Shown: piece by piece, positions 1 to 64,000 of the stretch
Position numbering within the stretch: position 1 is the first letter of the stretch
Layout: each line of letters begins with the position of its first letter
NCBI RefSeq assembly: GCF_000327505.1
Contig: NC_019942.1
Coordinates: 1,302,001 to 1,366,000, forward strand
Origin: Aciduliprofundum sp. MAR08-339
GTDB taxonomy: Archaea > Thermoplasmatota > Thermoplasmata > Thermoplasmatales > Aciduliprofundaceae
Direction of reading: 5' to 3'
Length of the DNA stretch: 64,000 nucleotides
Translations under genes and position numbers: made by a program
Notes under the pieces: generated by a model
What the model was told of the DNA's origin: nothing
Databases searched by the model: none
The model's input: the letters and a program-made list of their open reading frames with translations, nothing else

Positions 1-111
1 CTCCGTAGTCCAGTTATGTTTCCAATTCTTATTTTTCAGATTTTCAACCACTTGTGGATCCACGCATTTTGTAGGCCAAAACAAAATCACTTTTTCTTTA
101 TTTCTTTGCAT
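1..111 (-). CDS. 5' part of an unidentified gene, cut by the window edge
   Basis: An open frame of 37 codons runs from an ATG at 111 to the window edge without a stop. The peptide begins MQRNKEKVILFWPTKC and looks protein-like (a short hydrophobic strand followed by a lysine- and asparagine-rich stretch). A TATA-like element (TTTTATAG on the minus strand, 135-142) lies about 28 bases before the ATG, which fits a leaderless start. It lies downstream of hsdS on the same strand, so it could be a further gene of the restriction locus or an unrelated one. No family is recognisable from 37 residues, and the call could be chance. Confidence 0.4.
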   Translation of the reverse strand, partial: MQRNKEKVILFWPTKCVDPQVVENLKNKNWKHNWTTE

Positions 112-213
112 CTACCATATACAATTGACTTAGTCTATAAAATGTTTTCCAAACTAAAGATTTACCCAAACATTTTTTCACAGCACCCAGAAAATACTCA
201 TTATTTCCTTTCC
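112..213. other. Short intergenic spacer after hsdS
   Basis: AT-rich spacer between the stop of hsdS and the possible start at 111. It contains the TATA-like element at 135-142 on the minus strand. No other feature is visible. Confidence 0.4.
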
Positions 214-1458
214 TCAATGTCCAAACACCTCCTCCAAGATGCTTTCCTTCATTTCCTTCAGTTGCGAAATCTGATTATGGATTTTCTCTTTCAGTGCTTT
301 GATTTTCTCATAAACGCTATCAAGGTAGTTCGCTATTTCTTTCTGCTTTTCAAGGTCTGGCTGGTTGTTGTGGAAGGGTAGGGGGATTTTGAGGTTTTTA
401 AGATGGTTTTTAGTGATTGCCTTAAATGTTGTCCCTCTTCTTCCCAAATCTTCTATCCTTTCTTTCATGTTAATAAGCAAATAGAACAAGTACTTGGACT
501 CCCCGTTAAACCTTATGGCAGCTAATCCTCTTCCAATACAGTATTCACCATCTGCAATATTCACATCGCCTACAGGTGCTCTGACTGAAATTAGAACATC
601 GTTTTTCTTACAAAGTTTTTTAGGATCTGTGGTGTATATGATAGGTTTAGGGTAAAGTTCTCTAAATTCTTTGTTTCCTTGGAGAAATAAGACTCCTTTT
701 CCTTTTTTATTGTAAGAATTTGATGGGGGTGATTGCCCCATTATTATTTCAGCAATTGTTTTATCCCCCAACCTCACCTCCCTCCACTCCTCGCCCTCCT
801 TCGGTTTAAACGCCTGCTCTAAGACGCTTTCCCAGAGTTCGTCAAGTTGCTCAAGTTCTTTCTTTTTCTTCTCCAGAATTTTGTCAATTCTTGAAAAGTT
901 TGCCTCAATGTATTCAACGATTTTCTTTTGAGTTTCTAAATCTGGCTTGCCGTTGCGGAAGGGGAGATAAATACTTATTTTTCTTACCTTTTTAAGGTTA
1001 AGCATTTTAAATAGTTTTCTTCCGTAAGATTTTAAAAATGTGGAAGAAATAAGAGAATAAAAAAGATATTTGGGCAGCACCGAATCGCAATTATAAATTC
1101 CTGCAATGTTTTGATTTGTTGCTGCAGGAAAAGTTAGATATCCTACTTTCCCTAATGTAGCACCTACAAGCGCAATTAAAATCGTGTCTTTTGGAAAAAT
1201 TTTTGCGTTAGAGTTTAGCAAGCCGGCCTCTGTAATTCTTTCTTTTACCATTGTAGGATATACATACTGATTTTGACAAACTTCTGACCGAACCCATTCT
1301 ATGTCTCCATTCCAGTATTCTTTAACACTTCTTTTAGGGGTTCCCCCACTCTCAATGTTTTTACAAATGTCCCCCAACCTCACCTCTCTCCACTCAACCC
1401 CTTTAACTTCCCACGGTTTTGGAGATTTTATGTAGTCGTCAAGTTTTGCTGTTTTCAT
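214..1458 (-). CDS. hsdS: Type I restriction-modification specificity subunit HsdS
   Basis: HsdS chooses the DNA target of the Type I complex through two target-recognition domains (TRDs). The 414-residue protein shows the expected two-fold layout: TRD1 (about 23-175), a central helical spacer (about 180-220), TRD2 (about 224-370) and a distal helical spacer. Each TRD opens with the same WREVRLGD block, and each is closed by a similar LPF-x-N-x-x-PDLE-x-QK segment leading into a long coiled-coil-like helix. The ATG overlaps the end of hsdM (ATGA), so the three hsd genes form one operon in the order R-M-S. The recognition sequence cannot be read from the protein. The locus is AT-richer than the housekeeping genes to the right, as expected for transferred restriction genes. 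Confidence 0.93.
   Translation of the reverse strand: MKTAKLDDYIKSPKPWEVKGVEWREVRLGDICKNIESGGTPKRSVKEYWNGDIEWVRSEVCQNQYVYPTMVKERITEAGLLNSNAKIFPKDTILIALVGATLGKVGYLTFPAATNQNIAGIYNCDSVLPKYLFYSLISSTFLKSYGRKLFKMLNLKKVRKISIYLPFRNGKPDLETQKKIVEYIEANFSRIDKILEKKKKELEQLDELWESVLEQAFKPKEGEEWREVRLGDKTIAEIIMGQSPPSNSYNKKGKGVLFLQGNKEFRELYPKPIIYTTDPKKLCKKNDVLISVRAPVGDVNIADGEYCIGRGLAAIRFNGESKYLFYLLINMKERIEDLGRRGTTFKAITKNHLKNLKIPLPFHNNQPDLEKQKEIANYLDSVYEKIKALKEKIHNQISQLKEMKESILEEVFGH
764..789. repeat. hsdS: Direct repeat copy 1 inside hsdS (start of TRD2)
   Basis: A 26-base segment encoding the EWREVRLGD block of the second TRD. It matches 1370-1395 at 25 of 26 positions in the same orientation. Near-identical DNA at the two TRD borders is what would let TRDs be exchanged by homologous recombination. 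Confidence 0.85.
1370..1395. repeat. hsdS: Direct repeat copy 2 inside hsdS (start of TRD1)
   Basis: Partner of 764-789, with one mismatch over 26 bases. It encodes the same EWREVRLGD block at residues 22-30 of HsdS. Confidence 0.85.
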
Positions 1459-2891
1459 CTTAACATCCCTTTCAACTCTTCAAGCAAAGTAAAAATCTTT
1501 TTTTCCTCTATCAAAACATCTTCTAAAATATCTCTTGCTGGCCTATAATCCTTCTTCTTTAACTTGTTTGGGTTTCTTGGCGTTAATTCGTAAGTTTCCC
1601 TATCAATCTCATCAATCTTAACAATCCAAGAGTTTTCGCTTATTTCTCTGTTCTTCCACTTTTCATAGCAATCCTGCCAGTCCTCATCTATCATAGGTCT
1701 CGTTTTGGTAAAGTTCTTCATGCCTTCTGGTGGTTGAATCTCATAGTACCAAATCTCCTGAGTTGGTCCTGTTTTGTCAAAGAAAAGAAGATTTGTTTTA
1801 GAGGGAGTTTTACCCGTTGCTGTGAACACCCCCCTTGGTAAAGAGATAATCGTATGCACATTGTAATTTTCAAGAAGCTCTTTCCTAACCCTTACAAATG
1901 GACTGGGGATGTTTGATAAAACGCCCTCTGGAACCACTATGCCCACTCTACCACCATGCTTTATTTTCCTCATCACGTACTGGAGAGCCATTAACTCGGT
2001 ATCAGAACTCTTGATGGGAAAATTGGCCTTGTATCTCTTATCAAACTTACCTCCAAATGGAGGATTTGTCATTATTATGTCAAAGCGGTCTTTCTCCTGA
2101 ATCTTTCTTATATCCTCTGCAAAGGTATCCATCTTGTATATGTGGGTTGTTGGAACTCCGTGAAGCAGGAGATTCATTATGCCAATAAGATACGGGATGT
2201 CCTTTTTCTCCTGGCCATAAAACATATGTTCTAACTCCTCCTTATCCTTCGTTGTCATAACCTTCTTCTTCCTCAGGATATGATTATAACTCTCTATAAG
2301 AAAGCCAGCAGAACCCATAAATGGGTCCAGAACTCTCTCTCCTATTTCTGGATTAACTATATTCACCATCAGCCTAATTACAGATCTTGGGGTGTAGTAT
2401 TCTCCAGCATACTTGCCCATTTCTCCAATCTCCGGCAAAAGTTCTTCGTATAGGGTTGAAATAACATAGATATCTTCCTTGGTCTTCAGTTCTAGCTCAT
2501 CCAAATCCAGAGCAACTTCTTTGAGAACATACCCATCTTTGAGAAAATTCTGAATTTCTTTACCGCTGAATATTGTGGATATCAGTTCTTTCTCTCCACT
2601 TCCATTAAGGCTCGCCAAGAATGGGAAAAGTTTGTTGTTTATAAAATCAAGAACTTCTTCGTCTCTCATATCTTTGTGGAGCCAGTCTTTCCACCTGTAG
2701 GGTGGTGGGATATTCCTGAAATAGGTAGTACCGTTCAACTTGGCTTTTAATTCTCTCTCATCTTCCAACTCATCGTAGAGTTTTAGAAACAGCATCCAGG
2801 ATAACTGTACTATATAATTCACCGACGCAATCTCGTTTCTAAGTTTATTGGCAGCAGCCTTGAATTTGGAGCTTAGCATAGACCTATCCAT
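1455..2891 (-). CDS. hsdM: Type I restriction-modification methyltransferase subunit HsdM (N6-adenine)
   Basis: Methylates adenine at the N6 position using S-adenosylmethionine, as part of the M2S and R2M2S complexes. The 478-residue protein has an N-terminal helical HsdM domain (about 1-140), then the GEYYTPRSV block (about 160), the SAM-binding motif DPFMGSAG (about 188-195) and the catalytic NPPFGG motif (about 275). The C-terminal part matches the usual HsdM tail. The start shares one base with the hsdR stop (TAATG) and the stop overlaps the hsdS start by four bases, so translation is probably coupled. All catalytic motifs are intact, so the methylase is predicted to be active. Confidence 0.95.
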   Translation of the reverse strand: MDRSMLSSKFKAAANKLRNEIASVNYIVQLSWMLFLKLYDELEDERELKAKLNGTTYFRNIPPPYRWKDWLHKDMRDEEVLDFINNKLFPFLASLNGSGEKELISTIFSGKEIQNFLKDGYVLKEVALDLDELELKTKEDIYVISTLYEELLPEIGEMGKYAGEYYTPRSVIRLMVNIVNPEIGERVLDPFMGSAGFLIESYNHILRKKKVMTTKDKEELEHMFYGQEKKDIPYLIGIMNLLLHGVPTTHIYKMDTFAEDIRKIQEKDRFDIIMTNPPFGGKFDKRYKANFPIKSSDTELMALQYVMRKIKHGGRVGIVVPEGVLSNIPSPFVRVRKELLENYNVHTIISLPRGVFTATGKTPSKTNLLFFDKTGPTQEIWYYEIQPPEGMKNFTKTRPMIDEDWQDCYEKWKNREISENSWIVKIDEIDRETYELTPRNPNKLKKKDYRPARDILEDVLIEEKKIFTLLEELKGMLR

Positions 2892-5413
2892 TAATTGATC
2901 CCTCCTATATCATAGAGACCTTCAGAAAGTTCTTGAAGTGTCTCTTGAAGTTTATCAATGCCTCCAAAGGCATTTATTATCTCCTGAAGTTTTCCAATTC
3001 TCTTAATATCTGGGGTATCCAGGGCCCTTGGACTGATCTCATCAATACCCCCAAGTTTGTATTTTTCAATTAGATTAAGAAGCACCTCTTTAGCCACTTC
3101 GTTAAATGAGTTGATAATTTCCTGTTTCTCCACAAGAAGGATCTGTGCCCTATCGTCCCTGCTCATGATTGGGGCATCAAAGGCAATATGGGCAAGTATG
3201 TCAAAGGCATCTGCATCAGGGCGATTCATAAGTTGAGCGATTAACTCGGGATTAATACTCTTGTCTTGCAACTCTTTAAGAAATCTCTCCCTTTTCTCTC
3301 TATTAACCCAAATTTTCCTTAAATCGTCCAGAGTTAGCACTTTCTTCTTCACATTCTCCTTAGCATATTCAATGTATTTAGCCTTGGATAGTTTCTGACT
3401 GGGAGAAATTTCAATATAAATTTCCTCCTCAATATGGACATTTATTCCCTCTACAACGATTTTACCCTCAGTAGGTTTTTTCTTTTTAAGCTCTATAACT
3501 ATCCCAACTCTATCTGCAGAGGGCATGGTATCCACTGTTACTGTTCTTGGCTTGTAATTCTTTGCCTCAACCTTGACCCTCACTGGAACTCTGGGAAGTT
3601 TTGATATTCTAAACTCACCCATCTCATCTGTCCTTCCAGGAACAATTGAGTTCACTCCTATTTGTACGGTTATTCTTGCATAGGGTACTGGTGCTCCATC
3701 TTCCTCATCAACGACTTTTCCACGAATATAATAATCATACGGTCCTTCAGGTAGTTCAGGCGGAGGGACTTCAGGAGGCATATCCCATGGATCTAACAAT
3801 CTCGTAGCATCAACGAAATCAATTATTCTGAAATAGAATTTATCGGCATCTTCACTTATTCTACTTCCACGGCCCATTATCTGCTTGAAGAGCACCTTTG
3901 ATGCAATAGGTTTCATAAATACTATATTTTTCACGGGAGGTACATCAATACCCGTGCTAAGCAAATCAACTGTAACTGCAATTACTGGGGTTGGAGATTC
4001 TGAATCGGCCATTTTATCTACAAGCTCTTTAACATTTGGCTCTTCATCAACGATTCTTACAACATAATCGTCCACATTTATTCCTGTGGTTGCCACATCT
4101 GGAGCAAGCTCATTCTGTAGTATCTTTACCACATCCAATGCATGCTCTTTTGTTACACAGAATACAATGGTCTTGTCTATTGGCCCATATGTTCTTAGAA
4201 TCTCAGCGAGTTTCTTTGTCATTGCCCCTGTCCTGTCAGGGAGTATGATCTTCTTCTCAAACTCACCTACCGTGTAGAACTCCTTCGGCTTGATATTTTC
4301 AGGAACATTTATTATGGCTCCCTCACTTGCGACTTCTCCGAGAATTATACCTCCCTTTTTGTCAATGTTCATGTAGATCTTGTGAATTTTGTATGGTGCC
4401 AAGAAACCATCCTCGATCCCCTGTCCTAAACTATATATGTACACAGGCTCTCCAAAGTAAGCATAGGTATCTATGTTATCATCTCTCTTAGGAGTGGCAG
4501 TCATACCAAAATGGACTGCACCACTAAAATAATCCAAAATCTCCCTCCAGCGACCATAGCCAGAGCGATGACATTCATCAATTATAACCATATCAAAGAA
4601 ATCCGGTGGATAGTTTCTGTACAGTCTATTTCCATCCTTTTCCGAATAAAGTGTTTGGTATGTAGCAAAATAAATATCTCTTATATTGGGAGTCTTCCCT
4701 TCAATAATCAAATCTCTCTTTTTTCCAAAGGGTTCAAATCGATTATATGCTTGGTCTCTGAGCATTGTTCTATCAGCTATATAGAGAACCCTTCTTATTT
4801 TCTTAGTATGATAAAGTTTCCAAACAACCCAAAAGGCCACTTCCGTCTTTCCGGTGCCAGTGGCCATGGTCAGAAGAATTCTTTTCTTGCCATTAAGAAA
4901 TGCCTCTATTACATTCTTAACTGCAGCAATTTGATAATATCTGGGTTTTTTACCAAAAGAAACTTTGAATGGATGGGTAAGAGGATTTTCCTCTTTTTTG
5001 AGAGGAATAACTTCGCCAAATTTCCATTTGGAGTATCTCTTCCATAGTTCTTCAGGAGATGGAAACTCTGGTAAGGTTGTCTGTTTCTTACTTATAAAGT
5101 CATACTCCTCTATTTTGTGACCATTAGTAGAATAGGCAAAAGGAACATGAAGCATTTTGGCATATCTCTTGGCTTGCTGTATACCTGCAGCATGGTGATG
5201 ACTTTCATCTTTTGCCTCCACTACAGCTATAGGAAAGTTTGGCTCCAAGAATAATATGTAATCTGGTATAAGTGCATCTTTTCTATTACCATAATCATCA
5301 ATTATTCGTCCCTCTGTAATTCGTAATTCCCTTCCTATCTTACTCTCATCCCATCCAGCCTTGTAGAGCTGTGGGTTTATTAATTTACTTCTTGTATCTG
5401 CTTCATTTAGCAT
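2891..5413 (-). CDS. hsdR: Type I restriction endonuclease subunit HsdR with an embedded beta-sandwich domain
   Basis: Motor and nuclease subunit that translocates and cuts unmethylated DNA. In order: a PD-(D/E)xK nuclease core (P50-D51 then E66-A-K68), helicase Walker A ATGTGKT (184-190), DECH box (279-282), TAT motif (305-307), motif VI QIMGRGSR (511-518) and an EcoEI-type C-terminal helical region. Between the second RecA domain and the C-terminal region, residues about 562-642 form a segment resembling the carboxypeptidase regulatory-like (transthyretin-like) beta-sandwich, with GKVVDEEDGAPV, ARITV, GRTDEMGEF and a VEAKNYKP strand. That fold is normally found in secreted proteins. AGGTGA (5418-5423 on the complement) sits four bases before the ATG. 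This is the first gene of the operon. Confidence 0.94.
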   Translation of the reverse strand: MLNEADTRSKLINPQLYKAGWDESKIGRELRITEGRIIDDYGNRKDALIPDYILFLEPNFPIAVVEAKDESHHHAAGIQQAKRYAKMLHVPFAYSTNGHKIEEYDFISKKQTTLPEFPSPEELWKRYSKWKFGEVIPLKKEENPLTHPFKVSFGKKPRYYQIAAVKNVIEAFLNGKKRILLTMATGTGKTEVAFWVVWKLYHTKKIRRVLYIADRTMLRDQAYNRFEPFGKKRDLIIEGKTPNIRDIYFATYQTLYSEKDGNRLYRNYPPDFFDMVIIDECHRSGYGRWREILDYFSGAVHFGMTATPKRDDNIDTYAYFGEPVYIYSLGQGIEDGFLAPYKIHKIYMNIDKKGGIILGEVASEGAIINVPENIKPKEFYTVGEFEKKIILPDRTGAMTKKLAEILRTYGPIDKTIVFCVTKEHALDVVKILQNELAPDVATTGINVDDYVVRIVDEEPNVKELVDKMADSESPTPVIAVTVDLLSTGIDVPPVKNIVFMKPIASKVLFKQIMGRGSRISEDADKFYFRIIDFVDATRLLDPWDMPPEVPPPELPEGPYDYYIRGKVVDEEDGAPVPYARITVQIGVNSIVPGRTDEMGEFRISKLPRVPVRVKVEAKNYKPRTVTVDTMPSADRVGIVIELKKKKPTEGKIVVEGINVHIEEEIYIEISPSQKLSKAKYIEYAKENVKKKVLTLDDLRKIWVNREKRERFLKELQDKSINPELIAQLMNRPDADAFDILAHIAFDAPIMSRDDRAQILLVEKQEIINSFNEVAKEVLLNLIEKYKLGGIDEISPRALDTPDIKRIGKLQEIINAFGGIDKLQETLQELSEGLYDIGGIN

Positions 5414-5639
5414 AAAGTCACCTTTCGATATGATAAATTAATATAGGTATATTATTTAAAATGTTTTCTACCAACGATATTTAAAATGAGTTCATTACGA
5501 AGAGAAACTAATGTTTTAAACTATAATTAAGTTACCAACTATTCATCTAAAGGTGATAAAAAATATAGCAATACATCAGAGAGAACACTGCTCATGTCTC
5601 TCCAATAAACATTTAAATACCTTAAAAAATTGTAGACCT
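5414..5639. promoter_or_regulatory. Divergent promoter region between hsdR and the DtxR-type gene
   Basis: About 226 very AT-rich bases with no supported gene. On the minus side, TATA-like AT stretches at about 5445-5462 precede the hsdR ribosome binding site. On the plus side, ATTTAAATA (5611-5619) lies about 25 bases before the ATG at 5640. A GTG-initiated in-frame extension from 5553 is possible, but it would start upstream of this TATA box and its residues do not look like the family. Confidence 0.55.
5611..5619 (+). promoter_or_regulatory. TATA box of the DtxR-lplA-lplB operon
   Basis: ATTTAAATA centred about 25 bases upstream of the ATG at 5640, the classical archaeal distance for a leaderless transcript. 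Confidence 0.6.
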
Positions 5640-5999
5640 ATGCAAGAGATCAGGGAGACCTACATTGAGAGAATTTACGAACTTAAAAATGAGAAGGGTT
5701 ATGTTAAAACTGTTGATTTGGCAAAACTCCTGAATGTTAAACCATCAAGTGTGACCGAGATGCTCCAGAAACTCTCAGATGAAGGATACGTCATATATGA
5801 AAAATACAAGCGAATAGACCTAACGGAAAAGGGTGTGAAACTCGCAAAATCCCTTGAGATGAGACATGAGGCAATAAAAAAATTGCTCATGCATATAGGT
5901 GTGAGTGAGGAAATTGCGGATAAGGATGCCTGCGTTATAGAGCACGTTCTAAGCAAAGAGAGCGTAGAGAGAATAATAGAATACACCCAAAGCATTTGA
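5640..5999 (+). CDS. DtxR/MntR-family metal-dependent transcriptional regulator
   Basis: A 119-residue DNA-binding repressor of the iron- or manganese-responsive DtxR family. Residues 1-65 are a winged helix (TYIERIYEL, then KPSSVTEMLQKLSDEGYV), and residues 70-119 are the helical dimerisation domain. The DACVIEH motif at about 100 matches the Cys-x-x-Glu-His metal ligands of DtxR and MntR. It lacks the C-terminal SH3/FeoA domain, as MntR does. The start at 5640 is favoured by a TATA box at 5611-5619. It lies only nine bases before lplA and so appears to be in the same transcript as lipoate metabolism rather than next to a metal transporter. The metal specificity cannot be told. Confidence 0.85.
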   Translation: MQEIRETYIERIYELKNEKGYVKTVDLAKLLNVKPSSVTEMLQKLSDEGYVIYEKYKRIDLTEKGVKLAKSLEMRHEAIKKLLMHIGVSEEIADKDACVIEHVLSKESVERIIEYTQSI

Positions 6000-6008
6000 G
6001 GTGTAAAA

Positions 6009-6746
6009 ATGGATTTGCGTGTTATATTTGATAAAAAAGAGAGGGGCACATGGAACATGGCCCTGGACGAATCCCTCTTATTTCACCTCAGAGACATAGG
6101 ACCCACCTTAAGGGTATACGGATGGAGTCCCCCTGCCGTGAGCATTGGATATTTTCAGAGTGTGGAAGAGGAGATAGACATAAAAAAGGCAGATGAGTTG
6201 GGCGTGGATATTGTGAGGAGAGTAACGGGAGGTGGAGCAGTTTACCACAAGTGGGAGGTTACCTACTCCATAACCCTACCCCCTCCTCCAGGATCCATAC
6301 TGGAATCTTATAAAACCATAGAGAGGGGCATAATCGAGGCGCTTAGAAGTTTGGGTCTCAACGCCCGGTACTCTGGAACAAACGACATAAGCGTGAATGG
6401 AAAAAAAATATCAGGAAATGCACAGACAAGAAAATACGGTGGCCTTTTGCAGCATGGAACCATACTAATCAACGTGGATTTGGAAGAGATGTTCTCAATT
6501 CTGAAAGTTCCCACCGAAAAGATCAGGGATAAGTTGATAAAAAATGCCAGGGAGAGAGTTACATCCTTGGTGGATCAGGGAGTGAATATAGAGTTTGAGG
6601 AACTGCAAAAGACCCTGGTGAACGGATTTAAAAAAGCGCTGGGCATGAGAATCTACGAGGAAAATATTCCAGGGGAGATCATTGAAAAAGCTGAAGAACT
6701 GGAGGTTAAAAAATATGCAACAAGAGAGTGGACTTACAGAAGGTAA
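6009..6746 (+). CDS. lplA: Lipoate-protein ligase A, N-terminal catalytic subunit
   Basis: Activates lipoate with ATP and transfers it to lysines of 2-oxoacid dehydrogenase E2 or GcvH proteins. The 245 residues cover the BPL/LplA catalytic fold: RR-VTGGGAVYH at 70-80 binds the lipoyl-adenylate, and the GKKISGNAQ block at 131-139 carries the lysine that contacts lipoyl-AMP. The accessory domain found fused in Escherichia coli LplA is missing here and is encoded by the next gene, as described for Thermoplasma acidophilum LplA/LplB. GAGGTG at the end of the regulator gene serves as its ribosome binding site. The 3' end overlaps lplB by 32 bases. Confidence 0.93.
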   Translation: MDLRVIFDKKERGTWNMALDESLLFHLRDIGPTLRVYGWSPPAVSIGYFQSVEEEIDIKKADELGVDIVRRVTGGGAVYHKWEVTYSITLPPPPGSILESYKTIERGIIEALRSLGLNARYSGTNDISVNGKKISGNAQTRKYGGLLQHGTILINVDLEEMFSILKVPTEKIRDKLIKNARERVTSLVDQGVNIEFEELQKTLVNGFKKALGMRIYEENIPGEIIEKAEELEVKKYATREWTYRR

Positions 6747-7005
6747 AAGCACAATCAAAGCGGGAAAATTGATAAGGATCTGGGCGAGATTCAGGGGCAA
6801 AAAAATAGAGGGCATAAGGATAACAGGTGATTTTTACATATATCCTGAGAGCGCAATTGAAGATTTGGAGAATGAACTTGTGGGCACAAGCGTAGAGGAT
6901 TCGAAAATAAAAATAGAGAATGTGCTCAAATCCTGTGAGACCCTGGGCATAGATGCGGATAGCCTTTACAGGGCGGTGGTTGAGGCATGGAAGAGCAGAA
7001 AATAA
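6715..7005 (+). CDS. lplB: Lipoate-protein ligase accessory subunit LplB
   Basis: Small partner (96 residues) equivalent to the C-terminal accessory domain of bacterial LplA; in Thermoplasma it is needed for lipoate adenylation by LplA. The protein has the expected GKLIRI and GDFYIYPE strands and ends with a helix around RAVVEAW. The start at 6715 is set by GGAGGT at 6701-6706, eight bases upstream. An in-frame ATG at 6682 has no such site. The gene overlaps lplA by 32 bases and the following methyltransferase by 19, so the three are almost certainly translated from one mRNA. Confidence 0.9.
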   Translation: MQQESGLTEGKSTIKAGKLIRIWARFRGKKIEGIRITGDFYIYPESAIEDLENELVGTSVEDSKIKIENVLKSCETLGIDADSLYRAVVEAWKSRK

Positions 7006-7898
7006 AATACTTCCAGAGGTATTCATCCATAATTCCAAATTTTGAAAAATTTATAGAAATGATATCAATGCCGCAACCCTACTGGATCAGGGTAAACACA
7101 TTGAAAATAGGGGAAGAGGAACTCATTGCAAGACTTGAGAAAAAGGGGTTCAAATTTGAAAGATTTGGAAATCTGAACGCATACAGAATACTGAGCATGC
7201 CAGTAAAGCATCCCGGAGCAACCATAGAACACTCTCTTGGCTACTATTATGTACAGGACCTATCATCCATGGCTCCCGTATTTGCACTTGATCCAAGAAA
7301 GGATGATGTAATACTCGATATGGCTGCAGCGCCCGGGAGCAAGACAACGATGATCGCAGAGATTATGGAAAATGAGGGAACCATTGTTGCAAATGATATA
7401 AGTCTATCTCGAATAAAATCCCTCGGTGGAAATTTGGAAAGGTTGGGAATAACAAACACCATAATGACCCGTCTGGATGCGAGAAGTGAGCATTTTGGGA
7501 CTAAATTTTCAAAGATACTCCTGGACGCTCCCTGCTCCGGAGAGAGTTCCGTGAGGAAAAATCCCTGGGGATTTAGATATCCAAAAAAGAGAGAGCATCT
7601 GTACCTTGGAGAGCAGCAGAAAAGAATGCTGAAAAATGCTGCAAGAAATTTGGAGGAAAATGGAATCATAGTTTATTCCACCTGCACATTTGCCCCAGAG
7701 GAAAACGAGAGCGTGGTAGAGTACGGAATAAGAAAATTAAATCTAAAGCCAGTGCATTTCACCGTGCCCATACCCCACGTCTCAGGAGTTGAAGAATGGG
7801 ACGGAGAGAAGTACCAGCATGCAGAATTCTACAAAAGAATATATCCTCATCTTGTTGATACAGGAGGGATGTTCATTGCAGTTCTCAGAAAGGAATGA
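6987..7898 (+). CDS. NOL1/NOP2/Sun-family RNA m5C methyltransferase
   Basis: Transfers methyl from SAM to carbon 5 of cytosine in tRNA or rRNA. The 303-residue protein has an N-terminal RNA-contact region (1-75), the SAM site DMAAAPGSKT (111-120), motif IV DAPCSG with C183, and motif VI YSTCTFAPEEN with C233. These two cysteines are the release and nucleophilic cysteines of the family. The C-terminal PUA-type domain of many homologues is absent here and is apparently supplied by the next gene, which overlaps the 3' end by 23 bases. The RNA target cannot be assigned. Confidence 0.9.
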   Translation: MEEQKIKYFQRYSSIIPNFEKFIEMISMPQPYWIRVNTLKIGEEELIARLEKKGFKFERFGNLNAYRILSMPVKHPGATIEHSLGYYYVQDLSSMAPVFALDPRKDDVILDMAAAPGSKTTMIAEIMENEGTIVANDISLSRIKSLGGNLERLGITNTIMTRLDARSEHFGTKFSKILLDAPCSGESSVRKNPWGFRYPKKREHLYLGEQQKRMLKNAARNLEENGIIVYSTCTFAPEENESVVEYGIRKLNLKPVHFTVPIPHVSGVEEWDGEKYQHAEFYKRIYPHLVDTGGMFIAVLRKE

Positions 7899-8304
7899 GT
7901 ACAGAAATTACTTTGTTGAAAGATTCGAAATAGAGGAGAAGATTATGGAGAAGTACACATTCTGGGTTCGAGGCAGGAGGGTTTGGGCATTCAGCGGGAG
8001 GAAAATAAATGCGAATAATGTTGAGATAATAGGCATAAAGGCCCTCACGCTGGGATCCGTGCCAAAACCCTCCACAGCTTTTCTGAGAATAGTGGGACAA
8101 TTCGCAAAAAAGAATGCAGTGGAACTGGAGTATGAGAATGCATTGAAATTCCTTAGGGGAGAGGACATTGAAATGGAGTTTCCTGTGGAATACGGATACG
8201 TGATTGTGAAACATGGCAAAGATGTTCTGGGCTGCGGGCTTTACAAAGGAAAATTAATAAATCAAATACCAAAAAAATACAGATTTGTGGACACATGGAT
8301 TTAA
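7876..8304 (+). CDS. PUA-like RNA-binding protein, probable partner of the m5C methyltransferase
   Basis: A 142-residue protein resembling the NIP7/RsmF-type C-terminal RNA-binding region: YFVERF near the N-terminus, then FWVRGRRVWAFSG, LTLGSVPKPSTAFLRIVGQ and a final VKHGKDVLGCGLYKGKL that looks like the PUA strand pair. I place the start at a TTG (7876) because GGAGGG at 7863-7868 lies seven bases before it and because the residues between 7876 and the first ATG (7945) look conserved in type (NEYRNYFVERF). Starting at 7945 would give 119 residues, with GAGGAG six bases upstream. The overlap with the methyltransferase gene suggests a split form of a usually fused enzyme. Confidence 0.8.
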   Translation: MQFSERNEYRNYFVERFEIEEKIMEKYTFWVRGRRVWAFSGRKINANNVEIIGIKALTLGSVPKPSTAFLRIVGQFAKKNAVELEYENALKFLRGEDIEMEFPVEYGYVIVKHGKDVLGCGLYKGKLINQIPKKYRFVDTWI

Positions 8305-9380
8305 ATCCCGAGTTTGTTTTTTATCTTCTCAAACTCCTCATACTTGCCCTGCACCGTCACAAATCTCGGTCTGAAGAGACATTTTTCCTCTCCCATGGAG
8401 AGAAATACGTCGTATGTGCCTATCTCCCTCGCAATCCTTTCAATCTCATTTTTGTCCATACCAATTAGAGGTCTGTATATGGGATAACTGGTGGCCTGAC
8501 TTTCAATGTACATATTTTCCAGAGTTTGAGATGCCACCTGGCCCAGTGAGTCACCCGTGATTATTCCGAGCGCTCCGTACCTTTGGGCCACATCGTTTGC
8601 AATTTTTAGCATGGTGTATTTGCAAAACACGCATATCCACCTTTCCCTATTGATCTCTTTCAATTTGTGGGCTATTTTCTCCAAAATTACAGAATGATCC
8701 TCCACCACAAGTTCTATTTTGCGGGGAGAGTACTGGTCAAGCACCTCAACAATCTTCTCAACCTTCCTAACACCCTCATCACCGTGTTTCAGGTGCAATG
8801 CCACAATTTTTGAGCCTCTTTTCATCATCAAATATCCAGCAACGGGAGAATCAATGCCGGGAGAGATGAGCAAAACCAATTTCCCTGCAGAGCCAACGGG
8901 GAGACCTCCAATTCCAGGTATCCTATCAAGGTAAACGTAAAATCTGCCCTTTATGATCTCAACACCCACGGTTAATTCCGGATTTTCCAAGTCCACTCTC
9001 CAGCCAAATTCCTCCACAATAAACCTGCCTATCTCCTCGTTTATCTCCTGTGAAGTTTTAGGATAATTCTTATCAACCCTATGGGTGCTCACCCTAAAAC
9101 TCTTCGGAGAGTAAGCTGAGAGAACATTTTTTATATGCTCAAAAAGGAGATGCTCTTCAACCTCCCTTGCAGGAGATACGGACACAACCCCCGGACATTT
9201 TGCAATCAAACCTGCAGCCTCATCAGAGGCAAATACAAAGATACGGCCCCTTAAAATTTTCGTGTGCGATGAGTATCCGTATCTCTTCAACTTCCTCTCA
9301 ATGTTCTTGGCGAGCAATTCTTCAAATTTTTTTCGATTTCTTCCCTTTAGACCTATCTCCCCGTAGCGAACAATGATCAT
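8301..9380 (-). CDS. thiI: tRNA 4-thiouridine synthase ThiI (THUMP plus PP-loop)
   Basis: Adenylates U8 of tRNA and installs sulfur to give 4-thiouridine. The 359 residues comprise an N-terminal ferredoxin-like segment and THUMP domain (about 1-155) and a PP-loop ATPase domain (about 165-355). There is no C-terminal rhodanese domain, as usual in archaea. The ATP-binding loop reads SPGIDS (173-178) where the family normally has SGGxDS. Conserved cysteines are C250 and C253 (CVFC) and C334, the latter near the position of the catalytic cysteine of bacterial ThiI. The gene stands alone and overlaps the convergent PUA-like gene by four bases at its 3' end. Confidence 0.92.
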   Translation of the reverse strand: MIIVRYGEIGLKGRNRKKFEELLAKNIERKLKRYGYSSHTKILRGRIFVFASDEAAGLIAKCPGVVSVSPAREVEEHLLFEHIKNVLSAYSPKSFRVSTHRVDKNYPKTSQEINEEIGRFIVEEFGWRVDLENPELTVGVEIIKGRFYVYLDRIPGIGGLPVGSAGKLVLLISPGIDSPVAGYLMMKRGSKIVALHLKHGDEGVRKVEKIVEVLDQYSPRKIELVVEDHSVILEKIAHKLKEINRERWICVFCKYTMLKIANDVAQRYGALGIITGDSLGQVASQTLENMYIESQATSYPIYRPLIGMDKNEIERIAREIGTYDVFLSMGEEKCLFRPRFVTVQGKYEEFEKIKNKLGI

Positions 9381-9412
9381 CCTTAGGCAAGAGTTGTAGC
9401 ATCTATAAAAAT

Positions 9413-9868
9413 TTATCCTATTCCAAAAATCTGATGAAGAGAGGCTCTATAAACGGCATACATATCTTTGAAACTAGCCTCGTTGTGGGAGTATTTGCTC
9501 ACAATATCCTTAAGTTGCGTGAGGGTAGGGTAAACCTGAGAAATTGTGCGAGCATCAAGATACACGAAAGCCCTGTCCAGGGAGGTATCAACGCTCCCAT
9601 ACACCGCCCTGCGCCAGTTCATCTTATCTTTTTCATCAAGAAGATAGTACGCCTCCATTATGTTATCGTTTTTCAATTTGGAGCCCAAGAGCGTATGCAA
9701 CTTATCCCATGTCATACCCTCCCAGAAATCTCCACCTTGAACTTCTTTTTTCTCCTCAACCTTAACAGATTCAATTAAATCCTTAAAATCCTCCCGTAAG
9801 AGGTAGTAGGCACCTATGCCGAGAGATGTCAAAACTGCAGATACAACTATCTTCTTTCTCTCATCCAT
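9413..9868 (-). CDS. Uncharacterised protein with an N-terminal membrane anchor
   Basis: I do not recognise this family. The 151-residue product has one hydrophobic helix near the N-terminus (about residues 6-23, VVSAVLTSLGIGAYYLL), a charged linker, and a soluble domain rich in aromatic and helical residues (DFWEGMTWDKLHTLL, AYYLLDEKDKMNWRRAVYG, SLHQIFGIG). It is probably anchored with the globular part on one face of the membrane. I chose the ATG at 9868 because ATTATAAG (minus, 9893-9900) is 25-30 bases upstream. A GTG at 9886 would add six residues. It is divergent from the unknown gene at 9946. Confidence 0.7.
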   Translation of the reverse strand: MDERKKIVVSAVLTSLGIGAYYLLREDFKDLIESVKVEEKKEVQGGDFWEGMTWDKLHTLLGSKLKNDNIMEAYYLLDEKDKMNWRRAVYGSVDTSLDRAFVYLDARTISQVYPTLTQLKDIVSKYSHNEASFKDMYAVYRASLHQIFGIG

Positions 9869-9892
9869 AAACTTGATATGGGCCACTTAGTA

Positions 9893-9922
9893 CTTATAAT
9901 TTTTCAGGGCAAAATATTTAAT
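9893..9922. promoter_or_regulatory. Back-to-back TATA boxes for two divergent unknown genes
   Basis: The minus-strand box (9893-9900) serves the gene starting at 9868. The plus-strand box ATATTTAAT (9914-9922) lies about 28 bases before the ATG at 9946. Both spacings fit leaderless transcripts. Confidence 0.5.
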
Positions 9923-9945
9923 AATCAAATTTACCTCTCCTCCAT

Positions 9946-10416
9946 ATGAAGGTCACCGTGATGAAGCCCGCCTACAAACCCAGGAATTATGAGAGTTTTG
10001 TTCTTTACCCATACCACATATTTCACATAAGACTGCACTACAAGAGGCTCGGAATGAAGGATAAAATAGTCAATTATTTTGGGTACGTGGACCTGTATCG
10101 GTTTGGGATCGAAAGGGGCGATACATTCATAGGCACAGAAGAATGGGATGTGGATGAGAAGAACGTGATGGAGCCCATTGTAAGGGACTATGAGAAGATC
10201 AAAGAGTTTGCGATGAAGAAGGCTGTGGAATGGGGAGGACTGAGGGTCGCATCCTGGTGGCATCCACTTGTGGAGGTTGTGCAGGATAAAAGAGCCTATA
10301 AAATCTTCTGGATTTACAGGAGAAATGGAGAGACCTACTTTATGGATGCATTTTTTGGACACGAATACAATATGAACCAGGTAAAAAAGATAATGGAGAA
10401 AAAATCAGGGAATTAG
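9946..10416 (+). CDS. Uncharacterised soluble protein
   Basis: A 156-residue protein of unknown family. It is rich in aromatics and charged residues (YHIFHIRLHY, DLYRFGIERGDTF, RVASWWHPLVEVV, YKIFWIYRRNGETYF), with no signal peptide or membrane helix and a predicted alpha/beta composition. It has its own TATA box 28 bases upstream (9914-9922) and overlaps the 3' end of the convergent symporter gene by 12 bases. The family is unknown, but the coding frame is sound: no competing frame, a good promoter and dense surroundings. Confidence 0.75.
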   Translation: MKVTVMKPAYKPRNYESFVLYPYHIFHIRLHYKRLGMKDKIVNYFGYVDLYRFGIERGDTFIGTEEWDVDEKNVMEPIVRDYEKIKEFAMKKAVEWGGLRVASWWHPLVEVVQDKRAYKIFWIYRRNGETYFMDAFFGHEYNMNQVKKIMEKKSGN

Positions 10417-11991
10417 AGCGTTGAGAACCACATGCTCCACAACGTTCTCTATCTGGCTCTTTGCCCTGGTCTCAACAATAGTTTTGCCAGAAGATTCGGT
10501 GGATACTTTCCTGTACAGTTCCTCGTGCCTTGTTATGACTTCCTTCCGTGGCTTGGTCACAAGGCTCACTATTATTATGATGAACAGGGTTATGAAGAAG
10601 TTCACGAAGAACACAGGCACCCCTGCAAGTATTCCACTTGTGAACGACCAGCCTATTATAGATTCAAGAGTGACCTCCGAAATCAGACCGTAGATCATAC
10701 CAACTATGACACCTTCCCTTGTTATTCTCTTCCACCACAGTGAGAGAATCAATGCAGGTCCAAATCCTACACCTAGACCTCCCCAGGCGGTGGCAACCAT
10801 ACCGTAGACAAGTGGATTGGGCTTGAGTGCAAACCACACTGCAAAGAGCCCGAGTACAAGCACCACTATTCTTCCTATGTTCACCATCTGTTTCTGCGTG
10901 GTCTCGTAGTTAAATATCTTGTGGATATAATCCCTGCCTACAGCGGAAGCAGCCACCAGCAGCTGAGAATCAGCAGTACTCATCACTGCAGATATTATAC
11001 CTGAAATAAGGATACCTCCAAGCAACGGTGGTGCGTAATGCACAATCACCGCAGGCAAGATATCCTCTGGATCCTTCACAGTTATAGCACCGCTCTGTGC
11101 AAGTGCAAATCCCAGAAATCCTCCGAAAAACGCACCCCAAAGCACAATTATGGTCCATATTATGCTTATGAATATACCGGGCCTTCTCAGCTGCTTGGGA
11201 TCCTTGGCACTCATGAACCTCGTCTGAATGTGCGGCTGACCGATGTATCCCACGACCCATGATGCGTATCCTATGGCAAACACTATGGCCGCTATTCCAA
11301 CTGCACCTCCAAATGGATCAAGTTTCGTTGGATCTGCCTGCCCTATTATGTTTATGGCCTTTCCAAATCCACCAACCTCGCCCACTATCATAAATGGAAG
11401 CACAACGAGCACCGTGAGCATTAGAAGTGCCTGGAACACATCGGTCCACACCACTGCAAAGAACCCGCCAACTATGACATAGGCCACCAGAATTATGAAC
11501 GTTATCCACACTCCCCAGGAGTAATCCACATCAAAGGCGGTTGCAAAGGTCTTACCTCCCGCGCCAAACTGAGCACCAACGTAGGCTGTCATGAATATCA
11601 GAATTATCAGTCCGGATACAAAGCGTATGATCTTGGAACGGTCGTTAAGCCTGGCTTCAAGGAAATCCGGTATTGTTATGGCCTTGAGTTTACCTGCGTA
11701 TATCCTCAATCTAACGGCCATCATTGTCCAGTTGAGGAGGGTACCTCCAAGGCATCCGATTGCAGCCCATATGGCTCCAACACCAGTCTTGAATGCCGCT
11801 CCGGGATATCCAAGCATAAGCCAGCCACTGAAATCACTGGCCTTGTCGCTTAGAGATGCAGCAAGAATGTGCACATGCCTTCCACCTATGAAGTACTGTC
11901 CCTCAGTCTTGGTGTATCTGTTGGACCACCAGCCAATGAAGGCCAGCACTATCAGGTATATCAAAAACCCTATGAATAGCTCCCAGTTCAT
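10405..11991 (-). CDS. Sodium:solute symporter family protein (PutP-like)
   Basis: Imports an organic solute, probably an amino or carboxylic acid, with sodium (or protons) across the membrane. The 528-residue protein has about 13 hydrophobic helices. It shows the SSS family features GGRHVHILAASLSDKASDFSG near residue 40, the FTAY/GAQFGAGGK-type loop, and ISAVMSTADSQLLVAASAVGRDY at about 335-355, whose MSTADSQLL block contributes to the Na2 site. The start overlaps the stop of a 61-residue membrane protein by four bases, the arrangement of symporters with a small accessory subunit. The substrate cannot be read from the sequence. The divergent neighbour is an aldehyde oxidoreductase. Confidence 0.9.
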   Translation of the reverse strand: MNWELFIGFLIYLIVLAFIGWWSNRYTKTEGQYFIGGRHVHILAASLSDKASDFSGWLMLGYPGAAFKTGVGAIWAAIGCLGGTLLNWTMMAVRLRIYAGKLKAITIPDFLEARLNDRSKIIRFVSGLIILIFMTAYVGAQFGAGGKTFATAFDVDYSWGVWITFIILVAYVIVGGFFAVVWTDVFQALLMLTVLVVLPFMIVGEVGGFGKAINIIGQADPTKLDPFGGAVGIAAIVFAIGYASWVVGYIGQPHIQTRFMSAKDPKQLRRPGIFISIIWTIIVLWGAFFGGFLGFALAQSGAITVKDPEDILPAVIVHYAPPLLGGILISGIISAVMSTADSQLLVAASAVGRDYIHKIFNYETTQKQMVNIGRIVVLVLGLFAVWFALKPNPLVYGMVATAWGGLGVGFGPALILSLWWKRITREGVIVGMIYGLISEVTLESIIGWSFTSGILAGVPVFFVNFFITLFIIIIVSLVTKPRKEVITRHEELYRKVSTESSGKTIVETRAKSQIENVVEHVVLNALIP

Positions 11992-12173
11992 TTGCTCCCC
12001 TCCTTCTTCTGCAACTCTTTCATCATTTCTTCATCATACGCCAGGATGTCATCGTCTATGTAGTACTCCTTGTGCACTATTTTGTCCCAGAAACCGTACA
12101 AAAGCATAATCAAAAGACCTACGATCACTGGGACTATTATCTCCACCCATGCTGCCGTGCTAAGTTCATACAT
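11988..12173 (-). CDS. Small accessory membrane protein of the sodium/solute symporter
   Basis: A 61-residue protein with one strong transmembrane helix (about residues 8-30, AAWVEIIVPVIVGLLIMLLYGFW, of which only the core is fully hydrophobic) and an acidic, then charged, cytoplasmic tail (DDDILAYDEEMM). Its stop overlaps the symporter start (ATGA). GGGTGAT (complement of 12177-12183) lies three bases before the ATG at 12173, which I chose. An ATG at 12185 would add four residues (MGDD). TATA-like tracts at 12203-12212 and 12227-12237 lie upstream. The accessory role is inferred from the gene pair. Confidence 0.8.
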   Translation of the reverse strand: MYELSTAAWVEIIVPVIVGLLIMLLYGFWDKIVHKEYYIDDDILAYDEEMMKELQKKEGSK

Positions 12174-12288
12174 GTCATCACCCATGCTCTCATGGCACAA
12201 GGTATATAAAAAAATTTCGCAAGTAAAATATAAAAACATTTCTCCCAGAATGGGATAAGTTTTTAATGCCCATACAAATTACCCATCC

Positions 12289-13971
12289 ATGCACGCATGG
12301 ACGTCCAGGATGCTCGTGGTGGATCTGAGCAGCGGAAAAATTGAGAAAAGAAGCATAGCCCATGAGATTTTAAAGAACTATGTAGGGGGCAGGGGACTCG
12401 GTGTGAAAATCTACACTGAGATGGCAGGCCCGGAAATAGAGCCATTTGACGAAAGCAACCCCCTCGTTTTCACCGTGGGACCATTGACGGGTCTTGCCCC
12501 AATGTCTGGCAGACACAGCGTTGTATCCAAATCTCCACTAACAGGCACGATTTTAGATTCCAATTCTGGAGGGTTTTGGGGTAAGGAACTGCATTATGCC
12601 GGTTACGATGCCCTTGTTGTAAAGGGAAGGGCTGAAAGGCCAGTATACATCAGAATAAGGGATGATGAAATCAGCATTGAAGATGCCTCACATTTATGGG
12701 GAGAGAATGTGGAAGAATGTACAAAGAACCTAGAAAGTATGGGAAGTGTGGCATGCATAGGAAAGGCGGGAGAAAGGGGCGTGCTTTACGCGGGAATAAT
12801 GAACGATTACACCCACACTGCGGGGCGTGGAGGACTGGGAGCCATCATGGGATCAAAAAATCTGAAGGCAATAACCGTTAAAGGCTCAAAAAAACCCTCT
12901 GTGGCAGATGTGGAGGCATTTAAAATCGCAATGAAGGAGATGGTAAGGCTCCTTGAAGCATCTCCCCCCGTAAACAAGGGTCTCAGAGTGTTTGGCACCG
13001 CAATGCTCTACGACATAGTGAATTACCTTGATGTTATGCCCACCGACAACTTCAACGAGGTGCATTTTGATGCCCCAGAGTTATCGGGAGATTCAATTAT
13101 AAAGAATTACGATGTTGGAAGTCGTGGATGCTGGGGCTGTCCTATAAACTGCAAGAAATTTGACAGAAAGAGCGGTGTGGAACTGCCAGAATACGAGACA
13201 ATCTGGGCATTTGGACCAAACCTGGAAAACGGGAATTATGAGAGAATCGTAACAGCAAACAAAAAATGCAACGATTACGGAATGGATACCATAACAGCCG
13301 GAGCAACCCTCGCACTCTACAGGGAAATAACGGGTAAAGATATGCTGGATCATATAGAAAAAATCGTGGATGACGAGGAACTTTCCAAGGGCTCAAGGAT
13401 ACTCGCACAAAAATATGGAGTGGAGGATAAGAGCACGGACATAAAGGGTCTTGAGCTTCCCGGCTACGATCCCCGCGGTCTCTATGGACAGGCTTTGAGC
13501 TATGCCACCAGCAACAGGGGTGGATGTCACCTTCGTGCCTATATGGTTGCTCCAGAAATAATCGGTAAGCCCAAATTGATTCATCGCCTGAACCCGGAGG
13601 GAAAAGCGGGGCTCGTTGTTATATTTCAGAACCTGAGTGCAGCCATAGACTCTCTTGTGCTCTGTAAATTCACATCCTTCGCTATGACTGAGGTTGAGTA
13701 CGCAAAACTTCTGAGCGCGGCAACGGGGATAAGATACAGAAGCGAGGACATACTACGTGTGGGAGAGAGAATATACAACCTTGAACGTATATTCAACGTT
13801 CGTGCAGGCATTGACGGAAGTTACGATACGCTACCTCCCAAAATATTCAAGGGAAAACACGCGTTAAGCAGGGAGATATTTGAAAACATGCTGAGGGAGT
13901 ACTACGAGTTCAGGGGCTGGGAAAACGGGGTGCCAACAAGGGAAAAACTTCGCTCCCTGGGCATAGAATAG
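12289..13971 (+). CDS. Aldehyde:ferredoxin oxidoreductase family protein (tungsten, first copy)
   Basis: Oxidises aldehydes to carboxylic acids with ferredoxin as acceptor, using a tungsten bis-pyranopterin and one [4Fe-4S] cluster. The 560 residues show the family pattern: an N-terminal pterin-binding domain with GGRGLG and GPLTGL, the cluster motif C281-W-G-C284-P-I-N-C288, and a fourth cysteine at C459. At 560 residues it is shorter than the second copy in this window, so it may act on another substrate. The start at 12289 follows a TATA-like AGTTTTTAAT (about 12257-12266). No MoaD or maturase gene is adjacent; those lie near the second copy. It is divergent from the symporter pair. Confidence 0.9.
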   Translation: MHAWTSRMLVVDLSSGKIEKRSIAHEILKNYVGGRGLGVKIYTEMAGPEIEPFDESNPLVFTVGPLTGLAPMSGRHSVVSKSPLTGTILDSNSGGFWGKELHYAGYDALVVKGRAERPVYIRIRDDEISIEDASHLWGENVEECTKNLESMGSVACIGKAGERGVLYAGIMNDYTHTAGRGGLGAIMGSKNLKAITVKGSKKPSVADVEAFKIAMKEMVRLLEASPPVNKGLRVFGTAMLYDIVNYLDVMPTDNFNEVHFDAPELSGDSIIKNYDVGSRGCWGCPINCKKFDRKSGVELPEYETIWAFGPNLENGNYERIVTANKKCNDYGMDTITAGATLALYREITGKDMLDHIEKIVDDEELSKGSRILAQKYGVEDKSTDIKGLELPGYDPRGLYGQALSYATSNRGGCHLRAYMVAPEIIGKPKLIHRLNPEGKAGLVVIFQNLSAAIDSLVLCKFTSFAMTEVEYAKLLSAATGIRYRSEDILRVGERIYNLERIFNVRAGIDGSYDTLPPKIFKGKHALSREIFENMLREYYEFRGWENGVPTREKLRSLGIE

Positions 13972-13977
13972 AAAAAA

Positions 13978-13984
13978 ATTTTTA
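13978..13984 (+). promoter_or_regulatory. TATA box of the RecJ/GAN-like gene
   Basis: AATTTTTA lies about 25 bases before the GTG at 14006, supporting a leaderless start on GTG. Confidence 0.5.
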
Positions 13985-14005
13985 TGAGACACCCATACCA
14001 CCCAC

Positions 14006-15442
14006 GTGGATGGTTTTTTAAAAAGAGCAAAAGAGATTGCGGATAAAATAAGAGAGGCAGACTACATAGTTGTTGTAAGCCACATTGATGCCGACGGTAT
14101 CACCTCGGGAAGCATAGCAGCCCGTGCCCTGGAGCGCCTGAATAAGGAGTTTCGTGTTGATTTTGTTAAGCAGTTAGATGAGAGAAAAATAGAAGAACTC
14201 AAGGATGAGAATCCCTCATTGGTATGGTTCACAGACCTGGGCAGTGGGATGGTTCACCTCATGTACGGGCTCAATGCCGTTATCACCGACCACCATGTTC
14301 CCAGCAGTTTAAATGTTATAATTCCAAAATCTGCAAGGAGAAATCTCTCATCCTTCTTTGAAGAATTATCCAAAAGTGATGTGCTGCAGCTCAATCCCCA
14401 TGTGTTCAACCGTGAGGGGGCAGTGGATATTAGCGGCGCAGGAACGACCTATTTTGTGGCAAGAGAGCTTGACAGGAGAAATGTTGACTTGAGTGCCCTC
14501 GCAATAGTTGGGGCCATTGGTGATATGCAGGATAGTGAGAACCTTCGCCTCACAGGAACAAACAGGGTCATACTTAAGGAGGCAAAGGAGCATGGTTATG
14601 TGGATTATTTCTTGGACGCCAGGTTCTTTGGTAGAGAAACAAGGCCCATACACAAAATGCTTCAGTACTCCACAGACCCTTTGTTGCCAACGCTCACAGG
14701 TGATGAAAGGAGATGCATATCGTTCCTGAAGAGTCTGGGAATACCCCTAAAGAGGGAGAAATGGAGGAGATGGGTGGATCTAAGCATGGAGGAAAGGAGA
14801 CTCATACTCTCAGAACTTGTGAAACTTATCCTGAGGATGGGATACGGGCATGAGATGGCAGAGCGGCTCATAGGCGAGGTGTACGTGCTTGTTAGGGAGG
14901 AGAGGGGTACCCCTCTGAGAGACGCCAAGGAATTTGCTACCCTTCTAAATGCCTGTGGAAGGTACAACAAGGCGTTTATTGGCTACAAGGTATGCCTTGG
15001 TGATAGGGACGAGTACTACAAGAAGGCCTTGAGCATGCTAAATCATCACAGGAAAAACCTTGTTGAAGGTGTGAACTTCGTGAAGGAAATAGGAATTGTA
15101 AAGCGTGAAAATCTGCAATATTTCCACGCAGGAGAGAATATCAATGAGAACATTGTGGGTATTGTAGCTTCTATGCTGCTCACAGAGGAGGATAATAGGG
15201 ATCTGCCCATAATAGCCTTTGCCAACAGCGATGATGGAAATATAAAGGTTTCCGCGAGGGCCCCAAGGGTTCTCGTGGATAGGGGCCTGGATCTCTCCAT
15301 CATAATGAGAGAGGCTTCCGCGCAAGTGGGAGGATTTGGAGGTGGGCACAATATTGCTGCAGGGGCCACCATACCAAGGGGCAAGGAAGAGGAGTTCATT
15401 GATATAGTTGAAAAAATGATAAAAAAGCAACTGCAGAAATGA
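14006..15442 (+). CDS. RecJ-like single-strand exonuclease (DHH family, GAN-like)
   Basis: Phosphodiesterase of the DHH-DHHA1 superfamily. In euryarchaea such proteins include GAN, which joins the CMG-like replisome, and related 5'-3' or 3'-5' nucleases. The 478 residues contain motif I HIDADG (26-31), a second aspartate in FTDLGS (D77), the DHH triad (95-97), GAIGDM (about 171-176) and the DHHA1 glycine-rich GGGHNIAAGA near 450. All metal ligands are intact, so an active nuclease is expected. It begins at GTG 14006 and precedes aIF2 beta by 44 bases. Assignment to GAN rather than another RecJ paralogue is by size and layout only. Confidence 0.85.
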   Translation: MDGFLKRAKEIADKIREADYIVVVSHIDADGITSGSIAARALERLNKEFRVDFVKQLDERKIEELKDENPSLVWFTDLGSGMVHLMYGLNAVITDHHVPSSLNVIIPKSARRNLSSFFEELSKSDVLQLNPHVFNREGAVDISGAGTTYFVARELDRRNVDLSALAIVGAIGDMQDSENLRLTGTNRVILKEAKEHGYVDYFLDARFFGRETRPIHKMLQYSTDPLLPTLTGDERRCISFLKSLGIPLKREKWRRWVDLSMEERRLILSELVKLILRMGYGHEMAERLIGEVYVLVREERGTPLRDAKEFATLLNACGRYNKAFIGYKVCLGDRDEYYKKALSMLNHHRKNLVEGVNFVKEIGIVKRENLQYFHAGENINENIVGIVASMLLTEEDNRDLPIIAFANSDDGNIKVSARAPRVLVDRGLDLSIIMREASAQVGGFGGGHNIAAGATIPRGKEEEFIDIVEKMIKKQLQK

Positions 15443-15486
15443 AAAGTTTTTTAAATAAAAATTCATTGGGGCCGTGAGGTGAAAAT

Positions 15487-16104
15487 ATGACAGATATGTA
15501 CGATTACGAATCCTTACTTCATCGCGTTCGTGAGGCTCTTCCCGAGGATGTCACATCCCGTGATAGGTTTGAGGTTCCTAAAGTTGATGTGATTTACGAG
15601 GGAAAGAACACGATAATAAGGAATTTTATGGATATTGTGAAAAAAATAGATCGTGATCCCATGCATGTGTACAAGTACCTTATGAGGGAACTGGGTACCG
15701 CCGGAAATATTCAGGGAGACAGGCTTGTTCTAAAGGGTAGAGTTTCACACTCGCTAATCCAGAACAGGATTGACAGTTACATAAAAACCTACGTGATATG
15801 CTACGAATGCGGCTCTCCAGATACCGAACTCAGGAAGGAGGGACGCGTAGAGATACTTGTTTGCAAGGCCTGCGGTGCCATAAGACCCGTGCATGGAAAG
15901 GTTGCAGTCAGGATGGCCACCGCAAAACTTGAAGAGGGAAAGATCTACGATCTGGAAATAACGGATCTGAGCAGGGATGGAGATGGGATAGCCAGATATG
16001 GAGAGTACACAATTTATGTCCCCGGGGCCAGAAAGGGAGAGAAGGTAAAGGTAAAAATTGAGAAAATAAAGAAGGATGTGGCATTCGGGAGGATAGCATC
16101 CTGA
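15487..16104 (+). CDS. eif2b: Translation initiation factor aIF2 beta with C-terminal TRAM domain
   Basis: Beta subunit of the archaeal factor that brings Met-tRNAi to the ribosome. Residues 1-140 are the standard factor: an N-terminal helix for gamma binding, a central alpha/beta domain and a zinc ribbon with C105, C108, C126 and C129. Residues about 149-204 add a TRAM beta-barrel (GKIYDLEITDLSRDGDGIAR, YVPGARKGEKV), making 205 residues rather than the usual 135-140. TRAM binds RNA and the same fusion is known in haloarchaea. GGTGA precedes the ATG at 15487. The stop shares one base with the next ATG. Confidence 0.95.
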   Translation: MTDMYDYESLLHRVREALPEDVTSRDRFEVPKVDVIYEGKNTIIRNFMDIVKKIDRDPMHVYKYLMRELGTAGNIQGDRLVLKGRVSHSLIQNRIDSYIKTYVICYECGSPDTELRKEGRVEILVCKACGAIRPVHGKVAVRMATAKLEEGKIYDLEITDLSRDGDGIARYGEYTIYVPGARKGEKVKVKIEKIKKDVAFGRIAS

Positions 16105-16460
16105 TGAAAGTGGTGCTCGATACAAATGCTCTGATGGCTCCATTTGAGTACCGTATTAACATAGATATGGAGATACAAAGGAACTTAGGCCATCCAGACA
16201 TATACGTTCCTTCCTGCGTTCTAGGAGAGTTGAGGAAACTGTCAAGCAGACGATGGGAGGCAAGAGCAGCACTTAAACTGGCCCAAAAATACAGAGCGGT
16301 GGATGTGCAATCTCCAGGTGATTCGGGCGTGATAGAAGCCGCAAAAAAATTGAATGCCCACGTTATCACCAACGATCAAGAATTAATTAAAAAACTGAAA
16401 AAGGAAAAAATACCCGTGCTGTATGTGAGTCAAAACCATCTGGTGATGCTGAATGATTAA
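16104..16460 (+). CDS. PIN-domain ribonuclease-like protein
   Basis: A 118-residue stand-alone PIN domain with the metal-binding acidic set D6, E42, D73 and D91 and the typical ITND motif before the last strand. It resembles the conserved archaeal VapC9/FCF1-type PIN proteins rather than toxins with an adjacent antitoxin. The neighbours are aIF2 beta (one-base overlap upstream) and riboflavin kinase (eight-base overlap downstream), so a housekeeping role in rRNA or tRNA handling is more likely than a toxin role. That role is inference. Confidence 0.87.
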   Translation: MKVVLDTNALMAPFEYRINIDMEIQRNLGHPDIYVPSCVLGELRKLSSRRWEARAALKLAQKYRAVDVQSPGDSGVIEAAKKLNAHVITNDQELIKKLKKEKIPVLYVSQNHLVMLND

Positions 16461-17112
16461 CCCAAATCTGCTACACGCACTCAAAAACCTTGCCCTTGAG
16501 GGCGCTATAGAGAATTTCATTGAGATATCCACAAAGAGATTCGGAGAGACTCTTGGAATAAGCCAGCAGAGTGCATCTCGTAGAATCAGAGAGCTCAGAG
16601 ATGAGGATCTTGTTGAGGTTAGAAAATTCGGAAAGAGGATTTGGATCAAACTCACCAAGAAGGGAGTTGATATGCTGAAAAGAGAGGCCATGGATTACCG
16701 TCGGCTGTTCGAAATTGCCAAAAACATAGAGATCACAGGCGAGGTTGTGAGCGGATTGGGCGAAGGAAAGTACTACATAATGAAGGATGGATATTTCAAC
16801 CAGATAAAGGAAAAATTGTTTTTTGAGCCCTATCCCGGAACCCTCAATGTTCGGGTTTATGCCAGAGATATGGAGAAGGTGGAGATGCTCCATACAATCC
16901 CTGGAATACTCATAAAGGGCTTTGTATCCGAGGGACGCACATTTGGAAATGTGAAGGCATTTCTCTGCACAATAAACGGCAAAGATGCAGCCGTAATAAT
17001 CCCAGAAAGGAGCCATTACAGCGATATAATAGAGGTAATCTCAGATAAAAATTTAAGAGAGGAGTTAAAACTTGAGGACGGATCAATAGTGGACCTCATA
17101 ATTTTCCCCTAA
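16453..17112 (+). CDS. ribK: CTP-dependent riboflavin kinase with N-terminal winged helix (RbkR type)
   Basis: Phosphorylates riboflavin to FMN using CTP, the archaeal replacement for RibF. Residues 1-75 are a winged helix-turn-helix (GISQQSASRRIRELRDEDLV). Residues about 90-219 are the MJ0056-type kinase, with GEGKYYI, PYPGTLNVR, ERSHY and the closing LEDGSIVDLIIFP. Proteins of this fused type (RbkR) can also repress riboflavin genes; no other riboflavin gene is in this window, so regulation of a distant operon is inferred. The gene overlaps the PIN gene by eight bases and the convergent pyrI by four. Confidence 0.95.
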   Translation: MINPNLLHALKNLALEGAIENFIEISTKRFGETLGISQQSASRRIRELRDEDLVEVRKFGKRIWIKLTKKGVDMLKREAMDYRRLFEIAKNIEITGEVVSGLGEGKYYIMKDGYFNQIKEKLFFEPYPGTLNVRVYARDMEKVEMLHTIPGILIKGFVSEGRTFGNVKAFLCTINGKDAAVIIPERSHYSDIIEVISDKNLREELKLEDGSIVDLIIFP

Positions 17113-17572
17113 ATTATGTTTTCAATGATGTCCTCTCCCGTCATTTCCCTCTCGCAGTACTTGCACTTTAGGATAACCGGATCCTTGGAAACAACCTTAA
17201 ACTCTGGAACTATGGGCTCGTTTTGATTTGTTATGCACCTAGGATTCATGCACCTTACAATTCCCCTTATCTCATCGGGCAGTTCTACTTTGTGCTTTTT
17301 CACAACCTTGTAATTCTCAATCACATTCACCGTGGCAGTCGGGGTTATGAGTGCAATCTTATCGATTTCCTTCTCTTCCAGAAGCCTGTCCTCAATTTTC
17401 ACAACGTCCTTACAACCCATCCTGCTCTTTACGTGCATTACCATACTCACAGTTGAGCCAATATCTCCCTTTATGTTAAGTATTTTCAGGACCTTCAAGG
17501 CCATACCACAGAGAATGTGGTCTATGACTATTCCATTCTTTATTTTCTGAACCTTCAAGGTTTGCTCTTCCA

Positions 17573-17573
<1 letters not shown>
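17109..17573 (-). CDS. pyrI: Aspartate carbamoyltransferase regulatory chain
   Basis: Regulatory subunit that binds nucleotides and ties catalytic trimers together through a zinc site. The 154 residues have the allosteric domain (about 1-98) and the zinc domain with C108, C113, C137 and C140. The start shares one base with the pyrB stop, so the two are coupled and expected in equal amounts. Confidence 0.97.
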
Positions 17574-18511
<938 letters not shown>

Positions 18512-18517
18512 TTAAAA

Positions 18518-19366
18518 TTACCCTTTAAGACGCTCTGAGGCAAGTTTCAGAGATGCTTTTAAAATCGCTTCTGCATCACCCATGCAACTCATTCCCGCGG
18601 CTTTTCTATGCCCTCCATAGGAACAGGAGAAATCTTCAGAGATCTGAGCAAAAATTTCAAGAAGATTTAGTTCTCTGCTCCTTCCTATTATTCGAACCAT
18701 GTTCTTCCTGGATGATGCCACAAGAACAACGTCTGCATAGGTGAGTAGGGCCATTGCCACAGTGCTCTCATTGGCACTCACCCTGGTGGCTATTGCAATT
18801 TTATCCCCAACACTCCTGTAAATAAGACGCTGAAAACCCTTCAAAACCGAGATTTTCTCACCAAAATTAATTGGAAGTTCAACAAGATTTATCAGATCCT
18901 TCATATTTATCCCGTACTCACCCATCAATTCACCTACAATTTGCATGGTTCTTGCATTGGCGTGTCGGAACCAGACGGTATCACTTATAATTCCTGCAAT
19001 AAGAAGCATTGCAGCCTTTCTGCTTGGCATGATCCTGTGTATATCGTAAACCATCTCTGCACATGATGGATACCCGGCATTCACATATCTTTCTCGTGCC
19101 TCAATATTGTTGCTTTCGTGATGATCGTACACAGCATCAATTCTCATATCCCCAAATTTTCCCAGTTGCTCCCTGCTGGCAGTATCCACAGTTATGATCT
19201 TCTCATAATATCCATCCACATTATCCTTTACAGGTATATCCAGAACCTGGGCTGCATTCTTGGCAAACTTGTCAAGACCATCCGATACTATCACACTATC
19301 TCCAAGAACCTCACTCAAATAATAGGCAGAGGAAAGGGCGTCAAGATCTGCATTTTTGTGCATCAA
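18518..19366 (-). CDS. DHH-family phosphoesterase (NrnA/bifunctional oligoribonuclease-like)
   Basis: A 282-residue DHH-DHHA1 protein that probably hydrolyses short oligonucleotides or a phosphate such as pAp; the substrate is not determined. It shows MHKNADLDAL at the N-terminus, TVDTAS, the VYDHHESNN motif, GIISDT and the C-terminal GGHRKAAGM. The first motif starts at the very N-terminus, so the start is tight: TTG 19366 or ATG 19363, both just inside the end of pfdB. Any real start further upstream would have to lie inside pfdB. It is one of three DHH proteins in the window and seems to be last in the pcc1-pfdB operon. Confidence 0.85.
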   Translation of the reverse strand: MMHKNADLDALSSAYYLSEVLGDSVIVSDGLDKFAKNAAQVLDIPVKDNVDGYYEKIITVDTASREQLGKFGDMRIDAVYDHHESNNIEARERYVNAGYPSCAEMVYDIHRIMPSRKAAMLLIAGIISDTVWFRHANARTMQIVGELMGEYGINMKDLINLVELPINFGEKISVLKGFQRLIYRSVGDKIAIATRVSANESTVAMALLTYADVVLVASSRKNMVRIIGRSRELNLLEIFAQISEDFSCSYGGHRKAAGMSCMGDAEAILKASLKLASERLKG

Positions 19367-19368
19367 TA

Positions 19369-19734
19369 TTAGCCTGATACCGCTCCGCCTCCGTAGGCCG
19401 CGGCAAACTCCCTCTGTATCTCTTCGTACTTCTTCTGCAGTAGTTCCTGCTGTCTCTGCACGGCCTTGATCCTGAGTTCGAGCATTTCCCTCTTTTCCTC
19501 AAGTTCTTTTTTCACTTCTTCCTTGCTCTTTGCGCGGACGAGGATGCTGCCCACATGCTTGTATATGGGCGTACCCTCCTCAACCTTTTCAAGTTCCTCA
19601 AGACTCTTTTCAACTTCCTTTAGAGATACCTCAAGTTGGTACCTCTGGGCCACTATCACTTCCAACTCACCCTGCAGTTTTTGAGCCTGCTCAAGTTTCT
19701 GCTGCAGATGGGGAGTTAAGTTAAGTTCAACCAT
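19369..19734 (-). CDS. pfdB: Prefoldin subunit beta
   Basis: Beta subunit of the hexameric chaperone that passes unfolded proteins to the thermosome. The 121 residues form two long coiled-coil helices (about 10-50 and 75-110) joined by a short beta hairpin (GTPIYKHVGSILV). The start is ATG 19734, with a perfect GGAGGTGA (complement of 19741-19748) six bases upstream. That site lies inside the end of pcc1, and the genes overlap by eight bases. Confidence 0.96.
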   Translation of the reverse strand: MVELNLTPHLQQKLEQAQKLQGELEVIVAQRYQLEVSLKEVEKSLEELEKVEEGTPIYKHVGSILVRAKSKEEVKKELEEKREMLELRIKAVQRQQELLQKKYEEIQREFAAAYGGGAVSG

Positions 19735-19960
19735 TTTCAATCACCTCCATAACATCCTTTGCAAGCCCAATCCATCTCAAATAGGAGTTCAACGCTGCCC
19801 TGAGGGCATGGGCATCATCCGCAAATATCCGAAGTTCAACCTCGTTTTCCCTATGCTTTATTTCAACCCTAGTTCGCGGTATCTCCCTTACAGCCTCTAC
19901 CCTCAGCGCCTCGTATATCTCGCCCGTATCTTCAAATAGGATTTGGGCCTCGTAGTGCAC
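19727..19960 (-). CDS. pcc1: KEOPS complex subunit Pcc1
   Basis: Dimerisation subunit of KEOPS, which makes N6-threonylcarbamoyladenosine at tRNA position 37. The 77-residue protein has the typical beta-alpha pattern (YEAQILFED, then HALRAALNSYLRWIGLAKDV). It begins on GTG 19960; the TATA-like TAATATATA (minus strand, about 19978-19986) is about 22 bases upstream. The order pcc1-prefoldin is common in archaea. Confidence 0.9.
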   Translation of the reverse strand: MHYEAQILFEDTGEIYEALRVEAVREIPRTRVEIKHRENEVELRIFADDAHALRAALNSYLRWIGLAKDVMEVIENG

Positions 19961-19993
19961 AAGTGAATATTCTTTTTGTATATATTAATTCTC

Positions 19994-20896
19994 TCAGAAA
20001 AGGAAGATGAGTGCAACTCCAACCACAGAGATCATAGCCCCAAGAATTCCTCTGAAATTAACCCTCTCCCCATGGGCAAAGTAAACAACTGGAATGACCA
20101 TAATGGGTGTCATGGACATCAGGGTTGATGCAATTCCCACATCAGCATATCGGATTGATATCATTGATAGCCAGAGCCCTATGAAGGGTCCTATCAAAGA
20201 GCCAATGAATACCAATTTTAAAGAGTACCTATCCCGGAAGGCCCTTGCCATATATGCAGGCCTTTTCCATATTGCCACCGTGAGCCATATTACAGGCAGG
20301 GCCGCCAAAACCCTTATAACCGTGGTGGACAGGGGATCCAAGGAGGCTCCGGAAAATAGCATACCGTACTTTGATAAAACCACCCCTGTTCCCTGCCCCA
20401 GGGCTGCTATTGTACCCAACAAAACCCCCAATTTCACATTCTTGGGCATACTTTTCTCCCTTTTTTCAATTATAACAATCCATATTCCTGCGAGAACCAG
20501 AAAAATGCCCAGAAGTGCGAAGTAAGAGGGCATTTCTCCCAACATGAGAAAACCACCTATGAGGGAAAATATTGGTGCCATGGAGGATACGAGGATAGCC
20601 CTTCTTGGACCTATCTCAATAAGTGCTCCAAAATACGCAAGGTCCCCCACCGCCAGACCTATTATTCCGCTCAGGGAGAGCACTAGAATTTGCAGCGAGT
20701 TTACCTGAGGAAAAGGTGTTCCATAAAGCAAGAAGTGAAAAAATAAAAATAGAGATGCACTTATAGCTATTCTCAGGGCATTCAAATTCAGAGGTCCTAT
20801 TCTCTTTCCAACAGTGGTGAATATTGTTGAAGATACGGACCAGGTAAATGCTGCCGAAAGTGCTGCCAACTCTCCGAGCAAGGCCAACATTTGCAT
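19994..20896 (-). CDS. EamA/DMT-family transporter
   Basis: Ten-helix membrane transporter of the drug/metabolite superfamily, formed by two EamA repeats (about 1-140 and 155-300), each ending in a GxxxxxxxG helix (LLGIFLVLAGIWIVIIE; LGAMISVVGVALIFLF). The 300-residue length is normal. Substrates of this family are amino acids, nucleosides or other metabolites and cannot be predicted here. A TTTATA element lies about 25 bases before ATG 20896, so it probably has its own promoter. Confidence 0.88.
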   Translation of the reverse strand: MQMLALLGELAALSAAFTWSVSSTIFTTVGKRIGPLNLNALRIAISASLFLFFHFLLYGTPFPQVNSLQILVLSLSGIIGLAVGDLAYFGALIEIGPRRAILVSSMAPIFSLIGGFLMLGEMPSYFALLGIFLVLAGIWIVIIEKREKSMPKNVKLGVLLGTIAALGQGTGVVLSKYGMLFSGASLDPLSTTVIRVLAALPVIWLTVAIWKRPAYMARAFRDRYSLKLVFIGSLIGPFIGLWLSMISIRYADVGIASTLMSMTPIMVIPVVYFAHGERVNFRGILGAMISVVGVALIFLF

Positions 20897-20923
20897 GGAG
20901 ATGAAAATGAAGTATAAAAGGGT

Positions 20924-21979
20924 TTAATATCTTCTCTTTATCATATAGTCCGCGAGCCAGAGAAGGAACTCACGCATGCTCTCATCCTTCACTTCCATGC
21001 TCATAAGAGCATTTTTTGCCTCTTTAACAAGGCTTTCTGCAAGATTTCTGGAATAATCGAGGGATCCCGTATTCCTAACAACATCCCTCACCTTCTCAAG
21101 CTGTTCATAGGTAACCGCAGGATTTCCCAATGCACCCATTATTATCTTTCTATCCTCGCTGCTTCCACTCTCCAAGGCCTTTATTATGAGCAATGTTTTC
21201 TTTCCTTCTGCGAGATCGCTGGTGACGGGCTTTCCAAGTTCTTCCTCGTTGCCAAATAGCCCCAGAATATCATCCTGTAATTGAAAGGCCACACCCACAG
21301 GTATGGCAAATTTCTCAATACCATCTGGCTCAGCACCTGCAAGAATCATACCCAAAGCAAGGGGCCCTTCAATGGTGTATCTCGCCGTCTTGTATTTATG
21401 GAGAAGGAGTAGATCTTCCTCCCTGAACTCGTCCATCACAGCGGAGTAAATATCGATTATCTGTCCGTAGCCTGTGTACTCTATGATCTCGTTGAGTTTA
21501 TAAATCGCCTTTACCTTTAACTCGGCAGGGAATTTTGAATCTGATAAAATCTCCATTGCGTAGGCATCTGCCAGATCACCGAGGATTATGGCCATGCTCT
21601 CCCCAAACTTGACAGGTCTGCCTGCAAACCCGTTTTTGAGATGCTTCTTCTCGTATATTTTATGAACAGTATCCTTACCTCTGCGCAGATCACTTTCATC
21701 CATTATGTCGTCGTGAATTAGCAAATAACTCTGGATCAATTCAAGGGCGGTGGATGCCCTTATTATATCCTCCTCCATCTCGCCACCCATCATCTTATAT
21801 CCAACGATCATAAGAATTGCACGTATCCTTTTTCCTCCACGAAGGGTGTACTCCCGGAGAATTTCGCAGGCTTCACGAGAACTCCAGTGCTCCAGGTCTC
21901 CCTCCTTTTCCCGGAAAAATTCGGTAAGGTGCTCTTCAACCTTCAGTTTATAATACCCCATAAGTTCCTTTGGATCCAT
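20924..21979 (-). CDS. idsA: Isoprenyl diphosphate synthase (farnesyl/geranylgeranyl type)
   Basis: Makes the C15/C20 prenyl diphosphate used for archaeal ether lipids from DMAPP and IPP. The 351-residue protein has the first aspartate-rich motif DDIMD and a second motif around QLQDDILG. A tyrosine lies at the fifth position before the first motif (YLLIHDD); a bulky residue there limits chain length, as in archaeal geranylgeranyl diphosphate synthases. I chose ATG 21979 (MDPKELM): the ten residues before it are a run of Phe/Leu, and a TATA-like TTTTTATTT lies about 25 bases upstream. Confidence 0.92.
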   Translation of the reverse strand: MDPKELMGYYKLKVEEHLTEFFREKEGDLEHWSSREACEILREYTLRGGKRIRAILMIVGYKMMGGEMEEDIIRASTALELIQSYLLIHDDIMDESDLRRGKDTVHKIYEKKHLKNGFAGRPVKFGESMAIILGDLADAYAMEILSDSKFPAELKVKAIYKLNEIIEYTGYGQIIDIYSAVMDEFREEDLLLLHKYKTARYTIEGPLALGMILAGAEPDGIEKFAIPVGVAFQLQDDILGLFGNEEELGKPVTSDLAEGKKTLLIIKALESGSSEDRKIIMGALGNPAVTYEQLEKVRDVVRNTGSLDYSRNLAESLVKEAKNALMSMEVKDESMREFLLWLADYMIKRRY

Positions 21980-22014
21980 AAGCAACACCAGAAAGAGAAA
22001 TAAAAACAAGGTTT

Positions 22015-22614
22015 TTATAGATTTGCCCTTCTTGAAGGCCTTACCTTCTCCGCACCCATGCCCTTGTTTCTCAATCCTCTGCCCTTCTTACCCGCACTTG
22101 TGAGTCCTCTAAATGCACGACCCTTGTGCTTCTTGCTGCATATCCATCCGATCTTTGGATCATTGCATATGGCAGGATGATGGGTGTCAACAAGAATGAC
22201 CTCGTAATAATGGTGCTTTCCATCCTCACCCACATAATAGGAATTCAGCACCTCCATGTTGGGGTATTTCCTAGCAACCCTTTCCTCTCCTATTCTCTGG
22301 GTACTTTTGCGCATGGGTATGCGGTTTATACCCCTTCTCTTTGGTCTTCTTCCTGCCTTTATTCTGCGTCTTTGAAGATTTCCACGACGCACACGAACTC
22401 GCACAACTATGAATCCCTGCTTGGCCCTGTAACCCAGTTCTCTGGCCCGATCTATGCGCGTTGGTCTATCAACACGAACAATTGCCCCCTCTCTTCTCCA
22501 CTGAACCATCCTCTGCCACTGAATATCACGAATGTATGTTTTCTTATGCTCCTTCCAGGCGTTTTTCACATATCCATACATATTAACGGCTCTTCTTTTC
22601 GGAAGTTGATACAT
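22015..22614 (-). CDS. rpl15e: Ribosomal protein L15e (eL15)
   Basis: Very basic large-subunit protein of 199 residues, containing the typical [10 protein letters not shown] start region, [22 protein letters not shown] and [29 protein letters not shown]. The family normally starts at MYGYV, twelve residues in. However, a GGAGG site lies about eight bases before the ATG at 22614, and a second GGAGG lies further up, so the longer form is plausible. The promoter is the TATATATA tract at about 22678-22686. Confidence 0.96.
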
Positions 22615-22695
22615 TCTTCATTCCTCCTTGGGATTCCTCCTGCGAGACATCTCCCTTTGAAAGCGGAATGGGAGTTTTGTATATATAATCTTCGT
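22615..22695. promoter_or_regulatory. Promoter and leader of rpl15e
   Basis: 81 bases holding a TATATATAA-type box (minus strand, near 22680) and a leader of about 40 bases with two GGAGGAA motifs (near 22619-22642). The doubled ribosome-binding motif is unusual, and one copy directly abuts an out-of-frame ATG seven bases before the gene start. Confidence 0.5.
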
Positions 22696-24171
22696 TCATT
22701 TACGCAGGAAATAGATGAAGAGAAGGGACTCCAAGAGCAAAATAACTTCGCTGAGGATGTACATGTGGAAGATCACAAGTATGGCAGCTGGGGCAACTGC
22801 AAGGGATATGAGGAGAAGAAGCAGAAGCATATCTCCCCATCTCAAATCTGGAATGCCTATATCCTCTCCCCTGTAGTGGAAATAGTAGAGCATGGATACT
22901 GAGGAAGAAATGAATGGAAGCATTATTGGATAGGGGAGGAGAATTAAAGCACCTACACCATTGTAGTAAATTGCCAGGAAGAGCATAACGAATCCAAGGG
23001 CCCATGGCACTATGCACATGGCAATGATCTTGGACATGAGGAAATCTCTCTTTCTGAGAGGTAGGGTTCTGAGGAAATCGAGGGAATTAACATCAATTTT
23101 CAAAACCGCATCAACGCCGGTAGCCGCCAGAACTCCAACGGTGAACAGGAGGGGCACAGCCACATCAACTGGAAATCTTCCCGTACTTAGAGCGATGAAG
23201 AGCTGTGGAAAAACTATGTAAACTATTATCAGGAATCCTGCCAAAAGGGCGGTTCTTCTTATCAGGAGCTTGAAATCCTTGAGGAGAAGTGCATGCACAG
23301 TGCCAATTCTCACAACCCTGTACTCCCTTTTTTCCACAGAGCCAGATATCACATTTGGTTCCATTATCCTTTTCCATACGCTCCCAAGAAGAGCATAATA
23401 GAGAATTAGGAGAATGGCCCCGTATATGGCAAGGAGAGCTGCAGAGTAAATAGGATTGAAAATTGTGCCCACTGAGAATGGGTAAATCAAAGAATATTTG
23501 CCTATCACCCCTGCCCACTCTCCAGCATGCTGCCTGACATAATTCTGCATATAAACGAAGGCGTAGAACATTCCAATAAAAAGAAAAAAGAATATTGCCC
23601 GAATTATATTTGCTATCATCTCCTTCCTTCCGGCGCTCTGCCTGACCTTCAGGCCGAAGAATGTGAGAATTATCAACCCGAAGACATGGCCCATAAATAT
23701 GCCCACCATGAACCAAAACAGAGAGAGGATTCCTGCAAGGGGATATTTCCAAATTATGATGCCCGCGGTTGGTATAACTATGGCAAAGGAGGGCGATACC
23801 TCAAGTAGAAGGTAGGCGCTTAGAAGCCTTGAGCCCATCTTTACGGGCAGAATCTTCAACGGTTCAAATACTCCCATATACACAACATTTGAGCCCTGAA
23901 TGGATGTGATGTACAGGGCAAAAACAAAGGGTATAACGGAAAGAAATACGGAGAATGTGGAAATAAGAGCCCTATCGGTGGTAAATGCAATTCCCATGGC
24001 CCCAAATAGTCCGAGGAAAAAGTAATTGGCAAATTGAATTCCAAGTCCACGCTTTACGCTAAGTGCATTTTTCAGAGCCTGCCTGTACCTTGCGGGATTG
24101 TTGGCAAGTATGGGATTCCTCTGAACAATGCGATAGTGAATTTCCCTGTAGAGCATAAATACAAGGTTCAT
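22696..24171 (-). CDS. ABC transporter permease, large ABC-2-like membrane protein
   Basis: A 491-residue integral membrane protein with about 12 hydrophobic segments and a soluble loop in the middle (GSVEKREYRVVRI...). It starts three bases after the stop of the ATPase gene, so the two make one exporter. No substrate is evident. The N-terminal cytoplasmic stretch (YREIHYRIVQRNPI) and the lack of a large extracellular domain resemble archaeal ABC-2-type exporters of lipid, antibiotic or unknown cargo rather than importers. Confidence 0.85.
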   Translation of the reverse strand: MNLVFMLYREIHYRIVQRNPILANNPARYRQALKNALSVKRGLGIQFANYFFLGLFGAMGIAFTTDRALISTFSVFLSVIPFVFALYITSIQGSNVVYMGVFEPLKILPVKMGSRLLSAYLLLEVSPSFAIVIPTAGIIIWKYPLAGILSLFWFMVGIFMGHVFGLIILTFFGLKVRQSAGRKEMIANIIRAIFFFLFIGMFYAFVYMQNYVRQHAGEWAGVIGKYSLIYPFSVGTIFNPIYSAALLAIYGAILLILYYALLGSVWKRIMEPNVISGSVEKREYRVVRIGTVHALLLKDFKLLIRRTALLAGFLIIVYIVFPQLFIALSTGRFPVDVAVPLLFTVGVLAATGVDAVLKIDVNSLDFLRTLPLRKRDFLMSKIIAMCIVPWALGFVMLFLAIYYNGVGALILLPYPIMLPFISSSVSMLYYFHYRGEDIGIPDLRWGDMLLLLLLISLAVAPAAILVIFHMYILSEVILLLESLLFIYFLRK

Positions 24172-24174
24172 AAC

Positions 24175-24936
24175 TCACAGAACCTCCTGAAGGGCATTGA
24201 TCACAGAGAGCATTTCCTCCTTGCTTTCGGTTAACTTCAAAAATATGTCCTCAAGGTTCTCCTCCTGAGCCTTCTCACGCAGCTCATCCATTGTACCCTC
24301 GGCGACTATGTTTCCCTGATAAATTAGGCCTATTCTATCGCACAGCACCTCTGCCAGGGGAAGTACATGGGTGGAAAATACAATGCTCCTCCCATCACTC
24401 TTAAATTTCAGAAGCAGTTCACGAAGAATTCTTGCACTCTTTGGGTCTAGACCATTCATGGATTCATCCATGATTATGACCTCAGGATCATGCAAAAGTG
24501 CGGAAATTATGGATATTTTCTGTTTTGTTCCAAAACTGAGTGTGCCTATGAACTGGTTCATGTACTTCCCAATATCAAAGGCCTCAACAAAACTCGCAAC
24601 TCTCCTTTGCAGTATATCCTCATCTATTTTCCTTATGCTGCCTATGAGAGTGAATAGTTCTGCTGGTGTCAGGCTCTCATAAAGTGCCGGTGTCTCTGGA
24701 ACAAATCCAGAAATTTCCTTTATTTTCAAATTATTCTTGCTCACATCTATGCCCTCAACGAGCACTTTGCCAGAGGTTGGAGGTAGCACCCCTGCAAGAA
24801 TCTTCAAGGTGGTGCTCTTCCCGCTTCCGTTGGGTCCTAGTAATCCGTAAATCTCACCATCTTCCACCCTGAAACTCAATCCATCAATCACCATCTTGTT
24901 ACCGTACCTCTTCACAAGATTCTCCACTATTATCAA
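24175..24936 (-). CDS. ABC transporter ATP-binding protein
   Basis: ATPase subunit powering the adjacent permease. It shows Walker A GPNGSGKST, a modified signature LSFGTKQKISI (LSxGxxQ type), Walker B VIIMDE followed by MNGLDPKS, and the H-loop FSTHVL. I place the start at TTG 24936 because GGGGGTGA (complement of 24941-24948) lies four bases upstream and the strand IIVENLVKRYG begins at once. This gives 253 residues. An upstream in-frame extension of 30 residues looks non-conserved. Confidence 0.9.
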   Translation of the reverse strand: MIIVENLVKRYGNKMVIDGLSFRVEDGEIYGLLGPNGSGKSTTLKILAGVLPPTSGKVLVEGIDVSKNNLKIKEISGFVPETPALYESLTPAELFTLIGSIRKIDEDILQRRVASFVEAFDIGKYMNQFIGTLSFGTKQKISIISALLHDPEVIIMDESMNGLDPKSARILRELLLKFKSDGRSIVFSTHVLPLAEVLCDRIGLIYQGNIVAEGTMDELREKAQEENLEDIFLKLTESKEEMLSVINALQEVL

Positions 24937-25058
24937 GGCTTCACCCCCAGAGTGGTATGATATCCACCCACATATGAATCTTCCATAGTTGGAGATACAA
25001 GATGGAGTAATTAATTTTATGGGCAAGATTTATTAAAGCATAAACGATTTTCCCTTTT

Positions 25059-26366
25059 ATGGAAGATTTCAAGATAATACACGATGCTATCCACGGAAGC
25101 ATAAAATTTGAGAATGTCACATTGAGGCTTCTTGAAACGCCCGAAATGCAGAGATTGAGCGGAATAAAACAACTTGGCCTAGGCTATCTGGTGTTTCCTG
25201 GAGCAAATCACACAAGATTGGAGCATTCAATAGGCGTGGGCTATGTGGCAGGAAGGATGGGGGAGGTTCTCAATCTTTCAAGGGAGGAGATAGAAACCCT
25301 AAAGGCGGCGGGTATGCTCCATGATCTCGGCCACTCTCCATTCTCCCACACCCTTGAGTACCTCCTTTATGAAAAAACGAAGATGGATCATATGGAGATA
25401 ACAACAAAGATTATAGAGGGAAAAATAGACCTTCTGGAGGGACTTGAAATTGAGGACAGGGAGCGCGTACACGAAATATTGAACGATTACGGACTCGATA
25501 TAAAGCAAATTGAAAAGATGATACTGGGCCAGACAGAAGAGATTTCACTTGACAATTTTGACGGACACAGGGGGTTCTTTGGCAACGAGAAAAATTATAT
25601 GGTGAATATGATAAGTGGAAGCTTGGATGCTGATCAAATTGATTACCTCTTGAGAGATGCCCATTACACAGGAGTGGCCCATGGAGCCATAGATTTCCCA
25701 CGCATACTGCACACATTGAAGATAAAAAATGGAGAGCTGATGATCGATAAGAAGGGTGTGCCCGCCCTGGAGGGTATGCTTGTTGCCCGTGCCCTTATGT
25801 ATTCGGCCGTATATTTCCATAAAACGAACCGCATAGGAGAGCTCATGCTCTCCCGTGCCGTTGAAGAGATTGAGATGGAAAACTGGATAGAAATATATCG
25901 CTACAACGATTCAGAACTAATTTCTCTACTCCTCAATCAGGGAGGTTATCCACAGGAAATTGCCCTGCGACTCAAATACAGACGTCTTTTCAAAAAGGTG
26001 ATGGTTAGAAACTTTGAGGAACTGGAAAATGCCTACGGAGAGGATTACAAGGACGTTCTTCTCAAACTCTGCGATTTGAAGGAGCGTAGAAAGGTTGAGA
26101 GGGAAATAGCAGAAATGGCAGGGGTAGATGAGAGATACGTGCTCATTGACATACCCAGCAGGAACGTGATACTCTCGGAGCCCAGACTCACAAAAACAAA
26201 TGTGAAAGTTGTTGAAAACGGGCATGTGTACCCCCTATCAAAGTTCTCACCACTGGCAAAGGCACTCCAGAGCAGAAAGGTTCAGGACTGGGCGATAATG
26301 GTCATAACACCCAAAGAGCACAGGGAAAAGGTTAAAAAAGTGGCAGAGAGGGTTATTTTTTCCTGA
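25059..26366 (+). CDS. HD-domain phosphohydrolase of the SAMHD1-like dNTPase family
   Basis: A 435-residue metal-dependent hydrolase related to dGTPases and SAMHD1 (COG1078 type), which hydrolyses dNTPs to deoxynucleosides and triphosphate. It opens with IHDAIHGSIKF. Metal ligands are H56 in HTRLEHS, H88-D89 in the HD motif, and an aspartate near 191 in the LDADQIDYLLRD block. A TATA-like ATTTATTA (25028-25035) is 27 bases before the ATG, so a leaderless mRNA is likely. The last base abuts the end of the thermosome gene. The physiological role is inferred. Confidence 0.9.
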   Translation: MEDFKIIHDAIHGSIKFENVTLRLLETPEMQRLSGIKQLGLGYLVFPGANHTRLEHSIGVGYVAGRMGEVLNLSREEIETLKAAGMLHDLGHSPFSHTLEYLLYEKTKMDHMEITTKIIEGKIDLLEGLEIEDRERVHEILNDYGLDIKQIEKMILGQTEEISLDNFDGHRGFFGNEKNYMVNMISGSLDADQIDYLLRDAHYTGVAHGAIDFPRILHTLKIKNGELMIDKKGVPALEGMLVARALMYSAVYFHKTNRIGELMLSRAVEEIEMENWIEIYRYNDSELISLLLNQGGYPQEIALRLKYRRLFKKVMVRNFEELENAYGEDYKDVLLKLCDLKERRKVEREIAEMAGVDERYVLIDIPSRNVILSEPRLTKTNVKVVENGHVYPLSKFSPLAKALQSRKVQDWAIMVITPKEHREKVKKVAERVIFS

Positions 26367-27989
26367 TTAATCCTCCTCGCTTCCGGAGGGGCCCTCGTTT
26401 CCACCCTTCTTTGTCTCACCCTTGGCGGCTATGACATCATCTATGCGCAGAATCATTATTGCAGCATCGGTTGCGCTGTCTATGGCCTGCTTTCCGACGC
26501 GTATGGGTTCTATAACTCCAAGATCCATCATATCTGCCACTTTGCCCTCGTAGACATTTATGCCGTAGGTAACCTTACCATCCTTGTGGGCCTTGCGAAG
26601 TTCTATTAGCATATCGATTGGGTCATGTCCAGCATTCTCTGCAAGGGTGCGGGGAATAACCTCCAGAGCATCGGCAAATGCCTCTATTGCAAGCTGCTCA
26701 CGGCCACCAACGCTGGCAGCATAGTCCCTGAGTTTCAGGGCTATCTCAACAGCACTTGAGCCGCCTCCCGTGACAATCTTTCCATCCTCAACGGCCTTGG
26801 CAACAACGTGCAGGGCGTCTTTAAGGCTGCGCTCAATCTCATCCACAACATGCTCGGTTCCTCCACGCACAAGAATGCTCACAGCCTTTGGATTCTCGCA
26901 TCCGATAATGAAGGTCATATTATCCTCGCCAATCTTGCGCTGCTCAACCAGCTCTGCATGGCCTAGTTCCTCAGAGGTGAGATCATCAAGACTGGTCACT
27001 ATCTTCGCGCCTGTTGCCTTGCTCAACTTCTCCATATCACTCTTCTTCACGCGGCGCACCGCGTATATTCCCTCCTTTGCAAGGAAGTGCTGGGCCATAT
27101 CATCGATACCCTTCTGACATAGCACAACATTGGCTCCACTAGCCTTAATCTTTTCAACCATGCCCTTCAGTATCTTCTCCTCCTCATCAAGGAAGGCGCG
27201 AACCATTGCTGGATCCTTGATCTGTATATTTGCATCTATCTCAGGCTTTTTCACTTCAAGTGCCATATTTATGAGGGCTATCTTTGCATCCTTAACCCTG
27301 GAGGGCATCCCGGGATGGACCTTCTCCTTATCTATGATCATTCCCTCTATGAGTTCAGTATCATCTATGGCCCCTCCCTGCTTCTTAACGATCTGAATTG
27401 AATCCATATCAACGTAAATTCTCCCATCCACTTCCTCTGCAACCTTCTTAACTGCCTTCACAGCTATATCGCTCAACAGGTCCTTGGCCATGCTGGCACT
27501 CTTGCTGCTCAGAGCAGTGGCTGCAATTTTCTTCAAAGTCTCCTCATCATCCATACTTATGGGCTTTGCTATTTCCTCAAGGATCTCCTTTGCCTTCTCA
27601 GCGGCATGCCTGTATCCTGCCGCTATAACCGTGGGATGCACGTTCTGCTCCAAAAGTCCCTCGGCGTTCTTAAGCAACTCACCTGCAAGAACCACTGCAG
27701 TTGTGGTGCCATCTCCAACCTCACTATCCTGGGTCTTTGCAACTTCAACCATCATCTTAGCTGCCGGATGCTCCACATCAATTTCCTTGAGAATCGTAAC
27801 ACCATCATTGGTTATGACAACATCCCCAAGGCTATCAACGAGCATCTTATCCATTCCCCTGGGACCAAGCGTACTGCGAACAGCATCTGCTATGGCTCTT
27901 GCAGCCGCTATGTTGTTGCGCATTGCCTCCCTTCCTGTTTCCCTTCTTGTTCCTTCCTTAAGTATGAGAATTGGCTGACCTGCCATCAT
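26367..27989 (-). CDS. Thermosome subunit (group II chaperonin)
   Basis: ATP-driven folding chamber subunit, partner of prefoldin. The 540 residues show the usual equatorial-intermediate-apical layout, with [11 protein letters not shown], the nucleotide loop [15 protein letters not shown] at about 92-106, and [11 protein letters not shown] near 410. The tail is polar, glycine- and acid-rich. GGAGGTGA (complement of 27996-28003) is six bases before ATG 27989; an ATG one codon later also fits. The TTTATATA box at 28026-28033 (minus strand) gives a leader of some 15-20 bases, consistent with strong expression. Confidence 0.97.
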
Positions 27990-28025
27990 GGTTCCTCACC
28001 TCCGATGGCTGTAAAAAATTTCTTC

Positions 28026-28033
28026 TATATAAA
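28026..28033 (-). promoter_or_regulatory. TATA box of the thermosome gene
   Basis: TTTATATA on the minus strand, about 40 bases before the ATG. ATTTCT repeats flank it on both sides (complement near 28017-28024 and 28035-28042), a possible site for a heat-shock regulator, which I cannot confirm. Confidence 0.5.
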
Positions 28034-28072
28034 GATTTCTAAAAGTGGAAATGAAGTACCTTCCTGCATTTT

Positions 28073-28462
28073 TCATTTCTCGTACCTCGTTCCCTTCATT
28101 CGCAGGAGGGCCCTGTAGATCTGCTCAAGAAGAATCAAATAGGCCAGTTCGTGCCTGAAGGTCAATTTTGAGAGTGAAAGCAGCATATGATTTCCCTTAT
28201 CACTGAAACCCTCAGGAGGACCAACAGCGAATAATATTTTTTCTCCCTCTCTAGCCCTGCGAGATAAAAAATGGTAGAACTCTTCACTGTTCATCTCCTC
28301 ACCCTCTGGATCGAGAAGTATTGCTTCAGATGGTAAATTTGAGGAGTGCCCAAATCTGATATGTGCCATACTGCTCAACCTTTTTTCGTACTCCTCAATA
28401 ACCCCTCTATATTCCCTTCCAATTTTCCCAAGGTTCAGGACTTCAATTTTCACAGGGAGCAT
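28073..28462 (-). CDS. rlmH: RlmH-like SPOUT rRNA methyltransferase
   Basis: Resembles RlmH, which methylates N3 of pseudouridine 1915 in bacterial 23S rRNA. The 129-residue SPOUT protein has IEVLNLGK at the N-terminus, LDPEGEE, the SAM loop LFAVGPPEGF, and the C-terminal knot region SLSKLTFRHELAYLILLEQIYRAL. The last residues read RYEK, whereas bacterial RlmH ends in a PYHK-like motif, so the target may differ. I chose ATG 28462, since CTTATAAGT (minus strand, 28484-28492) is 26 bases upstream; an upstream ATG at 28480 would fall inside the core promoter. Confidence 0.87.
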   Translation of the reverse strand: MLPVKIEVLNLGKIGREYRGVIEEYEKRLSSMAHIRFGHSSNLPSEAILLDPEGEEMNSEEFYHFLSRRAREGEKILFAVGPPEGFSDKGNHMLLSLSKLTFRHELAYLILLEQIYRALLRMKGTRYEK

Positions 28463-28483
28463 ATTGATGCAACGTATCACAAT

Positions 28484-28492
28484 ACTTATAAG
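28484..28492 (-). promoter_or_regulatory. TATA box of rlmH
   Basis: The palindromic CTTATAAG lies 26 bases upstream of ATG 28462, suggesting a leaderless mRNA. It sits in the 33-base gap just after the TraB-family gene. Confidence 0.55.
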
Positions 28493-28495
28493 TTT

Positions 28496-29173
28496 TCAAC
28501 CTGAGATCCTGTAGGAAAAGCTGACGGTGTGTCCAAGCATATCTGCAAGTTTTATCACCCTTGCATCCGGCAACCTCCTACTTAGACCCTTCAAATGCCC
28601 ATCTCCCACAAAGGCAAGAATCTTCAAATCATCAGCATCCAATTTTTCCAAGTTTCTGGCCATGTAGGCCTCTCTCTCATCAAACAGGGCCCTTGAAAGT
28701 CCGGGATACTTTTTCCTTATTTCCTCAATGTACCTGTCCTCCTCTTCAATTATCTTTTCCACCTCAGCCCTGCCAACCTTCTTCCCAATAAAGGGAGCAA
28801 AAACGAGAGAGCCGTAGAGTCTGATTTTTTCCCATAAACCCATATTTTTCTTTATGGCCCGTACAATCATCTGGGAATCCATATCTATGAATTCCACCCT
28901 CTTTCCCAGCACATTGGCCGTATTGACGGCAGTGAGCATCTCAGTTCCGACCTCGTTGCCAAAGAGTTCGGCGAGATTCTTCTGCATCTCTGCCATCTTG
29001 CGGTAGAAGTAGGGCATCTCGCCCTGGGTTTTTGAGTTCAGGGCAATGTATCTGCCATAGTCAAGTTCAACCGCAACAATATCCGGGTTCTCTTCCATTA
29101 TGATTCTCTCAATCTGCACACGCAGGTCCAGTACATGGGCCACTCCAACCAGGATTATCACGAAAACATCCAT
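28496..29173 (-). CDS. TraB/PrgY-family protein (TraB domain only)
   Basis: Member of the TraB family, named for an Enterococcus protein that shuts off pheromone response; the structure is erythromycin-esterase/ChaN-like and the archaeal role is unknown. The 226 residues show the two family GxxH motifs (VGVAHVLD near the N-terminus and VGDGHLKG near the C-terminus) and conserved VAVELD with a nearby arginine. Archaeal TraB proteins often carry extra C-terminal membrane helices, which this one lacks. The start at 29173 is set by a TATTATATGA box about 30 bases upstream. Confidence 0.85.
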   Translation of the reverse strand: MDVFVIILVGVAHVLDLRVQIERIIMEENPDIVAVELDYGRYIALNSKTQGEMPYFYRKMAEMQKNLAELFGNEVGTEMLTAVNTANVLGKRVEFIDMDSQMIVRAIKKNMGLWEKIRLYGSLVFAPFIGKKVGRAEVEKIIEEEDRYIEEIRKKYPGLSRALFDEREAYMARNLEKLDADDLKILAFVGDGHLKGLSRRLPDARVIKLADMLGHTVSFSYRISG

Positions 29174-29241
29174 GACACTATGATATTTTACCTTTCCCAA
29201 AATCATATAATACCGCATTTCAATTACCCGATGGTGATCAT

Positions 29242-30909
29242 ATGGAGAAGATTGTAGAATGCGTTCCGAACTTTAGCGAAGGACGTAATATGAAGGTGAT
29301 TGAAGAGATCGTTAACTCTATAAAAGAGGTGGAAAACGTTTACGTTCTTGATGTTGACCCGGGTGAGGCAACAAATCGAACGGTGGTAACCTTCGTGGGC
29401 ACACCTGAAGGTGTGAAGGAGGCAGCATTCAGGGCCATAAAAAAGGCGGGAGAACTCATAGATATGAGGGTGCACCATGGAGCACATCCAAGAATGGGTG
29501 CTACCGACGTGTGTCCCTTCGTGCCGGTGAAGGGCGTTACCATGGAGGATTGCGTTCACCTTGCGGAGGAAGTTGGAAAGAGGGTTGGAGAGGAACTTGG
29601 TATACCCGTTTACCTTTATGAGTACGCAGCAAGGGAGGATTACCGCCGTAACCTTGCAGACATACGCGCTGGGGAATATGAGGCTTTACCTGAGAAGTTG
29701 AAGGATGAGCGATGGAAACCGGATTTCGGACCTGATGAGTGGAACGAGCATATTGCCAAAACGGGTGCAACGGTCATAGGGGCAAGGGATTTTCTCATAG
29801 CGTATAATGTGAACCTAAACACAAAGGACAAGAAACTGGCAAACAGGATTGCCAAAATAATAAGGGAGCGTGGTTACAGGAAAAAGATGGAGGATGGCAC
29901 AAGGGTTCAAATACCCGGGAAGTTGAAGTACGTGAAGGCCATAGGATGGTTCATTGATGAGTACCAGAGGGCACAGATATCCATAAACCTCACAAATTTC
30001 CATGAAACGCCCCTGTGGAAGGTATTTGAAACCTGCGAGGAGGAGGCCAGAAATCTTGGATTGAGAGTCACTGGAAGTGAGATAGTGGGTCTTGTACCCC
30101 TTGAGGCTATGCTTGATGTGGGCAGACATTTCCTTGAAAAGCAGGGGAAGAGCACCGGCATACCTGAAAGGGATATCGTGCATTACGCAATTTTATCCCT
30201 GGGACTAAACGATGTTGCACCCTTTGACCCAACAGAGAAAATAATAGAGTACAAGATTGAAAAACTAGAGGCAAGGAGGAAACTGGTAGACATGAAAATC
30301 AGAGATTTTATGGATGAACTTTCACGGGATTCTCCCGCACCGGGAGGAGGTAGCGTAGCCGCCTTGAACGGGGCTCTGGGTGCATCTCTGGCCTCCATGG
30401 TGGCCAACCTGACATACGGGAAGAAAAAGTACAAGGATGTGTGGGACGATATGGGAAGGATAGCAAATACCGCCCAAAAACTCAAAGATGAATTCATAGT
30501 CCTTGTGGACAGAGACACCGAGGCCTTTGATGCCCTGATGGCCGCATTCAAAATGCCAAAGAAGACCGATGAGGAGAGAAAAATCAGGGATGAGCACATT
30601 CAGGAGGCAACAAAGAGGGCCATAGAGGTTCCGATGCGCACCCTTGAACTCAGTGGAGAGATTCTTAAATTGGCACACGAACTTGCCGAAAAGGGCAATG
30701 TAAATGCAATAAGCGATGCGGGAGTTGCGGCCTTGAGCGCCTACACAGCAGCCCACGCAGCCTATCTAAACGTGATCATAAACCTTGCTGGCATAACGGA
30801 TGAGAACTACGTGAATGAGATTGGCGAGAGGGCTGAGAGATTACTGATTAACGTGCAGGAGGAAAAGGATGCAATCCTGGATAAGGTGGAAGAGAAACTC
30901 AGGGCATAA
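29242..30909 (+). CDS. ftcD: Bifunctional formiminotransferase-cyclodeaminase
   Basis: Transfers the formimino group of formiminoglutamate (from histidine breakdown) to tetrahydrofolate, then releases ammonia to give methenyl-tetrahydrofolate. The 555 residues contain the formiminotransferase N-terminal domain (about 1-180, VPNFSEGRN, VHHGAHPRMGATDVCPF), its C-terminal domain (about 181-300) and the helical cyclodeaminase (about 350-555, SPAPGGGSVAALNGALGASL). Both halves look complete. No other histidine-utilisation gene is in the window. GGTGAT lies just before the ATG. The next gene (alaX) follows after 31 bases. Confidence 0.95.
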   Translation: MEKIVECVPNFSEGRNMKVIEEIVNSIKEVENVYVLDVDPGEATNRTVVTFVGTPEGVKEAAFRAIKKAGELIDMRVHHGAHPRMGATDVCPFVPVKGVTMEDCVHLAEEVGKRVGEELGIPVYLYEYAAREDYRRNLADIRAGEYEALPEKLKDERWKPDFGPDEWNEHIAKTGATVIGARDFLIAYNVNLNTKDKKLANRIAKIIRERGYRKKMEDGTRVQIPGKLKYVKAIGWFIDEYQRAQISINLTNFHETPLWKVFETCEEEARNLGLRVTGSEIVGLVPLEAMLDVGRHFLEKQGKSTGIPERDIVHYAILSLGLNDVAPFDPTEKIIEYKIEKLEARRKLVDMKIRDFMDELSRDSPAPGGGSVAALNGALGASLASMVANLTYGKKKYKDVWDDMGRIANTAQKLKDEFIVLVDRDTEAFDALMAAFKMPKKTDEERKIRDEHIQEATKRAIEVPMRTLELSGEILKLAHELAEKGNVNAISDAGVAALSAYTAAHAAYLNVIINLAGITDENYVNEIGERAERLLINVQEEKDAILDKVEEKLRA

Positions 30910-30940
30910 AATTTAAACCAAGAACCACCTTCTCTTTTTT

Positions 30941-31642
30941 ATGAACACAGAACTTCTATATCTGGAGGACTCCTACCTCAAAGAATTTGATGCGAAGGTC
31001 ATAGGTGCGAATGAGAATGGAGTGTACCTTGACAGAACCGCCTTTTATCTCGGAGGTGGTGGACAGCCCTTTGATACGGGAAAACTTATGGTTGATGGGA
31101 TAGAGTACGAGGTTAAGGGCATGCGCAGGGAGGATGCGCTGCACATAATTGATGGAGAGAAGCCAAAAGTAGGGGAGAGGGTACATGGAATCATAGACTG
31201 GGAGCGAAGATACAGAATTATGCGCACCCATACCGCTGTTCACGTTGTGTCCGGAGTGGCATTCAGGCAATTTAAAGTGCATATAACGGGAAATCAGCTA
31301 TACGAGGCAAGAGCCAGGCTGGATCTGTCCTTCGAGAACATGAGTAGAGAACTTGCAGAAGAGATCATAAAGGAGAGCAACAGGGTTGTGGAGAGAGGCC
31401 TGCCCGTAAGATGGTACTACATAAGCAAGGAAGAGTTCATGAACAGACCTGAGCTGATGAGGGTAAACCCAGAATTATACAAAAAATACGAGAAGATAAG
31501 GGTTGTGGAGATTGTGGGTTTTGACATACAGGCTGATGGGGGCACGCATGTAAAAAACCTTAAAGAAATAGGAAAAATAGAACTGCAGAAGTATGAGAGC
31601 AAGGGAAGGAAGAACAAGAGAATTTACATCACCCTAAAGTGA
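30941..31642 (+). CDS. alaX: Alanyl-tRNA editing protein AlaX (AlaX-M type)
   Basis: Deacylates mischarged tRNA-Ala (Ser or Gly). The 233 residues comprise the short N-terminal glycine-rich barrel (GGGGQPFDTG at 38-47) and the editing domain. Zinc-site motifs are H97-TAV-H101 and a second motif reading ADGGTH, where D199 occupies the position of the cysteine seen in most AlaRS editing domains and H203 is retained. It is translated from MNTELLYLED; a TTTAAACC stretch upstream (30911-30918) may be its TATA box. Confidence 0.9.
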   Translation: MNTELLYLEDSYLKEFDAKVIGANENGVYLDRTAFYLGGGGQPFDTGKLMVDGIEYEVKGMRREDALHIIDGEKPKVGERVHGIIDWERRYRIMRTHTAVHVVSGVAFRQFKVHITGNQLYEARARLDLSFENMSRELAEEIIKESNRVVERGLPVRWYYISKEEFMNRPELMRVNPELYKKYEKIRVVEIVGFDIQADGGTHVKNLKEIGKIELQKYESKGRKNKRIYITLK

Positions 31643-31680
31643 AGGGAAAAAATAATTATAATCAACATCATGCAGGTGCA

Positions 31681-32331
31681 ATGGCTGATATAATTGAGGG
31701 TGTAAAGCCCACAAGAATGCAACTGCTGGAAATTCGAAAGAAAAAGCAACTTGCAAAAAACGGGCACAAATTGCTGAGCGAGAAGAGGGATGCCCTTATC
31801 TCCCAGTTTTTCCAGATAATAGATCTCAGAGAGGAACTGCGCCACAAGGTTGATAAAAAGGTGAAAGAGGCATTTGATACGCTCATTGAGGCGGAAATGG
31901 TGATGGGTGATTCCGCGGTTGCAGATGTTGCCCGGCAGGTTAAGAACTACGGTGAGATTGAGGCCACTACACTCAACATCATGGGAGTTCTGACCCCACA
32001 GATGGAAATAAGAGATGTGGAAAAAACACTAGATTACGGATTTTTGCACACTTCCGCCAAACTTGATGAGGCTGCCTTTAAGTTCCGAGACCTTCTGAAG
32101 GATCTGGTGAAACTTGCAGAGATTGAGGGTGCCCTGGAGAACCTGGCAATAGAAATAGAGAAAACAAAGAGACGAGTCAATGCCCTTGAGCACATATTCA
32201 TACCGAGATTTGAGGCAACGGAAAAGTACATAGAACTGGTACTTGATGAGCGTGAGCGTGAGGATTTCTTCCGGAGAAAGAGAATAAAATCCATCTTAGC
32301 GGCGAAGGAAAATGCTCGGACCTCTTCCTAA
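31681..32331 (+). CDS. atpD: A-type ATP synthase subunit D
   Basis: Central rotor-stalk subunit of the archaeal A1A0 ATP synthase, turning inside the A3B3 head. The 216 residues are almost all helical coiled coil, with the family start MADIIEGVKPTRMQLLEIRKK and a conserved ALEHIFIPRFEATEKYI near the C-terminus. I chose ATG 31681 (AGGTG three bases upstream; AATTATAAT at about 31653-31661). No other ATPase gene is nearby, whereas in most archaea atpD closes the atp operon. A 53-residue membrane protein overlaps its 3' end. Confidence 0.95.
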   Translation: MADIIEGVKPTRMQLLEIRKKKQLAKNGHKLLSEKRDALISQFFQIIDLREELRHKVDKKVKEAFDTLIEAEMVMGDSAVADVARQVKNYGEIEATTLNIMGVLTPQMEIRDVEKTLDYGFLHTSAKLDEAAFKFRDLLKDLVKLAEIEGALENLAIEIEKTKRRVNALEHIFIPRFEATEKYIELVLDEREREDFFRRKRIKSILAAKENARTSS

Positions 32332-32473
32332 ACAGTGGGTTGAAGGCAAGGATGTTGAGGAGAGAATAAAGTTTTACAAGTTTGTTCTATACGCTCAGGT
32401 GGTCAGCACCGTGCTCATAGCCCTGGGTTTGATTTTATTTATTCTCATTGTAGCTGGGATTATAAAAGTTTGA
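32312..32473 (+). CDS. Small single-pass membrane protein downstream of atpD
   Basis: A 53-residue frame from ATG 32312 to TGA 32471-32473. The first half is soluble and charged (MLGPLPKQWVEGKDVEERIK) and the second half is a strong transmembrane helix (about residues 28-51) ending in IIKV. It overlaps atpD by 20 bases and the convergent pyrF by 14, leaving no room for anything else, and it keeps the operon's orientation. CGAAGGA lies upstream as a weak ribosome site. The function is unknown; its position suggests, but does not prove, a link with the ATP synthase or its membrane sector. Confidence 0.7.
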   Translation: MLGPLPKQWVEGKDVEERIKFYKFVLYAQVVSTVLIALGLILFILIVAGIIKV

Positions 32474-33092
32474 TTTCTTCGTATATTGCTCTGGCAGCCT
32501 CTTTTGGATTCTGGGCATTGTATATGCTTCTTCCAACGATTACATGGTTTGCACCTGCCTCAATGGTCTCTCTGGCCCTTCCGCCCTGGGCACCCACTCC
32601 AGGGGAAAGAATCTCCATATTCCCTGCGAGTACACGAATCTCCCTTATTCTTTCAGGTCTGGTTGCAGGGGCAATAAGCCCTGCAGCACCCACATCTCTA
32701 GCCATCTTCACAATCTCATCGGCATGCTTCTGCATAAAATCAAGAGCTCCCGGATGGGACATCTCCGCAACAACATAGACCTTCATTTTTCCAGCCTCAT
32801 CCACGGCAGCCTTCAAAGAATCACGGCCCACAAAACCGTGCACTATTATGCCTGTGGCACCATGCTTCTTCGCTTGAGAAACTATGAGTTTTGTCGTGTT
32901 TGGGATATCTGCTACCTTAAAATCGCATATGACAGGTGCAATTTGAGACAGGAGATCCACAATTTCCATCCCGGCGGCCATTATGAGTGGCCAGCCAACC
33001 TTGATTGCGTGAAGATATTCCTTCGTCTCATAGGCAATTTTCATGGCAGCATCTCTGTCCGTCACATCAAGGGCTAGAATCAAACCGGCCAT
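32460..33092 (-). CDS. pyrF: Orotidine 5'-phosphate decarboxylase
   Basis: Final step of UMP synthesis. The 210-residue beta/alpha barrel has K31 in KVGW, the catalytic set D57-F-K59-V-A-D62, EMSHPGA near 110, LSPGVGAQGG near 163 and VGRSIYNA near 190. It stands alone, 3'-overlapping the small membrane-protein gene by 14 bases. Confidence 0.97.
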   Translation of the reverse strand: MAGLILALDVTDRDAAMKIAYETKEYLHAIKVGWPLIMAAGMEIVDLLSQIAPVICDFKVADIPNTTKLIVSQAKKHGATGIIVHGFVGRDSLKAAVDEAGKMKVYVVAEMSHPGALDFMQKHADEIVKMARDVGAAGLIAPATRPERIREIRVLAGNMEILSPGVGAQGGRARETIEAGANHVIVGRSIYNAQNPKEAARAIYEEIKLL

Positions 33093-33139
33093 GGAGGTCC
33101 ATGTAAAAGCATATTAAAATATTTTGCAATATCTCCCGC

Positions 33140-33829
33140 ATGGTCAGATGGTTGAAAATCACAGTTATCAACGATAATAGGGCAGGACCTGGGCTGAAAA
33201 ATGACTGGGGCTGGAGTGTGCTCTTGGAATCCGAATCATGGCAAATAATATTTGATGCAGACACAAGACCCGACGTGATAGAGCATAATTTCAAAACCCT
33301 GAGAAAAAATTTGAAAGACCTGAATTTCGCATTCTTGAGCCACTATCACTTAGACCACTACGGTGGATTCTCCTACATTGGAAAAGCAGTTCCGGGCCTG
33401 AAAATATATGTGCCAAATTCTGCACCTCCATTTCTTAGGGATTGGGGACTGGAGCCGAAACCTGTGAAAGAGCCTATGAAAATCTGCGATGACGTTTACT
33501 CATCTGGGCCAATGGGGAGCATGGGTGAGCAGGCTTTGGGCGTAAAACTGGATTCCAAAGGGGTTGTCGTTTTTGTGGGTTGCAGCCATCCTGGGGTGGA
33601 CAAACTTGCAAAAAGGATTGAGGAATTTACAGGAGAGAACATATATCTCGTGATTGGAGGATTTCACAACCCTTCAAGGGCCACACTGGACAGGCTATCA
33701 AGATTTGTAAGGTACATTGCACCAGCACATTGCAGCGGGGATTGGGCCAGAAGATACGTGGAGGAAAAATATCCGGATAAATACATTGATGTCCACACAG
33801 GAAGCTATTTTTTCATGGGAAACGATTAA
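33140..33829 (+). CDS. Metallo-beta-lactamase fold hydrolase (COG1237 type)
   Basis: A 229-residue metallohydrolase. It has the metal motif SHYHLDHYGG (H68, H70, D72, H73), a later GCSHPGVD histidine, GGFHNPS, and APAHCSGD near 200. This layout matches the archaeal COG1237 family that includes a pterin-related phosphate synthase in methanogens; the reaction here is unknown. It starts with its own promoter (AT-rich at 33109-33122) and is 46 bases upstream of the PadR gene, but the spacer holds a promoter, so they are probably separate units. Confidence 0.83.
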   Translation: MVRWLKITVINDNRAGPGLKNDWGWSVLLESESWQIIFDADTRPDVIEHNFKTLRKNLKDLNFAFLSHYHLDHYGGFSYIGKAVPGLKIYVPNSAPPFLRDWGLEPKPVKEPMKICDDVYSSGPMGSMGEQALGVKLDSKGVVVFVGCSHPGVDKLAKRIEEFTGENIYLVIGGFHNPSRATLDRLSRFVRYIAPAHCSGDWARRYVEEKYPDKYIDVHTGSYFFMGND

Positions 33830-33830
33830 A

Positions 33831-33870
33831 TACAATATGTATATTGACATATCATATAACATATCAGGTG
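33831..33870 (+). promoter_or_regulatory. Promoter with a candidate PadR operator
   Basis: Just before the PadR gene lie ATGT (33837-33840), six bases, then ACAT (33847-33850), an inverted repeat that resembles the ATGT-N8-ACAT sites bound by PadR proteins with a shorter spacer. A further ACAT is at 33859-33862; the ACATATCA unit is repeated twelve bases apart. Ribosome site AGGTGAT is at 33867-33873. Autoregulation is inferred. Confidence 0.5.
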
Positions 33871-33875
33871 ATATA

Positions 33876-34331
33876 ATGGAACCTCCTCAGAAGAAGGGCA
33901 TAAAGCTGATCATACTGGACATATTGAAGAACGAGAAACTTCACGGATACGGAATAGCAGAAAAAATCGAAAAAATATACGGTATAGACAAGCCAGGCTC
34001 CGGAATAATTTACACAACCCTCTCAAATCTCAGGAAAAAAGGTATGATAAGGGTCTGTGGAGAGGGAAGAAGAGAGAAGAAAATTTATACAATAACTGAA
34101 AGAGGAATGGACTATCTCAAAGACCATGGCTCTGACCTTGAAAAGGCACAGAGGATGTTAAAAAATCTTGGAGAGTTCTACAGGATCGGGGGCAAGGAGG
34201 CACTTGAGGCCGTGGGAAAGATAATAAGGGTTATGCATGAACTCACTCCAGAAGAAATAAAAAGGGTTGAGGATATTCTCAAAGATTTCAGGCATAAACT
34301 TGAGGATTTAACCGGTGAGATCGATGAATAA
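33876..34331 (+). CDS. PadR-family transcriptional regulator
   Basis: A 151-residue repressor with a winged helix (about 1-85): LIILDILKNEKLHGYGIAEKIEK, GSGIIYTTLSNLRKKGMI, and a wing rich in Arg/Lys with YTITERG. A helical dimerisation tail (about 95-150) follows. PadR proteins usually sense phenolics or cationic drugs and control an adjacent efflux pump, and here a MATE exporter gene overlaps its 3' end by eight bases. AGGTGAT is two bases before ATG 33876. Confidence 0.9.
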   Translation: MEPPQKKGIKLIILDILKNEKLHGYGIAEKIEKIYGIDKPGSGIIYTTLSNLRKKGMIRVCGEGRREKKIYTITERGMDYLKDHGSDLEKAQRMLKNLGEFYRIGGKEALEAVGKIIRVMHELTPEEIKRVEDILKDFRHKLEDLTGEIDE

Positions 34332-35694
34332 AGCAAACCGAAATGTTGCCCTTCTACTCGGAGATCCCAAGAGGGCCATAATCAAACTCTCTATCCCAAT
34401 AATGATTGGTGGCATGGTTCAGACCCTGTACAATTTTGTTGACGGAATATGGGTCTCAGGAGTGGGAGCAGATTCCCTTGCCGCAGTGGGACTTTTCATG
34501 CCCTTCATGATGATTCTCTCAGCCCTGGCCATGGGAATAGGAGTTGGTGGCTCATCCGCCATATCACGGGCCATAGGGGCAAAAAACAGAAGCAGAGCGG
34601 GAAATGTTGCTGAGCACACACTTCTCATGGGCACGGTAATCGGCGTTGCTGTTGGATATTCCATGATACCTTTTCTCTACCGAATTTTCTTAGCTATGGG
34701 TGCAAGTTCCAGAGTGGCATCCCTTGCCACATCATACGGTACTGTAATAATTCTGGCTGCACCATTAACCTTTCTCTCAAGTCTAGGAAACTCAATACTC
34801 AGGGGAGAGGGAGATACAAAAAGGGCAATGTATGTCATGCTCATCAGTTCATTACTCAACATGGTTCTTGATCCAATTTTCATATTTGGTCTGGGAATGG
34901 GAGTTGTTGGGGCTGCCGTGGCCACGGTCATATCTATTGCCGTATCTGCCACCGTAATAATGTACTGGCTCCTTGTGAAAAGGGATACCTACGTGCAGCT
35001 CAAACTCAGATACTTTCACAGGGACTGGGGAATTATGAAAGAAATTCTGGGAGTTGGATTACCATCCTCATTGGCTCAGATTTCCATGTCCCTAACAATG
35101 ATTTTCCTAAACACCATCGTGATAATGGCAGGCGGAGATTATGGCATGGCCGTATTTTCCGGAGGTTGGAGGGTGGTGATGCTGGCCATAGTACCCATGA
35201 TGGGCATAGCTGCCGCCGTAACCTCGGTGTCCGGAGCTGCATTTGGAGCTAAAAACCCGAGGAACCTCAAAATTGGATACTTTTATGCAATAAAAATAGG
35301 GACGTTGATAGGCATATTAACCGGGTCTATAATTTGGATATTTGCTCCTCAGCTCACGTATCTTTTCGCCTACTCTGAAAGTTCAGCATATCTCGCACCT
35401 GGGATAATAGAATTCCTTCGCTACATAGTGTTTTACTTTCCGTCTGTGGCTTCTGGCATGCTGACATCAAGCATGTTCCGGGGCATAGGTAAGGGAACCT
35501 ATTCTCTTGCACTTACAGTACTTAGAGCCATAGTAATGCAGATATCTCTGGCATATCTATTTGGAATAGTGCTTGGATATGGCCTTCCCGGCATCTGGGC
35601 AGGTATAGTGGTTGCAAACATAACAGCCTCCACCATTGCGCTTCTCTGGGGGAACTCCGTGATAAACAAACTTAGACGCACAAGGATGAAATAA
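34324..35694 (+). CDS. MATE-family multidrug efflux transporter
   Basis: Sodium- or proton-driven exporter of cationic drugs. The 456 residues form about 12 transmembrane helices in two homologous halves, with the family's PIMIGGMVQTLYNFVDGIWV start and GVGGSSAISRAIGAKNR near 65-80. I chose ATG 34324, since GGTGAG (34313-34318) precedes it by five bases; a GTG three codons upstream overlaps that site. It is co-transcribed with the PadR regulator. Confidence 0.92.
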   Translation: MNKANRNVALLLGDPKRAIIKLSIPIMIGGMVQTLYNFVDGIWVSGVGADSLAAVGLFMPFMMILSALAMGIGVGGSSAISRAIGAKNRSRAGNVAEHTLLMGTVIGVAVGYSMIPFLYRIFLAMGASSRVASLATSYGTVIILAAPLTFLSSLGNSILRGEGDTKRAMYVMLISSLLNMVLDPIFIFGLGMGVVGAAVATVISIAVSATVIMYWLLVKRDTYVQLKLRYFHRDWGIMKEILGVGLPSSLAQISMSLTMIFLNTIVIMAGGDYGMAVFSGGWRVVMLAIVPMMGIAAAVTSVSGAAFGAKNPRNLKIGYFYAIKIGTLIGILTGSIIWIFAPQLTYLFAYSESSAYLAPGIIEFLRYIVFYFPSVASGMLTSSMFRGIGKGTYSLALTVLRAIVMQISLAYLFGIVLGYGLPGIWAGIVVANITASTIALLWGNSVINKLRRTRMK

Positions 35695-35757
35695 ATTCGG
35701 AAGACCATGGCAAAACTATTTATATACACTCCCCCTTCATTTTGGGCAGGTGTTGAA

Positions 35758-36222
35758 ATGAAGGACCGGAATGGTGTGGAGGATATGGGTGAAACCCCAA
35801 TGGGACTGAATGTTCTATCCATTCTTTACATCGTTGAAGGCATATTCTGGCTTATTTATCCAGTATTCTACGCCTTTTTACTGGCAGGCTATCTGCAGGA
35901 GTACTATGGACACGTTCCTCTGGGCCATCTCTTCGCAAACACAATATGCTGCTGGATAGGATCAATAATAATTGCGAGCATATACTTCGGAATCGCCGCA
36001 GGACTCAAAAAGGGTATGCCCAGTGCATGGATCTGGGCCATAGTATTTGCCATAATTGGACTGTTCAACGTTCCCATTGGAACAATAATATCCATAGTGA
36101 TTCTTGTGTATCTTTTCACGCCGAACGTTAAGGAGTGGTTCAAGAAAGGCGGAGAGAAGCAGCAGAAAATGATGGATGAAATGCAGAAGAAACGTGAGGA
36201 GGAAAGGAACAGAAAACAATAA
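35758..36222 (+). CDS. Uncharacterised membrane protein with charged C-terminal tail
   Basis: A 154-residue protein with three or four transmembrane helices (about residues 15-43, 55-80, 88-125) followed by a highly charged helix (KKGGEKQQKMMDEMQKKREE), which could form a coiled coil in the cytoplasm. There is no recognisable family. ATG 35758 has AGGTG five bases upstream, and TTTATATA (35719-35726) is a promoter candidate. An ATG at 35707 lies upstream of that TATA box and was rejected. Confidence 0.75.
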   Translation: MKDRNGVEDMGETPMGLNVLSILYIVEGIFWLIYPVFYAFLLAGYLQEYYGHVPLGHLFANTICCWIGSIIIASIYFGIAAGLKKGMPSAWIWAIVFAIIGLFNVPIGTIISIVILVYLFTPNVKEWFKKGGEKQQKMMDEMQKKREEERNRKQ

Positions 36223-36278
36223 AAATATCTTCCATTTTTCGTTAAACCTTTTAATAATTGCATCCCTTTGAGGATTCT

Positions 36279-37211
36279 ATGAAATGCAGCAAATGCAATA
36301 AGGACGCCATAACTGAGATAAGATATGCCGGAACTCACCTGTGCAAAGATCATTTCTTACAGTTCATAGATAGAAAGGTCAAGAGGGAAATAAGGGAGCA
36401 GGCCCATTTTAAAAAGGATGATAGGATACTCATCGCGGTATCTGGCGGGAAGGATAGCATGCTCACTCTCTACCAGATGCACAAAATATTTGGAAATTGG
36501 AGGGATCTGGAGCTCCTTGCCGTGACTGTCGATGAGGGTATAGGAGATTTCAGAAGAGAATGCGCAAAGATAGCAAAAAAATACGCCAATGACCTTGAAA
36601 TAGAGCACAGCACGATCTCATTCAAGGAGTACATAGGCATAACAACCGATGATGTTGTCCAGGTTGATAAGGAACTGAAACCATGCACATACTGTGGAGT
36701 CTTTCGAAGAAAGGTGCTCAACATGTACGCCAGGGAAATAGGAGCAAACTACCTTGTACTGGGATTGAACCTTGACGATGTGGCCCAATCCATAATCATG
36801 AACATAACCAGAGGCGATAACGCCAGATTGAGCAGGTTGGCACCCCATAAAAAAATAAGAGAGGGATTCATACCCCGTATCATTCCCCTGAGAAAGGTTA
36901 GAGAGGAGGAAGTGAGATTGTACGTGAAACTTGCAGACATACCCTATCATCCTGGAAGATGCCCATACGCCCCTCTTGCCATCAGAGACCTTTACAGGGA
37001 ATTTTTAGATAAATTGGAGAGTAGAGATCCCGCAGTGAAATTCTCCATTTTGAACTTCTTTGACGAGATAAAGCCGTACATTGAAGAGAAGTACAGAGCC
37101 AAACTTCACCCATGCAAGATATGTGGAGAACCCACCACAGGAGAGATATGCAAGGCATGTGAATTGAAAATGAGATACGAAACTATGAGTAAAGAAGTTC
37201 AATGGCATTGA
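36279..37211 (+). CDS. tRNA 2-thiouridine synthase of the TtuA/NcsA family
   Basis: PP-loop sulfurtransferase that thiolates uridines in tRNA using a ubiquitin-like sulfur donor. The 310 residues include an N-terminal zinc finger (C3, C6, C22), the ATP loop SGGKDS (55-60), the iron-sulfur cysteines C136, C139 and C228 that hold a [4Fe-4S] cluster in TtuA, and a C-terminal zinc finger (CKICG and CKAC). I chose ATG 36279 because TTTTAATAAT (about 36249-36258) lies some 26 bases upstream and the zinc finger starts at once. The 3' end overlaps the convergent DHH gene by 29 bases. Whether it acts at U54 (TtuA) or U34 (NcsA) is unclear. Confidence 0.88.
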   Translation: MKCSKCNKDAITEIRYAGTHLCKDHFLQFIDRKVKREIREQAHFKKDDRILIAVSGGKDSMLTLYQMHKIFGNWRDLELLAVTVDEGIGDFRRECAKIAKKYANDLEIEHSTISFKEYIGITTDDVVQVDKELKPCTYCGVFRRKVLNMYAREIGANYLVLGLNLDDVAQSIIMNITRGDNARLSRLAPHKKIREGFIPRIIPLRKVREEEVRLYVKLADIPYHPGRCPYAPLAIRDLYREFLDKLESRDPAVKFSILNFFDEIKPYIEEKYRAKLHPCKICGEPTTGEICKACELKMRYETMSKEVQWH

Positions 37212-38088
37212 GCAACTCTGGTACGGTAACTATATCTTCCACAGTGGCACCGCTGGCCTTCCTATGTCCTCCGCCTCCGTAGAACTTTGCAATTTTAAGC
37301 ACATCCACATCAGTATGAGTCCTGAACTCCATTTTTGTGGCCGGATGGTACCTTCCAACCCTGTGAATCAAAACAATAAGCATATCAAATGGCCCTTTAT
37401 CGGAATCTGCAAGCATGTTACTTATCACATAAACCGGCACAGGTTCAAGCGTTTCAAAGACCGCCACCTTCAAATTTTTCACAATGAATATTTTTATATC
37501 CCTATCAACCCTATTTTTCAGGTCTTTCAGCCATTCTTCATAATTTTTTACAATCTCGTTGTACTGTTCAAGCACTGAGAAATCCTCCTTCATGAGTTCC
37601 TCAGCAAGTTTGTACAGTTTCTGATTCAATTCTCTCCCAGAATACTTCCATCTCAGGGCCCCAATGGTTGTCCTTACACGCTCTGCCATTTCATCCTCAA
37701 CTGCATTTGTATCTATCTGATTGGCGATTTCCACGAGGGGAGAGGATATTCCAAAAAATTCAGAAACAACCTGGGCCGCACTCTTGGCTTTGCTATCTAT
37801 GTGAATCTTAACATGATGCAATTCTATCTCGGGTTTCCATTCATGATGATCTATCCACACAACCCTATCGTATATTGCTGCAGCGTAGATTGCGCGATGC
37901 TCTCCTGCCATATCAAATACATAGAGCTCTCCCAACACCTTTTTTCCACTGACCGACCTGCATATGGTATCCCTTAACTGCACAGGAGATGTGAAATAGG
38001 CACGGACCCTGGCACCACCTATCTTCTTCAAAAATAGAGACAGGGAGATCACACCATCCGCGTCCATATGTGTCATCACTGTTATCAT
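37183..38088 (-). CDS. DHH-family phosphoesterase/nuclease (RecJ-like paralogue)
   Basis: A 301-residue DHH-DHHA1 protein with MTHMDADGVISL (motif I, residues 5-16), VFDMAG, the WIDHHEW motif, and GGGGHRKASGATV near 275. It is shorter than the GAN-like protein of this window and closer in size to the Thermoplasma Hel308-associated nuclease HAN, but no helicase gene is near. A catalytic aspartate between the DHH motif and DHHA1 would be expected in the segment QIDTNAVEDE. The substrate is unassigned. Confidence 0.85.
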   Translation of the reverse strand: MITVMTHMDADGVISLSLFLKKIGGARVRAYFTSPVQLRDTICRSVSGKKVLGELYVFDMAGEHRAIYAAAIYDRVVWIDHHEWKPEIELHHVKIHIDSKAKSAAQVVSEFFGISSPLVEIANQIDTNAVEDEMAERVRTTIGALRWKYSGRELNQKLYKLAEELMKEDFSVLEQYNEIVKNYEEWLKDLKNRVDRDIKIFIVKNLKVAVFETLEPVPVYVISNMLADSDKGPFDMLIVLIHRVGRYHPATKMEFRTHTDVDVLKIAKFYGGGGHRKASGATVEDIVTVPELLNAIELLYS

Positions 38089-38106
38089 TCCAACACCATT
38101 TTGAAA

Positions 38107-38790
38107 TTATCTAGCTATAAGAGCGCGAATCCTGTCCCCCGCATTCTCCGCATGGTTGGCTATGTCTCCCAGCAAAAACACGAGTTTTGTAAGATGAAAA
38201 AGAGCTGCCGCTGATATGCTGTCCTCCCTTGCAAATATCTCACGGGTCAATTTTCTCTCAATTATATCACTCTCATGCTCTATTCCGTGAAGTTCATGCA
38301 CTATTTTCTTCGCATTTTCCCTTTCCTTCTCAAGGAAAGAAGATTCTATCACGAGATTCAGAGCATTTATTGCCTTCTTGCAAGTTTGAATGGACTCCAG
38401 GGATTTTTCAAATAGGGCTTCAAAATCACCCTTCAATCCCTCAGGTATGGGTTTCTTCCTCATAGATAGCCACTCTGTAACATCCTGAATTAGGTCAACA
38501 ACCTTATCCATTTCGGTGAGAAGAGCGAGAAATACTCCCCTGTCAACCGGCATCCATACACCCTTTGGAAGGTGGTTACGTATGTTGCTCTTTATGTAAT
38601 CTGCCTTTAACTCAAGTTCTTCAATTTTCTTCCTTTTCTCTTCAAAATCATCGTAATTTCCCTTCATATAATCATCAAATGCCACCCGAAGCAATTTTGC
38701 ACTCTGCTCCACTATATCAGCATGGTCAATAAGCGCCTCAAACGGAGATTTTCGCAACGTCTCGATTATTGGAGTTCTTATGAACCTCAT
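38107..38790 (-). CDS. PhoU-like DUF47 phosphate transport regulator
   Basis: A 227-residue helical protein of the DUF47/TIGR00153 family, with paired PhoU-type three-helix bundles (DHADIVEQSAKLLR; LLTEMDKVVDLIQDVTEWL). These proteins bind metals and modulate Pit-type phosphate carriers. It begins one base after the stop of the Pit gene, with GGGGTGATG as the ribosome site, so the two form one operon. Confidence 0.92.
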   Translation of the reverse strand: MRFIRTPIIETLRKSPFEALIDHADIVEQSAKLLRVAFDDYMKGNYDDFEEKRKKIEELELKADYIKSNIRNHLPKGVWMPVDRGVFLALLTEMDKVVDLIQDVTEWLSMRKKPIPEGLKGDFEALFEKSLESIQTCKKAINALNLVIESSFLEKERENAKKIVHELHGIEHESDIIERKLTREIFAREDSISAAALFHLTKLVFLLGDIANHAENAGDRIRALIAR

Positions 38791-38791
38791 C

Positions 38792-40033
38792 TTACATCAC
38801 CCCCAAGAATATATACCTTAACAATAAAAATATTCCTGCCGAAAATATCATGGCCACGGGAAGTGTAAACACCCAAGAGAGGAGTATGTTTTTTATAACC
38901 CTGTAATCTACGCTGGCTATTCCCCGGGCAAAACCCACGCCCATAACCGAGCCAACTATGACCTGAGAAGTGGATACTGGCATACCGAGCTTTGAGAACA
39001 CCAGCACAGTAAACGCTGCAGCCAGCTCGGCCGCAAAACCCCTGGTTGGCGTGATTTCAGTTATTCTCTTTCCTATGGTTTCAATGACCTTGTATCCCCA
39101 TGTGGAGATACCTATCACAATGCCAAATCCTCCAAGAACCAGCACCCAGAGAGGAATTGTGACATGGGAGCCTATGGCAACTCCGTTGTAGATATCCACT
39201 ATGGTTACAAGCGGACCCACGGAATTGGCAACATCGTTGGCACCGTGGGCGAAGGCAACACTTGCAGCGGTCATAACCTGCAGATACACAAAGAATTTCT
39301 CAAGTTTCTTGTACTTATCACCATCTGCATAATCGTACTTGTATCTCCTTAGAAGAATGAATCCTATCACCATTGCCACCAATCCTGCAATGGCGGAGAG
39401 AAGGAGAGAAAACCAGAGACCATAATCCAGTCCAATGTTCTTGAGTCCCTTAAAGAGAATCGCCATGGCTATGAGCATCGCGGTGAGAAAGATGAAGAAC
39501 GGCATGACTATCTTTGCTTCCTTTATGGGATCATCCTTCGCAAATATGGTTTTCTTCAAAATCATGAAAAATATATAGGCCATAAGTGCACCAAGAAGGG
39601 GAGAGACAACCCAACTAGCGGCTATATCTCCCACAACGCTCCAGTGGATCAGCTTTATGTTTATTATTATGGCAAAACCCATAACCGCTCCCACAATGGA
39701 CTGGGTTGTGGATACTGGAAGGCGAAGATACGTAGCAATTGTTACCCAGAGCCCTGCTGCAATAAGTGCTCCAAACATCCCCACCATAAGCACATAGGGA
39801 TCCAAAAGGGTAGGATCAACAATACCCTTTGCGATTGTATTGGTCACATGCTTACCCACAAGAACCGCACCGAGAAACTCAAAGGTAACTGCAACCATTA
39901 TGGCACGTTTGAGCGTTAGGGCACCACTTCCAACAGAGGTACCCATAGAATTGGCAACGTCATTGGCACCAATGTTCCAAGACATATACAGAGAGGCCAA
40001 AATCCCCAGGATCAGTATCAGTTCTAATAGCAT
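38792..40033 (-). CDS. pit: Inorganic phosphate transporter, Pit family
   Basis: Sodium- or proton-coupled phosphate permease. The 413 residues have about 10-11 transmembrane helices and the two signature repeats: IGANDVANSMGTSVGSGAL near the N-terminus and HGANDVANSVGPL in the second half, plus GMPVSTSQVIVGSVMG near 360. ATG 40033 is chosen because a TTTTTTTAAA box (minus strand, about 40057-40066) lies 26 bases upstream. Confidence 0.95.
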   Translation of the reverse strand: MLLELILILGILASLYMSWNIGANDVANSMGTSVGSGALTLKRAIMVAVTFEFLGAVLVGKHVTNTIAKGIVDPTLLDPYVLMVGMFGALIAAGLWVTIATYLRLPVSTTQSIVGAVMGFAIIINIKLIHWSVVGDIAASWVVSPLLGALMAYIFFMILKKTIFAKDDPIKEAKIVMPFFIFLTAMLIAMAILFKGLKNIGLDYGLWFSLLLSAIAGLVAMVIGFILLRRYKYDYADGDKYKKLEKFFVYLQVMTAASVAFAHGANDVANSVGPLVTIVDIYNGVAIGSHVTIPLWVLVLGGFGIVIGISTWGYKVIETIGKRITEITPTRGFAAELAAAFTVLVFSKLGMPVSTSQVIVGSVMGVGFARGIASVDYRVIKNILLSWVFTLPVAMIFSAGIFLLLRYIFLGVM

Positions 40034-40070
40034 AATTGGGTATGCTGAACTCATTTAAAAAAATTTCTGC

Positions 40071-40403
40071 CTATGTATTAATATGCAATCGTCTCAAAAA
40101 CCTCAAAGATTCTTCCCTGGGAAATGCCAGTTTCTCTGGCAATTTTGAGAATAAAGCATATTCCATCTCTCCCCCTTTAATGTCTTTCACATCCGCGGCA
40201 AAGACTATCATATCTGAACCCTCTTCAACGATCCTCATATTTTCAAGAACAAGTCCAGCCTCTTCCCAGGCTTCCCTCACCGCGGCTGCTTCGGGAGACT
40301 CATTTTCCTCCACCTTTCCACCCGGAAATTCCCAGCCACGCTTTGGATTGTACACCATGAGGAACTTTCCATCTCTCACAGGCACGACAACAACGATCAT
40401 CAT
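40071..40403 (-). CDS. Nudix (MutT-like) hydrolase
   Basis: A 110-residue Nudix protein with a complete box GGKVEENESPEAAAVREAWEEAG (about 28-50; G-x5-E-x7-REAWEE). Such proteins cleave nucleoside diphosphates linked to another group, for example oxidised nucleotides; the substrate is not known. The ATG overlaps the nmd3 stop by four bases, so it is the last gene of the ribosome-biogenesis operon. Confidence 0.93.
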   Translation of the reverse strand: MMIVVVVPVRDGKFLMVYNPKRGWEFPGGKVEENESPEAAAVREAWEEAGLVLENMRIVEEGSDMIVFAADVKDIKGGEMEYALFSKLPEKLAFPREESLRFLRRLHINT

Positions 40404-41395
40404 ATCACGTAAACCATGTTCTCCGTTCTTATTATTTTCACCCTCTCACCAGATCTGTGCTTCCTGTAACTTATTGCCTCAAGGGTCCGGTAATCTCCAT
40501 CCATAACCTGAACCTCATTGCCCTGTGAGAATATAACCATGGCCTCTTCAAGTTCATCCCTCTTCTTTATAACCCTTATCTCGTGCTTTCTCACATCCAC
40601 AGATTTTTCTTTTCCATCATCCAGGGAGATCATCTTGACATAATGGCTAGATACATGCTCAACAAGATAGTATTTCGATTGCATCTCAACCACATCTCCC
40701 TCCCGATACTCTGGAAGACGTACTGAATAGGTCATGCGGTAAACGTCCTTTCCATCCTTCCTGCCAACAATGTGTGGCGAGGATTTCAAAGTTGCTCCGT
40801 ATTTCCTGCACATCTCGTCGGCAACCTTCTTTGCCTCACGTTTGTCACTTATGTAAATATCCCATCCCCCATGTTTACCCTCCTCCTTGGTGATAAAGAG
40901 ATTTTCATTTTTCTGAGCGTAAAATGCAAGACGCTCGTGGGCAAAATTTACAATATCATGAAGTTCTCCATCTCTAAGACCACGAATCTGCAATATGGCT
41001 TCAAAATAATTGCCAAAGTACCTGTTACATCTCGGGCAGGATTCGTATTTAACCAAGACTTCAGATACATGCTCTTCATCAACTTCCAGATCTTCGTACT
41101 TAATGTGAAAGAGCACATCAACAAGTTTTCCATCATTTTCTTCACGCACGTTGAAATCAAAATGTATTGAGTCGCAATCGTGGAGTACGTCCATATTTCT
41201 CTCTATCAGCTCCCTTATGATGTCGTCCTCTTCCATTCTCCTCCATTCGCCCTTGAATTTAACCGCTCCGCAATGGGGACACCGTACAATCTCCATATGC
41301 CCGGGTAAGTCGGTGAACTTGACCTTTTTCAAAAAACATTCTTCACACAGGCCCTCGTACTTGGCTTCCCTCTTTCCACACTCTATGCAGAGCAT
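40400..41395 (-). CDS. NMD3-family ribosome biogenesis protein
   Basis: Archaeal homologue of NMD3, the eukaryotic adaptor for exporting 60S subunits; in archaea it is thought to act in late large-subunit assembly. The 331 residues start with the zinc-binding region (C3, C6, C17, C20 and CPHC/CPRC pairs). An RNA-binding-like central part and a beta-rich end follow, with HVSSHYVKMISLDDGKEKSVD. AGGAG is six bases before the ATG. It lies between PAC2 and the Nudix gene in the operon that starts at rpl44e. Confidence 0.92.
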   Translation of the reverse strand: MLCIECGKREAKYEGLCEECFLKKVKFTDLPGHMEIVRCPHCGAVKFKGEWRRMEEDDIIRELIERNMDVLHDCDSIHFDFNVREENDGKLVDVLFHIKYEDLEVDEEHVSEVLVKYESCPRCNRYFGNYFEAILQIRGLRDGELHDIVNFAHERLAFYAQKNENLFITKEEGKHGGWDIYISDKREAKKVADEMCRKYGATLKSSPHIVGRKDGKDVYRMTYSVRLPEYREGDVVEMQSKYYLVEHVSSHYVKMISLDDGKEKSVDVRKHEIRVIKKRDELEEAMVIFSQGNEVQVMDGDYRTLEAISYRKHRSGERVKIIRTENMVYVI

Positions 41396-41430
41396 TAATT
41401 CTCCTATGGCTCATCCATTAAAAAATTTTC

Positions 41431-42186
41431 TTAACCAATGTAGCCCAGATCCTCATGGCGCTCCTCTTCCTTTTGCTCTTCCTTTATCTGGGAGGTGATC
41501 TCTGTGATCTCCTTTGACCTAAGCTCCATCTCCTCAAGATCAAGACTCAGATTAAAGTACCTGTCCACTATTTTTAACACGTTGAGGGCACTCTTTGGAT
41601 CCGAGAAATATCCGGAGGTCTCACCCATAAGGCAAACACCGCGCATATCAAATGCCACTGAACCGAGGCCCAGAAGCAAACCTGCAGCACCCACAATGCC
41701 CCCTGAAGGGTCCGAGGGTGAGAAATAAACCCCGTATTCTTTCATCTCCTCCACCATCTCCATATCTGTGGCGGCTCCGAACACGCGTGGCTCTTCAACA
41801 AGATTCCCCGTTCCGTACCCACCCAGGGTGAATATCAATTTTGTTCCTAATTCCTTTGCAATCTCAAGCACTTTGTAGGAGAGTTCGTACTGTCCCTCCG
41901 CATTCATACCCTGATAATCTCCCACAAGGATGATCAGATCCCTTCCATTGGGATTCTTATGATAGTACATCTCATTTTTCACCAGATAAAGTGTGCCATC
42001 GCCCTTCATAAGTACCTGGGGAGGAAGATACTTGGAGTATATCTCAACAAACAATTTAGCCTGAAGTTTTTCTTTCAGATACTCGGCTGAGATCTTGCCA
42101 ACGTTCCCAACCCCGGGAAGACCTTCAATCAGAACCGGTTCGTTCAACTGTGGCTTTTCAAGGTACTTAACTATGATTGGTTCCAT
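41431..42186 (-). CDS. PAC2-family proteasome assembly chaperone-like protein
   Basis: Archaeal member of the PAC2 (COG2047) family related to the eukaryotic proteasome assembly chaperone. The 251 residues contain [32 protein letters not shown], and the region [20 protein letters not shown]. The C-terminal 25 residues are highly acidic and basic ([14 protein letters not shown]). GAGGTGG is six bases before the ATG, which lies inside the 3' end of nop10. Confidence 0.9.
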
Positions 42187-42349
42187 ATCTTTCCACCTCT
42201 TTCTTTAGCATTCTCCTGTACTTTCCGTACCTGTCTTCAGGAGAGAATCTTGGAGGAAGCGCTTCCAATGTCTTCTCACCGCATTTCGGACAGTACAATT
42301 TAAGAGTGTATGTGCCGCATTTTGGGCATTTTCTTATTAGGGTGTGCAT
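42167..42349 (-). CDS. nop10: H/ACA ribonucleoprotein component Nop10
   Basis: Supports Cbf5 in H/ACA RNA-guided pseudouridylation. The 60-residue protein has the zinc ribbon [17 protein letters not shown] and the conserved [15 protein letters not shown] tail. I chose ATG 42349 (MHTLIRKC), which matches the family length, rather than a GTG two codons upstream inside the end of aIF2 alpha. The 3' end overlaps PAC2 by 20 bases. Confidence 0.95.
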
Positions 42350-42351
42350 TT

Positions 42352-43116
42352 TCACAACCTTCTGTGGTACTCTCCTTCACCACCCAATTTTGAAAACTCT
42401 TCAATGGCCCTTTTTGCCAGTGCCTGCAATTTCTCCTCGGCAGTTTTGTAATCCTCTGCCTTAACATTTATCCTGTACCTAGGGGCACCCATATAGGTAA
42501 CGGTAACATCCTCCTCCTCAATCTCCTGCAACACCTTCTTTATGTGCTCAATACCATCTGGTGCCGTGGTTGTGAGTTCCAGATAGCCGGATATGCGCAC
42601 ATATGGAGGAGTTATGTTCTCCTTGGCCACCTCTATAAACGTATCAATCCAATCTCCATCAAATCCCTCTTCCTTCAAAACATCCTCATTTATTGCGGCC
42701 TCTTCAAAGGCGGCAAACAACGTGCCAAAATGATTAATAAGTTCATATCCAAACTCATTGTAACATTCATCCACACTCCTTCCAAGTCGCTGGGCCACAA
42801 TTTCAAACAATTTCTGAGCCTTTTTCTCATTTTTCCATTCCTGAATCTTCTCGCGCTTCTGATGCTCATTCACGCGCTTTAAACTCAAATCAATGTGCCC
42901 ACGGGATGGATCAACACGCAGAACCTTACAAACAACCTTCTGACCCTCACGAACGTGATCCCTTATGTACTTTATCCACCCGGTGGCAATCTCGCTTATA
43001 TGGATAAAACCCTCCTTTCCCTCATATTCATCCAGGGTGACAAATGCCCCGTAGGGTTTTACAGTCTTCACGGTCGCGATTACAAATTCACCTGTCTCCG
43101 GGTATCCCTTTCTCAC
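42352..43116 (-). CDS. eif2a: Translation initiation factor aIF2 alpha
   Basis: Alpha subunit of the aIF2 heterotrimer. The 254 residues contain an S1-type OB fold ([25 protein letters not shown]), a helical domain and a C-terminal alpha/beta domain that contacts gamma. The ATG overlaps the stop of S27e by four bases. The order L44e-S27e-aIF2alpha-Nop10 is widespread in archaea, which supports the call. Confidence 0.97.
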
Positions 43117-43295
43117 TTATACACCTCTATTACCTCAGCCTTTATGTCTGCCTTACCACCGGTGGGTACCGCAAGGGTGGCCCCGCAAATGTGGCATCTC
43201 ACCACTATGCTTGCCTTTGAGTATATGATCTGCTCATGTCCGCAGTCGGGGCACTTGACCTTGACAAAACTCTTATCCTCAATCTTGACCATCAT
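43113..43295 (-). CDS. rps27e: Ribosomal protein S27e (eS27)
   Basis: Small-subunit zinc-ribbon protein of 60 residues with CPDCGHEQ and CHICGA pairs. Two adjacent ATGs exist. GGAGGTGA lies one base before the first (43295) and four before the second (43292), so the second may be the true start. It overlaps rpl44e and eif2a by four bases each. Confidence 0.96.
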
Positions 43296-43576
43296 TTCAC
43301 CTCCACCAGTTCAAATTTCTTGGCGCGGATCATAGGGGATGTGTGGGCGCGATTGCACTCGGTACACCTGAAACGAAGATTTAGACGCTTTGTGGGCTTC
43401 TCCCTGCCCTCGTAGGTGGGCCTAGGAAATCCACCGTATCCGGCAGTAACCCTGCGGAATCTGCGCTGCCCGGCCTTGAGTTCACTGGCCTTGCGCTTTT
43501 TGACCCTCTCAACCGTGTGAATCGTATGTCTCTTGCAATAAGGACAATACATCTTAACCTTCCTTGGCATCTTCAT
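43292..43576 (-). CDS. rpl44e: Ribosomal protein L44e (eL44)
   Basis: Large-subunit protein near the E site. The 94 residues begin [18 protein letters not shown] and carry a second CxxC (CTECNRAH) and a basic middle ([18 protein letters not shown]). I chose ATG 43576 because GGTGAT (complement of 43581-43586) is four bases upstream and the family starts there. A TATA-like CTTAAATATTAT (minus strand, about 43608-43619) is the promoter of this seven-gene operon. Confidence 0.96.
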
Positions 43577-43607
43577 TCCCATCACCAGATTAGTGGGCAA
43601 ATAGGCA

Positions 43608-43619
43608 TATAATATTTAA
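43608..43619 (-). promoter_or_regulatory. TATA box of the rpl44e-to-Nudix operon
   Basis: CTTAAATATTAT on the minus strand; transcription would begin near 43587, just before the ribosome binding site of rpl44e. Seven genes down to 40071 follow with overlaps or short gaps and no other clear promoter. Confidence 0.5.
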
Positions 43620-43625
43620 GTATTT

Positions 43626-44543
43626 TTACCCATTAAACCTGCGAACATAATAAACATGCCCCTGAAACTCTATTCTTTTTATCTTTTCTTCCCGTAAAAG
43701 TTTTTCAAGAACCTCACCAGATGCCCCATCCTTGGCCATGAGGTGAATGACTGCATCCTCACGCATGGGATGCACTGAGGTGATGCTCAGAATATCTTCC
43801 TCAAAATCACCGGTTGCCGCAAATTCACTGCCCTCATATCCTATGAGGTATTCAACCCCATCCACATTGCTGGAAAATATATGATACGCCTCTGCAACCA
43901 CTTCCTCACTGGCCGGTTTGACCCATGGCTCCGCAGGAGGTCTTGTGGGTATGGCAATGTAGGCAATATCCGGGTTCAGTGTCTTCAAAAAAGAACCTAT
44001 CTTCTCAAGTTCCTCGGAATAATCCAATCCCGAAATAAGCATCGTCTCTGTTACAATTTTTCCATTGAATTTCTTTCTGAAATCAACAAGACCTTGAAGA
44101 ATCTCTTCAATTCTCAGGGATTTGTGAGGCCTGTCCACCCTGCGCCAGAATTCCTCACTCACAGCATCAACCTTGAAAGATATATAATCAAAATTCAACA
44201 GATCCTCTTGCACATCCTCTCTCCATATAAGGGAGGAGTTGGTGAGTATTGCAAGGGGATAGGAAAAATCCTCGAGCATTTTGGCCAGTTTACCCAAATT
44301 CAAATCCAGGGTGGGCTCTCCATCTGGCACCATTGTTATGTAGTCCAATTCTTCACCCACTCTCCTTTCAACCTCCCGGTATATTTTTTCTGGATCATAG
44401 AACATTCGGCGCTCAACACTCATTCTCAAAGTTCGTCCAATCTGGCAGTAGGTGCAGGCGTAGGTGCATACCTTGTAGGGTATATTGTTTATCCCCAGAC
44501 TCCTGCCAAGACGTCTCGAAGGCACGGGACCAAATACAAGCAT
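43626..44543 (-). CDS. Radical SAM protein (COG0731-like)
   Basis: A 305-residue radical SAM protein with cluster motif C26-TYA-C30-TY-C33 and an N-terminal FGPVPSRRLGRSLG motif. The GEPTL block (MVPDGEPTLD) contacts SAM. After about residue 240 comes a small winged-helix-like domain (AKDGASGEVLEKLLREEKIKRIEF). The family contains metal-cofactor and unknown enzymes; the reaction is not known here. It stands alone, only 30 bases upstream of the TATA region of rpl44e on the same strand. Confidence 0.85.
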   Translation of the reverse strand: MLVFGPVPSRRLGRSLGINNIPYKVCTYACTYCQIGRTLRMSVERRMFYDPEKIYREVERRVGEELDYITMVPDGEPTLDLNLGKLAKMLEDFSYPLAILTNSSLIWREDVQEDLLNFDYISFKVDAVSEEFWRRVDRPHKSLRIEEILQGLVDFRKKFNGKIVTETMLISGLDYSEELEKIGSFLKTLNPDIAYIAIPTRPPAEPWVKPASEEVVAEAYHIFSSNVDGVEYLIGYEGSEFAATGDFEEDILSITSVHPMREDAVIHLMAKDGASGEVLEKLLREEKIKRIEFQGHVYYVRRFNG

Positions 44544-44622
44544 ATTTAGGCATGCCTAACGAAGTTAATAAACTTGCTGAAACCTTTAAATCCCTGGCAC
44601 ATATTCCAATTAGGGTGATTTA

Positions 44623-45597
44623 ATGAGATACAAGGATGCCGGTGTGGATATAGACATGGAGGCAAAGTTTATAGGAACCCTGGTGGAGCAGTTGAAGTTT
44701 CGCAGGGGAATAATGAAAAATTTAAAAAAGCATTTCACAGGCCTCGTGAGTTTTGGAGATTACTATATAGCCATGAACACCGATGGGGTTGGCACCAAGG
44801 TGCTGATTGCAAATGAGTTGAAAAGATGGGATACGATTGGAATCGATTGCATTGCGATGAATGTAAATGATACCATCACCGTGGGGGCTGAACCCATAGC
44901 ATTTGTGGATTACCTTGCCATAGGCAGGTACGATTTGGATATGGCTAGGCAGATCGGAATCGGGTTGAACAGGGGTGCGCAGTTGGCCAACGTTGAAATT
45001 GTGGGTGGGGAAACTGCCACAGTGCCAGAGATTGTAAACGGGCTTGACCTTTCAGGAACGAGCATAGGTGTAGTGAAAAAAGATGCGCTCATCACGGGAG
45101 AGGATATAAAAAATGGAGACTTGATATTCGGAATTCCAAGTAGCGGGATACATTCCAACGGACTAACCCTTGCAAGAAAGGTGCTGGACCTGCAGGAGAA
45201 ATTCGGAACTGGAACTATTGGAGATGAACTGCTCACACCCACAAGAATATACGTTAGAGAGGTGGTGGAGCTCCTCAAAAGATGCCGGCCCCATGGACTG
45301 GTTCACATAACGGGAGGGGGATTGAAAAATTTCATGAGGCTCAAGAGAATGAAATACGTGATTGATGCCCCAATGAAACCCCAGAAGATATTCGGGCTAA
45401 TAATGGAGATGGCAAGCGTTGATTACGAGGAGATGTACAGAACCTACAATATGGGAATGGGTTTCGCCATAATAGCACCTGAAGATTGTGAGGAGTACGT
45501 GAAAAAGCACATAAGGGATGCAAGGGTAGTGGGATATGTTGAGGAGGGGGCAGAGATTGTGATCCCCCAGTTGAAGATAAGGTACACAGATTATTGA
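44623..45597 (+). CDS. purM: Phosphoribosylformylglycinamidine cyclo-ligase (AIR synthetase)
   Basis: Closes the imidazole ring of purines using ATP. The 324 residues have the family start MRYKDAGVDID, NTDGVGTKVL, GIDCIAMNVND (ATP/metal), GGETATVPE, SGIHSNGLTLAR and HITGGGLKN. GGTGAT lies three bases before ATG 44623, with a TTTAAAT box at 44585-44591. The 3' end overlaps the convergent regulator by seven bases. Confidence 0.97.
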   Translation: MRYKDAGVDIDMEAKFIGTLVEQLKFRRGIMKNLKKHFTGLVSFGDYYIAMNTDGVGTKVLIANELKRWDTIGIDCIAMNVNDTITVGAEPIAFVDYLAIGRYDLDMARQIGIGLNRGAQLANVEIVGGETATVPEIVNGLDLSGTSIGVVKKDALITGEDIKNGDLIFGIPSSGIHSNGLTLARKVLDLQEKFGTGTIGDELLTPTRIYVREVVELLKRCRPHGLVHITGGGLKNFMRLKRMKYVIDAPMKPQKIFGLIMEMASVDYEEMYRTYNMGMGFAIIAPEDCEEYVKKHIRDARVVGYVEEGAEIVIPQLKIRYTDY

Positions 45598-46352
45598 ACG
45601 TCTTCAATGTTTCTCAAAACGTATTTTACATCCCTATCAGACAGCAATTTTACAGTGTAGGGCAGAAGTTCGTAGGATACAAAGAGCAGGGTGCTCAATC
45701 CCCGGAAATAGGCATCTATGGCAGCATACACCGCCCCAAATTCAAAATCCACATTTCCAATTTTTTCAAAGATGACATGCGGCACAACGCCGAACACTCC
45801 GATTTTTTTGTCTTTGTTTCCTTCCACAAGGGCTTTTACTCTCTTAACATCTATTTTTCTGCTGCCTCCCTCTGAAATGGGTGGCATAACGAACACCTCT
45901 ATCTCTCCGTACTCAATGTCCATAATACCCTGAAGGTCTTTAATTCCAACATCCTCTCCCGGTTCGGCATCCATTATAGCCACACCATTGGATGGGGAAT
46001 CTCTCTTATACGCGTAGATGTACCCATTCTCCATGAAAAGTCCAACTCTATCTCCTCTCCTTATACTCTCCCCCGCTATGGCCTCCGTTACCCTTATCTT
46101 CCCAATCAATTTCCCCACATCGTGAACGAAATCACCAATTTCCTCAAGGATTGCATATAAAAACTCCATTCCAGAGGGGGTTATCTTCCCGTTTTTTATA
46201 TAACCCTCCGATTCAAGGCTCTTCATATACTCTGAGACTCCCTGAACTGTTATACCCACATCATCCGCTATATCCTTTAATTTCCTGTTGCCCTTCAAAA
46301 TAGATAGAAGTACGAGCATCTTCGTTATTTTCCCCTTATCTCGGAGAATCAT
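45591..46352 (-). CDS. Winged helix-turn-helix regulator with an uncharacterised C-terminal domain
   Basis: A 253-residue protein. Residues 1-70 form a winged helix (LVLLSILKGNRKLKDIADDVGITVQGVSEYMKSLE, EGYIKNGKITPSGMEFL). The rest is an unrecognised domain with repeated small-residue strands (VGLFMENGYIYAY, IDVKRVKALVEG, GVFGVVPHVIFEKIG, FEFGAVYAAIDAYFRGL) that could bind a ligand. Homologues in archaea are described only as regulators. It is transcribed from a 50-base spacer shared with the membrane protein at 46403, which it may control. Confidence 0.8.
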   Translation of the reverse strand: MILRDKGKITKMLVLLSILKGNRKLKDIADDVGITVQGVSEYMKSLESEGYIKNGKITPSGMEFLYAILEEIGDFVHDVGKLIGKIRVTEAIAGESIRRGDRVGLFMENGYIYAYKRDSPSNGVAIMDAEPGEDVGIKDLQGIMDIEYGEIEVFVMPPISEGGSRKIDVKRVKALVEGNKDKKIGVFGVVPHVIFEKIGNVDFEFGAVYAAIDAYFRGLSTLLFVSYELLPYTVKLLSDRDVKYVLRNIEDVQ

Positions 46353-46402
46353 AGGGTAGGATAAAAGTGAAAGTTTATATTTTTATCTCCTATTCCCTCT
46401 TG
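46353..46402. promoter_or_regulatory. Compact bidirectional promoter with one central TATA element
   Basis: The only AT-rich core is the TTTATATTT region at 46375-46383, about 25 bases from the ATG on each side (46352 minus, 46403 plus). A single near-symmetrical TATA element therefore seems to serve both divergent genes. Confidence 0.5.
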
Positions 46403-46882
46403 ATGAAAAAATTGCTACTGTTTGTGGCTGCTGCAGTTCTGCTCACTGTCAAATACATAGAGATGATCGGTCTGATGGCCAAATACAACGTTGCAATAAT
46501 TGTAATCTCTCTGACAATTATTGCATCCCTAATAATTTTAGCCATGGCATTAAAATTCCTTGACAAAAAATGGAAAATGTCCACAGCCATAATCGCAATT
46601 TTAGGGCTCGTATTTGCAGTGCTATGGTACCCCTACAACAACGCTTGGATACATTTCTCATGGAATTTCCTCGTATTCACTTCCCTCTTTCTCGCATTTT
46701 ACAGAATGGCACATTACGAAATAAAGAAGTTCCCCGCGTTCAGCTATTCGTTCATGCTCATTTACCTCCTCACAGAAAGCATATCCATGTGGAGAGGAGA
46801 CACGTACGCTCCGTTCTTTCTAGTTTACCTGACCATAATAGTTCCAATGTACCTTGCGGGAATAGAAAAAATAAGAGAATGA
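46403..46882 (+). CDS. Uncharacterised polytopic membrane protein
   Basis: A 159-residue protein made almost wholly of five transmembrane helices (about 3-22, 30-54, 62-85, 90-106, 118-155), ending in a short basic tail. There is no family match. I chose ATG 46403 (MKKLLLF) as the leaderless start 25 bases after the central TATA element; an upstream in-frame start at 46367 would lie before that element. It ends one base before the ribonucleotide reductase gene, which is convergent. Confidence 0.75.
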   Translation: MKKLLLFVAAAVLLTVKYIEMIGLMAKYNVAIIVISLTIIASLIILAMALKFLDKKWKMSTAIIAILGLVFAVLWYPYNNAWIHFSWNFLVFTSLFLAFYRMAHYEIKKFPAFSYSFMLIYLLTESISMWRGDTYAPFFLVYLTIIVPMYLAGIEKIRE

Positions 46883-46883
46883 A

Positions 46884-49229
46884 TCAGTTGTCGCACTTGC
46901 CCGTGGGGCAGGCAGGATCAAAGGTGCTATCTACCTTCAGGTACTTCTCATCAATCTTCACATTGAAGGTCAGATCCATCAGGGGGCTTTCCTCCTTCTT
47001 TTCATCCTTTACCTCCTGCTTTGTACCCTTCGTACCCCTGTAAATCACCTGTACACTCTTACTCCCATCTCTGTAAATTGTTATTCCCTTGCATCCCAGT
47101 TTCCAGGCGAGAATATAGGTTTCCTCAACATCCCCTGTGGTCGCCTCATGCCTCAAATTGACGGTCTTGCTGACGGCATTATCCACATACTTCTGGAAGG
47201 CAGCCTGCATCTTCACATGCCACTCTGGACTGACATCATGGGCTGTGCGGAACAGCCTCTTTATCTCCTCAGGAATGTGAAGATGCTGAACGCTTCCTGT
47301 TTCGGCTACCTTGCGCATCAATTCCTCGCTGTATATGCCTGCTTTCTTGGTGATTTCCTCAAATAGGGGATTTACCTCAAGAAGTTCTTGACCATCGAGA
47401 ACACGGCGAATGAATGCTATGGCAAATAAAGGCTCTATGCTTGATGAAGTGCCTGCGATTATGCTTATGGTGCCCGTTGGTGCTATCGTGGTCGTGGTCG
47501 CGTTCCTTATTCTTATGCCCCTCTTCCACCACTCGCTCCCCTCCCACGCAGGAAACACTCCTCTCTTCTCCGCAAGTTTCATGCTCGCCCTGTGCGATTC
47601 GTCGTTTATGAATTTCATTACCTTCTCGGCCAGTTCTATGGCCTCCTCGCTATCGTACGGTATCCCTAACTTGATCAGCATCTCTGCCCAGCCCATTACG
47701 CCCAAGCCTATTTTCCTGGACTTTCTTGTCATCTCTGTTACCTGCGGCAACGGATAGTTGTTAGCATCTATCACATTGTCCATAAAGTGCACGGCGATGT
47801 GAACAACATCCCTAAGTTCATCCCACTTCACCTTCCCATTCTCAACGAAGAGCGATAGATTTATTGAGCCCAGATTGCAGGATTCGTAGGGCAATAGGGG
47901 TTGCTCTCCGCACGGATTCGTGCTCTCTATCTCGCCCAGATGCTTCACCGGATGCTTCCTGTTTATCTCGTCTATGAATATTATTCCCGGATCTCCTGTC
48001 TTCCAAGCCTGCGTCACTATTAAATCCCATACCTGCCTCGCCCTTATCCTCTTAACCTCCTCCCCCGTCCTTGGATTTCTCAATGCATAATCCTCATCGT
48101 TGAGCAACGCTTCCATGAATTCATCCGTTATCGCCACGCTTATGTTGAAGTTACTCAGCACCCTGTTCTCGCTGTCCTTCGATGTGATGAAATCCAAAAT
48201 GTCCGGATGATGCACGCTCAGCACTCCCATGTTCGCGCCCCTTCTCTTTCCTCCCTGCTTTATTACATCAGTCGCCACATCAAATACACGCATGAAACTT
48301 AAGGGCCCTGAGGCCACACCCATTGTGCTCGCCACTATGTCCCCCTTGGGCCTCAATCGTGAGAATGAGAATCCAGTTCCTCCCCCGCTCTTGTGAATCA
48401 TGGCCGCATATTTGACCGCGTCAAATATGCCCTCTATGCTGTCAGGCACAGGAAGAACAAAGCACGCGCTTAACTGCCCTAACTTCGTGTTCGCGTTCAT
48501 TAACGTGGGAGAGTTTGGCATATACATCCGTCTCTCCATAATCTCCGCAAACTTCCGCTTTGTATTCTCAATCTTATCCCATCTTTCTTCAAGAGCTTCC
48601 ATGACATATGAGAACGGAACCTTCATATGTCCCTCTCTGGACAAATTTTGATAGGCTCTCTTCATCATCTTGAACTCCCACACACTCAAAAATTCAGGCA
48701 TTTCATTCATATCAACCTCTCTAACTTCCTGATTTCCATCCATATCGTAGATGTCTGGCTCGTAGAATATGTCCACAAGGGCGAGATATCTGGCCGCACG
48801 CTCAAACATCTGCCTTGGAGTCTCAATAACGTTGCCCTCCTCATCTTTGAGAAGGTACCTTGCCTCAAGAACCTTTACGGCATTTACCGTGAGTTTGAGA
48901 TCATCTTCAACGCCCATAACCTTCTTGGCCTGTCTCAACTTTCTTCTTTCTTCCCTGTAAAGAATATAGGCCTTGGCCACGTGAATATAACCTTCAAGCA
49001 TAAGGGTCTCTTCTACAATATCCTGTATCTCCTCAACACCCACACTCTCCTTGCCCAATGAGAGAATCTTATCAACTACCCTCATGGTAACCCTATGTGC
49101 ATCCTCCTCGCTGTATCTCCCAACAGACTCCATTGCCTTCCAGATCGCTTTGAATATCTTGCCCTCGCTAAAGTCAACTATCCTTCCATCCCTTTTTACA
49201 ACCTGCATCAACTCACCCTCTTCTGACAT
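46884..49229 (-). CDS. nrdJ: Adenosylcobalamin-dependent ribonucleotide reductase (class II)
   Basis: Makes deoxynucleotides with a B12-derived radical. The 781 residues begin with an ATP-cone (about 8-95, [26 protein letters not shown]) for allosteric control. The catalytic barrel carries the [11 protein letters not shown] cysteine (about 253), [18 protein letters not shown] (about 437-454) and [17 protein letters not shown]. The C-terminal redox pair is C774 and C779 (CPTGKC). There is no intein. A second ATG at 49208 is preceded by GAGGGTGAG and could be the true start. A TATA-like TTTAAAT is at about 49272-49278. Confidence 0.95.
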
Positions 49230-49351
49230 ACTTCTTTTTATTTCGCGGGTAAGTTAACCATACACCTGTGCATTTAAATTCTTTTTTTAGACGAACTTTC
49301 ATGCACAAGAGTTCATACTTATGGTAAAAATGTTGGTAAAAAAGATGTTAA
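49230..49351. promoter_or_regulatory. Spacer with the nrdJ promoter
   Basis: 122 AT-rich bases. The TTTAAAT element near 49272-49278 could direct nrdJ. Two copies of a TGGTAAAAA-type motif lie at about 49321-49340. I looked for a cobalamin riboswitch and saw no B12-box-like structure. Confidence 0.4.
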
Positions 49352-50068
49352 TTAAATTGATCTAAATGCTCTCCTGTACTCATCTATGTTGCCTATATCA
49401 AGCCAGATCCCATCAAATACATAGCCGTACACAGGCTCCCTTCCAACAAGCCAGGACACAAAATATCCAGGACTGTCGGGGTTGTTTTTATCGTTGAGAT
49501 ACTCTTTTAATTTATCAAAAATGTAACCAGGAAAGGCATAGCATGCCGTGGCAACAAGGGTGCTCCCGGGATTTGATGGCTTTTCAACGAATTTTGTTAT
49601 TTTGTTACCCTCATCGATGCTCACCACGCCGTATCTGGTTGCCTTGCTGAGATCCTTTACATCGTAAAGTGCAATAACTGGAGCGTGTTTCTCTCTGTAA
49701 AATTCAAGAAATTTCGTTAGGGATAGATCAAAATAATTATCCCCTGCAACTATCAGATACTCATCAATCCCATATTTATCCATGGCATATTTTATACCCG
49801 CAATTGCACCGAACTTTTCCTCCTCACTCCTTGTTGGCTCTATGAGAAGATCAATATCCTCATCCCTGCATCCCATCCAGTATCTGAATTCCCTCTCATA
49901 ATAAGCATTTGTTGATACTATTATTTCCTTGATTCCCGCATCCCTTATCTTGTCCACAATCCAGTCAATCATTAACCTGTCACCAACAGGGAGCAATGGC
50001 TTTGCGATGAAATCCGTGATGGGAGCAAGTCTTCTCGCAAATCCACCTGCAAGTATGAGTGCCTTCAT
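49352..50068 (-). CDS. Sugar-phosphate nucleotidyltransferase
   Basis: A 238-residue enzyme that joins a sugar 1-phosphate to a nucleotide, probably glucose 1-phosphate with dTTP or UTP. Seen motifs are LILAGGFARRLAPITDFIAKPLLPVG (nucleotide loop and lysine), VAGDNYF (metal aspartate), FVEKPS and DIGNIDEYRRA. It is shorter than RfbA-type enzymes (about 290) and lacks an acyltransferase or CBS tail. It supplies activated sugar for a glycan, but no glycosyltransferase is near. It is 18 bases after purB, so the two may be co-transcribed. Confidence 0.9.
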   Translation of the reverse strand: MKALILAGGFARRLAPITDFIAKPLLPVGDRLMIDWIVDKIRDAGIKEIIVSTNAYYEREFRYWMGCRDEDIDLLIEPTRSEEEKFGAIAGIKYAMDKYGIDEYLIVAGDNYFDLSLTKFLEFYREKHAPVIALYDVKDLSKATRYGVVSIDEGNKITKFVEKPSNPGSTLVATACYAFPGYIFDKLKEYLNDKNNPDSPGYFVSWLVGREPVYGYVFDGIWLDIGNIDEYRRAFRSI

Positions 50069-50086
50069 AGGAAGGAAATGTGCTCA

Positions 50087-51406
50087 TCAAATTTTAGATT
50101 TTTTATCAAGCACTCCGTCTATTATCTCATCGCTCACTCCTACATAATTTAAAGGATCCAGAATCCCATCAATCCTGTCCTTCAGGAGGGGGCCTACCTC
50201 CGGATCTCTCAGCAGATTCTCACGAAAAACACCGGGCATCATTGAGATTCGCCTGAGCCTTTCGTGGGCCTCCTGTCTATCCCAGCCTTTCTCAACAAGA
50301 TAAATTATGACAGCTTCAGCCATTATCTCCTCATGGGCCCTGATGTTTTCCAGCATCCTATCCTCGTTCACCTTCAAATTACCGAAAAGTTTTGCAGATT
50401 TCACCAGTATGTCATGGGTGAGGACGCATACGTGGGGTATAATGAACCTCTCGGCAGAAGAATTTGTAAGGTCCCTTTCATGCCAGAGAATTGAACTTTC
50501 GTACTGGGGGATCATAAATCCCCGAATTACCCTTGCCAAACCGCATATATTTTCAGCGGTTATGGGGTTCCTCTTGTGGGCCATTGTACTTGAGCCAACC
50601 TGCTTGTCGTAGCGAAACTCCTCCTCAACCTCACCTATCTCTGGCCTCTGCAAGTTTCTTATCTCGGTTGCGAATTTTTCAAGAGATGTGGCCAAGCCGG
50701 CCAGGAAGGATACAAACTCAAAATACCTGTCTCTGCCTACGATCTGCGTGGGAGCCTCCTCGTATCCAAGTCCAAGGTAATCCATAACATACTTCTGTAT
50801 CTCAAGCGCTTTTTTTCCAAATGCAGCACCCGTTCCAACAGCTCCCATCATCTTTCCAACAAGTATTCTCTTTTTTATCTCCTTAAGCCTCTCATGATGT
50901 CTCAAAATCTCAGCCAAGAACACGGCCATTTTCAATCCAAAGGTGACGGGTACGGCCGCCTGCCCATGGGTCCTGCCGAGCATAACCGTGTGCCTGTAAC
51001 TATCGGCAAGCGTGGCCAATATATCCTCAAAATTCCTGAGAGCATCTTCAAGATACACGAGAAACTCCTTGATCTGAAGTGCGGTGGCAGTATCTATTAT
51101 ATCGTTGCTTGTTGCCCCCAGATGTATGTACTTACCACACTCACCGCATACCTCCGCATAGGCACGGACCATTGCCATAACATCGTGTCTGATTTCATCC
51201 TCTATCTCCTTAACCCTTTCAATCTTAACATCATCTATTTTGCCACTCACAATATCCGCACACTCCTCCGGCACGTTGCCAAAATGGGCATGGGCTCTCA
51301 CCAGAGCTGCTTCCACCATAAGCATGTACCGGAGTTTTGATTCCTCGGAAAATATGCGCTTAACTTCAGGTGTTCCGTATCTGTATTCCAAGGGACAAAT
51401 TGACAT
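50087..51406 (-). CDS. purB: Adenylosuccinate lyase
   Basis: Cleaves SAICAR and adenylosuccinate in purine synthesis. The 439 residues show HLGATSNDIIDTA (active-site region), LGRTHGQAAVPVTFG and the signature GSSTMAHKRNPI. The start fits the family (MSICPLEYRYGTPEVKRIF). It is divergent from the coiled-coil gene at 51487 with an 80-base spacer. Confidence 0.97.
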   Translation of the reverse strand: MSICPLEYRYGTPEVKRIFSEESKLRYMLMVEAALVRAHAHFGNVPEECADIVSGKIDDVKIERVKEIEDEIRHDVMAMVRAYAEVCGECGKYIHLGATSNDIIDTATALQIKEFLVYLEDALRNFEDILATLADSYRHTVMLGRTHGQAAVPVTFGLKMAVFLAEILRHHERLKEIKKRILVGKMMGAVGTGAAFGKKALEIQKYVMDYLGLGYEEAPTQIVGRDRYFEFVSFLAGLATSLEKFATEIRNLQRPEIGEVEEEFRYDKQVGSSTMAHKRNPITAENICGLARVIRGFMIPQYESSILWHERDLTNSSAERFIIPHVCVLTHDILVKSAKLFGNLKVNEDRMLENIRAHEEIMAEAVIIYLVEKGWDRQEAHERLRRISMMPGVFRENLLRDPEVGPLLKDRIDGILDPLNYVGVSDEIIDGVLDKKSKI

Positions 51407-51486
51407 AAGTGAGCATGCCTTTGTCTCTATTAATTATTTCCCGAAAATTTTATTTAGAGCCAGGAGCATATCTAATCGGTGTATTT

Positions 51487-52077
51487 ATGGGAAGGGTTAA
51501 GAAGAAAAAAGGGGCGCCAAAACCCTACGAACTACCTTCAATATTTGATGAAGAGCATGAGGAGGTGTCCTCATACAAGGATATAGAGGCGGAGGATCAT
51601 ATTGAGGCTCTTAAAGAGAAGGATAAAATGGAGAGGTTCAGGGAGGCTTCAAAACTAAGAAAAAGGGCAGCAGAATACGAAAGAAGGGCTTCCATTTACC
51701 ATCAGAAGTACAAGGCCGAGATGGAAAAGGTGGCAAGGTACCAGGCCGAGAAGGCAAAGTACAAGGAGAGGGAGCAAGAGATACGGGAAAAAATAAAACT
51801 TCTAAAGAGAAAGATTGCCGATTATCAAGAAGCGCTGAACTCGGCCACATCCCTCAAAAAGAGGGAGAGTTTGAGAGCGAAAATAGCCAGAGTACAGACA
51901 AAAATCTCCACCCTGAACTCAAAAATAAGCTCTCTGAAGGAGAAGCAAGCAGAGTATGTGAAGAGAATGAGTGCCCATAAGGCCAAGGCCGCGGAATATT
52001 ACCAGAGAAGCAAGAGCTATGAACACGAGGCCCTCATGTTCAAAAAAACGGCAGAATCTCTGGAGAGGGGAGAATGA
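51487..52077 (+). CDS. Long charged coiled-coil protein of unknown function
   Basis: A 196-residue protein. The N-terminus is basic (MGRVKKKKGAPKPYEL), then about residues 35-190 form a continuous heptad-rich coiled coil with many Ala, Lys and Glu (EKDKMERFREASKL; KIARVQTKISTLNSKISSLK). No catalytic motif or membrane helix is visible. It is the first gene of a three-gene unit, overlapping the next by four bases (ATGA). I chose ATG 51487; a longer frame from 51409 runs into the purB promoter region. It may be a scaffold or a structural partner of the two membrane proteins that follow. Confidence 0.75.
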   Translation: MGRVKKKKGAPKPYELPSIFDEEHEEVSSYKDIEAEDHIEALKEKDKMERFREASKLRKRAAEYERRASIYHQKYKAEMEKVARYQAEKAKYKEREQEIREKIKLLKRKIADYQEALNSATSLKKRESLRAKIARVQTKISTLNSKISSLKEKQAEYVKRMSAHKAKAAEYYQRSKSYEHEALMFKKTAESLERGE

Positions 52078-52385
52078 TAAACGGTGCACAGATAATTCTG
52101 GCTTCATCTTCCCTTCCATTCATAGCCTACGGTGCGTTTCTTATTCATGGAGGAGAGAAGGTGGAGGGGGCATACAGCATAATTGGAGGGATATACACCT
52201 TCATTGCAATAATAATGATTCCACAGGGTTTCCCAGGAGCATACGTGTTTCCCGTATCCATTGCTCTTTCCGGAATAGGAGGGTTCCATGGTTATGCAGT
52301 ATCAAGAAAAAAGATGAAACTTGCAAAGGGAATACTCCTAATTTCCATTGCAGTAGGCATTCTCCTCATGCAGGAGGTGCTCTGA
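52074..52385 (+). CDS. Small membrane protein, second gene of the three-gene unit
   Basis: A 103-residue protein with three or four hydrophobic segments (about 5-24, 30-48, 55-72, 82-100) separated by short polar turns (HGGEKVEG, SRKKMKLAKG). There is no recognised family. The start overlaps the coiled-coil gene (ATGA), and GGAGAGGGGAGA precedes the ATG. The stop abuts the next ATG. It is likely to be a membrane partner of its neighbours. Confidence 0.75.
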   Translation: MINGAQIILASSSLPFIAYGAFLIHGGEKVEGAYSIIGGIYTFIAIIMIPQGFPGAYVFPVSIALSGIGGFHGYAVSRKKMKLAKGILLISIAVGILLMQEVL

Positions 52386-52826
52386 ATGAATGTGAAGAAG
52401 ATCATAGCAGGGGTTCTCACATACATTGTTATATTCGCAATATATCTGGCATTTTTTTCATATCCTGTGACCCCTGCACACGTATCCCACATGGGCTATA
52501 TTGATGTTGAGACAAAGAATTTGAATAAACTTCCACAGGGCGTTTACAAGGTGTACGTTAGAGGCTCTATCACCCCCGCAATAGTTGTTATCGCCACCAT
52601 CAGAACTCCCTACGTGCCGTCAAGCAGTTACAGTTACTCCCTAAAGTACACCAAGGGCATTGCGGAAAATGAGATAAAGAAAAGGTATCATGTGAACATA
52701 CTCCTGGTTTACAAGGGAGAGAAGAAGGTTGAGATTCAAAACCACGAGGTTGTGATGGAGCTATATGACGTGCACCTGAACTACACTTCCTCAGTTCCTC
52801 ACTGCCTTCACTCAAACCAAAGATAA
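52386..52826 (+). CDS. Membrane-anchored extracytoplasmic protein, third gene of the unit
   Basis: A 146-residue protein with one N-terminal hydrophobic helix (about 6-26) that could be an uncleaved signal anchor. The rest is a beta-rich extracytoplasmic domain (GYIDVETKNLNKLPQGVYKVYVRG, VVIATIRTPYVPSSSYSYSLKY, KVEIQNHEVVMELYDVHLNY). The last ten residues (SSVPHCLHSNQR) look less regular than the rest; the gene may have lost its original 3' end (see the neighbouring fragment). Confidence 0.7.
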   Translation: MNVKKIIAGVLTYIVIFAIYLAFFSYPVTPAHVSHMGYIDVETKNLNKLPQGVYKVYVRGSITPAIVVIATIRTPYVPSSSYSYSLKYTKGIAENEIKKRYHVNILLVYKGEKKVEIQNHEVVMELYDVHLNYTSSVPHCLHSNQR

Positions 52827-52938
52827 TACAGCTCACCATAGGTGCATACTTCTGCCAGGAGAAATTCGAATAAATAATCGTTGCGTACGCATATCCACCG
52901 GAATTTGCTTCCGATTTCAACGGAGTGCTATCTTCAAT
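52827..52938. other. Spacer that may hold a fragment of an inactivated gene
   Basis: 112 bases with no intact gene. The minus strand reads open across it and into the end of the preceding gene, with protein-like residues in the first part (STPLKSEANSGGYAYA and IIYSNFSWQKYAPMVSC), then loses that character. It could be a remnant of an old gene or rearrangement; chance cannot be excluded. Confidence 0.25.
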
Positions 52939-53676
52939 TCAATGTTGAACTCTAACCTCAACCCTATCTCCAACAGAGCAGGGGAGTTTGGTTGAAGCAT
53001 CACCCTGATTGACCGCAAATTCAAGGAAATTCTCACTGTTAATCAGGGCAATTAGCTCTCCCCGCTTAGCAAATCCGTAGGATGGCAAAAATCTGAGTCT
53101 CATGCCGAAAACTTCCACGTATGCAGGCCTTCCAACCATGCTTCCCGGGATATTTGTTACCACATTTCCGAATCTGTCCACATGGATTATCTCCCCCTCC
53201 AGAGTATCTCCGTTTTTAACGGGAGGATGGTAGGAGAATAAATGCACATTTTTGATTTTTCTAAGAATTCCATCACTTCTTCCCATGTCTATGTAGGCAC
53301 CTGCAGGGGCAAACACATCCCTTCCATGAAAGGTCGTACTCTTTGGCTCCAATTGGATCTCATAGACATCATCAATCCTATCCGCCACATAGGTGATTAT
53401 GCCATTGTCAGGTCCAACATACCAGGAATCTCCAAATCTAACCGCTATACCCTTCCTGCTGGTACCAACACCAGGATCCACCACGAAAACATGCACTGCA
53501 TTTTTAAAGTATGGAAGTATGGCGCTCAGGACGTATGCAGCGTGTCTTATATCGTGCCTGCGAATGCTGTGAGTTATATCGATTATTCTGGCCTGGGGAT
53601 TTATATTCAGAATCACACCCTTCATGGCACCAACGTAATGGTCCATGTATCCAAAATCAGTTGTAAGGGTGATCAT
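52939..53676 (-). CDS. SAM hydrolase/hydroxide adenosyltransferase (DUF62)
   Basis: Archaeal DUF62 enzyme, related to fluorinases and chlorinases, that cleaves S-adenosylmethionine to adenosine and methionine. The 245 residues show LTTDFGYMDHYVGAMKG, DITHSIRRHDIRHAAYV, VFVVDPGVGTSRKGIAV, GPDNGII, GRDVFAPAGA and HVDRFGNVVTNI. Conserved aspartate, arginine and histidine of the hydrolase group are present. The start shares one base with the acylphosphatase stop. Confidence 0.93.
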   Translation of the reverse strand: MITLTTDFGYMDHYVGAMKGVILNINPQARIIDITHSIRRHDIRHAAYVLSAILPYFKNAVHVFVVDPGVGTSRKGIAVRFGDSWYVGPDNGIITYVADRIDDVYEIQLEPKSTTFHGRDVFAPAGAYIDMGRSDGILRKIKNVHLFSYHPPVKNGDTLEGEIIHVDRFGNVVTNIPGSMVGRPAYVEVFGMRLRFLPSYGFAKRGELIALINSENFLEFAVNQGDASTKLPCSVGDRVEVRVQH

Positions 53677-53951
53677 CAGTACCTCACCCGAAATCCAACG
53701 ATATTCTCAGGCTCTTCGTAATGAATCTCCACATCATCAACACGGGCATGGGGATGCTCGTACCTGCACATGTACAGCAGTTTTTCAACCTTATCCCTCG
53801 GACCCTCAAACACCGCCTCCACCCGCCCATCGTGCAAATTCCGAACCCAGCCATTGACCCCCAGCCTATCCGCGTTCTCCTTTGTGAAAGCCCTGAAAAA
53901 TACGCCCTGAACACGCCCCGAGAAGAAAACATGCATTCTGACCTTATCCAT
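53676..53951 (-). CDS. acyP: Acylphosphatase
   Basis: Hydrolyses acyl phosphates such as carbamoyl phosphate or 1,3-bisphosphoglycerate. The 91 residues show the active-site loop FFSGRVQGVFFRAF, with the phosphate-binding arginine, and NGWVRNLHDGRVEAVFEG with the catalytic asparagine. I chose ATG 53951 because AATTTAAATAC (minus strand, about 53973-53983) is 26 bases upstream and the 27 residues before it look non-coding. Confidence 0.95.
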   Translation of the reverse strand: MDKVRMHVFFSGRVQGVFFRAFTKENADRLGVNGWVRNLHDGRVEAVFEGPRDKVEKLLYMCRYEHPHARVDDVEIHYEEPENIVGFRVRY

Positions 53952-54066
53952 GGAGTCCCGATTGAAAAAATAGTATTTAAATTTTAAACATAAAAAGTTG
54001 GAAATCAAAACCAAAAATGAGGCAAAATTCAAAAAAATTTAAATAGAAGCAAAATAAATATGCCTT
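53952..54066. promoter_or_regulatory. Divergent promoters of acyP and the 90-residue gene
   Basis: 115 AT-rich bases. The minus-strand TATA box is AATTTAAATAC (about 53973-53983). The plus-strand box ATTTAAATA is at 54037-54045, about 26 bases before ATG 54067. Both imply leaderless messages. Confidence 0.55.
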
Positions 54067-54339
54067 ATGTACATACGAAATCCACAAGATTTCGAAAAAA
54101 TTATTGCATCTAAGAAAAGCATTCTGTTCGAAGCATACAAAATCGATCCGAGAAAAAGGAAATTAATCATAGCCATATCGGCAAAAAAAGAAAATAAGGA
54201 GGAGGACGTGGTGGTGGAGGCAAGTGAAGATAATATAACAGAATTCCTGAAGGCCATAGAAGAGAATTGGGATAAGATACCATCTTACCAAAAACCCAGG
54301 GTGAGGGTTCTAATCAAAGAAGTGAAGGAAAAACTTTAA
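54067..54339 (+). CDS. Uncharacterised small charged protein
   Basis: A 90-residue soluble protein with a beta-alpha look (MYIRNPQDFEKIIASKKSI, KLIIAISAKKENKEEDVVVE, ITEFLKAIEENWDKIPSYQKP), ending in a basic helix. There is no known family. It has a clear TATA box and a start 26 bases later, then pyrE follows after 21 bases. A cotranscribed regulator or partner of pyrE is conceivable. Confidence 0.7.
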   Translation: MYIRNPQDFEKIIASKKSILFEAYKIDPRKRKLIIAISAKKENKEEDVVVEASEDNITEFLKAIEENWDKIPSYQKPRVRVLIKEVKEKL

Positions 54340-54360
54340 TTTTCGAATCCATGCTCCCCT

Positions 54361-54861
54361 ATGCTCAGGGATAAACTGATTGAATCTGGAGCCATAAGAT
54401 TTGGAGATTTTACTCTGGCTTCTGGAAAGAAGAGCAAGTATTATGTGGATATAAAGAAGGCAAGCACAAAGCACGAGATTCTATCACTTATGGGTGATCT
54501 TCTGGCCGAGCATGTAAAGGGAGATATCCTCGCAGGGGTGGAGCTTGGAGCAGTGCCCCTTGTGGCAATCACGGCAGTTAAAGCAAAAAGGGATTACCTC
54601 ATAATCCGCAAGGAGAAAAAGGGATACGGCACTTCAAAACTTATTGAGGGGGATTATAGGAAGGGACTCACCGTGGATATAATAGAAGATGTTGTGACAA
54701 CCGGCAGTTCGGTACTTAGGGCAGTAAAAATTCTGAGAGATGAGGGTCTAAAGGTTGAAAGGGTGATATGCGTGGTGAATAGGGAGGAGGGAGGAGATGA
54801 AAACCTGAAAAAGGAAGGTGTGGAACTGATCTCTCTTCTCCGTGCTAAGGACCTCCTCTGA
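54361..54861 (+). CDS. pyrE: Orotate phosphoribosyltransferase
   Basis: Joins orotate to PRPP to give OMP. The 166 residues contain ASGKKSKYYVDIK, the GVELGAVPL loop and the PRPP motif VDIIEDVVTTGSSVL. It starts at ATG 54361; an ATG ten bases upstream is out of frame. The last base abuts the convergent GPN GTPase gene, so the 3' ends have no spacer. Confidence 0.97.
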   Translation: MLRDKLIESGAIRFGDFTLASGKKSKYYVDIKKASTKHEILSLMGDLLAEHVKGDILAGVELGAVPLVAITAVKAKRDYLIIRKEKKGYGTSKLIEGDYRKGLTVDIIEDVVTTGSSVLRAVKILRDEGLKVERVICVVNREEGGDENLKKEGVELISLLRAKDLL

Positions 54862-55629
54862 TCATCTTTTTTCAAGATCCTCGCCACCTGCAAATGTGAG
54901 TTGAATTGTTGAATAAACATCCTCATAACCGTAGAGCATACGGGCCGATGTGGGGATAAGGGTTCGAAACGCATTTATATTTTCCAGAGCCTTGAAAAGC
55001 TCAATGCTGAGTTCCTTCTGCATGCTTGGGTTCTCTGAAAGTAGAGAATCGTAAAGATAGTTCCAGTTTTCACTCCATCTCGCTATGTTTTCCAGATCCC
55101 TGTCCTCCACTATATCCACCTTGGAGAGAATATTTATGAAAGGAATATAAAACCTAAAATACACGGATGACGAAAGTATGAAAAGGGATACGTACCCCGA
55201 GGGAGACTTTGCCAGGGCAGGATCGAAGAGAAATGCCAGTATGCTGTTCTTTCCCCCAAGGTAATCCACAATAAACTTGCTGGCCGCCCTGAATGCAAAC
55301 AACTCAATCTGACCCGCAGTGTCATAAATCACATAATCTGCCTCATAACTATCGATCTCACCCTTCAACTCCTCCACAAAATTTGCAATCATATCTGCCG
55401 CAACTATCTGGGCCCCGTTTGGACCAAGCCCATATTCATTCATTATGGAAGAGAGATCAATAATATCCCTTATATCCACATCCGGATTGTAGGGCAGAGT
55501 TTCAGCGCCGGGATCAAGGTTCACTGTTATAACATCGTACTCATTTTTTATCATCCAATCCCTGAAAGCAGCCGTGAATGTGCTCTTTCCACTTCCCGCA
55601 GGACCAACCACGAACAGATTTGCAATCAT
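54862..55629 (-). CDS. GPN-loop GTPase
   Basis: A 255-residue GTPase of the GPN family; eukaryotic homologues help assemble RNA polymerase II. It shows the G1 loop VVGPAGSGKSTF, NLDPGAE, the defining GPN motif (GLGPNGAQ), VIYDTAGQIELF and SKVDIV. The ATG overlaps the stop of polC by four bases, so GTPase and replicative polymerase subunit are co-transcribed. The archaeal role is unknown. Confidence 0.93.
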   Translation of the reverse strand: MIANLFVVGPAGSGKSTFTAAFRDWMIKNEYDVITVNLDPGAETLPYNPDVDIRDIIDLSSIMNEYGLGPNGAQIVAADMIANFVEELKGEIDSYEADYVIYDTAGQIELFAFRAASKFIVDYLGGKNSILAFLFDPALAKSPSGYVSLFILSSSVYFRFYIPFINILSKVDIVEDRDLENIARWSENWNYLYDSLLSENPSMQKELSIELFKALENINAFRTLIPTSARMLYGYEDVYSTIQLTFAGGEDLEKR

Positions 55630-58600
55630 ACTCCAAGAAAAGATTCAAGGGTTATTTTATTTTTTTCCTCCTCTCTGGCAAAAAGAGAATCTATGGACTC
55701 CTTGAGGGCCAGAACCCTTTGCTTCACGTAGAGCGGAACCTCAAACTCTTCGGCAAGTTTCAGTGCCTTATCCAAATACTTTCTAACGGAGCCCTCGTGA
55801 ACAGTGAGAATGACATTACCTCCACAGTAGGGACAAACGTTATTCAAAGGCACACGCCTGAATTTGGCATGGCATCTCGTGCATCTGAAACCCTGAGTTC
55901 CAAACTTTTTTAGATTGCCCATTATGTCTGGAATGAAATGATGTGCTATTATGCGAGCAGCCATATCGTGCTCGTCAACAGCCCTTATCTTCTTAGCCAG
56001 TTCGAGCTGACTATCAAGTTTTTCCTCCATGCTTCCCAGAACCTTGTAGGAAGATGTTAAAATCCCTATGTTTATATCGGCAGTATCGTGGGTGAACCTG
56101 AAACCCTCGTACTGTCTTGGGGTACCTATTCTCTTTTTCACAAAATCCATGATATCGGCAACCTCATCCGGCTTCGCGTATCTCAATGTGGCTTCGTAGA
56201 ATTCCAGAGGGTACCTGTCCATAACATCCACATGCAGGGCTTCCTTGTCAATTTCTGTGGGGGATATCCTGGTTGTTAATACGAGGGGTGCGTCCATCAG
56301 TCCTCCCCTGGTGGAAGGCAGGAACTTACGTGAGAAGTCAAGCAGACCTTCAAGAAGCAGCATTATAGAATCCTCATCTCCATCACAGTTTCTGCGCTTG
56401 GCCGCATGGAAGAACGGATGGGCAAATCCCACATTCGCATCGGTGAACCCTATTATACGACCAAGGATACCCGCTGAGGTATGGGGTGCGAGACCGATTA
56501 CAAGATGCCCGATCAGATCTTCCTTGGAGCGAACGTTGTAGAATCTTGGCATCTTGTAGAATTTCTCCAAAAGTTCGTCCACATAGTTTGAGATCTTAAC
56601 CAGATAATCCGCAGCCTTCTTTGGAATTATTATGTCCTGAACCTTTAATTCAAGAATCTGATCCCCATTTTTAAGTTCCTCCCCGTTGTAGTCAACCTTG
56701 TATCCAAGTTCTCTCGCCTTTTCAACGCTCAATCCAATCTCCCTCGGCCTGAAATGGGTTATCGCTATATCGCTCATATCAAATCTTGCAGTACCATCCT
56801 TGAAAACAAAAACCCCATGCTTGGCTCTGAGTATCCCCTTTTCCATACGCTCTGGAATGTGCTCAGGAGACATCATTTTCTTTACTCCCTTAACATCCCA
56901 GTTAACCTTGATTCCGAGATAATCCTGGGCCTTGGTAAAGAAATCCTCAACATTCACCTTTCTGGTGGATATGACCCCCGTGAACTCTGTGGGGACTCCG
57001 CACTTGGGGCAAAATGGTAGCATGGTTTTCTCTCCGCATTTGGGACATTTTCTCAATCCCACCTCAATGGGTATCACCCTTCTCTTCACAGCCTCAGTTA
57101 TCAACCTTCTGTCTCCACCGGCATCTCCTATGGGAAAGAGAGAGTGTATGGGCGGTTTCATTTTTCTGGGAGCAGCCTTTTCAGGTCTGCCCATCCTTGC
57201 ACCTATCCTTACAGGTGCTCTGGGCCTAACTTGCACCCCTGCAAGATCAGAGACCACCTCCATTATTTCCCCACGCCTCGGCTCTCTCTTTTTTATTATG
57301 CGCTCACCATCCAGATCCAGGCCCAGGCAGCGCAGAAGCGGATATGCGTATCTATCGAGAATGTAGTGCTCTCTCTCCCTATGCAGAGCACCCAATTTTT
57401 TAAGTATCTCTTTTATCTCCTTATTTTTCTCAATGTACAACTCCCCGTTCCTCCAAAATGCGTTTTTGGCCACGTGATCTCTCAATTTTTCAAGTTCTTC
57501 ATAACTCAAATCGTGCCAGAACAGGTTGTAATCTGGATGAAGCGGCACACCATATTCCTCGGATATCTTAAAGGCATGGAACGCATCCTTGACTTCGCCG
57601 TGAAATCCGGCTTTCTGGGCATCCTGCTCCCACCACTCAATCACATAGGATGCGGGAACGAGGGGATGATTATTCTCAAGGAACTCACCGTAGGGTATGA
57701 GAATCTCCCCAACATCCACAATCTCCTCGATTTTATCGTAATACTCCCTGGCGCTATCGTAATCGTTAATTTGAATCAGATCTCCATTTTTGAGCATAAC
57801 TATTGGCCCCTCTATGCTATCGCAGGAGGTCATTCCTCCAGCTTTGCCAGGGCGCTCTGTTTTGAGTTGTGTGCCTATGGCTATGAATTTGTTAAGGACA
57901 TACATGGTTGCAGGATTAATGCTTATGGTTGCAAGTCCCCCTGCACGGCAACGCCCGTATCTGAGCCTGAAGCCTCCGGGGGCCATGGGGTAAGAGAAAA
58001 TGGGCCTGCCCGCTATCACATCCTTCATGTACTTTTCAGATGGCTTGAGTTCAAATCTATCCTCCTTGACCTCGGGTATGAGTTTGTTTATCCATTCCCA
58101 CCCATCAATTTTTAGCATATCCACATAGGCCTTTATTTTCTTGGTCTTCTGGAGCAGTCCTTCAGCAAGTACAAGACACATACCACCCCTCACACGATTA
58201 CCTTCAATCCTTGGCAGATCACGGTATCCGCTGACTTCAACCTTCTCCGTGCCCTCTCCATCTATGCACACCGGGCAATTTTTCACTACCAATTCAATTT
58301 CCTCATTTGATGGTCTGTACTGCAAATGGTGAATCCTGTCGTAAAGTTGAATCTCTTCCTTGTACCTCTCAATCTCCTCCTCCGTGGGCTTGTACCTATC
58401 AATTCCCAACTCTCTTCTAACCACATCTGCAATAAGAACACTCAGGGCCTGGGCGGTCCCTCCCGCACCCCTTATTGGCCCAGCATAGTACATGGAAACG
58501 TATTCAGTACCGTCAAAATTCTTCTTGATCTTCACATGGGCTATCCCTTCAAGGGGAGCAACCAGTATTCCCTCTGTGAGAACCGCAAGACCCACCCGAA

Positions 58601-58898
58601 CAGCCTTGTCAAGAGCCTCATCCTTACGCTCAAATCTTCTGGCAATCTTCTTGGCCATGAGCAGAGAGACCATTCCCCTATCGTACTTTTTGCTGAGTTC
58701 CCTGATATCCTCCGCTATTCCCTTCACACCTATTAATTCTTCAACTCTGGCCGCCAGATCCTTTGCACGGGGAATCTCAACATCTCCAACGGGGTCAAGA
58801 TGCATACTTCTTGCTTCCTTGGCAACTTTATAACACTCCTCAGCCCTTCGTTCAAGCTCCTCAAAATACCTCTGCATCTCCTTGCTCGCTTCTGCCAT
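55626..58898 (-). CDS. polC: DNA polymerase II (PolD) large subunit DP2
   Basis: Catalytic subunit of the archaeal D-family replicative polymerase, which needs the small exonuclease subunit DP1 (not in this window). The 1090-residue protein has the N-terminal helical domain, the YYAGPIRGAGGTAQALSVLIAD region, a first zinc site ([17 protein letters not shown], about 618-636), the double-psi barrel core with NCDGDEDSIMLLLEGLLDFS (catalytic aspartates, about 836) and a final zinc site (CTRCHAKF and CPYCGG, about 1005-1030). It is intein-free. It is the first gene of the operon with the GPN GTPase. Confidence 0.97.
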   Translation of the reverse strand: MAEASKEMQRYFEELERRAEECYKVAKEARSMHLDPVGDVEIPRAKDLAARVEELIGVKGIAEDIRELSKKYDRGMVSLLMAKKIARRFERKDEALDKAVRVGLAVLTEGILVAPLEGIAHVKIKKNFDGTEYVSMYYAGPIRGAGGTAQALSVLIADVVRRELGIDRYKPTEEEIERYKEEIQLYDRIHHLQYRPSNEEIELVVKNCPVCIDGEGTEKVEVSGYRDLPRIEGNRVRGGMCLVLAEGLLQKTKKIKAYVDMLKIDGWEWINKLIPEVKEDRFELKPSEKYMKDVIAGRPIFSYPMAPGGFRLRYGRCRAGGLATISINPATMYVLNKFIAIGTQLKTERPGKAGGMTSCDSIEGPIVMLKNGDLIQINDYDSAREYYDKIEEIVDVGEILIPYGEFLENNHPLVPASYVIEWWEQDAQKAGFHGEVKDAFHAFKISEEYGVPLHPDYNLFWHDLSYEELEKLRDHVAKNAFWRNGELYIEKNKEIKEILKKLGALHREREHYILDRYAYPLLRCLGLDLDGERIIKKREPRRGEIMEVVSDLAGVQVRPRAPVRIGARMGRPEKAAPRKMKPPIHSLFPIGDAGGDRRLITEAVKRRVIPIEVGLRKCPKCGEKTMLPFCPKCGVPTEFTGVISTRKVNVEDFFTKAQDYLGIKVNWDVKGVKKMMSPEHIPERMEKGILRAKHGVFVFKDGTARFDMSDIAITHFRPREIGLSVEKARELGYKVDYNGEELKNGDQILELKVQDIIIPKKAADYLVKISNYVDELLEKFYKMPRFYNVRSKEDLIGHLVIGLAPHTSAGILGRIIGFTDANVGFAHPFFHAAKRRNCDGDEDSIMLLLEGLLDFSRKFLPSTRGGLMDAPLVLTTRISPTEIDKEALHVDVMDRYPLEFYEATLRYAKPDEVADIMDFVKKRIGTPRQYEGFRFTHDTADINIGILTSSYKVLGSMEEKLDSQLELAKKIRAVDEHDMAARIIAHHFIPDIMGNLKKFGTQGFRCTRCHAKFRRVPLNNVCPYCGGNVILTVHEGSVRKYLDKALKLAEEFEVPLYVKQRVLALKESIDSLFAREEEKNKITLESFLGV

Positions 58899-58967
58899 CC
58901 TCTAACCCCAAAAGATGGATGGGTTATAACACTTTCCATTATCCAAAATTTTATCAAAATTGGTAAA
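58899..58967. promoter_or_regulatory. Short spacer upstream of polC
   Basis: 69 bases between polC and the end of the radical SAM gene. It contains an AT-rich run (CAAAATTTTATCAAAATTGG region, 58943-58962) that may be a promoter element for polC on the minus strand or a terminator for the gene upstream. No gene is visible. Confidence 0.35.
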
Positions 58968-60092
58968 TTACCAGAACTTACCAAGAGATTCCATTGGGAT
59001 CGGGCAGAGTGTGATTCTGCGGGCCCACAGGCAATCGCCACAACTTGGCTGATTACCCCAGCAATCAACACGTGAGTCCTGCACATATGAGCATGCATCT
59101 ACAAGAGGACAGTCGGTACAGGATGGATATATGGCATTTTTGACTATGAAACGAAACCAGGAGTAATCCTTACTGGTCCATATATCAGATAGAGATTTTT
59201 TTCCAACATTTCCAAACGAGTGCGCATAAACCATTTTCCTTCTTCCAAAAACGTATTCAGGGTACGTGTGAAGAAACCTGTAACAGGGAACAACCTCTCC
59301 GTCCCATCTCACCACAGCCACCTTTTTCTCCACAAAGTCGCAGTGACGCTCCGTGCGAAGTTGAAACTCTGGCAAATGCAGATAAAACCCGCTGTAAGAG
59401 TTCCTGAGAAGCTCTTTGAGGTAGGGTTCCAAATCCACACTTCCATCGTATAAAATCATGGAGGCATGCTCCTCATTTACGGGTATGAGATTTGAGAAGA
59501 GCAAGGCATCTATATTGTACTCGGCAAGGAGTTTGGCTATCTTTCCTATCTCTTTATAATTCTCCTTGGTCAACACAACCTCCACGCCTATATGGGGCAA
59601 CTCAGATCTTCTCTCCTTTTTTAATTCTGCAAATTTCTTTATTCTCTCCAAAGTGACATTTGGAACTATATGGCCTATTTCGGAGGGTTGAACAGGAAGG
59701 GAATCCAAGGATAGGTAAATCAAATCCACCGGCAGATTTACCAGATCTCTCATTATCCTTTCATTTAGCAAAAAACCATTTGTGGATAAACCGAGGGCAT
59801 ATCCCCTGCCTTTCACCTCCCTGACCATGTCCATAAATCTCGGATGCACCGTTGGCTCGCCTATGCCCCCAAAATAAACAAGTTTTAGATCTTCAAACAT
59901 GGCAGCGTCATCAAGGATCTTCAAAAAGAGTTCGTAGGGCATGTCCCCCTCCTCATCGCTCCAATACTGCTTGAAACACATCTCGCAATGAAGATTACAA
60001 CGATTTGTTATTTCAAGATATAGATAGCGCATGTCAAGTTCCCGAGGAATGTGAATTTCAGCGCTGTCCAGGTGAAATATGTGCCCATCCAT
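58968..60092 (-). CDS. Radical SAM/SPASM protein, probable tungsten-cofactor oxidoreductase maturase
   Basis: A 374-residue radical SAM enzyme: cluster motif C32-NLH-C36-EM-C39, GGIGEPTVHPRF, and a C-terminal SPASM-like cysteine-rich region (CYRF, CTDCPLVDACSY, CWGNQPSCGDC, TLCP) for extra Fe-S clusters. This layout matches the family found next to tungsten aldehyde oxidoreductases and described as a maturase of that enzyme class. Here it sits just after a MoaD-like gene and near an AOR (62213-64000), which supports that role. The reaction on the enzyme or cofactor is not known. Confidence 0.8.
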   Translation of the reverse strand: MDGHIFHLDSAEIHIPRELDMRYLYLEITNRCNLHCEMCFKQYWSDEEGDMPYELFLKILDDAAMFEDLKLVYFGGIGEPTVHPRFMDMVREVKGRGYALGLSTNGFLLNERIMRDLVNLPVDLIYLSLDSLPVQPSEIGHIVPNVTLERIKKFAELKKERRSELPHIGVEVVLTKENYKEIGKIAKLLAEYNIDALLFSNLIPVNEEHASMILYDGSVDLEPYLKELLRNSYSGFYLHLPEFQLRTERHCDFVEKKVAVVRWDGEVVPCYRFLHTYPEYVFGRRKMVYAHSFGNVGKKSLSDIWTSKDYSWFRFIVKNAIYPSCTDCPLVDACSYVQDSRVDCWGNQPSCGDCLWARRITLCPIPMESLGKFW

Positions 60093-60347
60093 TCAGCCAC
60101 CACCTACTGGAGGAAAGATTGAAATCTCATCCCCATCACTTATCTCAGTTTCATAACCGTTCATATCAAGAATGTTTTTTCCATTCACTAAAATCATATT
60201 GCGGGACTCTATTTCTCGCCTGAATGTATCACCATATTTTTTGTAAAGTAGTGTTAAAAGCGTCCGAATGGTTGGCACGTCTTCAAAAAATTCCTCCCTC
60301 CTCCCAGTTATGTCACGAAGAGTGGCAAAGTACCTCACACGAATCAT
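60093..60347 (-). CDS. MoaD/ThiS-like ubiquitin-fold protein
   Basis: Small sulfur carrier for molybdopterin/tungstopterin or thiolation. The 84-residue beta-grasp protein has RVRYFATLRDITG at the start, MILVNGKNI in the middle, and ends SIFPPVGGG; the C-terminal glycines would be adenylated by MoeB and thiocarboxylated. It has one glycine more than the usual terminal GG. The next gene begins at the base after its stop, so the maturase-like protein is coupled to it. Confidence 0.92.
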   Translation of the reverse strand: MIRVRYFATLRDITGRREEFFEDVPTIRTLLTLLYKKYGDTFRREIESRNMILVNGKNILDMNGYETEISDGDEISIFPPVGGG

Positions 60348-60457
60348 GGTGTTGAATAAGCATACTCCAATTTAACTCTTATTGGACACAAATGGGAAAA
60401 ACAAAAATAACAAAAAATATATATGTGTTTGACTTTTAATTTACAGAGGTGATGTAG
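60348..60457. promoter_or_regulatory. Divergent promoter between moaD-like and the 7TM gene
   Basis: 110 bases. The plus strand carries GAGGTGAT at 60446-60453, four bases before the TTG start of the 7TM gene. AT-rich stretches (AAAAAATATATATG, 60412-60425) are TATA candidates for the plus gene. The minus-strand promoter of the moaD-like gene should lie at about 60370-60380, but no strong box is visible. Confidence 0.45.
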
Positions 60458-61657
60458 TTGTGGATACCCTATGCATTCTGGCCCTCTTTAGCGGCTACGG
60501 TTATAGCGGCTATACTGGTGTACATGGTTATCGTCTCCAACATAAGGAAACCAGGTAATCTTGCAGCCTTCGTGATGTTCTTTTCAATGCTGATTTGGAG
60601 TATCGGAGAATTGATAGAGAGAATAGCCGGGCCTCCTCCCGCTAATCCAGCGTTTCACTATCTGGGAAGCATTTCATTGAGTCCCGGCCCGTACGATGGG
60701 AATCTCGCTTATATGGGCGCCGTGATACTGTGTTTTGGAATATTTCTAGTCTCAGCGGGAATTATCCACTTCGCGTTGGACTATCCGTTCAAGCTCAAAA
60801 TGGAACGCAAAACCCGTAAGGCAGTGCTGTACACAGTCTACGGCTTTTCCTTTGCAGGAATGATCGCCAATATTTTAAATCAGTTCATAGGACATCCAAC
60901 AGTGGCTTATATGTACCCATACAAGGCCATGGGTGAGTGGATATGGGGTCTCGAATCCGGACCACTGCACTCCCTGTACAGCATATGGCTCTTCGTATCC
61001 GCCATAATAATGATAATCATACTGCTAATAAAGCTCAGGAGCGTGAGAATGGACATAATCAAAAAGCAGATTCTCATAACCATAACTGGATTTGTGATCA
61101 CATTTGTGCTTCTCACCGTGACTGCACTGATTCCAATGGTTATTGAGAAGAAGAACAACTCATATCCAATGACCACCCTGGGATTCACCATATTCGGCAT
61201 ATTCGTTATGTACACCATAGTCAGGTACAGGCTGTTCCTCGTGGCTCCAAGCACCGAGATCGTTGAACTGGAGGAGGAACTTCCAGATTCAGGAGTGTAC
61301 GAGATGTCAAAAGAAGAGGCGTACCACAAGTTTGCAAGGCTGGCGAGGTCCGGAAACCCCGGAACCGGCTTCATAGGAGAGAATGCAGAAGAGTTCAAGA
61401 AAAAATACAAACTGGTGCAGACCACGGTGTTTGAGCTCTCCCAGAGCACGGGTAAGAACAAATTGAATCCTGAAAACCCGGAGCAGCAGGAAATGCTGTA
61501 TTTCACCATAACATCACTCCTTGAGCACGTGTACAAGCCCATCATACTTCTGGATCTTAGTCTCCCATGGATGAAGGAAGATACGAAAAAGAGCGTGCTG
61601 GAAAAAATCAAGGAGATAAACAAAGAGTACGGAGGAGTATTCCTCATCGTTAAATAA
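60458..61657 (+). CDS. 7TM membrane protein with C-terminal DUF835 domain
   Basis: A 399-residue protein. Residues about 1-262 contain seven or eight hydrophobic helices in the manner of the 7TM N-terminal region of archaeal sensor kinases, with aromatic extracellular loops (AGPPPANPAFHYLG, GHPTVAYMYPYKAMGEWIWG). A linker (EIVELEEELPDSG) leads to a soluble domain resembling DUF835 (about 285-399: FARLARSGNPG, KKKYKLVQTTVFELSQSTG, PIILLDLSLPWM, KIKEINKEYGGVFLIV). There is no histidine-kinase motif. The start is TTG 60458, selected by GAGGTGAT four bases upstream. It is next to tungstoenzyme genes, but a functional link is untested. Confidence 0.78.
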   Translation: MWIPYAFWPSLAATVIAAILVYMVIVSNIRKPGNLAAFVMFFSMLIWSIGELIERIAGPPPANPAFHYLGSISLSPGPYDGNLAYMGAVILCFGIFLVSAGIIHFALDYPFKLKMERKTRKAVLYTVYGFSFAGMIANILNQFIGHPTVAYMYPYKAMGEWIWGLESGPLHSLYSIWLFVSAIIMIIILLIKLRSVRMDIIKKQILITITGFVITFVLLTVTALIPMVIEKKNNSYPMTTLGFTIFGIFVMYTIVRYRLFLVAPSTEIVELEEELPDSGVYEMSKEEAYHKFARLARSGNPGTGFIGENAEEFKKKYKLVQTTVFELSQSTGKNKLNPENPEQQEMLYFTITSLLEHVYKPIILLDLSLPWMKEDTKKSVLEKIKEINKEYGGVFLIVK

Positions 61658-61747
61658 TTCTTCATTTTATTTTTGCATTTCAAAGAGACAAGATTCGGCA
61701 TAAATCTTCGGAAGAATTATTTTATAGGATGCCTGAAAAGGGAATGT

Positions 61748-62200
61748 ATGAACATCGAAGAATTGACAGAGGATGAAATTGAAGGGGCTACAATAACCCT
61801 GGAAAGAGGAATGTGTTTTGGGACATGCCCCGTGTATAGGTTAACCATACACGGCGATGGAGTTGTTGAGTACGAGGGAAAAATGTATGTGAAGATTAAG
61901 GGCAAGAGAGAGTATCACATACCACGGGACAGGGTCATTTCACTTCTGAAAATTCTTAGCCGTGTAGGTTTCTTCAGTATAGCTGAGGAATGGAGTGAAA
62001 TAGAAAGGGTGTGTAGAGTAGAAGTAACCGATATGCCCTCATCCACCATAACTGCATCAGTATCCGGAGAGATGTGGATCGTCAGGTACAATTACGGGAT
62101 GGGGTGCAGATCCCCAAGAAACAGGAAACTCATAACGCTTGAAATAGTTGCGGACATAATAGATGTACTTGCCAATTCAGACTCCCTAGTAAAAATTTGA
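61748..62200 (+). CDS. DUF6438-like protein of unknown function
   Basis: A 150-residue soluble protein with the compact motif CFGTCPVYRLTIHGDG near residue 24, characteristic of the DUF6438 family of unknown role, and further cysteines at VCRVEV and GMGCRSP. The two cysteines of C-F-G-T-C could bind a metal or form a disulfide. ATG 61748 is about 25 bases after ATTTTATAG (61717-61725), so a leaderless mRNA is likely. It is convergent with the second AOR; 12 bases separate the stops. Confidence 0.7.
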   Translation: MNIEELTEDEIEGATITLERGMCFGTCPVYRLTIHGDGVVEYEGKMYVKIKGKREYHIPRDRVISLLKILSRVGFFSIAEEWSEIERVCRVEVTDMPSSTITASVSGEMWIVRYNYGMGCRSPRNRKLITLEIVADIIDVLANSDSLVKI

Positions 62201-62212
62201 AAAATAGAGGAA

Positions 62213-64000
62213 TTAGAGGTACTCCTCCAGCCCAAGTTCCTTTATCTTATCCTCAGATATCGTGCCATCTTCGTTCCAACCCCTAAGGGCATAGTACCTT
62301 GGAAGCATCTCCTTCAAGCGGACAACATGGCCCTTGTTTGGACCCTCTGGCATAGGCTCCTCAGTGAGCCGCTTAGGCAAGGTATCATCCTCCAGTGGAT
62401 TGAGCCCAGCCTTCAAGTTGAAAAGACGCTCTGCGTTCCATATTCTCTCTCCGATCTTAAGCCAATCTTCCGTGCTGAGGTTATAACCGAAGGCAGCGTT
62501 GAGCAGGTCTCTGTAATCATCACCACCCATTCCGAAGGTGGTGAACACACACATTCCTGCAGCGTCTATGACTGCGGTTAGATCCTGGAATAGAATGAGC
62601 ATCTTCACCTTCTCATCGCTGATATCGTGCGGGTCCATCTTGAACGGATAACCGAGGATCTCAGGTGAGATGAGGTACGCCTTTATATGGTCTCCACCGC
62701 GATTGTCCGTCGCGTATCCAAGTCCATGACCCTCTGCCCCCCTGGGATCATACGCAGGAAGCTCCTGCTTCTTCACTCCCATGAAGCAATCAACACATCC
62801 GTACTTCTCAGCGAGTCTGTAACCACCTTCTGCGAGTATGGCACCAAACCCTTCACGTCTCGCAATTTTTGGTATGTAGTAATGCAGAACCTCGGTGTTT
62901 CCCCATCTGAATGGAGGGGCATCTCCAAGATCCTCCTGTTTCAAATATCCCTGGTCGTAGAGTTCCATGGCCGTTGCCAGCGTGCCTCCTGTGGATATTG
63001 TGTCAAGCCCATACTCATCGCACATGTGGTTTGCTTCAATTATGCTGGCCAGATCATTTATGCCGAGATTGGCACCGAGGGCCCATGTGCTCTCATACTC
63101 AGGTCCCTCAGTTTCACCTACTGTATCCATATCGTTAACACGGCCACACCCTATGGGGCAGGCGTAGCATGGCTTGTTTCTCTTCAGGTACTTCTTTGCC
63201 ATGGCCTCTCCGCTCTGCTCCTCCGCATATTCAAACTGCCCGTAACGGAAATTGCGTGTTGGATACAGGCCATTCTGATTGATTATGTTCACCAGTACTG
63301 CGGTGCCGTAGGATGGCAAACCCTGTCCAGCGACCGGGTCCTTTTTGAGTATCTCCGTCTTCTCACGCACCACACTTATGAACTTGCTTCTGTCAATCAC
63401 CTCAACACGCTTATGCCCCCGTACCACGATGGCCTTGAGTTTCTTTGAGCCCATAACTGCACCCACTCCTCCCCTTGCAGCTGCCCTGTGGCCATTGTTC
63501 ATTATTGCAGAGAACTTAACAAGATTCTCCCCCGCAGGACCTATGGACGCAATCTGGACATGCTTGTCTCCAAACTCCTCCGTTAGAATCTTCTCCGTCT
63601 CACTCACCCTCTTTCCCCATACATGCGAGGCATCCCTTATCTCAACCTTCTCATCCTCAATGCGCAGATAAACGGGCTTGTCGCTCTTTCCTTCAATGAT
63701 CAACATATCCCATCCAGACATCTTAAGTTCCGCGCCAAAAAATCCTCCAGAGTTGGCCATTGCAATGAAGCCGGTAAGAGGACTCTTCGTTATAACCATG
63801 TACCTTCCGCCGGTGGGTGCAGTTGTGCCCGTGAGCGCTCCTGTGGAGAAAATAAGCTTGTTTTCCTCGCCCAGAGGGTCCGCTTTGGGATCCATCTCCT
63901 TTAGAAGATAGTGTATGCCGAAACCCCTCGTGCCGAGCCATTTTTTAACAAATTCCTCATTAAAACTCTCCGTTTTTATCTCTCCCGTGCTAAGGTTCAC
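62213..64000 (-). CDS. aor: Aldehyde:ferredoxin oxidoreductase (tungsten, second copy), N-terminus beyond the window
   Basis: 595 residues are visible and the frame is still open at the edge. The first visible residues (NLSTGEI) correspond to a position some 10-15 residues into the usual protein, so only a few codons are missing. Motifs: pterin-domain GTRGFGIHYLL, GALTGTTAPTGGRY, SPLTGFIAMANSGGFFG, cluster C278-YA-C281-PIG-C285, and MCVFTTFG with the fourth cysteine. It is closer than the first copy to the classic AOR in length and in the NSGGFFGAELK region. The moaD-like and maturase-like genes lie 1.9-3.2 kb downstream of it on the same strand, separated by two plus-strand genes. Confidence 0.93.
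   Translation of the reverse strand: MNLSTGEIKTESFNEEFVKKWLGTRGFGIHYLLKEMDPKADPLGEENKLIFSTGALTGTTAPTGGRYMVITKSPLTGFIAMANSGGFFGAELKMSGWDMLIIEGKSDKPVYLRIEDEKVEIRDASHVWGKRVSETEKILTEEFGDKHVQIASIGPAGENLVKFSAIMNNGHRAAARGGVGAVMGSKKLKAIVVRGHKRVEVIDRSKFISVVREKTEILKKDPVAGQGLPSYGTAVLVNIINQNGLYPTRNFRYGQFEYAEEQSGEAMAKKYLKRNKPCYACPIGCGRVNDMDTVGETEGPEYESTWALGANLGINDLASIIEANHMCDEYGLDTISTGGTLATAMELYDQGYLKQEDLGDAPPFRWGNTEVLHYYIPKIARREGFGAILAEGGYRLAEKYGCVDCFMGVKKQELPAYDPRGAEGHGLGYATDNRGGDHIKAYLISPEILGYPFKMDPHDISDEKVKMLILFQDLTAVIDAAGMCVFTTFGMGGDDYRDLLNAAFGYNLSTEDWLKIGERIWNAERLFNLKAGLNPLEDDTLPKRLTEEPMPEGPNKGHVVRLKEMLPRYYALRGWNEDGTISEDKIKELGLEEYL

Follow-up and report, generated by a model that had tools for sequence, protein, structure and literature searches.

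The locus analysed here encodes a cytosolic DNA enzyme with a fold that is most familiar from surface proteins, situated where a restriction motor is coupled to its methyltransferase. The window (the whole 64,000-nucleotide stretch of DNA analysed) comes from a 1.44 Mb archaeal genome, and close relatives of the locus sit in genomes of the DHVE2 group (Thermoplasmatota). Three overlapping minus-strand genes, hsdR, hsdM and hsdS, make up a complete type I system (Table 1), with motifs that look intact in all three subunits. HsdR exceeds the cut-off of NF046051 (760.9 against 550 bits), aligning in two stretches of which the best spans residues 2-541, and matches the HsdR structure 3h1t with an E-value of 1.6e-125 across residues 2-549. 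Its C-terminal region carries EcoEI_R_C at residues 679-834 (91.7 bits against a cut-off of 24), and its Walker, DECH, TATP, motif VI and nuclease sequences are intact on reading, as the first-pass annotation had held. Together with the adjoining hsdM and hsdS, these features place the protein among EcoAI-type (type IB-like) HsdRs. The Pfam matches of HsdM are N6_Mtase (206 bits) and HsdM_N (57 bits), with no extra domain in the Pfam scan, and HsdS matches Methylase_S in two stretches (159 bits). In PADLOC, the best match of hsdR is REase_I and that of hsdM is MTase_I, with mad2 also matched; the best match of hsdS is mad5 of the methylation-associated defence system (MADS). For further mad genes, the analysis covered the neighbouring ORFs by reading.

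Table 1. Features of the type I cassette and of HsdR, with positions in the window and HsdR residue numbers.
Feature	Position	Strand	Description and basis
hsdS	214..1458	-	414 aa, two target recognition domains; 4-base overlap with hsdM
hsdM	1455..2891	-	478 aa, intact; 1 base in common with hsdR
hsdR	2891..5413	-	840 aa; EcoAI/FtnUII family type I restriction motor subunit
N-terminal nuclease domain	5081..5398	-	residues ~6-111; PDYILFL...AVVEAK and QQAKRYA read from sequence; HSDR_N and HSDR_N_2 above cut-off
Helicase domain 1 (RecA1)	4388..4951	-	residues ~155-342; MATGTGKT, IIDECHR, MTATP; ResIII 147 bits
Helicase domain 2 (RecA2)	3794..4231	-	residues ~395-540; motif VI QIMGRGSR; Helicase_C 29.9 bits; 3h1t alignment
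Pro-rich linker	3737..3793	-	residues 541-559 (DPWDMPPEVPPPELPEGPY); carrier alignment; pLDDT 50-58 in model
Insert, predicted CarboxypepD_reg / transthyretin-like beta-sandwich	3476..3736	-	residues 560-646; Pfam, AF2, Foldseek
G-(V/P)-N turn	3650..3658	-	residues 586-588; column counts among carriers
Beta-hairpin (VEGINVHI...) and EcoEI_R_C helical region	2900..3454	-	residues 654-838

The first-pass annotation had read positions 3488-3730 (residues 562-642) as a carboxypeptidase regulatory-like domain, and this was right to within a few residues; we set the limits at about residues 560-646. Two Pfam families exceed their cut-offs in the whole protein, PF13620 (CarboxypepD_reg; residues 563-629, E 3e-12, 47.1 bits against 32.3) and PF13715 (CarbopepD_reg_2; residues 563-646, 35.4 bits against 32.2), and PF13620 scores up to 51.4 bits against the isolated segment. 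An AF2 model of residues 541-690, built with an 11-row alignment (ten relatives), contains a beta-sandwich of seven strands (561-569, 580-585, 589-594, 600-606, 611-616, 623-627 and 638-642) with a block pLDDT of 83-94 over residues 561-640 (about 90); in this fragment, confidence is low for the flanking Pro-rich linker and the following hairpin. The top Foldseek matches in the PDB are the transthyretin-like domains of carboxypeptidases N and D (2nsm, E 3e-5; 5aq0, TM-score 0.79 on target), and a PDB profile search gives weak matches to cellulosomal modules, NOMO2 and SusC-type domains. A chance match is excluded by the agreeing fold search and by the aligned relatives, 18 of 18 of which also match PF13620 (E <= 0.1). 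These data firmly support a predicted seven-strand beta-sandwich of the CarboxypepD_reg / transthyretin-like type. A single-sequence AF2 model of the whole HsdR (pLDDT 35) was discarded.

The insert resembles the transthyretin-like domain of metallocarboxypeptidases N and D (PF13620) in predicted fold and sequence profile, and differs in lying inside a cytosolic DNA motor and in the G-(V/P)-N turn that its carriers share. Its HsdR host combines DNA enzyme domains with a start that lacks a hydrophobic segment, whereas most relatives of the family are extracellular, a habit of the family and not a defining feature. The first-pass annotation had called the fold typical of secreted or surface proteins, and this is borne out in the insert's own genome: four other ORFs with CarboxypepD_reg (L292, L293, L294 and L295; 994-2081 aa) each have a hydrophobic start, beginning as surface proteins would. 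Recent capture from a surface gene of its own genome is unlikely, as deeply diverged HsdRs share the insert and, in one Archaeoglobaceae genome (G261), the sole PF13620 match lies in hsdR.

Within HsdR, the positions of motif and Pfam matches agree with the placement proposed earlier, between helicase motif VI and the C-terminal helical region. Motif VI is followed by the Pro-rich linker, the insert, a beta-hairpin and EcoEI_R_C, and the hairpin sequence is also present in HsdRs without the insert. The order of nuclease, two RecA domains and EcoEI_R_C is that of the EcoAI/FtnUII (type IB) HsdRs, represented by NF046051 and by 3h1t (annotated as a type I R subunit), but most sampled members of this family lack the insert, and the best NF046051 stretch of the present HsdR stops at residue 541.

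The distribution of the insert was surveyed in 138 distinct EcoAI-type HsdR sequences, taken from genome draws of five phyla together with seed loci and classed by the segment that links motif VI to the C-terminal region; a fetched subset of the HsdRs listed in the draws, not every one, enters this set. The segment holds the insert in 19 sequences, Cys-rich repeats in 18 and a low-complexity linker in 101. The earlier view that the insert is an addition is thus upheld, and its being an ordinary part of the EcoEI-type fold is ruled out by the 119 of 138 HsdRs that lack it. Nine of the 19 carriers are seed loci, found by similarity to the HsdR of the window. Without the seed loci the insert is found in 10/128 (2/5, 1/21, 4/45, 3/12 and 0/45 by phylum draw), which is not an unbiased rate because four of the five phyla were picked for holding a carrier. 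The segment measures 146-150 residues in carriers, 96-114 in Cys-repeat proteins and 62-124 in plain ones. Carriers occur in DHVE2 and other Thermoplasmatota, Archaeoglobaceae, Hydrothermarchaeum, a MAG labelled Deltaproteobacteria, the WOR-3 phylum and the Herpetosiphon plasmid pHAU02 (L209), with the proviso that MAG binning errors could explain part of the odd taxon labels. One scan of viral contigs found no carriers. Our literature search, with subscription papers and domain-architecture databases outside its scope, returned no relevant description of HsdR or type I restriction with a carboxypeptidase regulatory or transthyretin-like domain. HsdR with this insert is therefore a real and conserved minority variant, apparently undescribed.

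To place these carriers in the history of the family, a tree was built from the helicase and C-terminal regions, omitting the linker. Insert labels change twice on this tree against 18 times when shuffled, and carriers form a few supported groups beside weakly supported forks. A single carrier clade is not rejected (p-AU 0.27; thinned set, n=54), so that the sequences are compatible with a single acquisition. Across 171 pairs, insert identity tracks helicase identity (Spearman 0.79), and this comparison shows the insert to have been inherited together with the rest of hsdR. Among the nearest loci, identity is 74-87% for HsdR and about 80% for HsdM, while HsdS reaches mostly 40-46% (60% in one case) and the flanking genes differ. 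A mobile cassette would be expected to show this pattern. The insert probably entered once, in place of a disordered linker, after which R, M and S spread together between archaea and bacteria.

In the two usable DHVE2 pairs (L015 vs L016 and L015 vs L017) the dN/dS of the insert is 0.03-0.04, within the range of the nuclease, helicase and C-terminal regions; the very close pair L016/L017 gives 0.23, from very few changes, and dS is near or at saturation in the remaining locus pairs. Judged by these codon comparisons, the insert is shown here to be under purifying selection like the catalytic domains. Median identities among diverged pairs are 54% for the helicase, 40% for the C-terminal region and 29% for the insert, which by this measure is the fastest-changing of the three regions, yet is kept. 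At residues 586-588, N is found in 17/19 and G in 15/19 carriers; as far as can be judged from such counts, the G-(V/P)-N turn, P592 and R623 appear conserved beyond the needs of the fold.

What the insert might do is suggested chiefly by where it lies. In EcoR124I (type IC), the HsdR motor likewise leads into a helical domain at the C-terminus, which is believed to assemble with HsdM; the connection from helicase domain 2 is just a short linker, no beta-sandwich has been described there, and mutations at the interface of helicase 2 and the helical domain alter ATPase activity, translocation and cleavage (PMC5248579). The insert sits at the place corresponding to this linker, and we infer that EcoEI_R_C has the equivalent role in EcoAI-type enzymes. 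From this position we favour a structural role within the R2M2S complex, as spacer or docking module, at a probability of roughly 0.5. The insert could be a rigid spacer or provide a further face for docking, most probably onto HsdM or HsdR itself, and would set how the motor is held during DNA pumping. Since the nearest loci share no fourth gene and HsdS is variable, a partner encoded in the cassette is more likely R or M than S. The insert is a conserved extra domain at the joint between motor and methyltransferase.

Selection for stable folding alone could yield part of the conservation described above, and the site is permissive, accepting very different contents. The insert might accordingly be a tolerated passenger, a compact domain in a permissive linker with no function beyond not disturbing the enzyme. 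We regard this as unlikely given the purifying selection, the segment length held across deep divergence, the conserved turn and proline positions, and the absence of clear loss among the close relatives of carriers. Slightly less probable still is that the insert makes contact with a partner from outside the cassette, be it another defence protein, a factor of the host or an anti-restriction protein of a phage. Transthyretin-like domains often serve as protein-binding modules, and the weak PDB profile matches include modules of cohesin-dockerin complexes. Many predicted tail and baseplate proteins of phages have similar folds too, but this shows no more than how widespread the fold is. Against an outside partner, the carrying loci share no gene besides R, M and S, which argues mildly against a locally encoded partner, and a dedicated host partner is made less likely by the occurrence of the cassette in phyla of both archaea and bacteria. 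The first-pass annotation had suggested contact with a phage-encoded inhibitor or another defence protein; nothing in this analysis points to either.

A fold of binding-module type makes a ligand possible as well as an outside partner. The insert could on this account sense a ligand or DNA, e.g. phage DNA modified by glycosylation or the duplex as it leaves the motor, given that the site adjoins the motor and that many carriers have a Lys-rich segment between insert and hairpin. This seems to us very unlikely: basic residues precede the hairpin in HsdRs without the insert as well, the insert shows no recognisable signature of catalysis or binding, and its net charge, counted per domain and not per surface patch, varies from -8 to +7 among carriers, which speaks against a generic DNA-binding face.

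The insert is one of two kinds of extra material found at this site. In 18 of the 138 HsdRs (L172, L162, L164, L170, L175 and 13 further loci), the region matching positions 3476-3793 of the window holds tandem CPxCGxxPCxC repeats, which look zinc-knuckle-like; the two such linkers that were scanned gave no Pfam match. These EcoAI-type proteins resemble the carriers in having additional residues at the same place, but have Cys-rich repeats instead of the sandwich and occupy another part of the tree. The joint between motor and methyltransferase thus varies between branches in kind, not in length alone, and provides a natural set of variants for testing its control over translocation and cleavage. 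It is conceivable, though the odds are against it, that the motor-docking linker of EcoAI-type HsdR is a slot for modules, occupied, depending on the branch, by unrelated folded modules (the transthyretin-like sandwich or the Cys-rich knuckle repeats) or by disordered sequence, and that these modules tune or gate the motor via partners or ligands.

Two minor observations concern individual loci. An ORF of 571 aa directly follows hsdS in L015 (11241-12956) and L016 (11202-12917), and is absent from the window and L017. In L020 (6001-8515), HsdR is split into ORFs of 129 and 676 aa, perhaps by a frameshift or an assembly error.

Follow-up and report, generated by a model that had tools for sequence, protein, structure and literature searches.

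A two-gene membrane module of Thermoplasmatota with a predicted Mog1/PsbP-like outer domain and its probable decay in Aciduliprofundum sp. MAR08-339

Two adjacent genes of Aciduliprofundum sp. MAR08-339, referred to here as genes 2 and 3, appear to encode a two-protein membrane module bearing a Mog1/PsbP-like domain on its outer face. In the same reading, which we hold with moderate confidence, the coiled-coil gene upstream (gene 1) is independent of the module, gene 3 is damaged and the module is probably decaying in this organism. The analysis thus sets apart from an accidental neighbour a genuine two-gene membrane module of Thermoplasmatota that seems not to have been described before, and the pair gains a likely fold and a fused homologue. 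The window analysed is a stretch of 64,000 nucleotides (G000:C1:1302001-1366000, G000 being the Aciduliprofundum sp. MAR08-339 genome, which is 99.4% complete on one contig of 1,437,090 bases); the features of the locus are collected in Table 1.

Table 1. Features of the locus, in window positions
Feature	Position	Strand	Remarks
Promoter-like block (BRE/TATA-like), 5' of gene 1	51438..51456	+	19 identical consecutive columns in four genus genomes
Gene 1, cytoplasmic-type coiled coil, 196 aa	51487..52077	+	Independent neighbour, outside the conserved pair
Gene 2, four-helix membrane protein, 103 aa	52074..52385	+	Pair member
Gene 3, truncated open frame in the window, 146 aa	52386..52826	+	Membrane helix and first part of the Mog1/PsbP-like domain
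Gene 3 C-terminus remnant	52808..52945	+	Profile match; out of frame, one internal stop codon
SAM hydroxide adenosyltransferase (PF01887, PF20257)	52939..53676	-	Conserved gene 1 neighbour; marks the pair insertion site

The initial annotation described a three-gene envelope operon, and its three reading frames are exact in both coordinates and overlaps: genes 1 and 2 share the four bases ATGA, and genes 2 and 3 abut with zero gap. It had assigned none of the three to a known family; indeed, none reaches a curated cut-off in Pfam or NCBIfam, and for genes 2 and 3 nothing stands above cut-off in Pfam, NCBIfam, PADLOC or PHROGs. The conserved block ahead of gene 1 looks like an archaeal promoter. 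Among the matches listed, a literature search at title and abstract level (Aciduliprofundum envelope or proteomics, Mog1/PsbP, DcrB/LpqN) returned nothing on these genes, nor any paper joining Thermoplasmatota with PsbP or DHVE2 with coiled-coil. Elsewhere in the window, positions 42269-42370 on the minus strand encode 34 residues that align at 47% identity with residues 604-637 of the DNA polymerase DP2 protein also encoded there; a second DP2-type match occurs in 7 of the 20 genomes searched, and this may perhaps be a shared zinc-ribbon segment.

Judged by their distribution across genomes, genes 2 and 3 are a real pair. They belong together because they are matched in the same 11 of 300 genomes of the class, and because they are adjacent in 18 of 19 loci and fused in the remaining one. 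Within the family, confident matches occur in 10 of 18 genomes, the identical ten for gene 2 (E below 1e-16) and gene 3 (E below 1e-33); matches at E 0.008 to 1, in 15 further genomes for gene 2 and 11 for gene 3, were dropped as chance. The 19 loci lie in 18 genomes (ten loci in the family, six in five other genomes of the class and three elsewhere in the phylum), which are related and do not represent 19 independent events. A twentieth gene 3 locus, L143, stands where its contig ends, the position of gene 2 falling off the contig. Genes 2 and 3 overlap by four bases in at least 11 of the 19 loci. In wider searches, a phylum sample gave matches in 9 of 389 genomes, and a scan of genomes of 84,980 species with one narrow peptide pattern gave 12 gene 3 loci, every one archaeal by title (Aciduliprofundum, DHVE2, Thermoplasmata, Thermoplasmatota and Euryarchaeota). 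The gene 3 protein of locus L132 found no match among plasmids.

The fused locus, L152 of genome G328, comprises a single open reading frame of 278 residues that matches both gene 2 (E 9.3e-12) and gene 3 (E 7.7e-34), arranged as three gene 2 helices, an acidic linker and gene 3. The fusion, seen on one contig of one assembly in 520 pieces, lends indirect support to physical contact between the gene 2 and gene 3 proteins.

Comparison of two genomes of the window's genus, G001 and G003, gave a dN of 0.089 against a dS of 1.71 for gene 2, and 0.040 against 1.58 for gene 3, both dS values being close to saturation. With dN so low relative to dS, the pair was under purifying selection between these genomes, despite gene 1 being broken in G003 today. 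The gene 3 protein of G063, a member of another family, is 58% identical to those of G004 and G010 and 44-50% identical to the remaining family members. Lateral transfer of the pair was considered and is not claimed, the relevant tree node having a support of 0.548.

Gene 2 had been described as a small four-helix membrane protein, and its AF2 model bears this out, with four helices at a mean pLDDT of 93.4 and a pTM of 0.80. A fold search with the model recovered generic helical bundles only, the best with a Z of 8.0 at 5.3 A, which lies below a meaningful level for helical bundles. The loop between helices 3 and 4 is basic in nine aligned family members, and less so in distant members; because it is basic, the sequence suggests that this loop lies inside and both ends outside. 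The fused protein of L152 fits such a topology because, with three helices only, its linker would lie inside and the gene 3 helix would then lead outward.

Gene 3 had been taken for an anchored, beta-rich protein. The anchor stands, as a single N-terminal hydrophobic helix in the window copy; that copy is, however, truncated, which the initial annotation had missed, and the intact protein, as modelled for the G001 locus L132 (pLDDT 84.4, pTM 0.77), is alpha/beta, comprising a helix at residues 3-25, three strands, a long helix, four strands and a last helix. The top structural match of this model is 6kac_P, which we take to be PsbP (Z 10.0, 135 residues aligned, 3.9 A), a score only moderately above the best Z of 7-8 reached by models without a clear match. 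LpqN (6e5d, Z 8.4), SciW (6xrr, Z 8.4), DcrB (6e8a, Z 8.0), EagT6 (6xrf, Z 8.0) and human Mog1 (Z 7.8) are also matched, and Foldseek placed CyanoP (2lnj) first, with an E of 3.1e-4, a probability of 1.00 and TM-scores of 0.47-0.50. Nineteen of the 35 top VIA rows bear the title PsbP, LpqN, SciW, EagT6, DcrB or Mog1 or are the P/F1 chain of a photosystem II entry; the other 16 comprise Tsi3, Tli4/TplEi, Apa, MTC28, NDH subunits and three uncharacterised proteins, several of the named ones belonging to the same fold group. Sequence identity to these structures is 4-14%, and most Foldseek TM-scores fall between 0.3 and 0.5. At E up to 10, Pfam models of the PsbP, DcrB/DUF1795 or LpqN type match none of 13 gene 3 members, and a profile comparison with PDB sequences gave NusA as its best match, at E 0.77. 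We propose, from the predicted structure, that the gene 3 domain resembles the Mog1/PsbP-like fold, and do not claim membership of the PsbP, DcrB or LpqN-type families. Two cysteines, Cys153 and Cys183, are invariant in all 13 aligned members and present in G334 too; the fused G328 protein is without the first and the truncated window copy without both. In most members, the outer domain is probably braced by a disulphide.

Taken together, the pair is most likely a two-protein adaptor or assembly factor of the outer face, decaying in the window genome. Gene 2 would form the four-helix membrane bundle, and gene 3 a single-helix anchor displaying its Mog1/PsbP-like domain on the outer face; gene 2 may hold the membrane helix of gene 3 in a small complex, the outer domain of which would bind another membrane or surface protein. 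It is also conceivable, with a rather low probability, that the pair is an unnamed archaeal two-protein assembly factor in which the outer domain, tethered by gene 2, acts on a respiratory or surface complex as a chaperone for its membrane helices or extrinsic subunits, and that Aciduliprofundum is losing it. CyanoP or the Eag chaperones would then perform a comparable job, of which the pair would be a dedicated membrane version.

In the window, gene 3 is broken. Full-length relatives measure 183-199 residues (n=12) against the 146 of the window copy, whose frame shifts at about residue 137. The C-terminal ~45 residues, among them the two conserved cysteines, are encoded downstream in another frame that contains one stop codon, and are recovered by profile at G000:C1:1354805-1354945 (E 8.1e-16) and G000:C1:1354808-1354945 (E 1.1e-14). 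By the L132 model, the window protein would have lost its last two strands, its last helix and both cysteines. Lacking this C-terminal part, the module is probably inactive or decaying in the window genome, and this copy of gene 3 is ill suited to expression or structural studies.

An alternative, which we hold unlikely, is that sequencing errors in the window hide a gene 3 that the living strain retains intact. The displaced remnant does still closely resemble its relatives, as expected of either very recent damage or error, and gene 3 is full-length in G001 and G003; an error would, however, require two separate defects, a frame change and a stop codon, in a nearly complete single-contig genome. 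The set is damaged in three of the four genomes of the genus, all three genes being open in G001 alone. In G003 (L062:6400-7560, G003:C1), genes 2 and 3 are open and a DDE transposase gene (276 aa, PF01609, E 6.4e-23) interrupts gene 1; the gene 1 matches on either side share 10 bases, as expected of a target duplication. In G002, genes 2 and 3 are gone, leaving 14 bases between gene 1 and the adenosyltransferase gene, the product of which is 97.6% identical to that of G001. These four close relatives constitute a natural loss series in which the operon is intact, truncated, interrupted or deleted. Outside the genus, both pair genes look broken in a metagenome assembly (G421, L140/L151, QMTB01000077.1), where gene 2 is shortened and ABC transporter genes lie near.

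Gene 1 is, as had been noted, a long soluble coiled coil: it contains no hydrophobic 19-mer above threshold, 44% of its residues are charged, and its hydrophobic periodicity of 3.44 residues was equalled in 1 of 500 shuffles, for which the scanning grid was slightly coarser than for the gene 1 sequence itself. Matches to SMC, SbcC, LmuB and similar proteins were coiled-coil matches only, far under cut-offs, and were not taken as homology; nor was the one PDB chain matched, a tail needle at E 0.002. That the proteins of genes 1 to 3 form one envelope complex, with a cytoplasmic rod, a membrane core and an external domain, accords with the four-base overlap of genes 1 and 2 in G000, G001 and G003 behind one conserved promoter-like block, and with the presence of gene 1 in all ten family genomes that carry the pair. 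We nevertheless regard this as quite unlikely given the distribution of gene 1. It is matched in 22 of 61 genomes at E up to 0.01, of which we count 19 (18/18 family genomes and G021 of another family, at E below 1e-29) and drop three weak ones with matches in long frames. Eight of the 18 family genomes have gene 1 and no confident match to gene 2 or 3: G002 (99% complete), G006 (99%), G009 (94%), G011 (85%), G014 (79%), G013 (75%), G007 (72%) and G015 (70%). Absence of the pair can be considered safe in the first three only, because the other five are 70-85% complete.

Seven family genomes from other genera carry the pair, and in each of them gene 1 lies on a separate contig. Of the 11 gene 1 loci examined that lack the pair (L070-L080), gene 1 in 10 directly adjoins the SAM hydroxide adenosyltransferase gene, the exception being L079 of another family. 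At class level, gene 1 is found in 25 of 300 genomes and the pair in 11, with seven having both; 18 gene 1 genomes are therefore without the pair and four pair-bearing genomes without a gene 1 match. G085 has gene 1 and the pair on one contig, about 100 kb apart. Seventeen class genomes outside the family contain relatives of gene 1 (E 7e-18 to 8e-6); in the loci looked at, these adjoin zinc-ribbon and HTH genes, TPR genes or transporter genes, and they may be look-alikes. Only in G000, G001 and G003 does the pair lie between gene 1 and the adenosyltransferase gene, and, as noted above, gene 1 is interrupted in the last of these. The best explanation is that gene 1 is an independent coiled-coil gene, behind the promoter of which the pair sits in the window's genus. 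Of the single unit that had been proposed, genes 2 and 3 survive as a pair and gene 1 does not as a third subunit. The search for co-conserved homologues suggested with it found the pair in the same genomes and gene 1 separately; the refuting observation named there, separate occurrence, applies to gene 1 and not to the pair. Gene 1 is not co-conserved with genes 2 and 3, and the topologies proposed for these two fit their models.

A role for genes 2 and 3 in conflict or immunity, the Mog1/PsbP-like domain neutralising an incoming toxin or blocking virus entry, seems quite improbable. The structural matches do include Tsi3 (Z 8.8) and Tli4 or TplEi (Z 8.6, 8.0), bacterial immunity proteins with similar structures act in this way, and the pair is patchily distributed and sometimes lost. 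Against this, neither gene has a PADLOC or PHROGs match worth naming, none of the 45 stretches of viral contigs that fit the search pattern encodes a gene 3 relative in this pattern-limited search, and the recognised neighbours, among those annotated, are housekeeping genes.

The neighbourhoods of the pair differ between lineages, and several are unrelated: gene 1 and the adenosyltransferase gene in the window's genus, a Cas4-like nuclease gene (Pfam-tested in G010 only) with transketolase-like genes recognised by eye, and elsewhere genes for a D-aminoacyl-tRNA deacylase or a glyoxalase, the latter a weak match below cut-off. Because these neighbours change, they indicate no client. Within G010, the gene for the Cas4-like PD-(D/E)XK nuclease (L064:8801-9502) overlaps the end of gene 3, and similar-sized open reading frames occur in G004, G008 and G012. 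Small proteins rich in Gly, Arg and Tyr are encoded near the pair in two distant genomes (L094:4239-5194, L066:2879-3271), that of L094 beside a protein with a PF02579 (dinitrogenase cofactor) domain. In L097, L098 and L099 (G153, G085), the pair stands directly upstream of genes for pyruvoyl-dependent arginine decarboxylase and deoxyhypusine synthase. Service in polyamine or hypusine metabolism, to which these 3 of 19 loci would point, is highly improbable and was set aside after a co-occurrence test in 20 genomes, 16 of which have arginine decarboxylase, pair-less G002 and G006 included, whereas pair-bearing G141, G174, G328 and G016 do not, and the two stand side by side only in G085 and G153.

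Returning to the preferred reading of an outer-face adaptor or assembly factor, genes 2 and 3 seem to be a family pair that has no name yet but whose fold is of a known type. The closest structural likeness is to CyanoP/PsbP, which are extrinsic subunits or assembly factors and share the predicted fold of the gene 3 domain (6kac_P first by Z-score, 2lnj first in Foldseek). Gene 3 differs from them in its one-helix membrane anchor and four-helix partner gene, identities are 6-14% and no Pfam match links them; these archaea are not known to have a photosystem. The similar predicted fold of LpqN-type proteins and DcrB (6e5d, 6e8a) is found in membrane-anchored envelope proteins with lipid anchors, to which gene 3 has no sequence match and for which no four-helix partner gene is known. 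The Eag (DUF1795) chaperones EagT6 and SciW (6xrf, 6xrr) likewise resemble gene 3 in predicted fold and are reported to bind the transmembrane domains of effectors (PMC7773334; PMC12881460). Unlike gene 3 with its membrane anchor, they are soluble and partner type VI secretion effectors, and no type VI effector with membrane helices was recognised beside the pair among those neighbours that were annotated. An adaptor role has also been proposed for PsbP/MOG1-like proteins in type VI operons (PMC3482391). For the archaeal pair, an adaptor or assembly role is our first choice.
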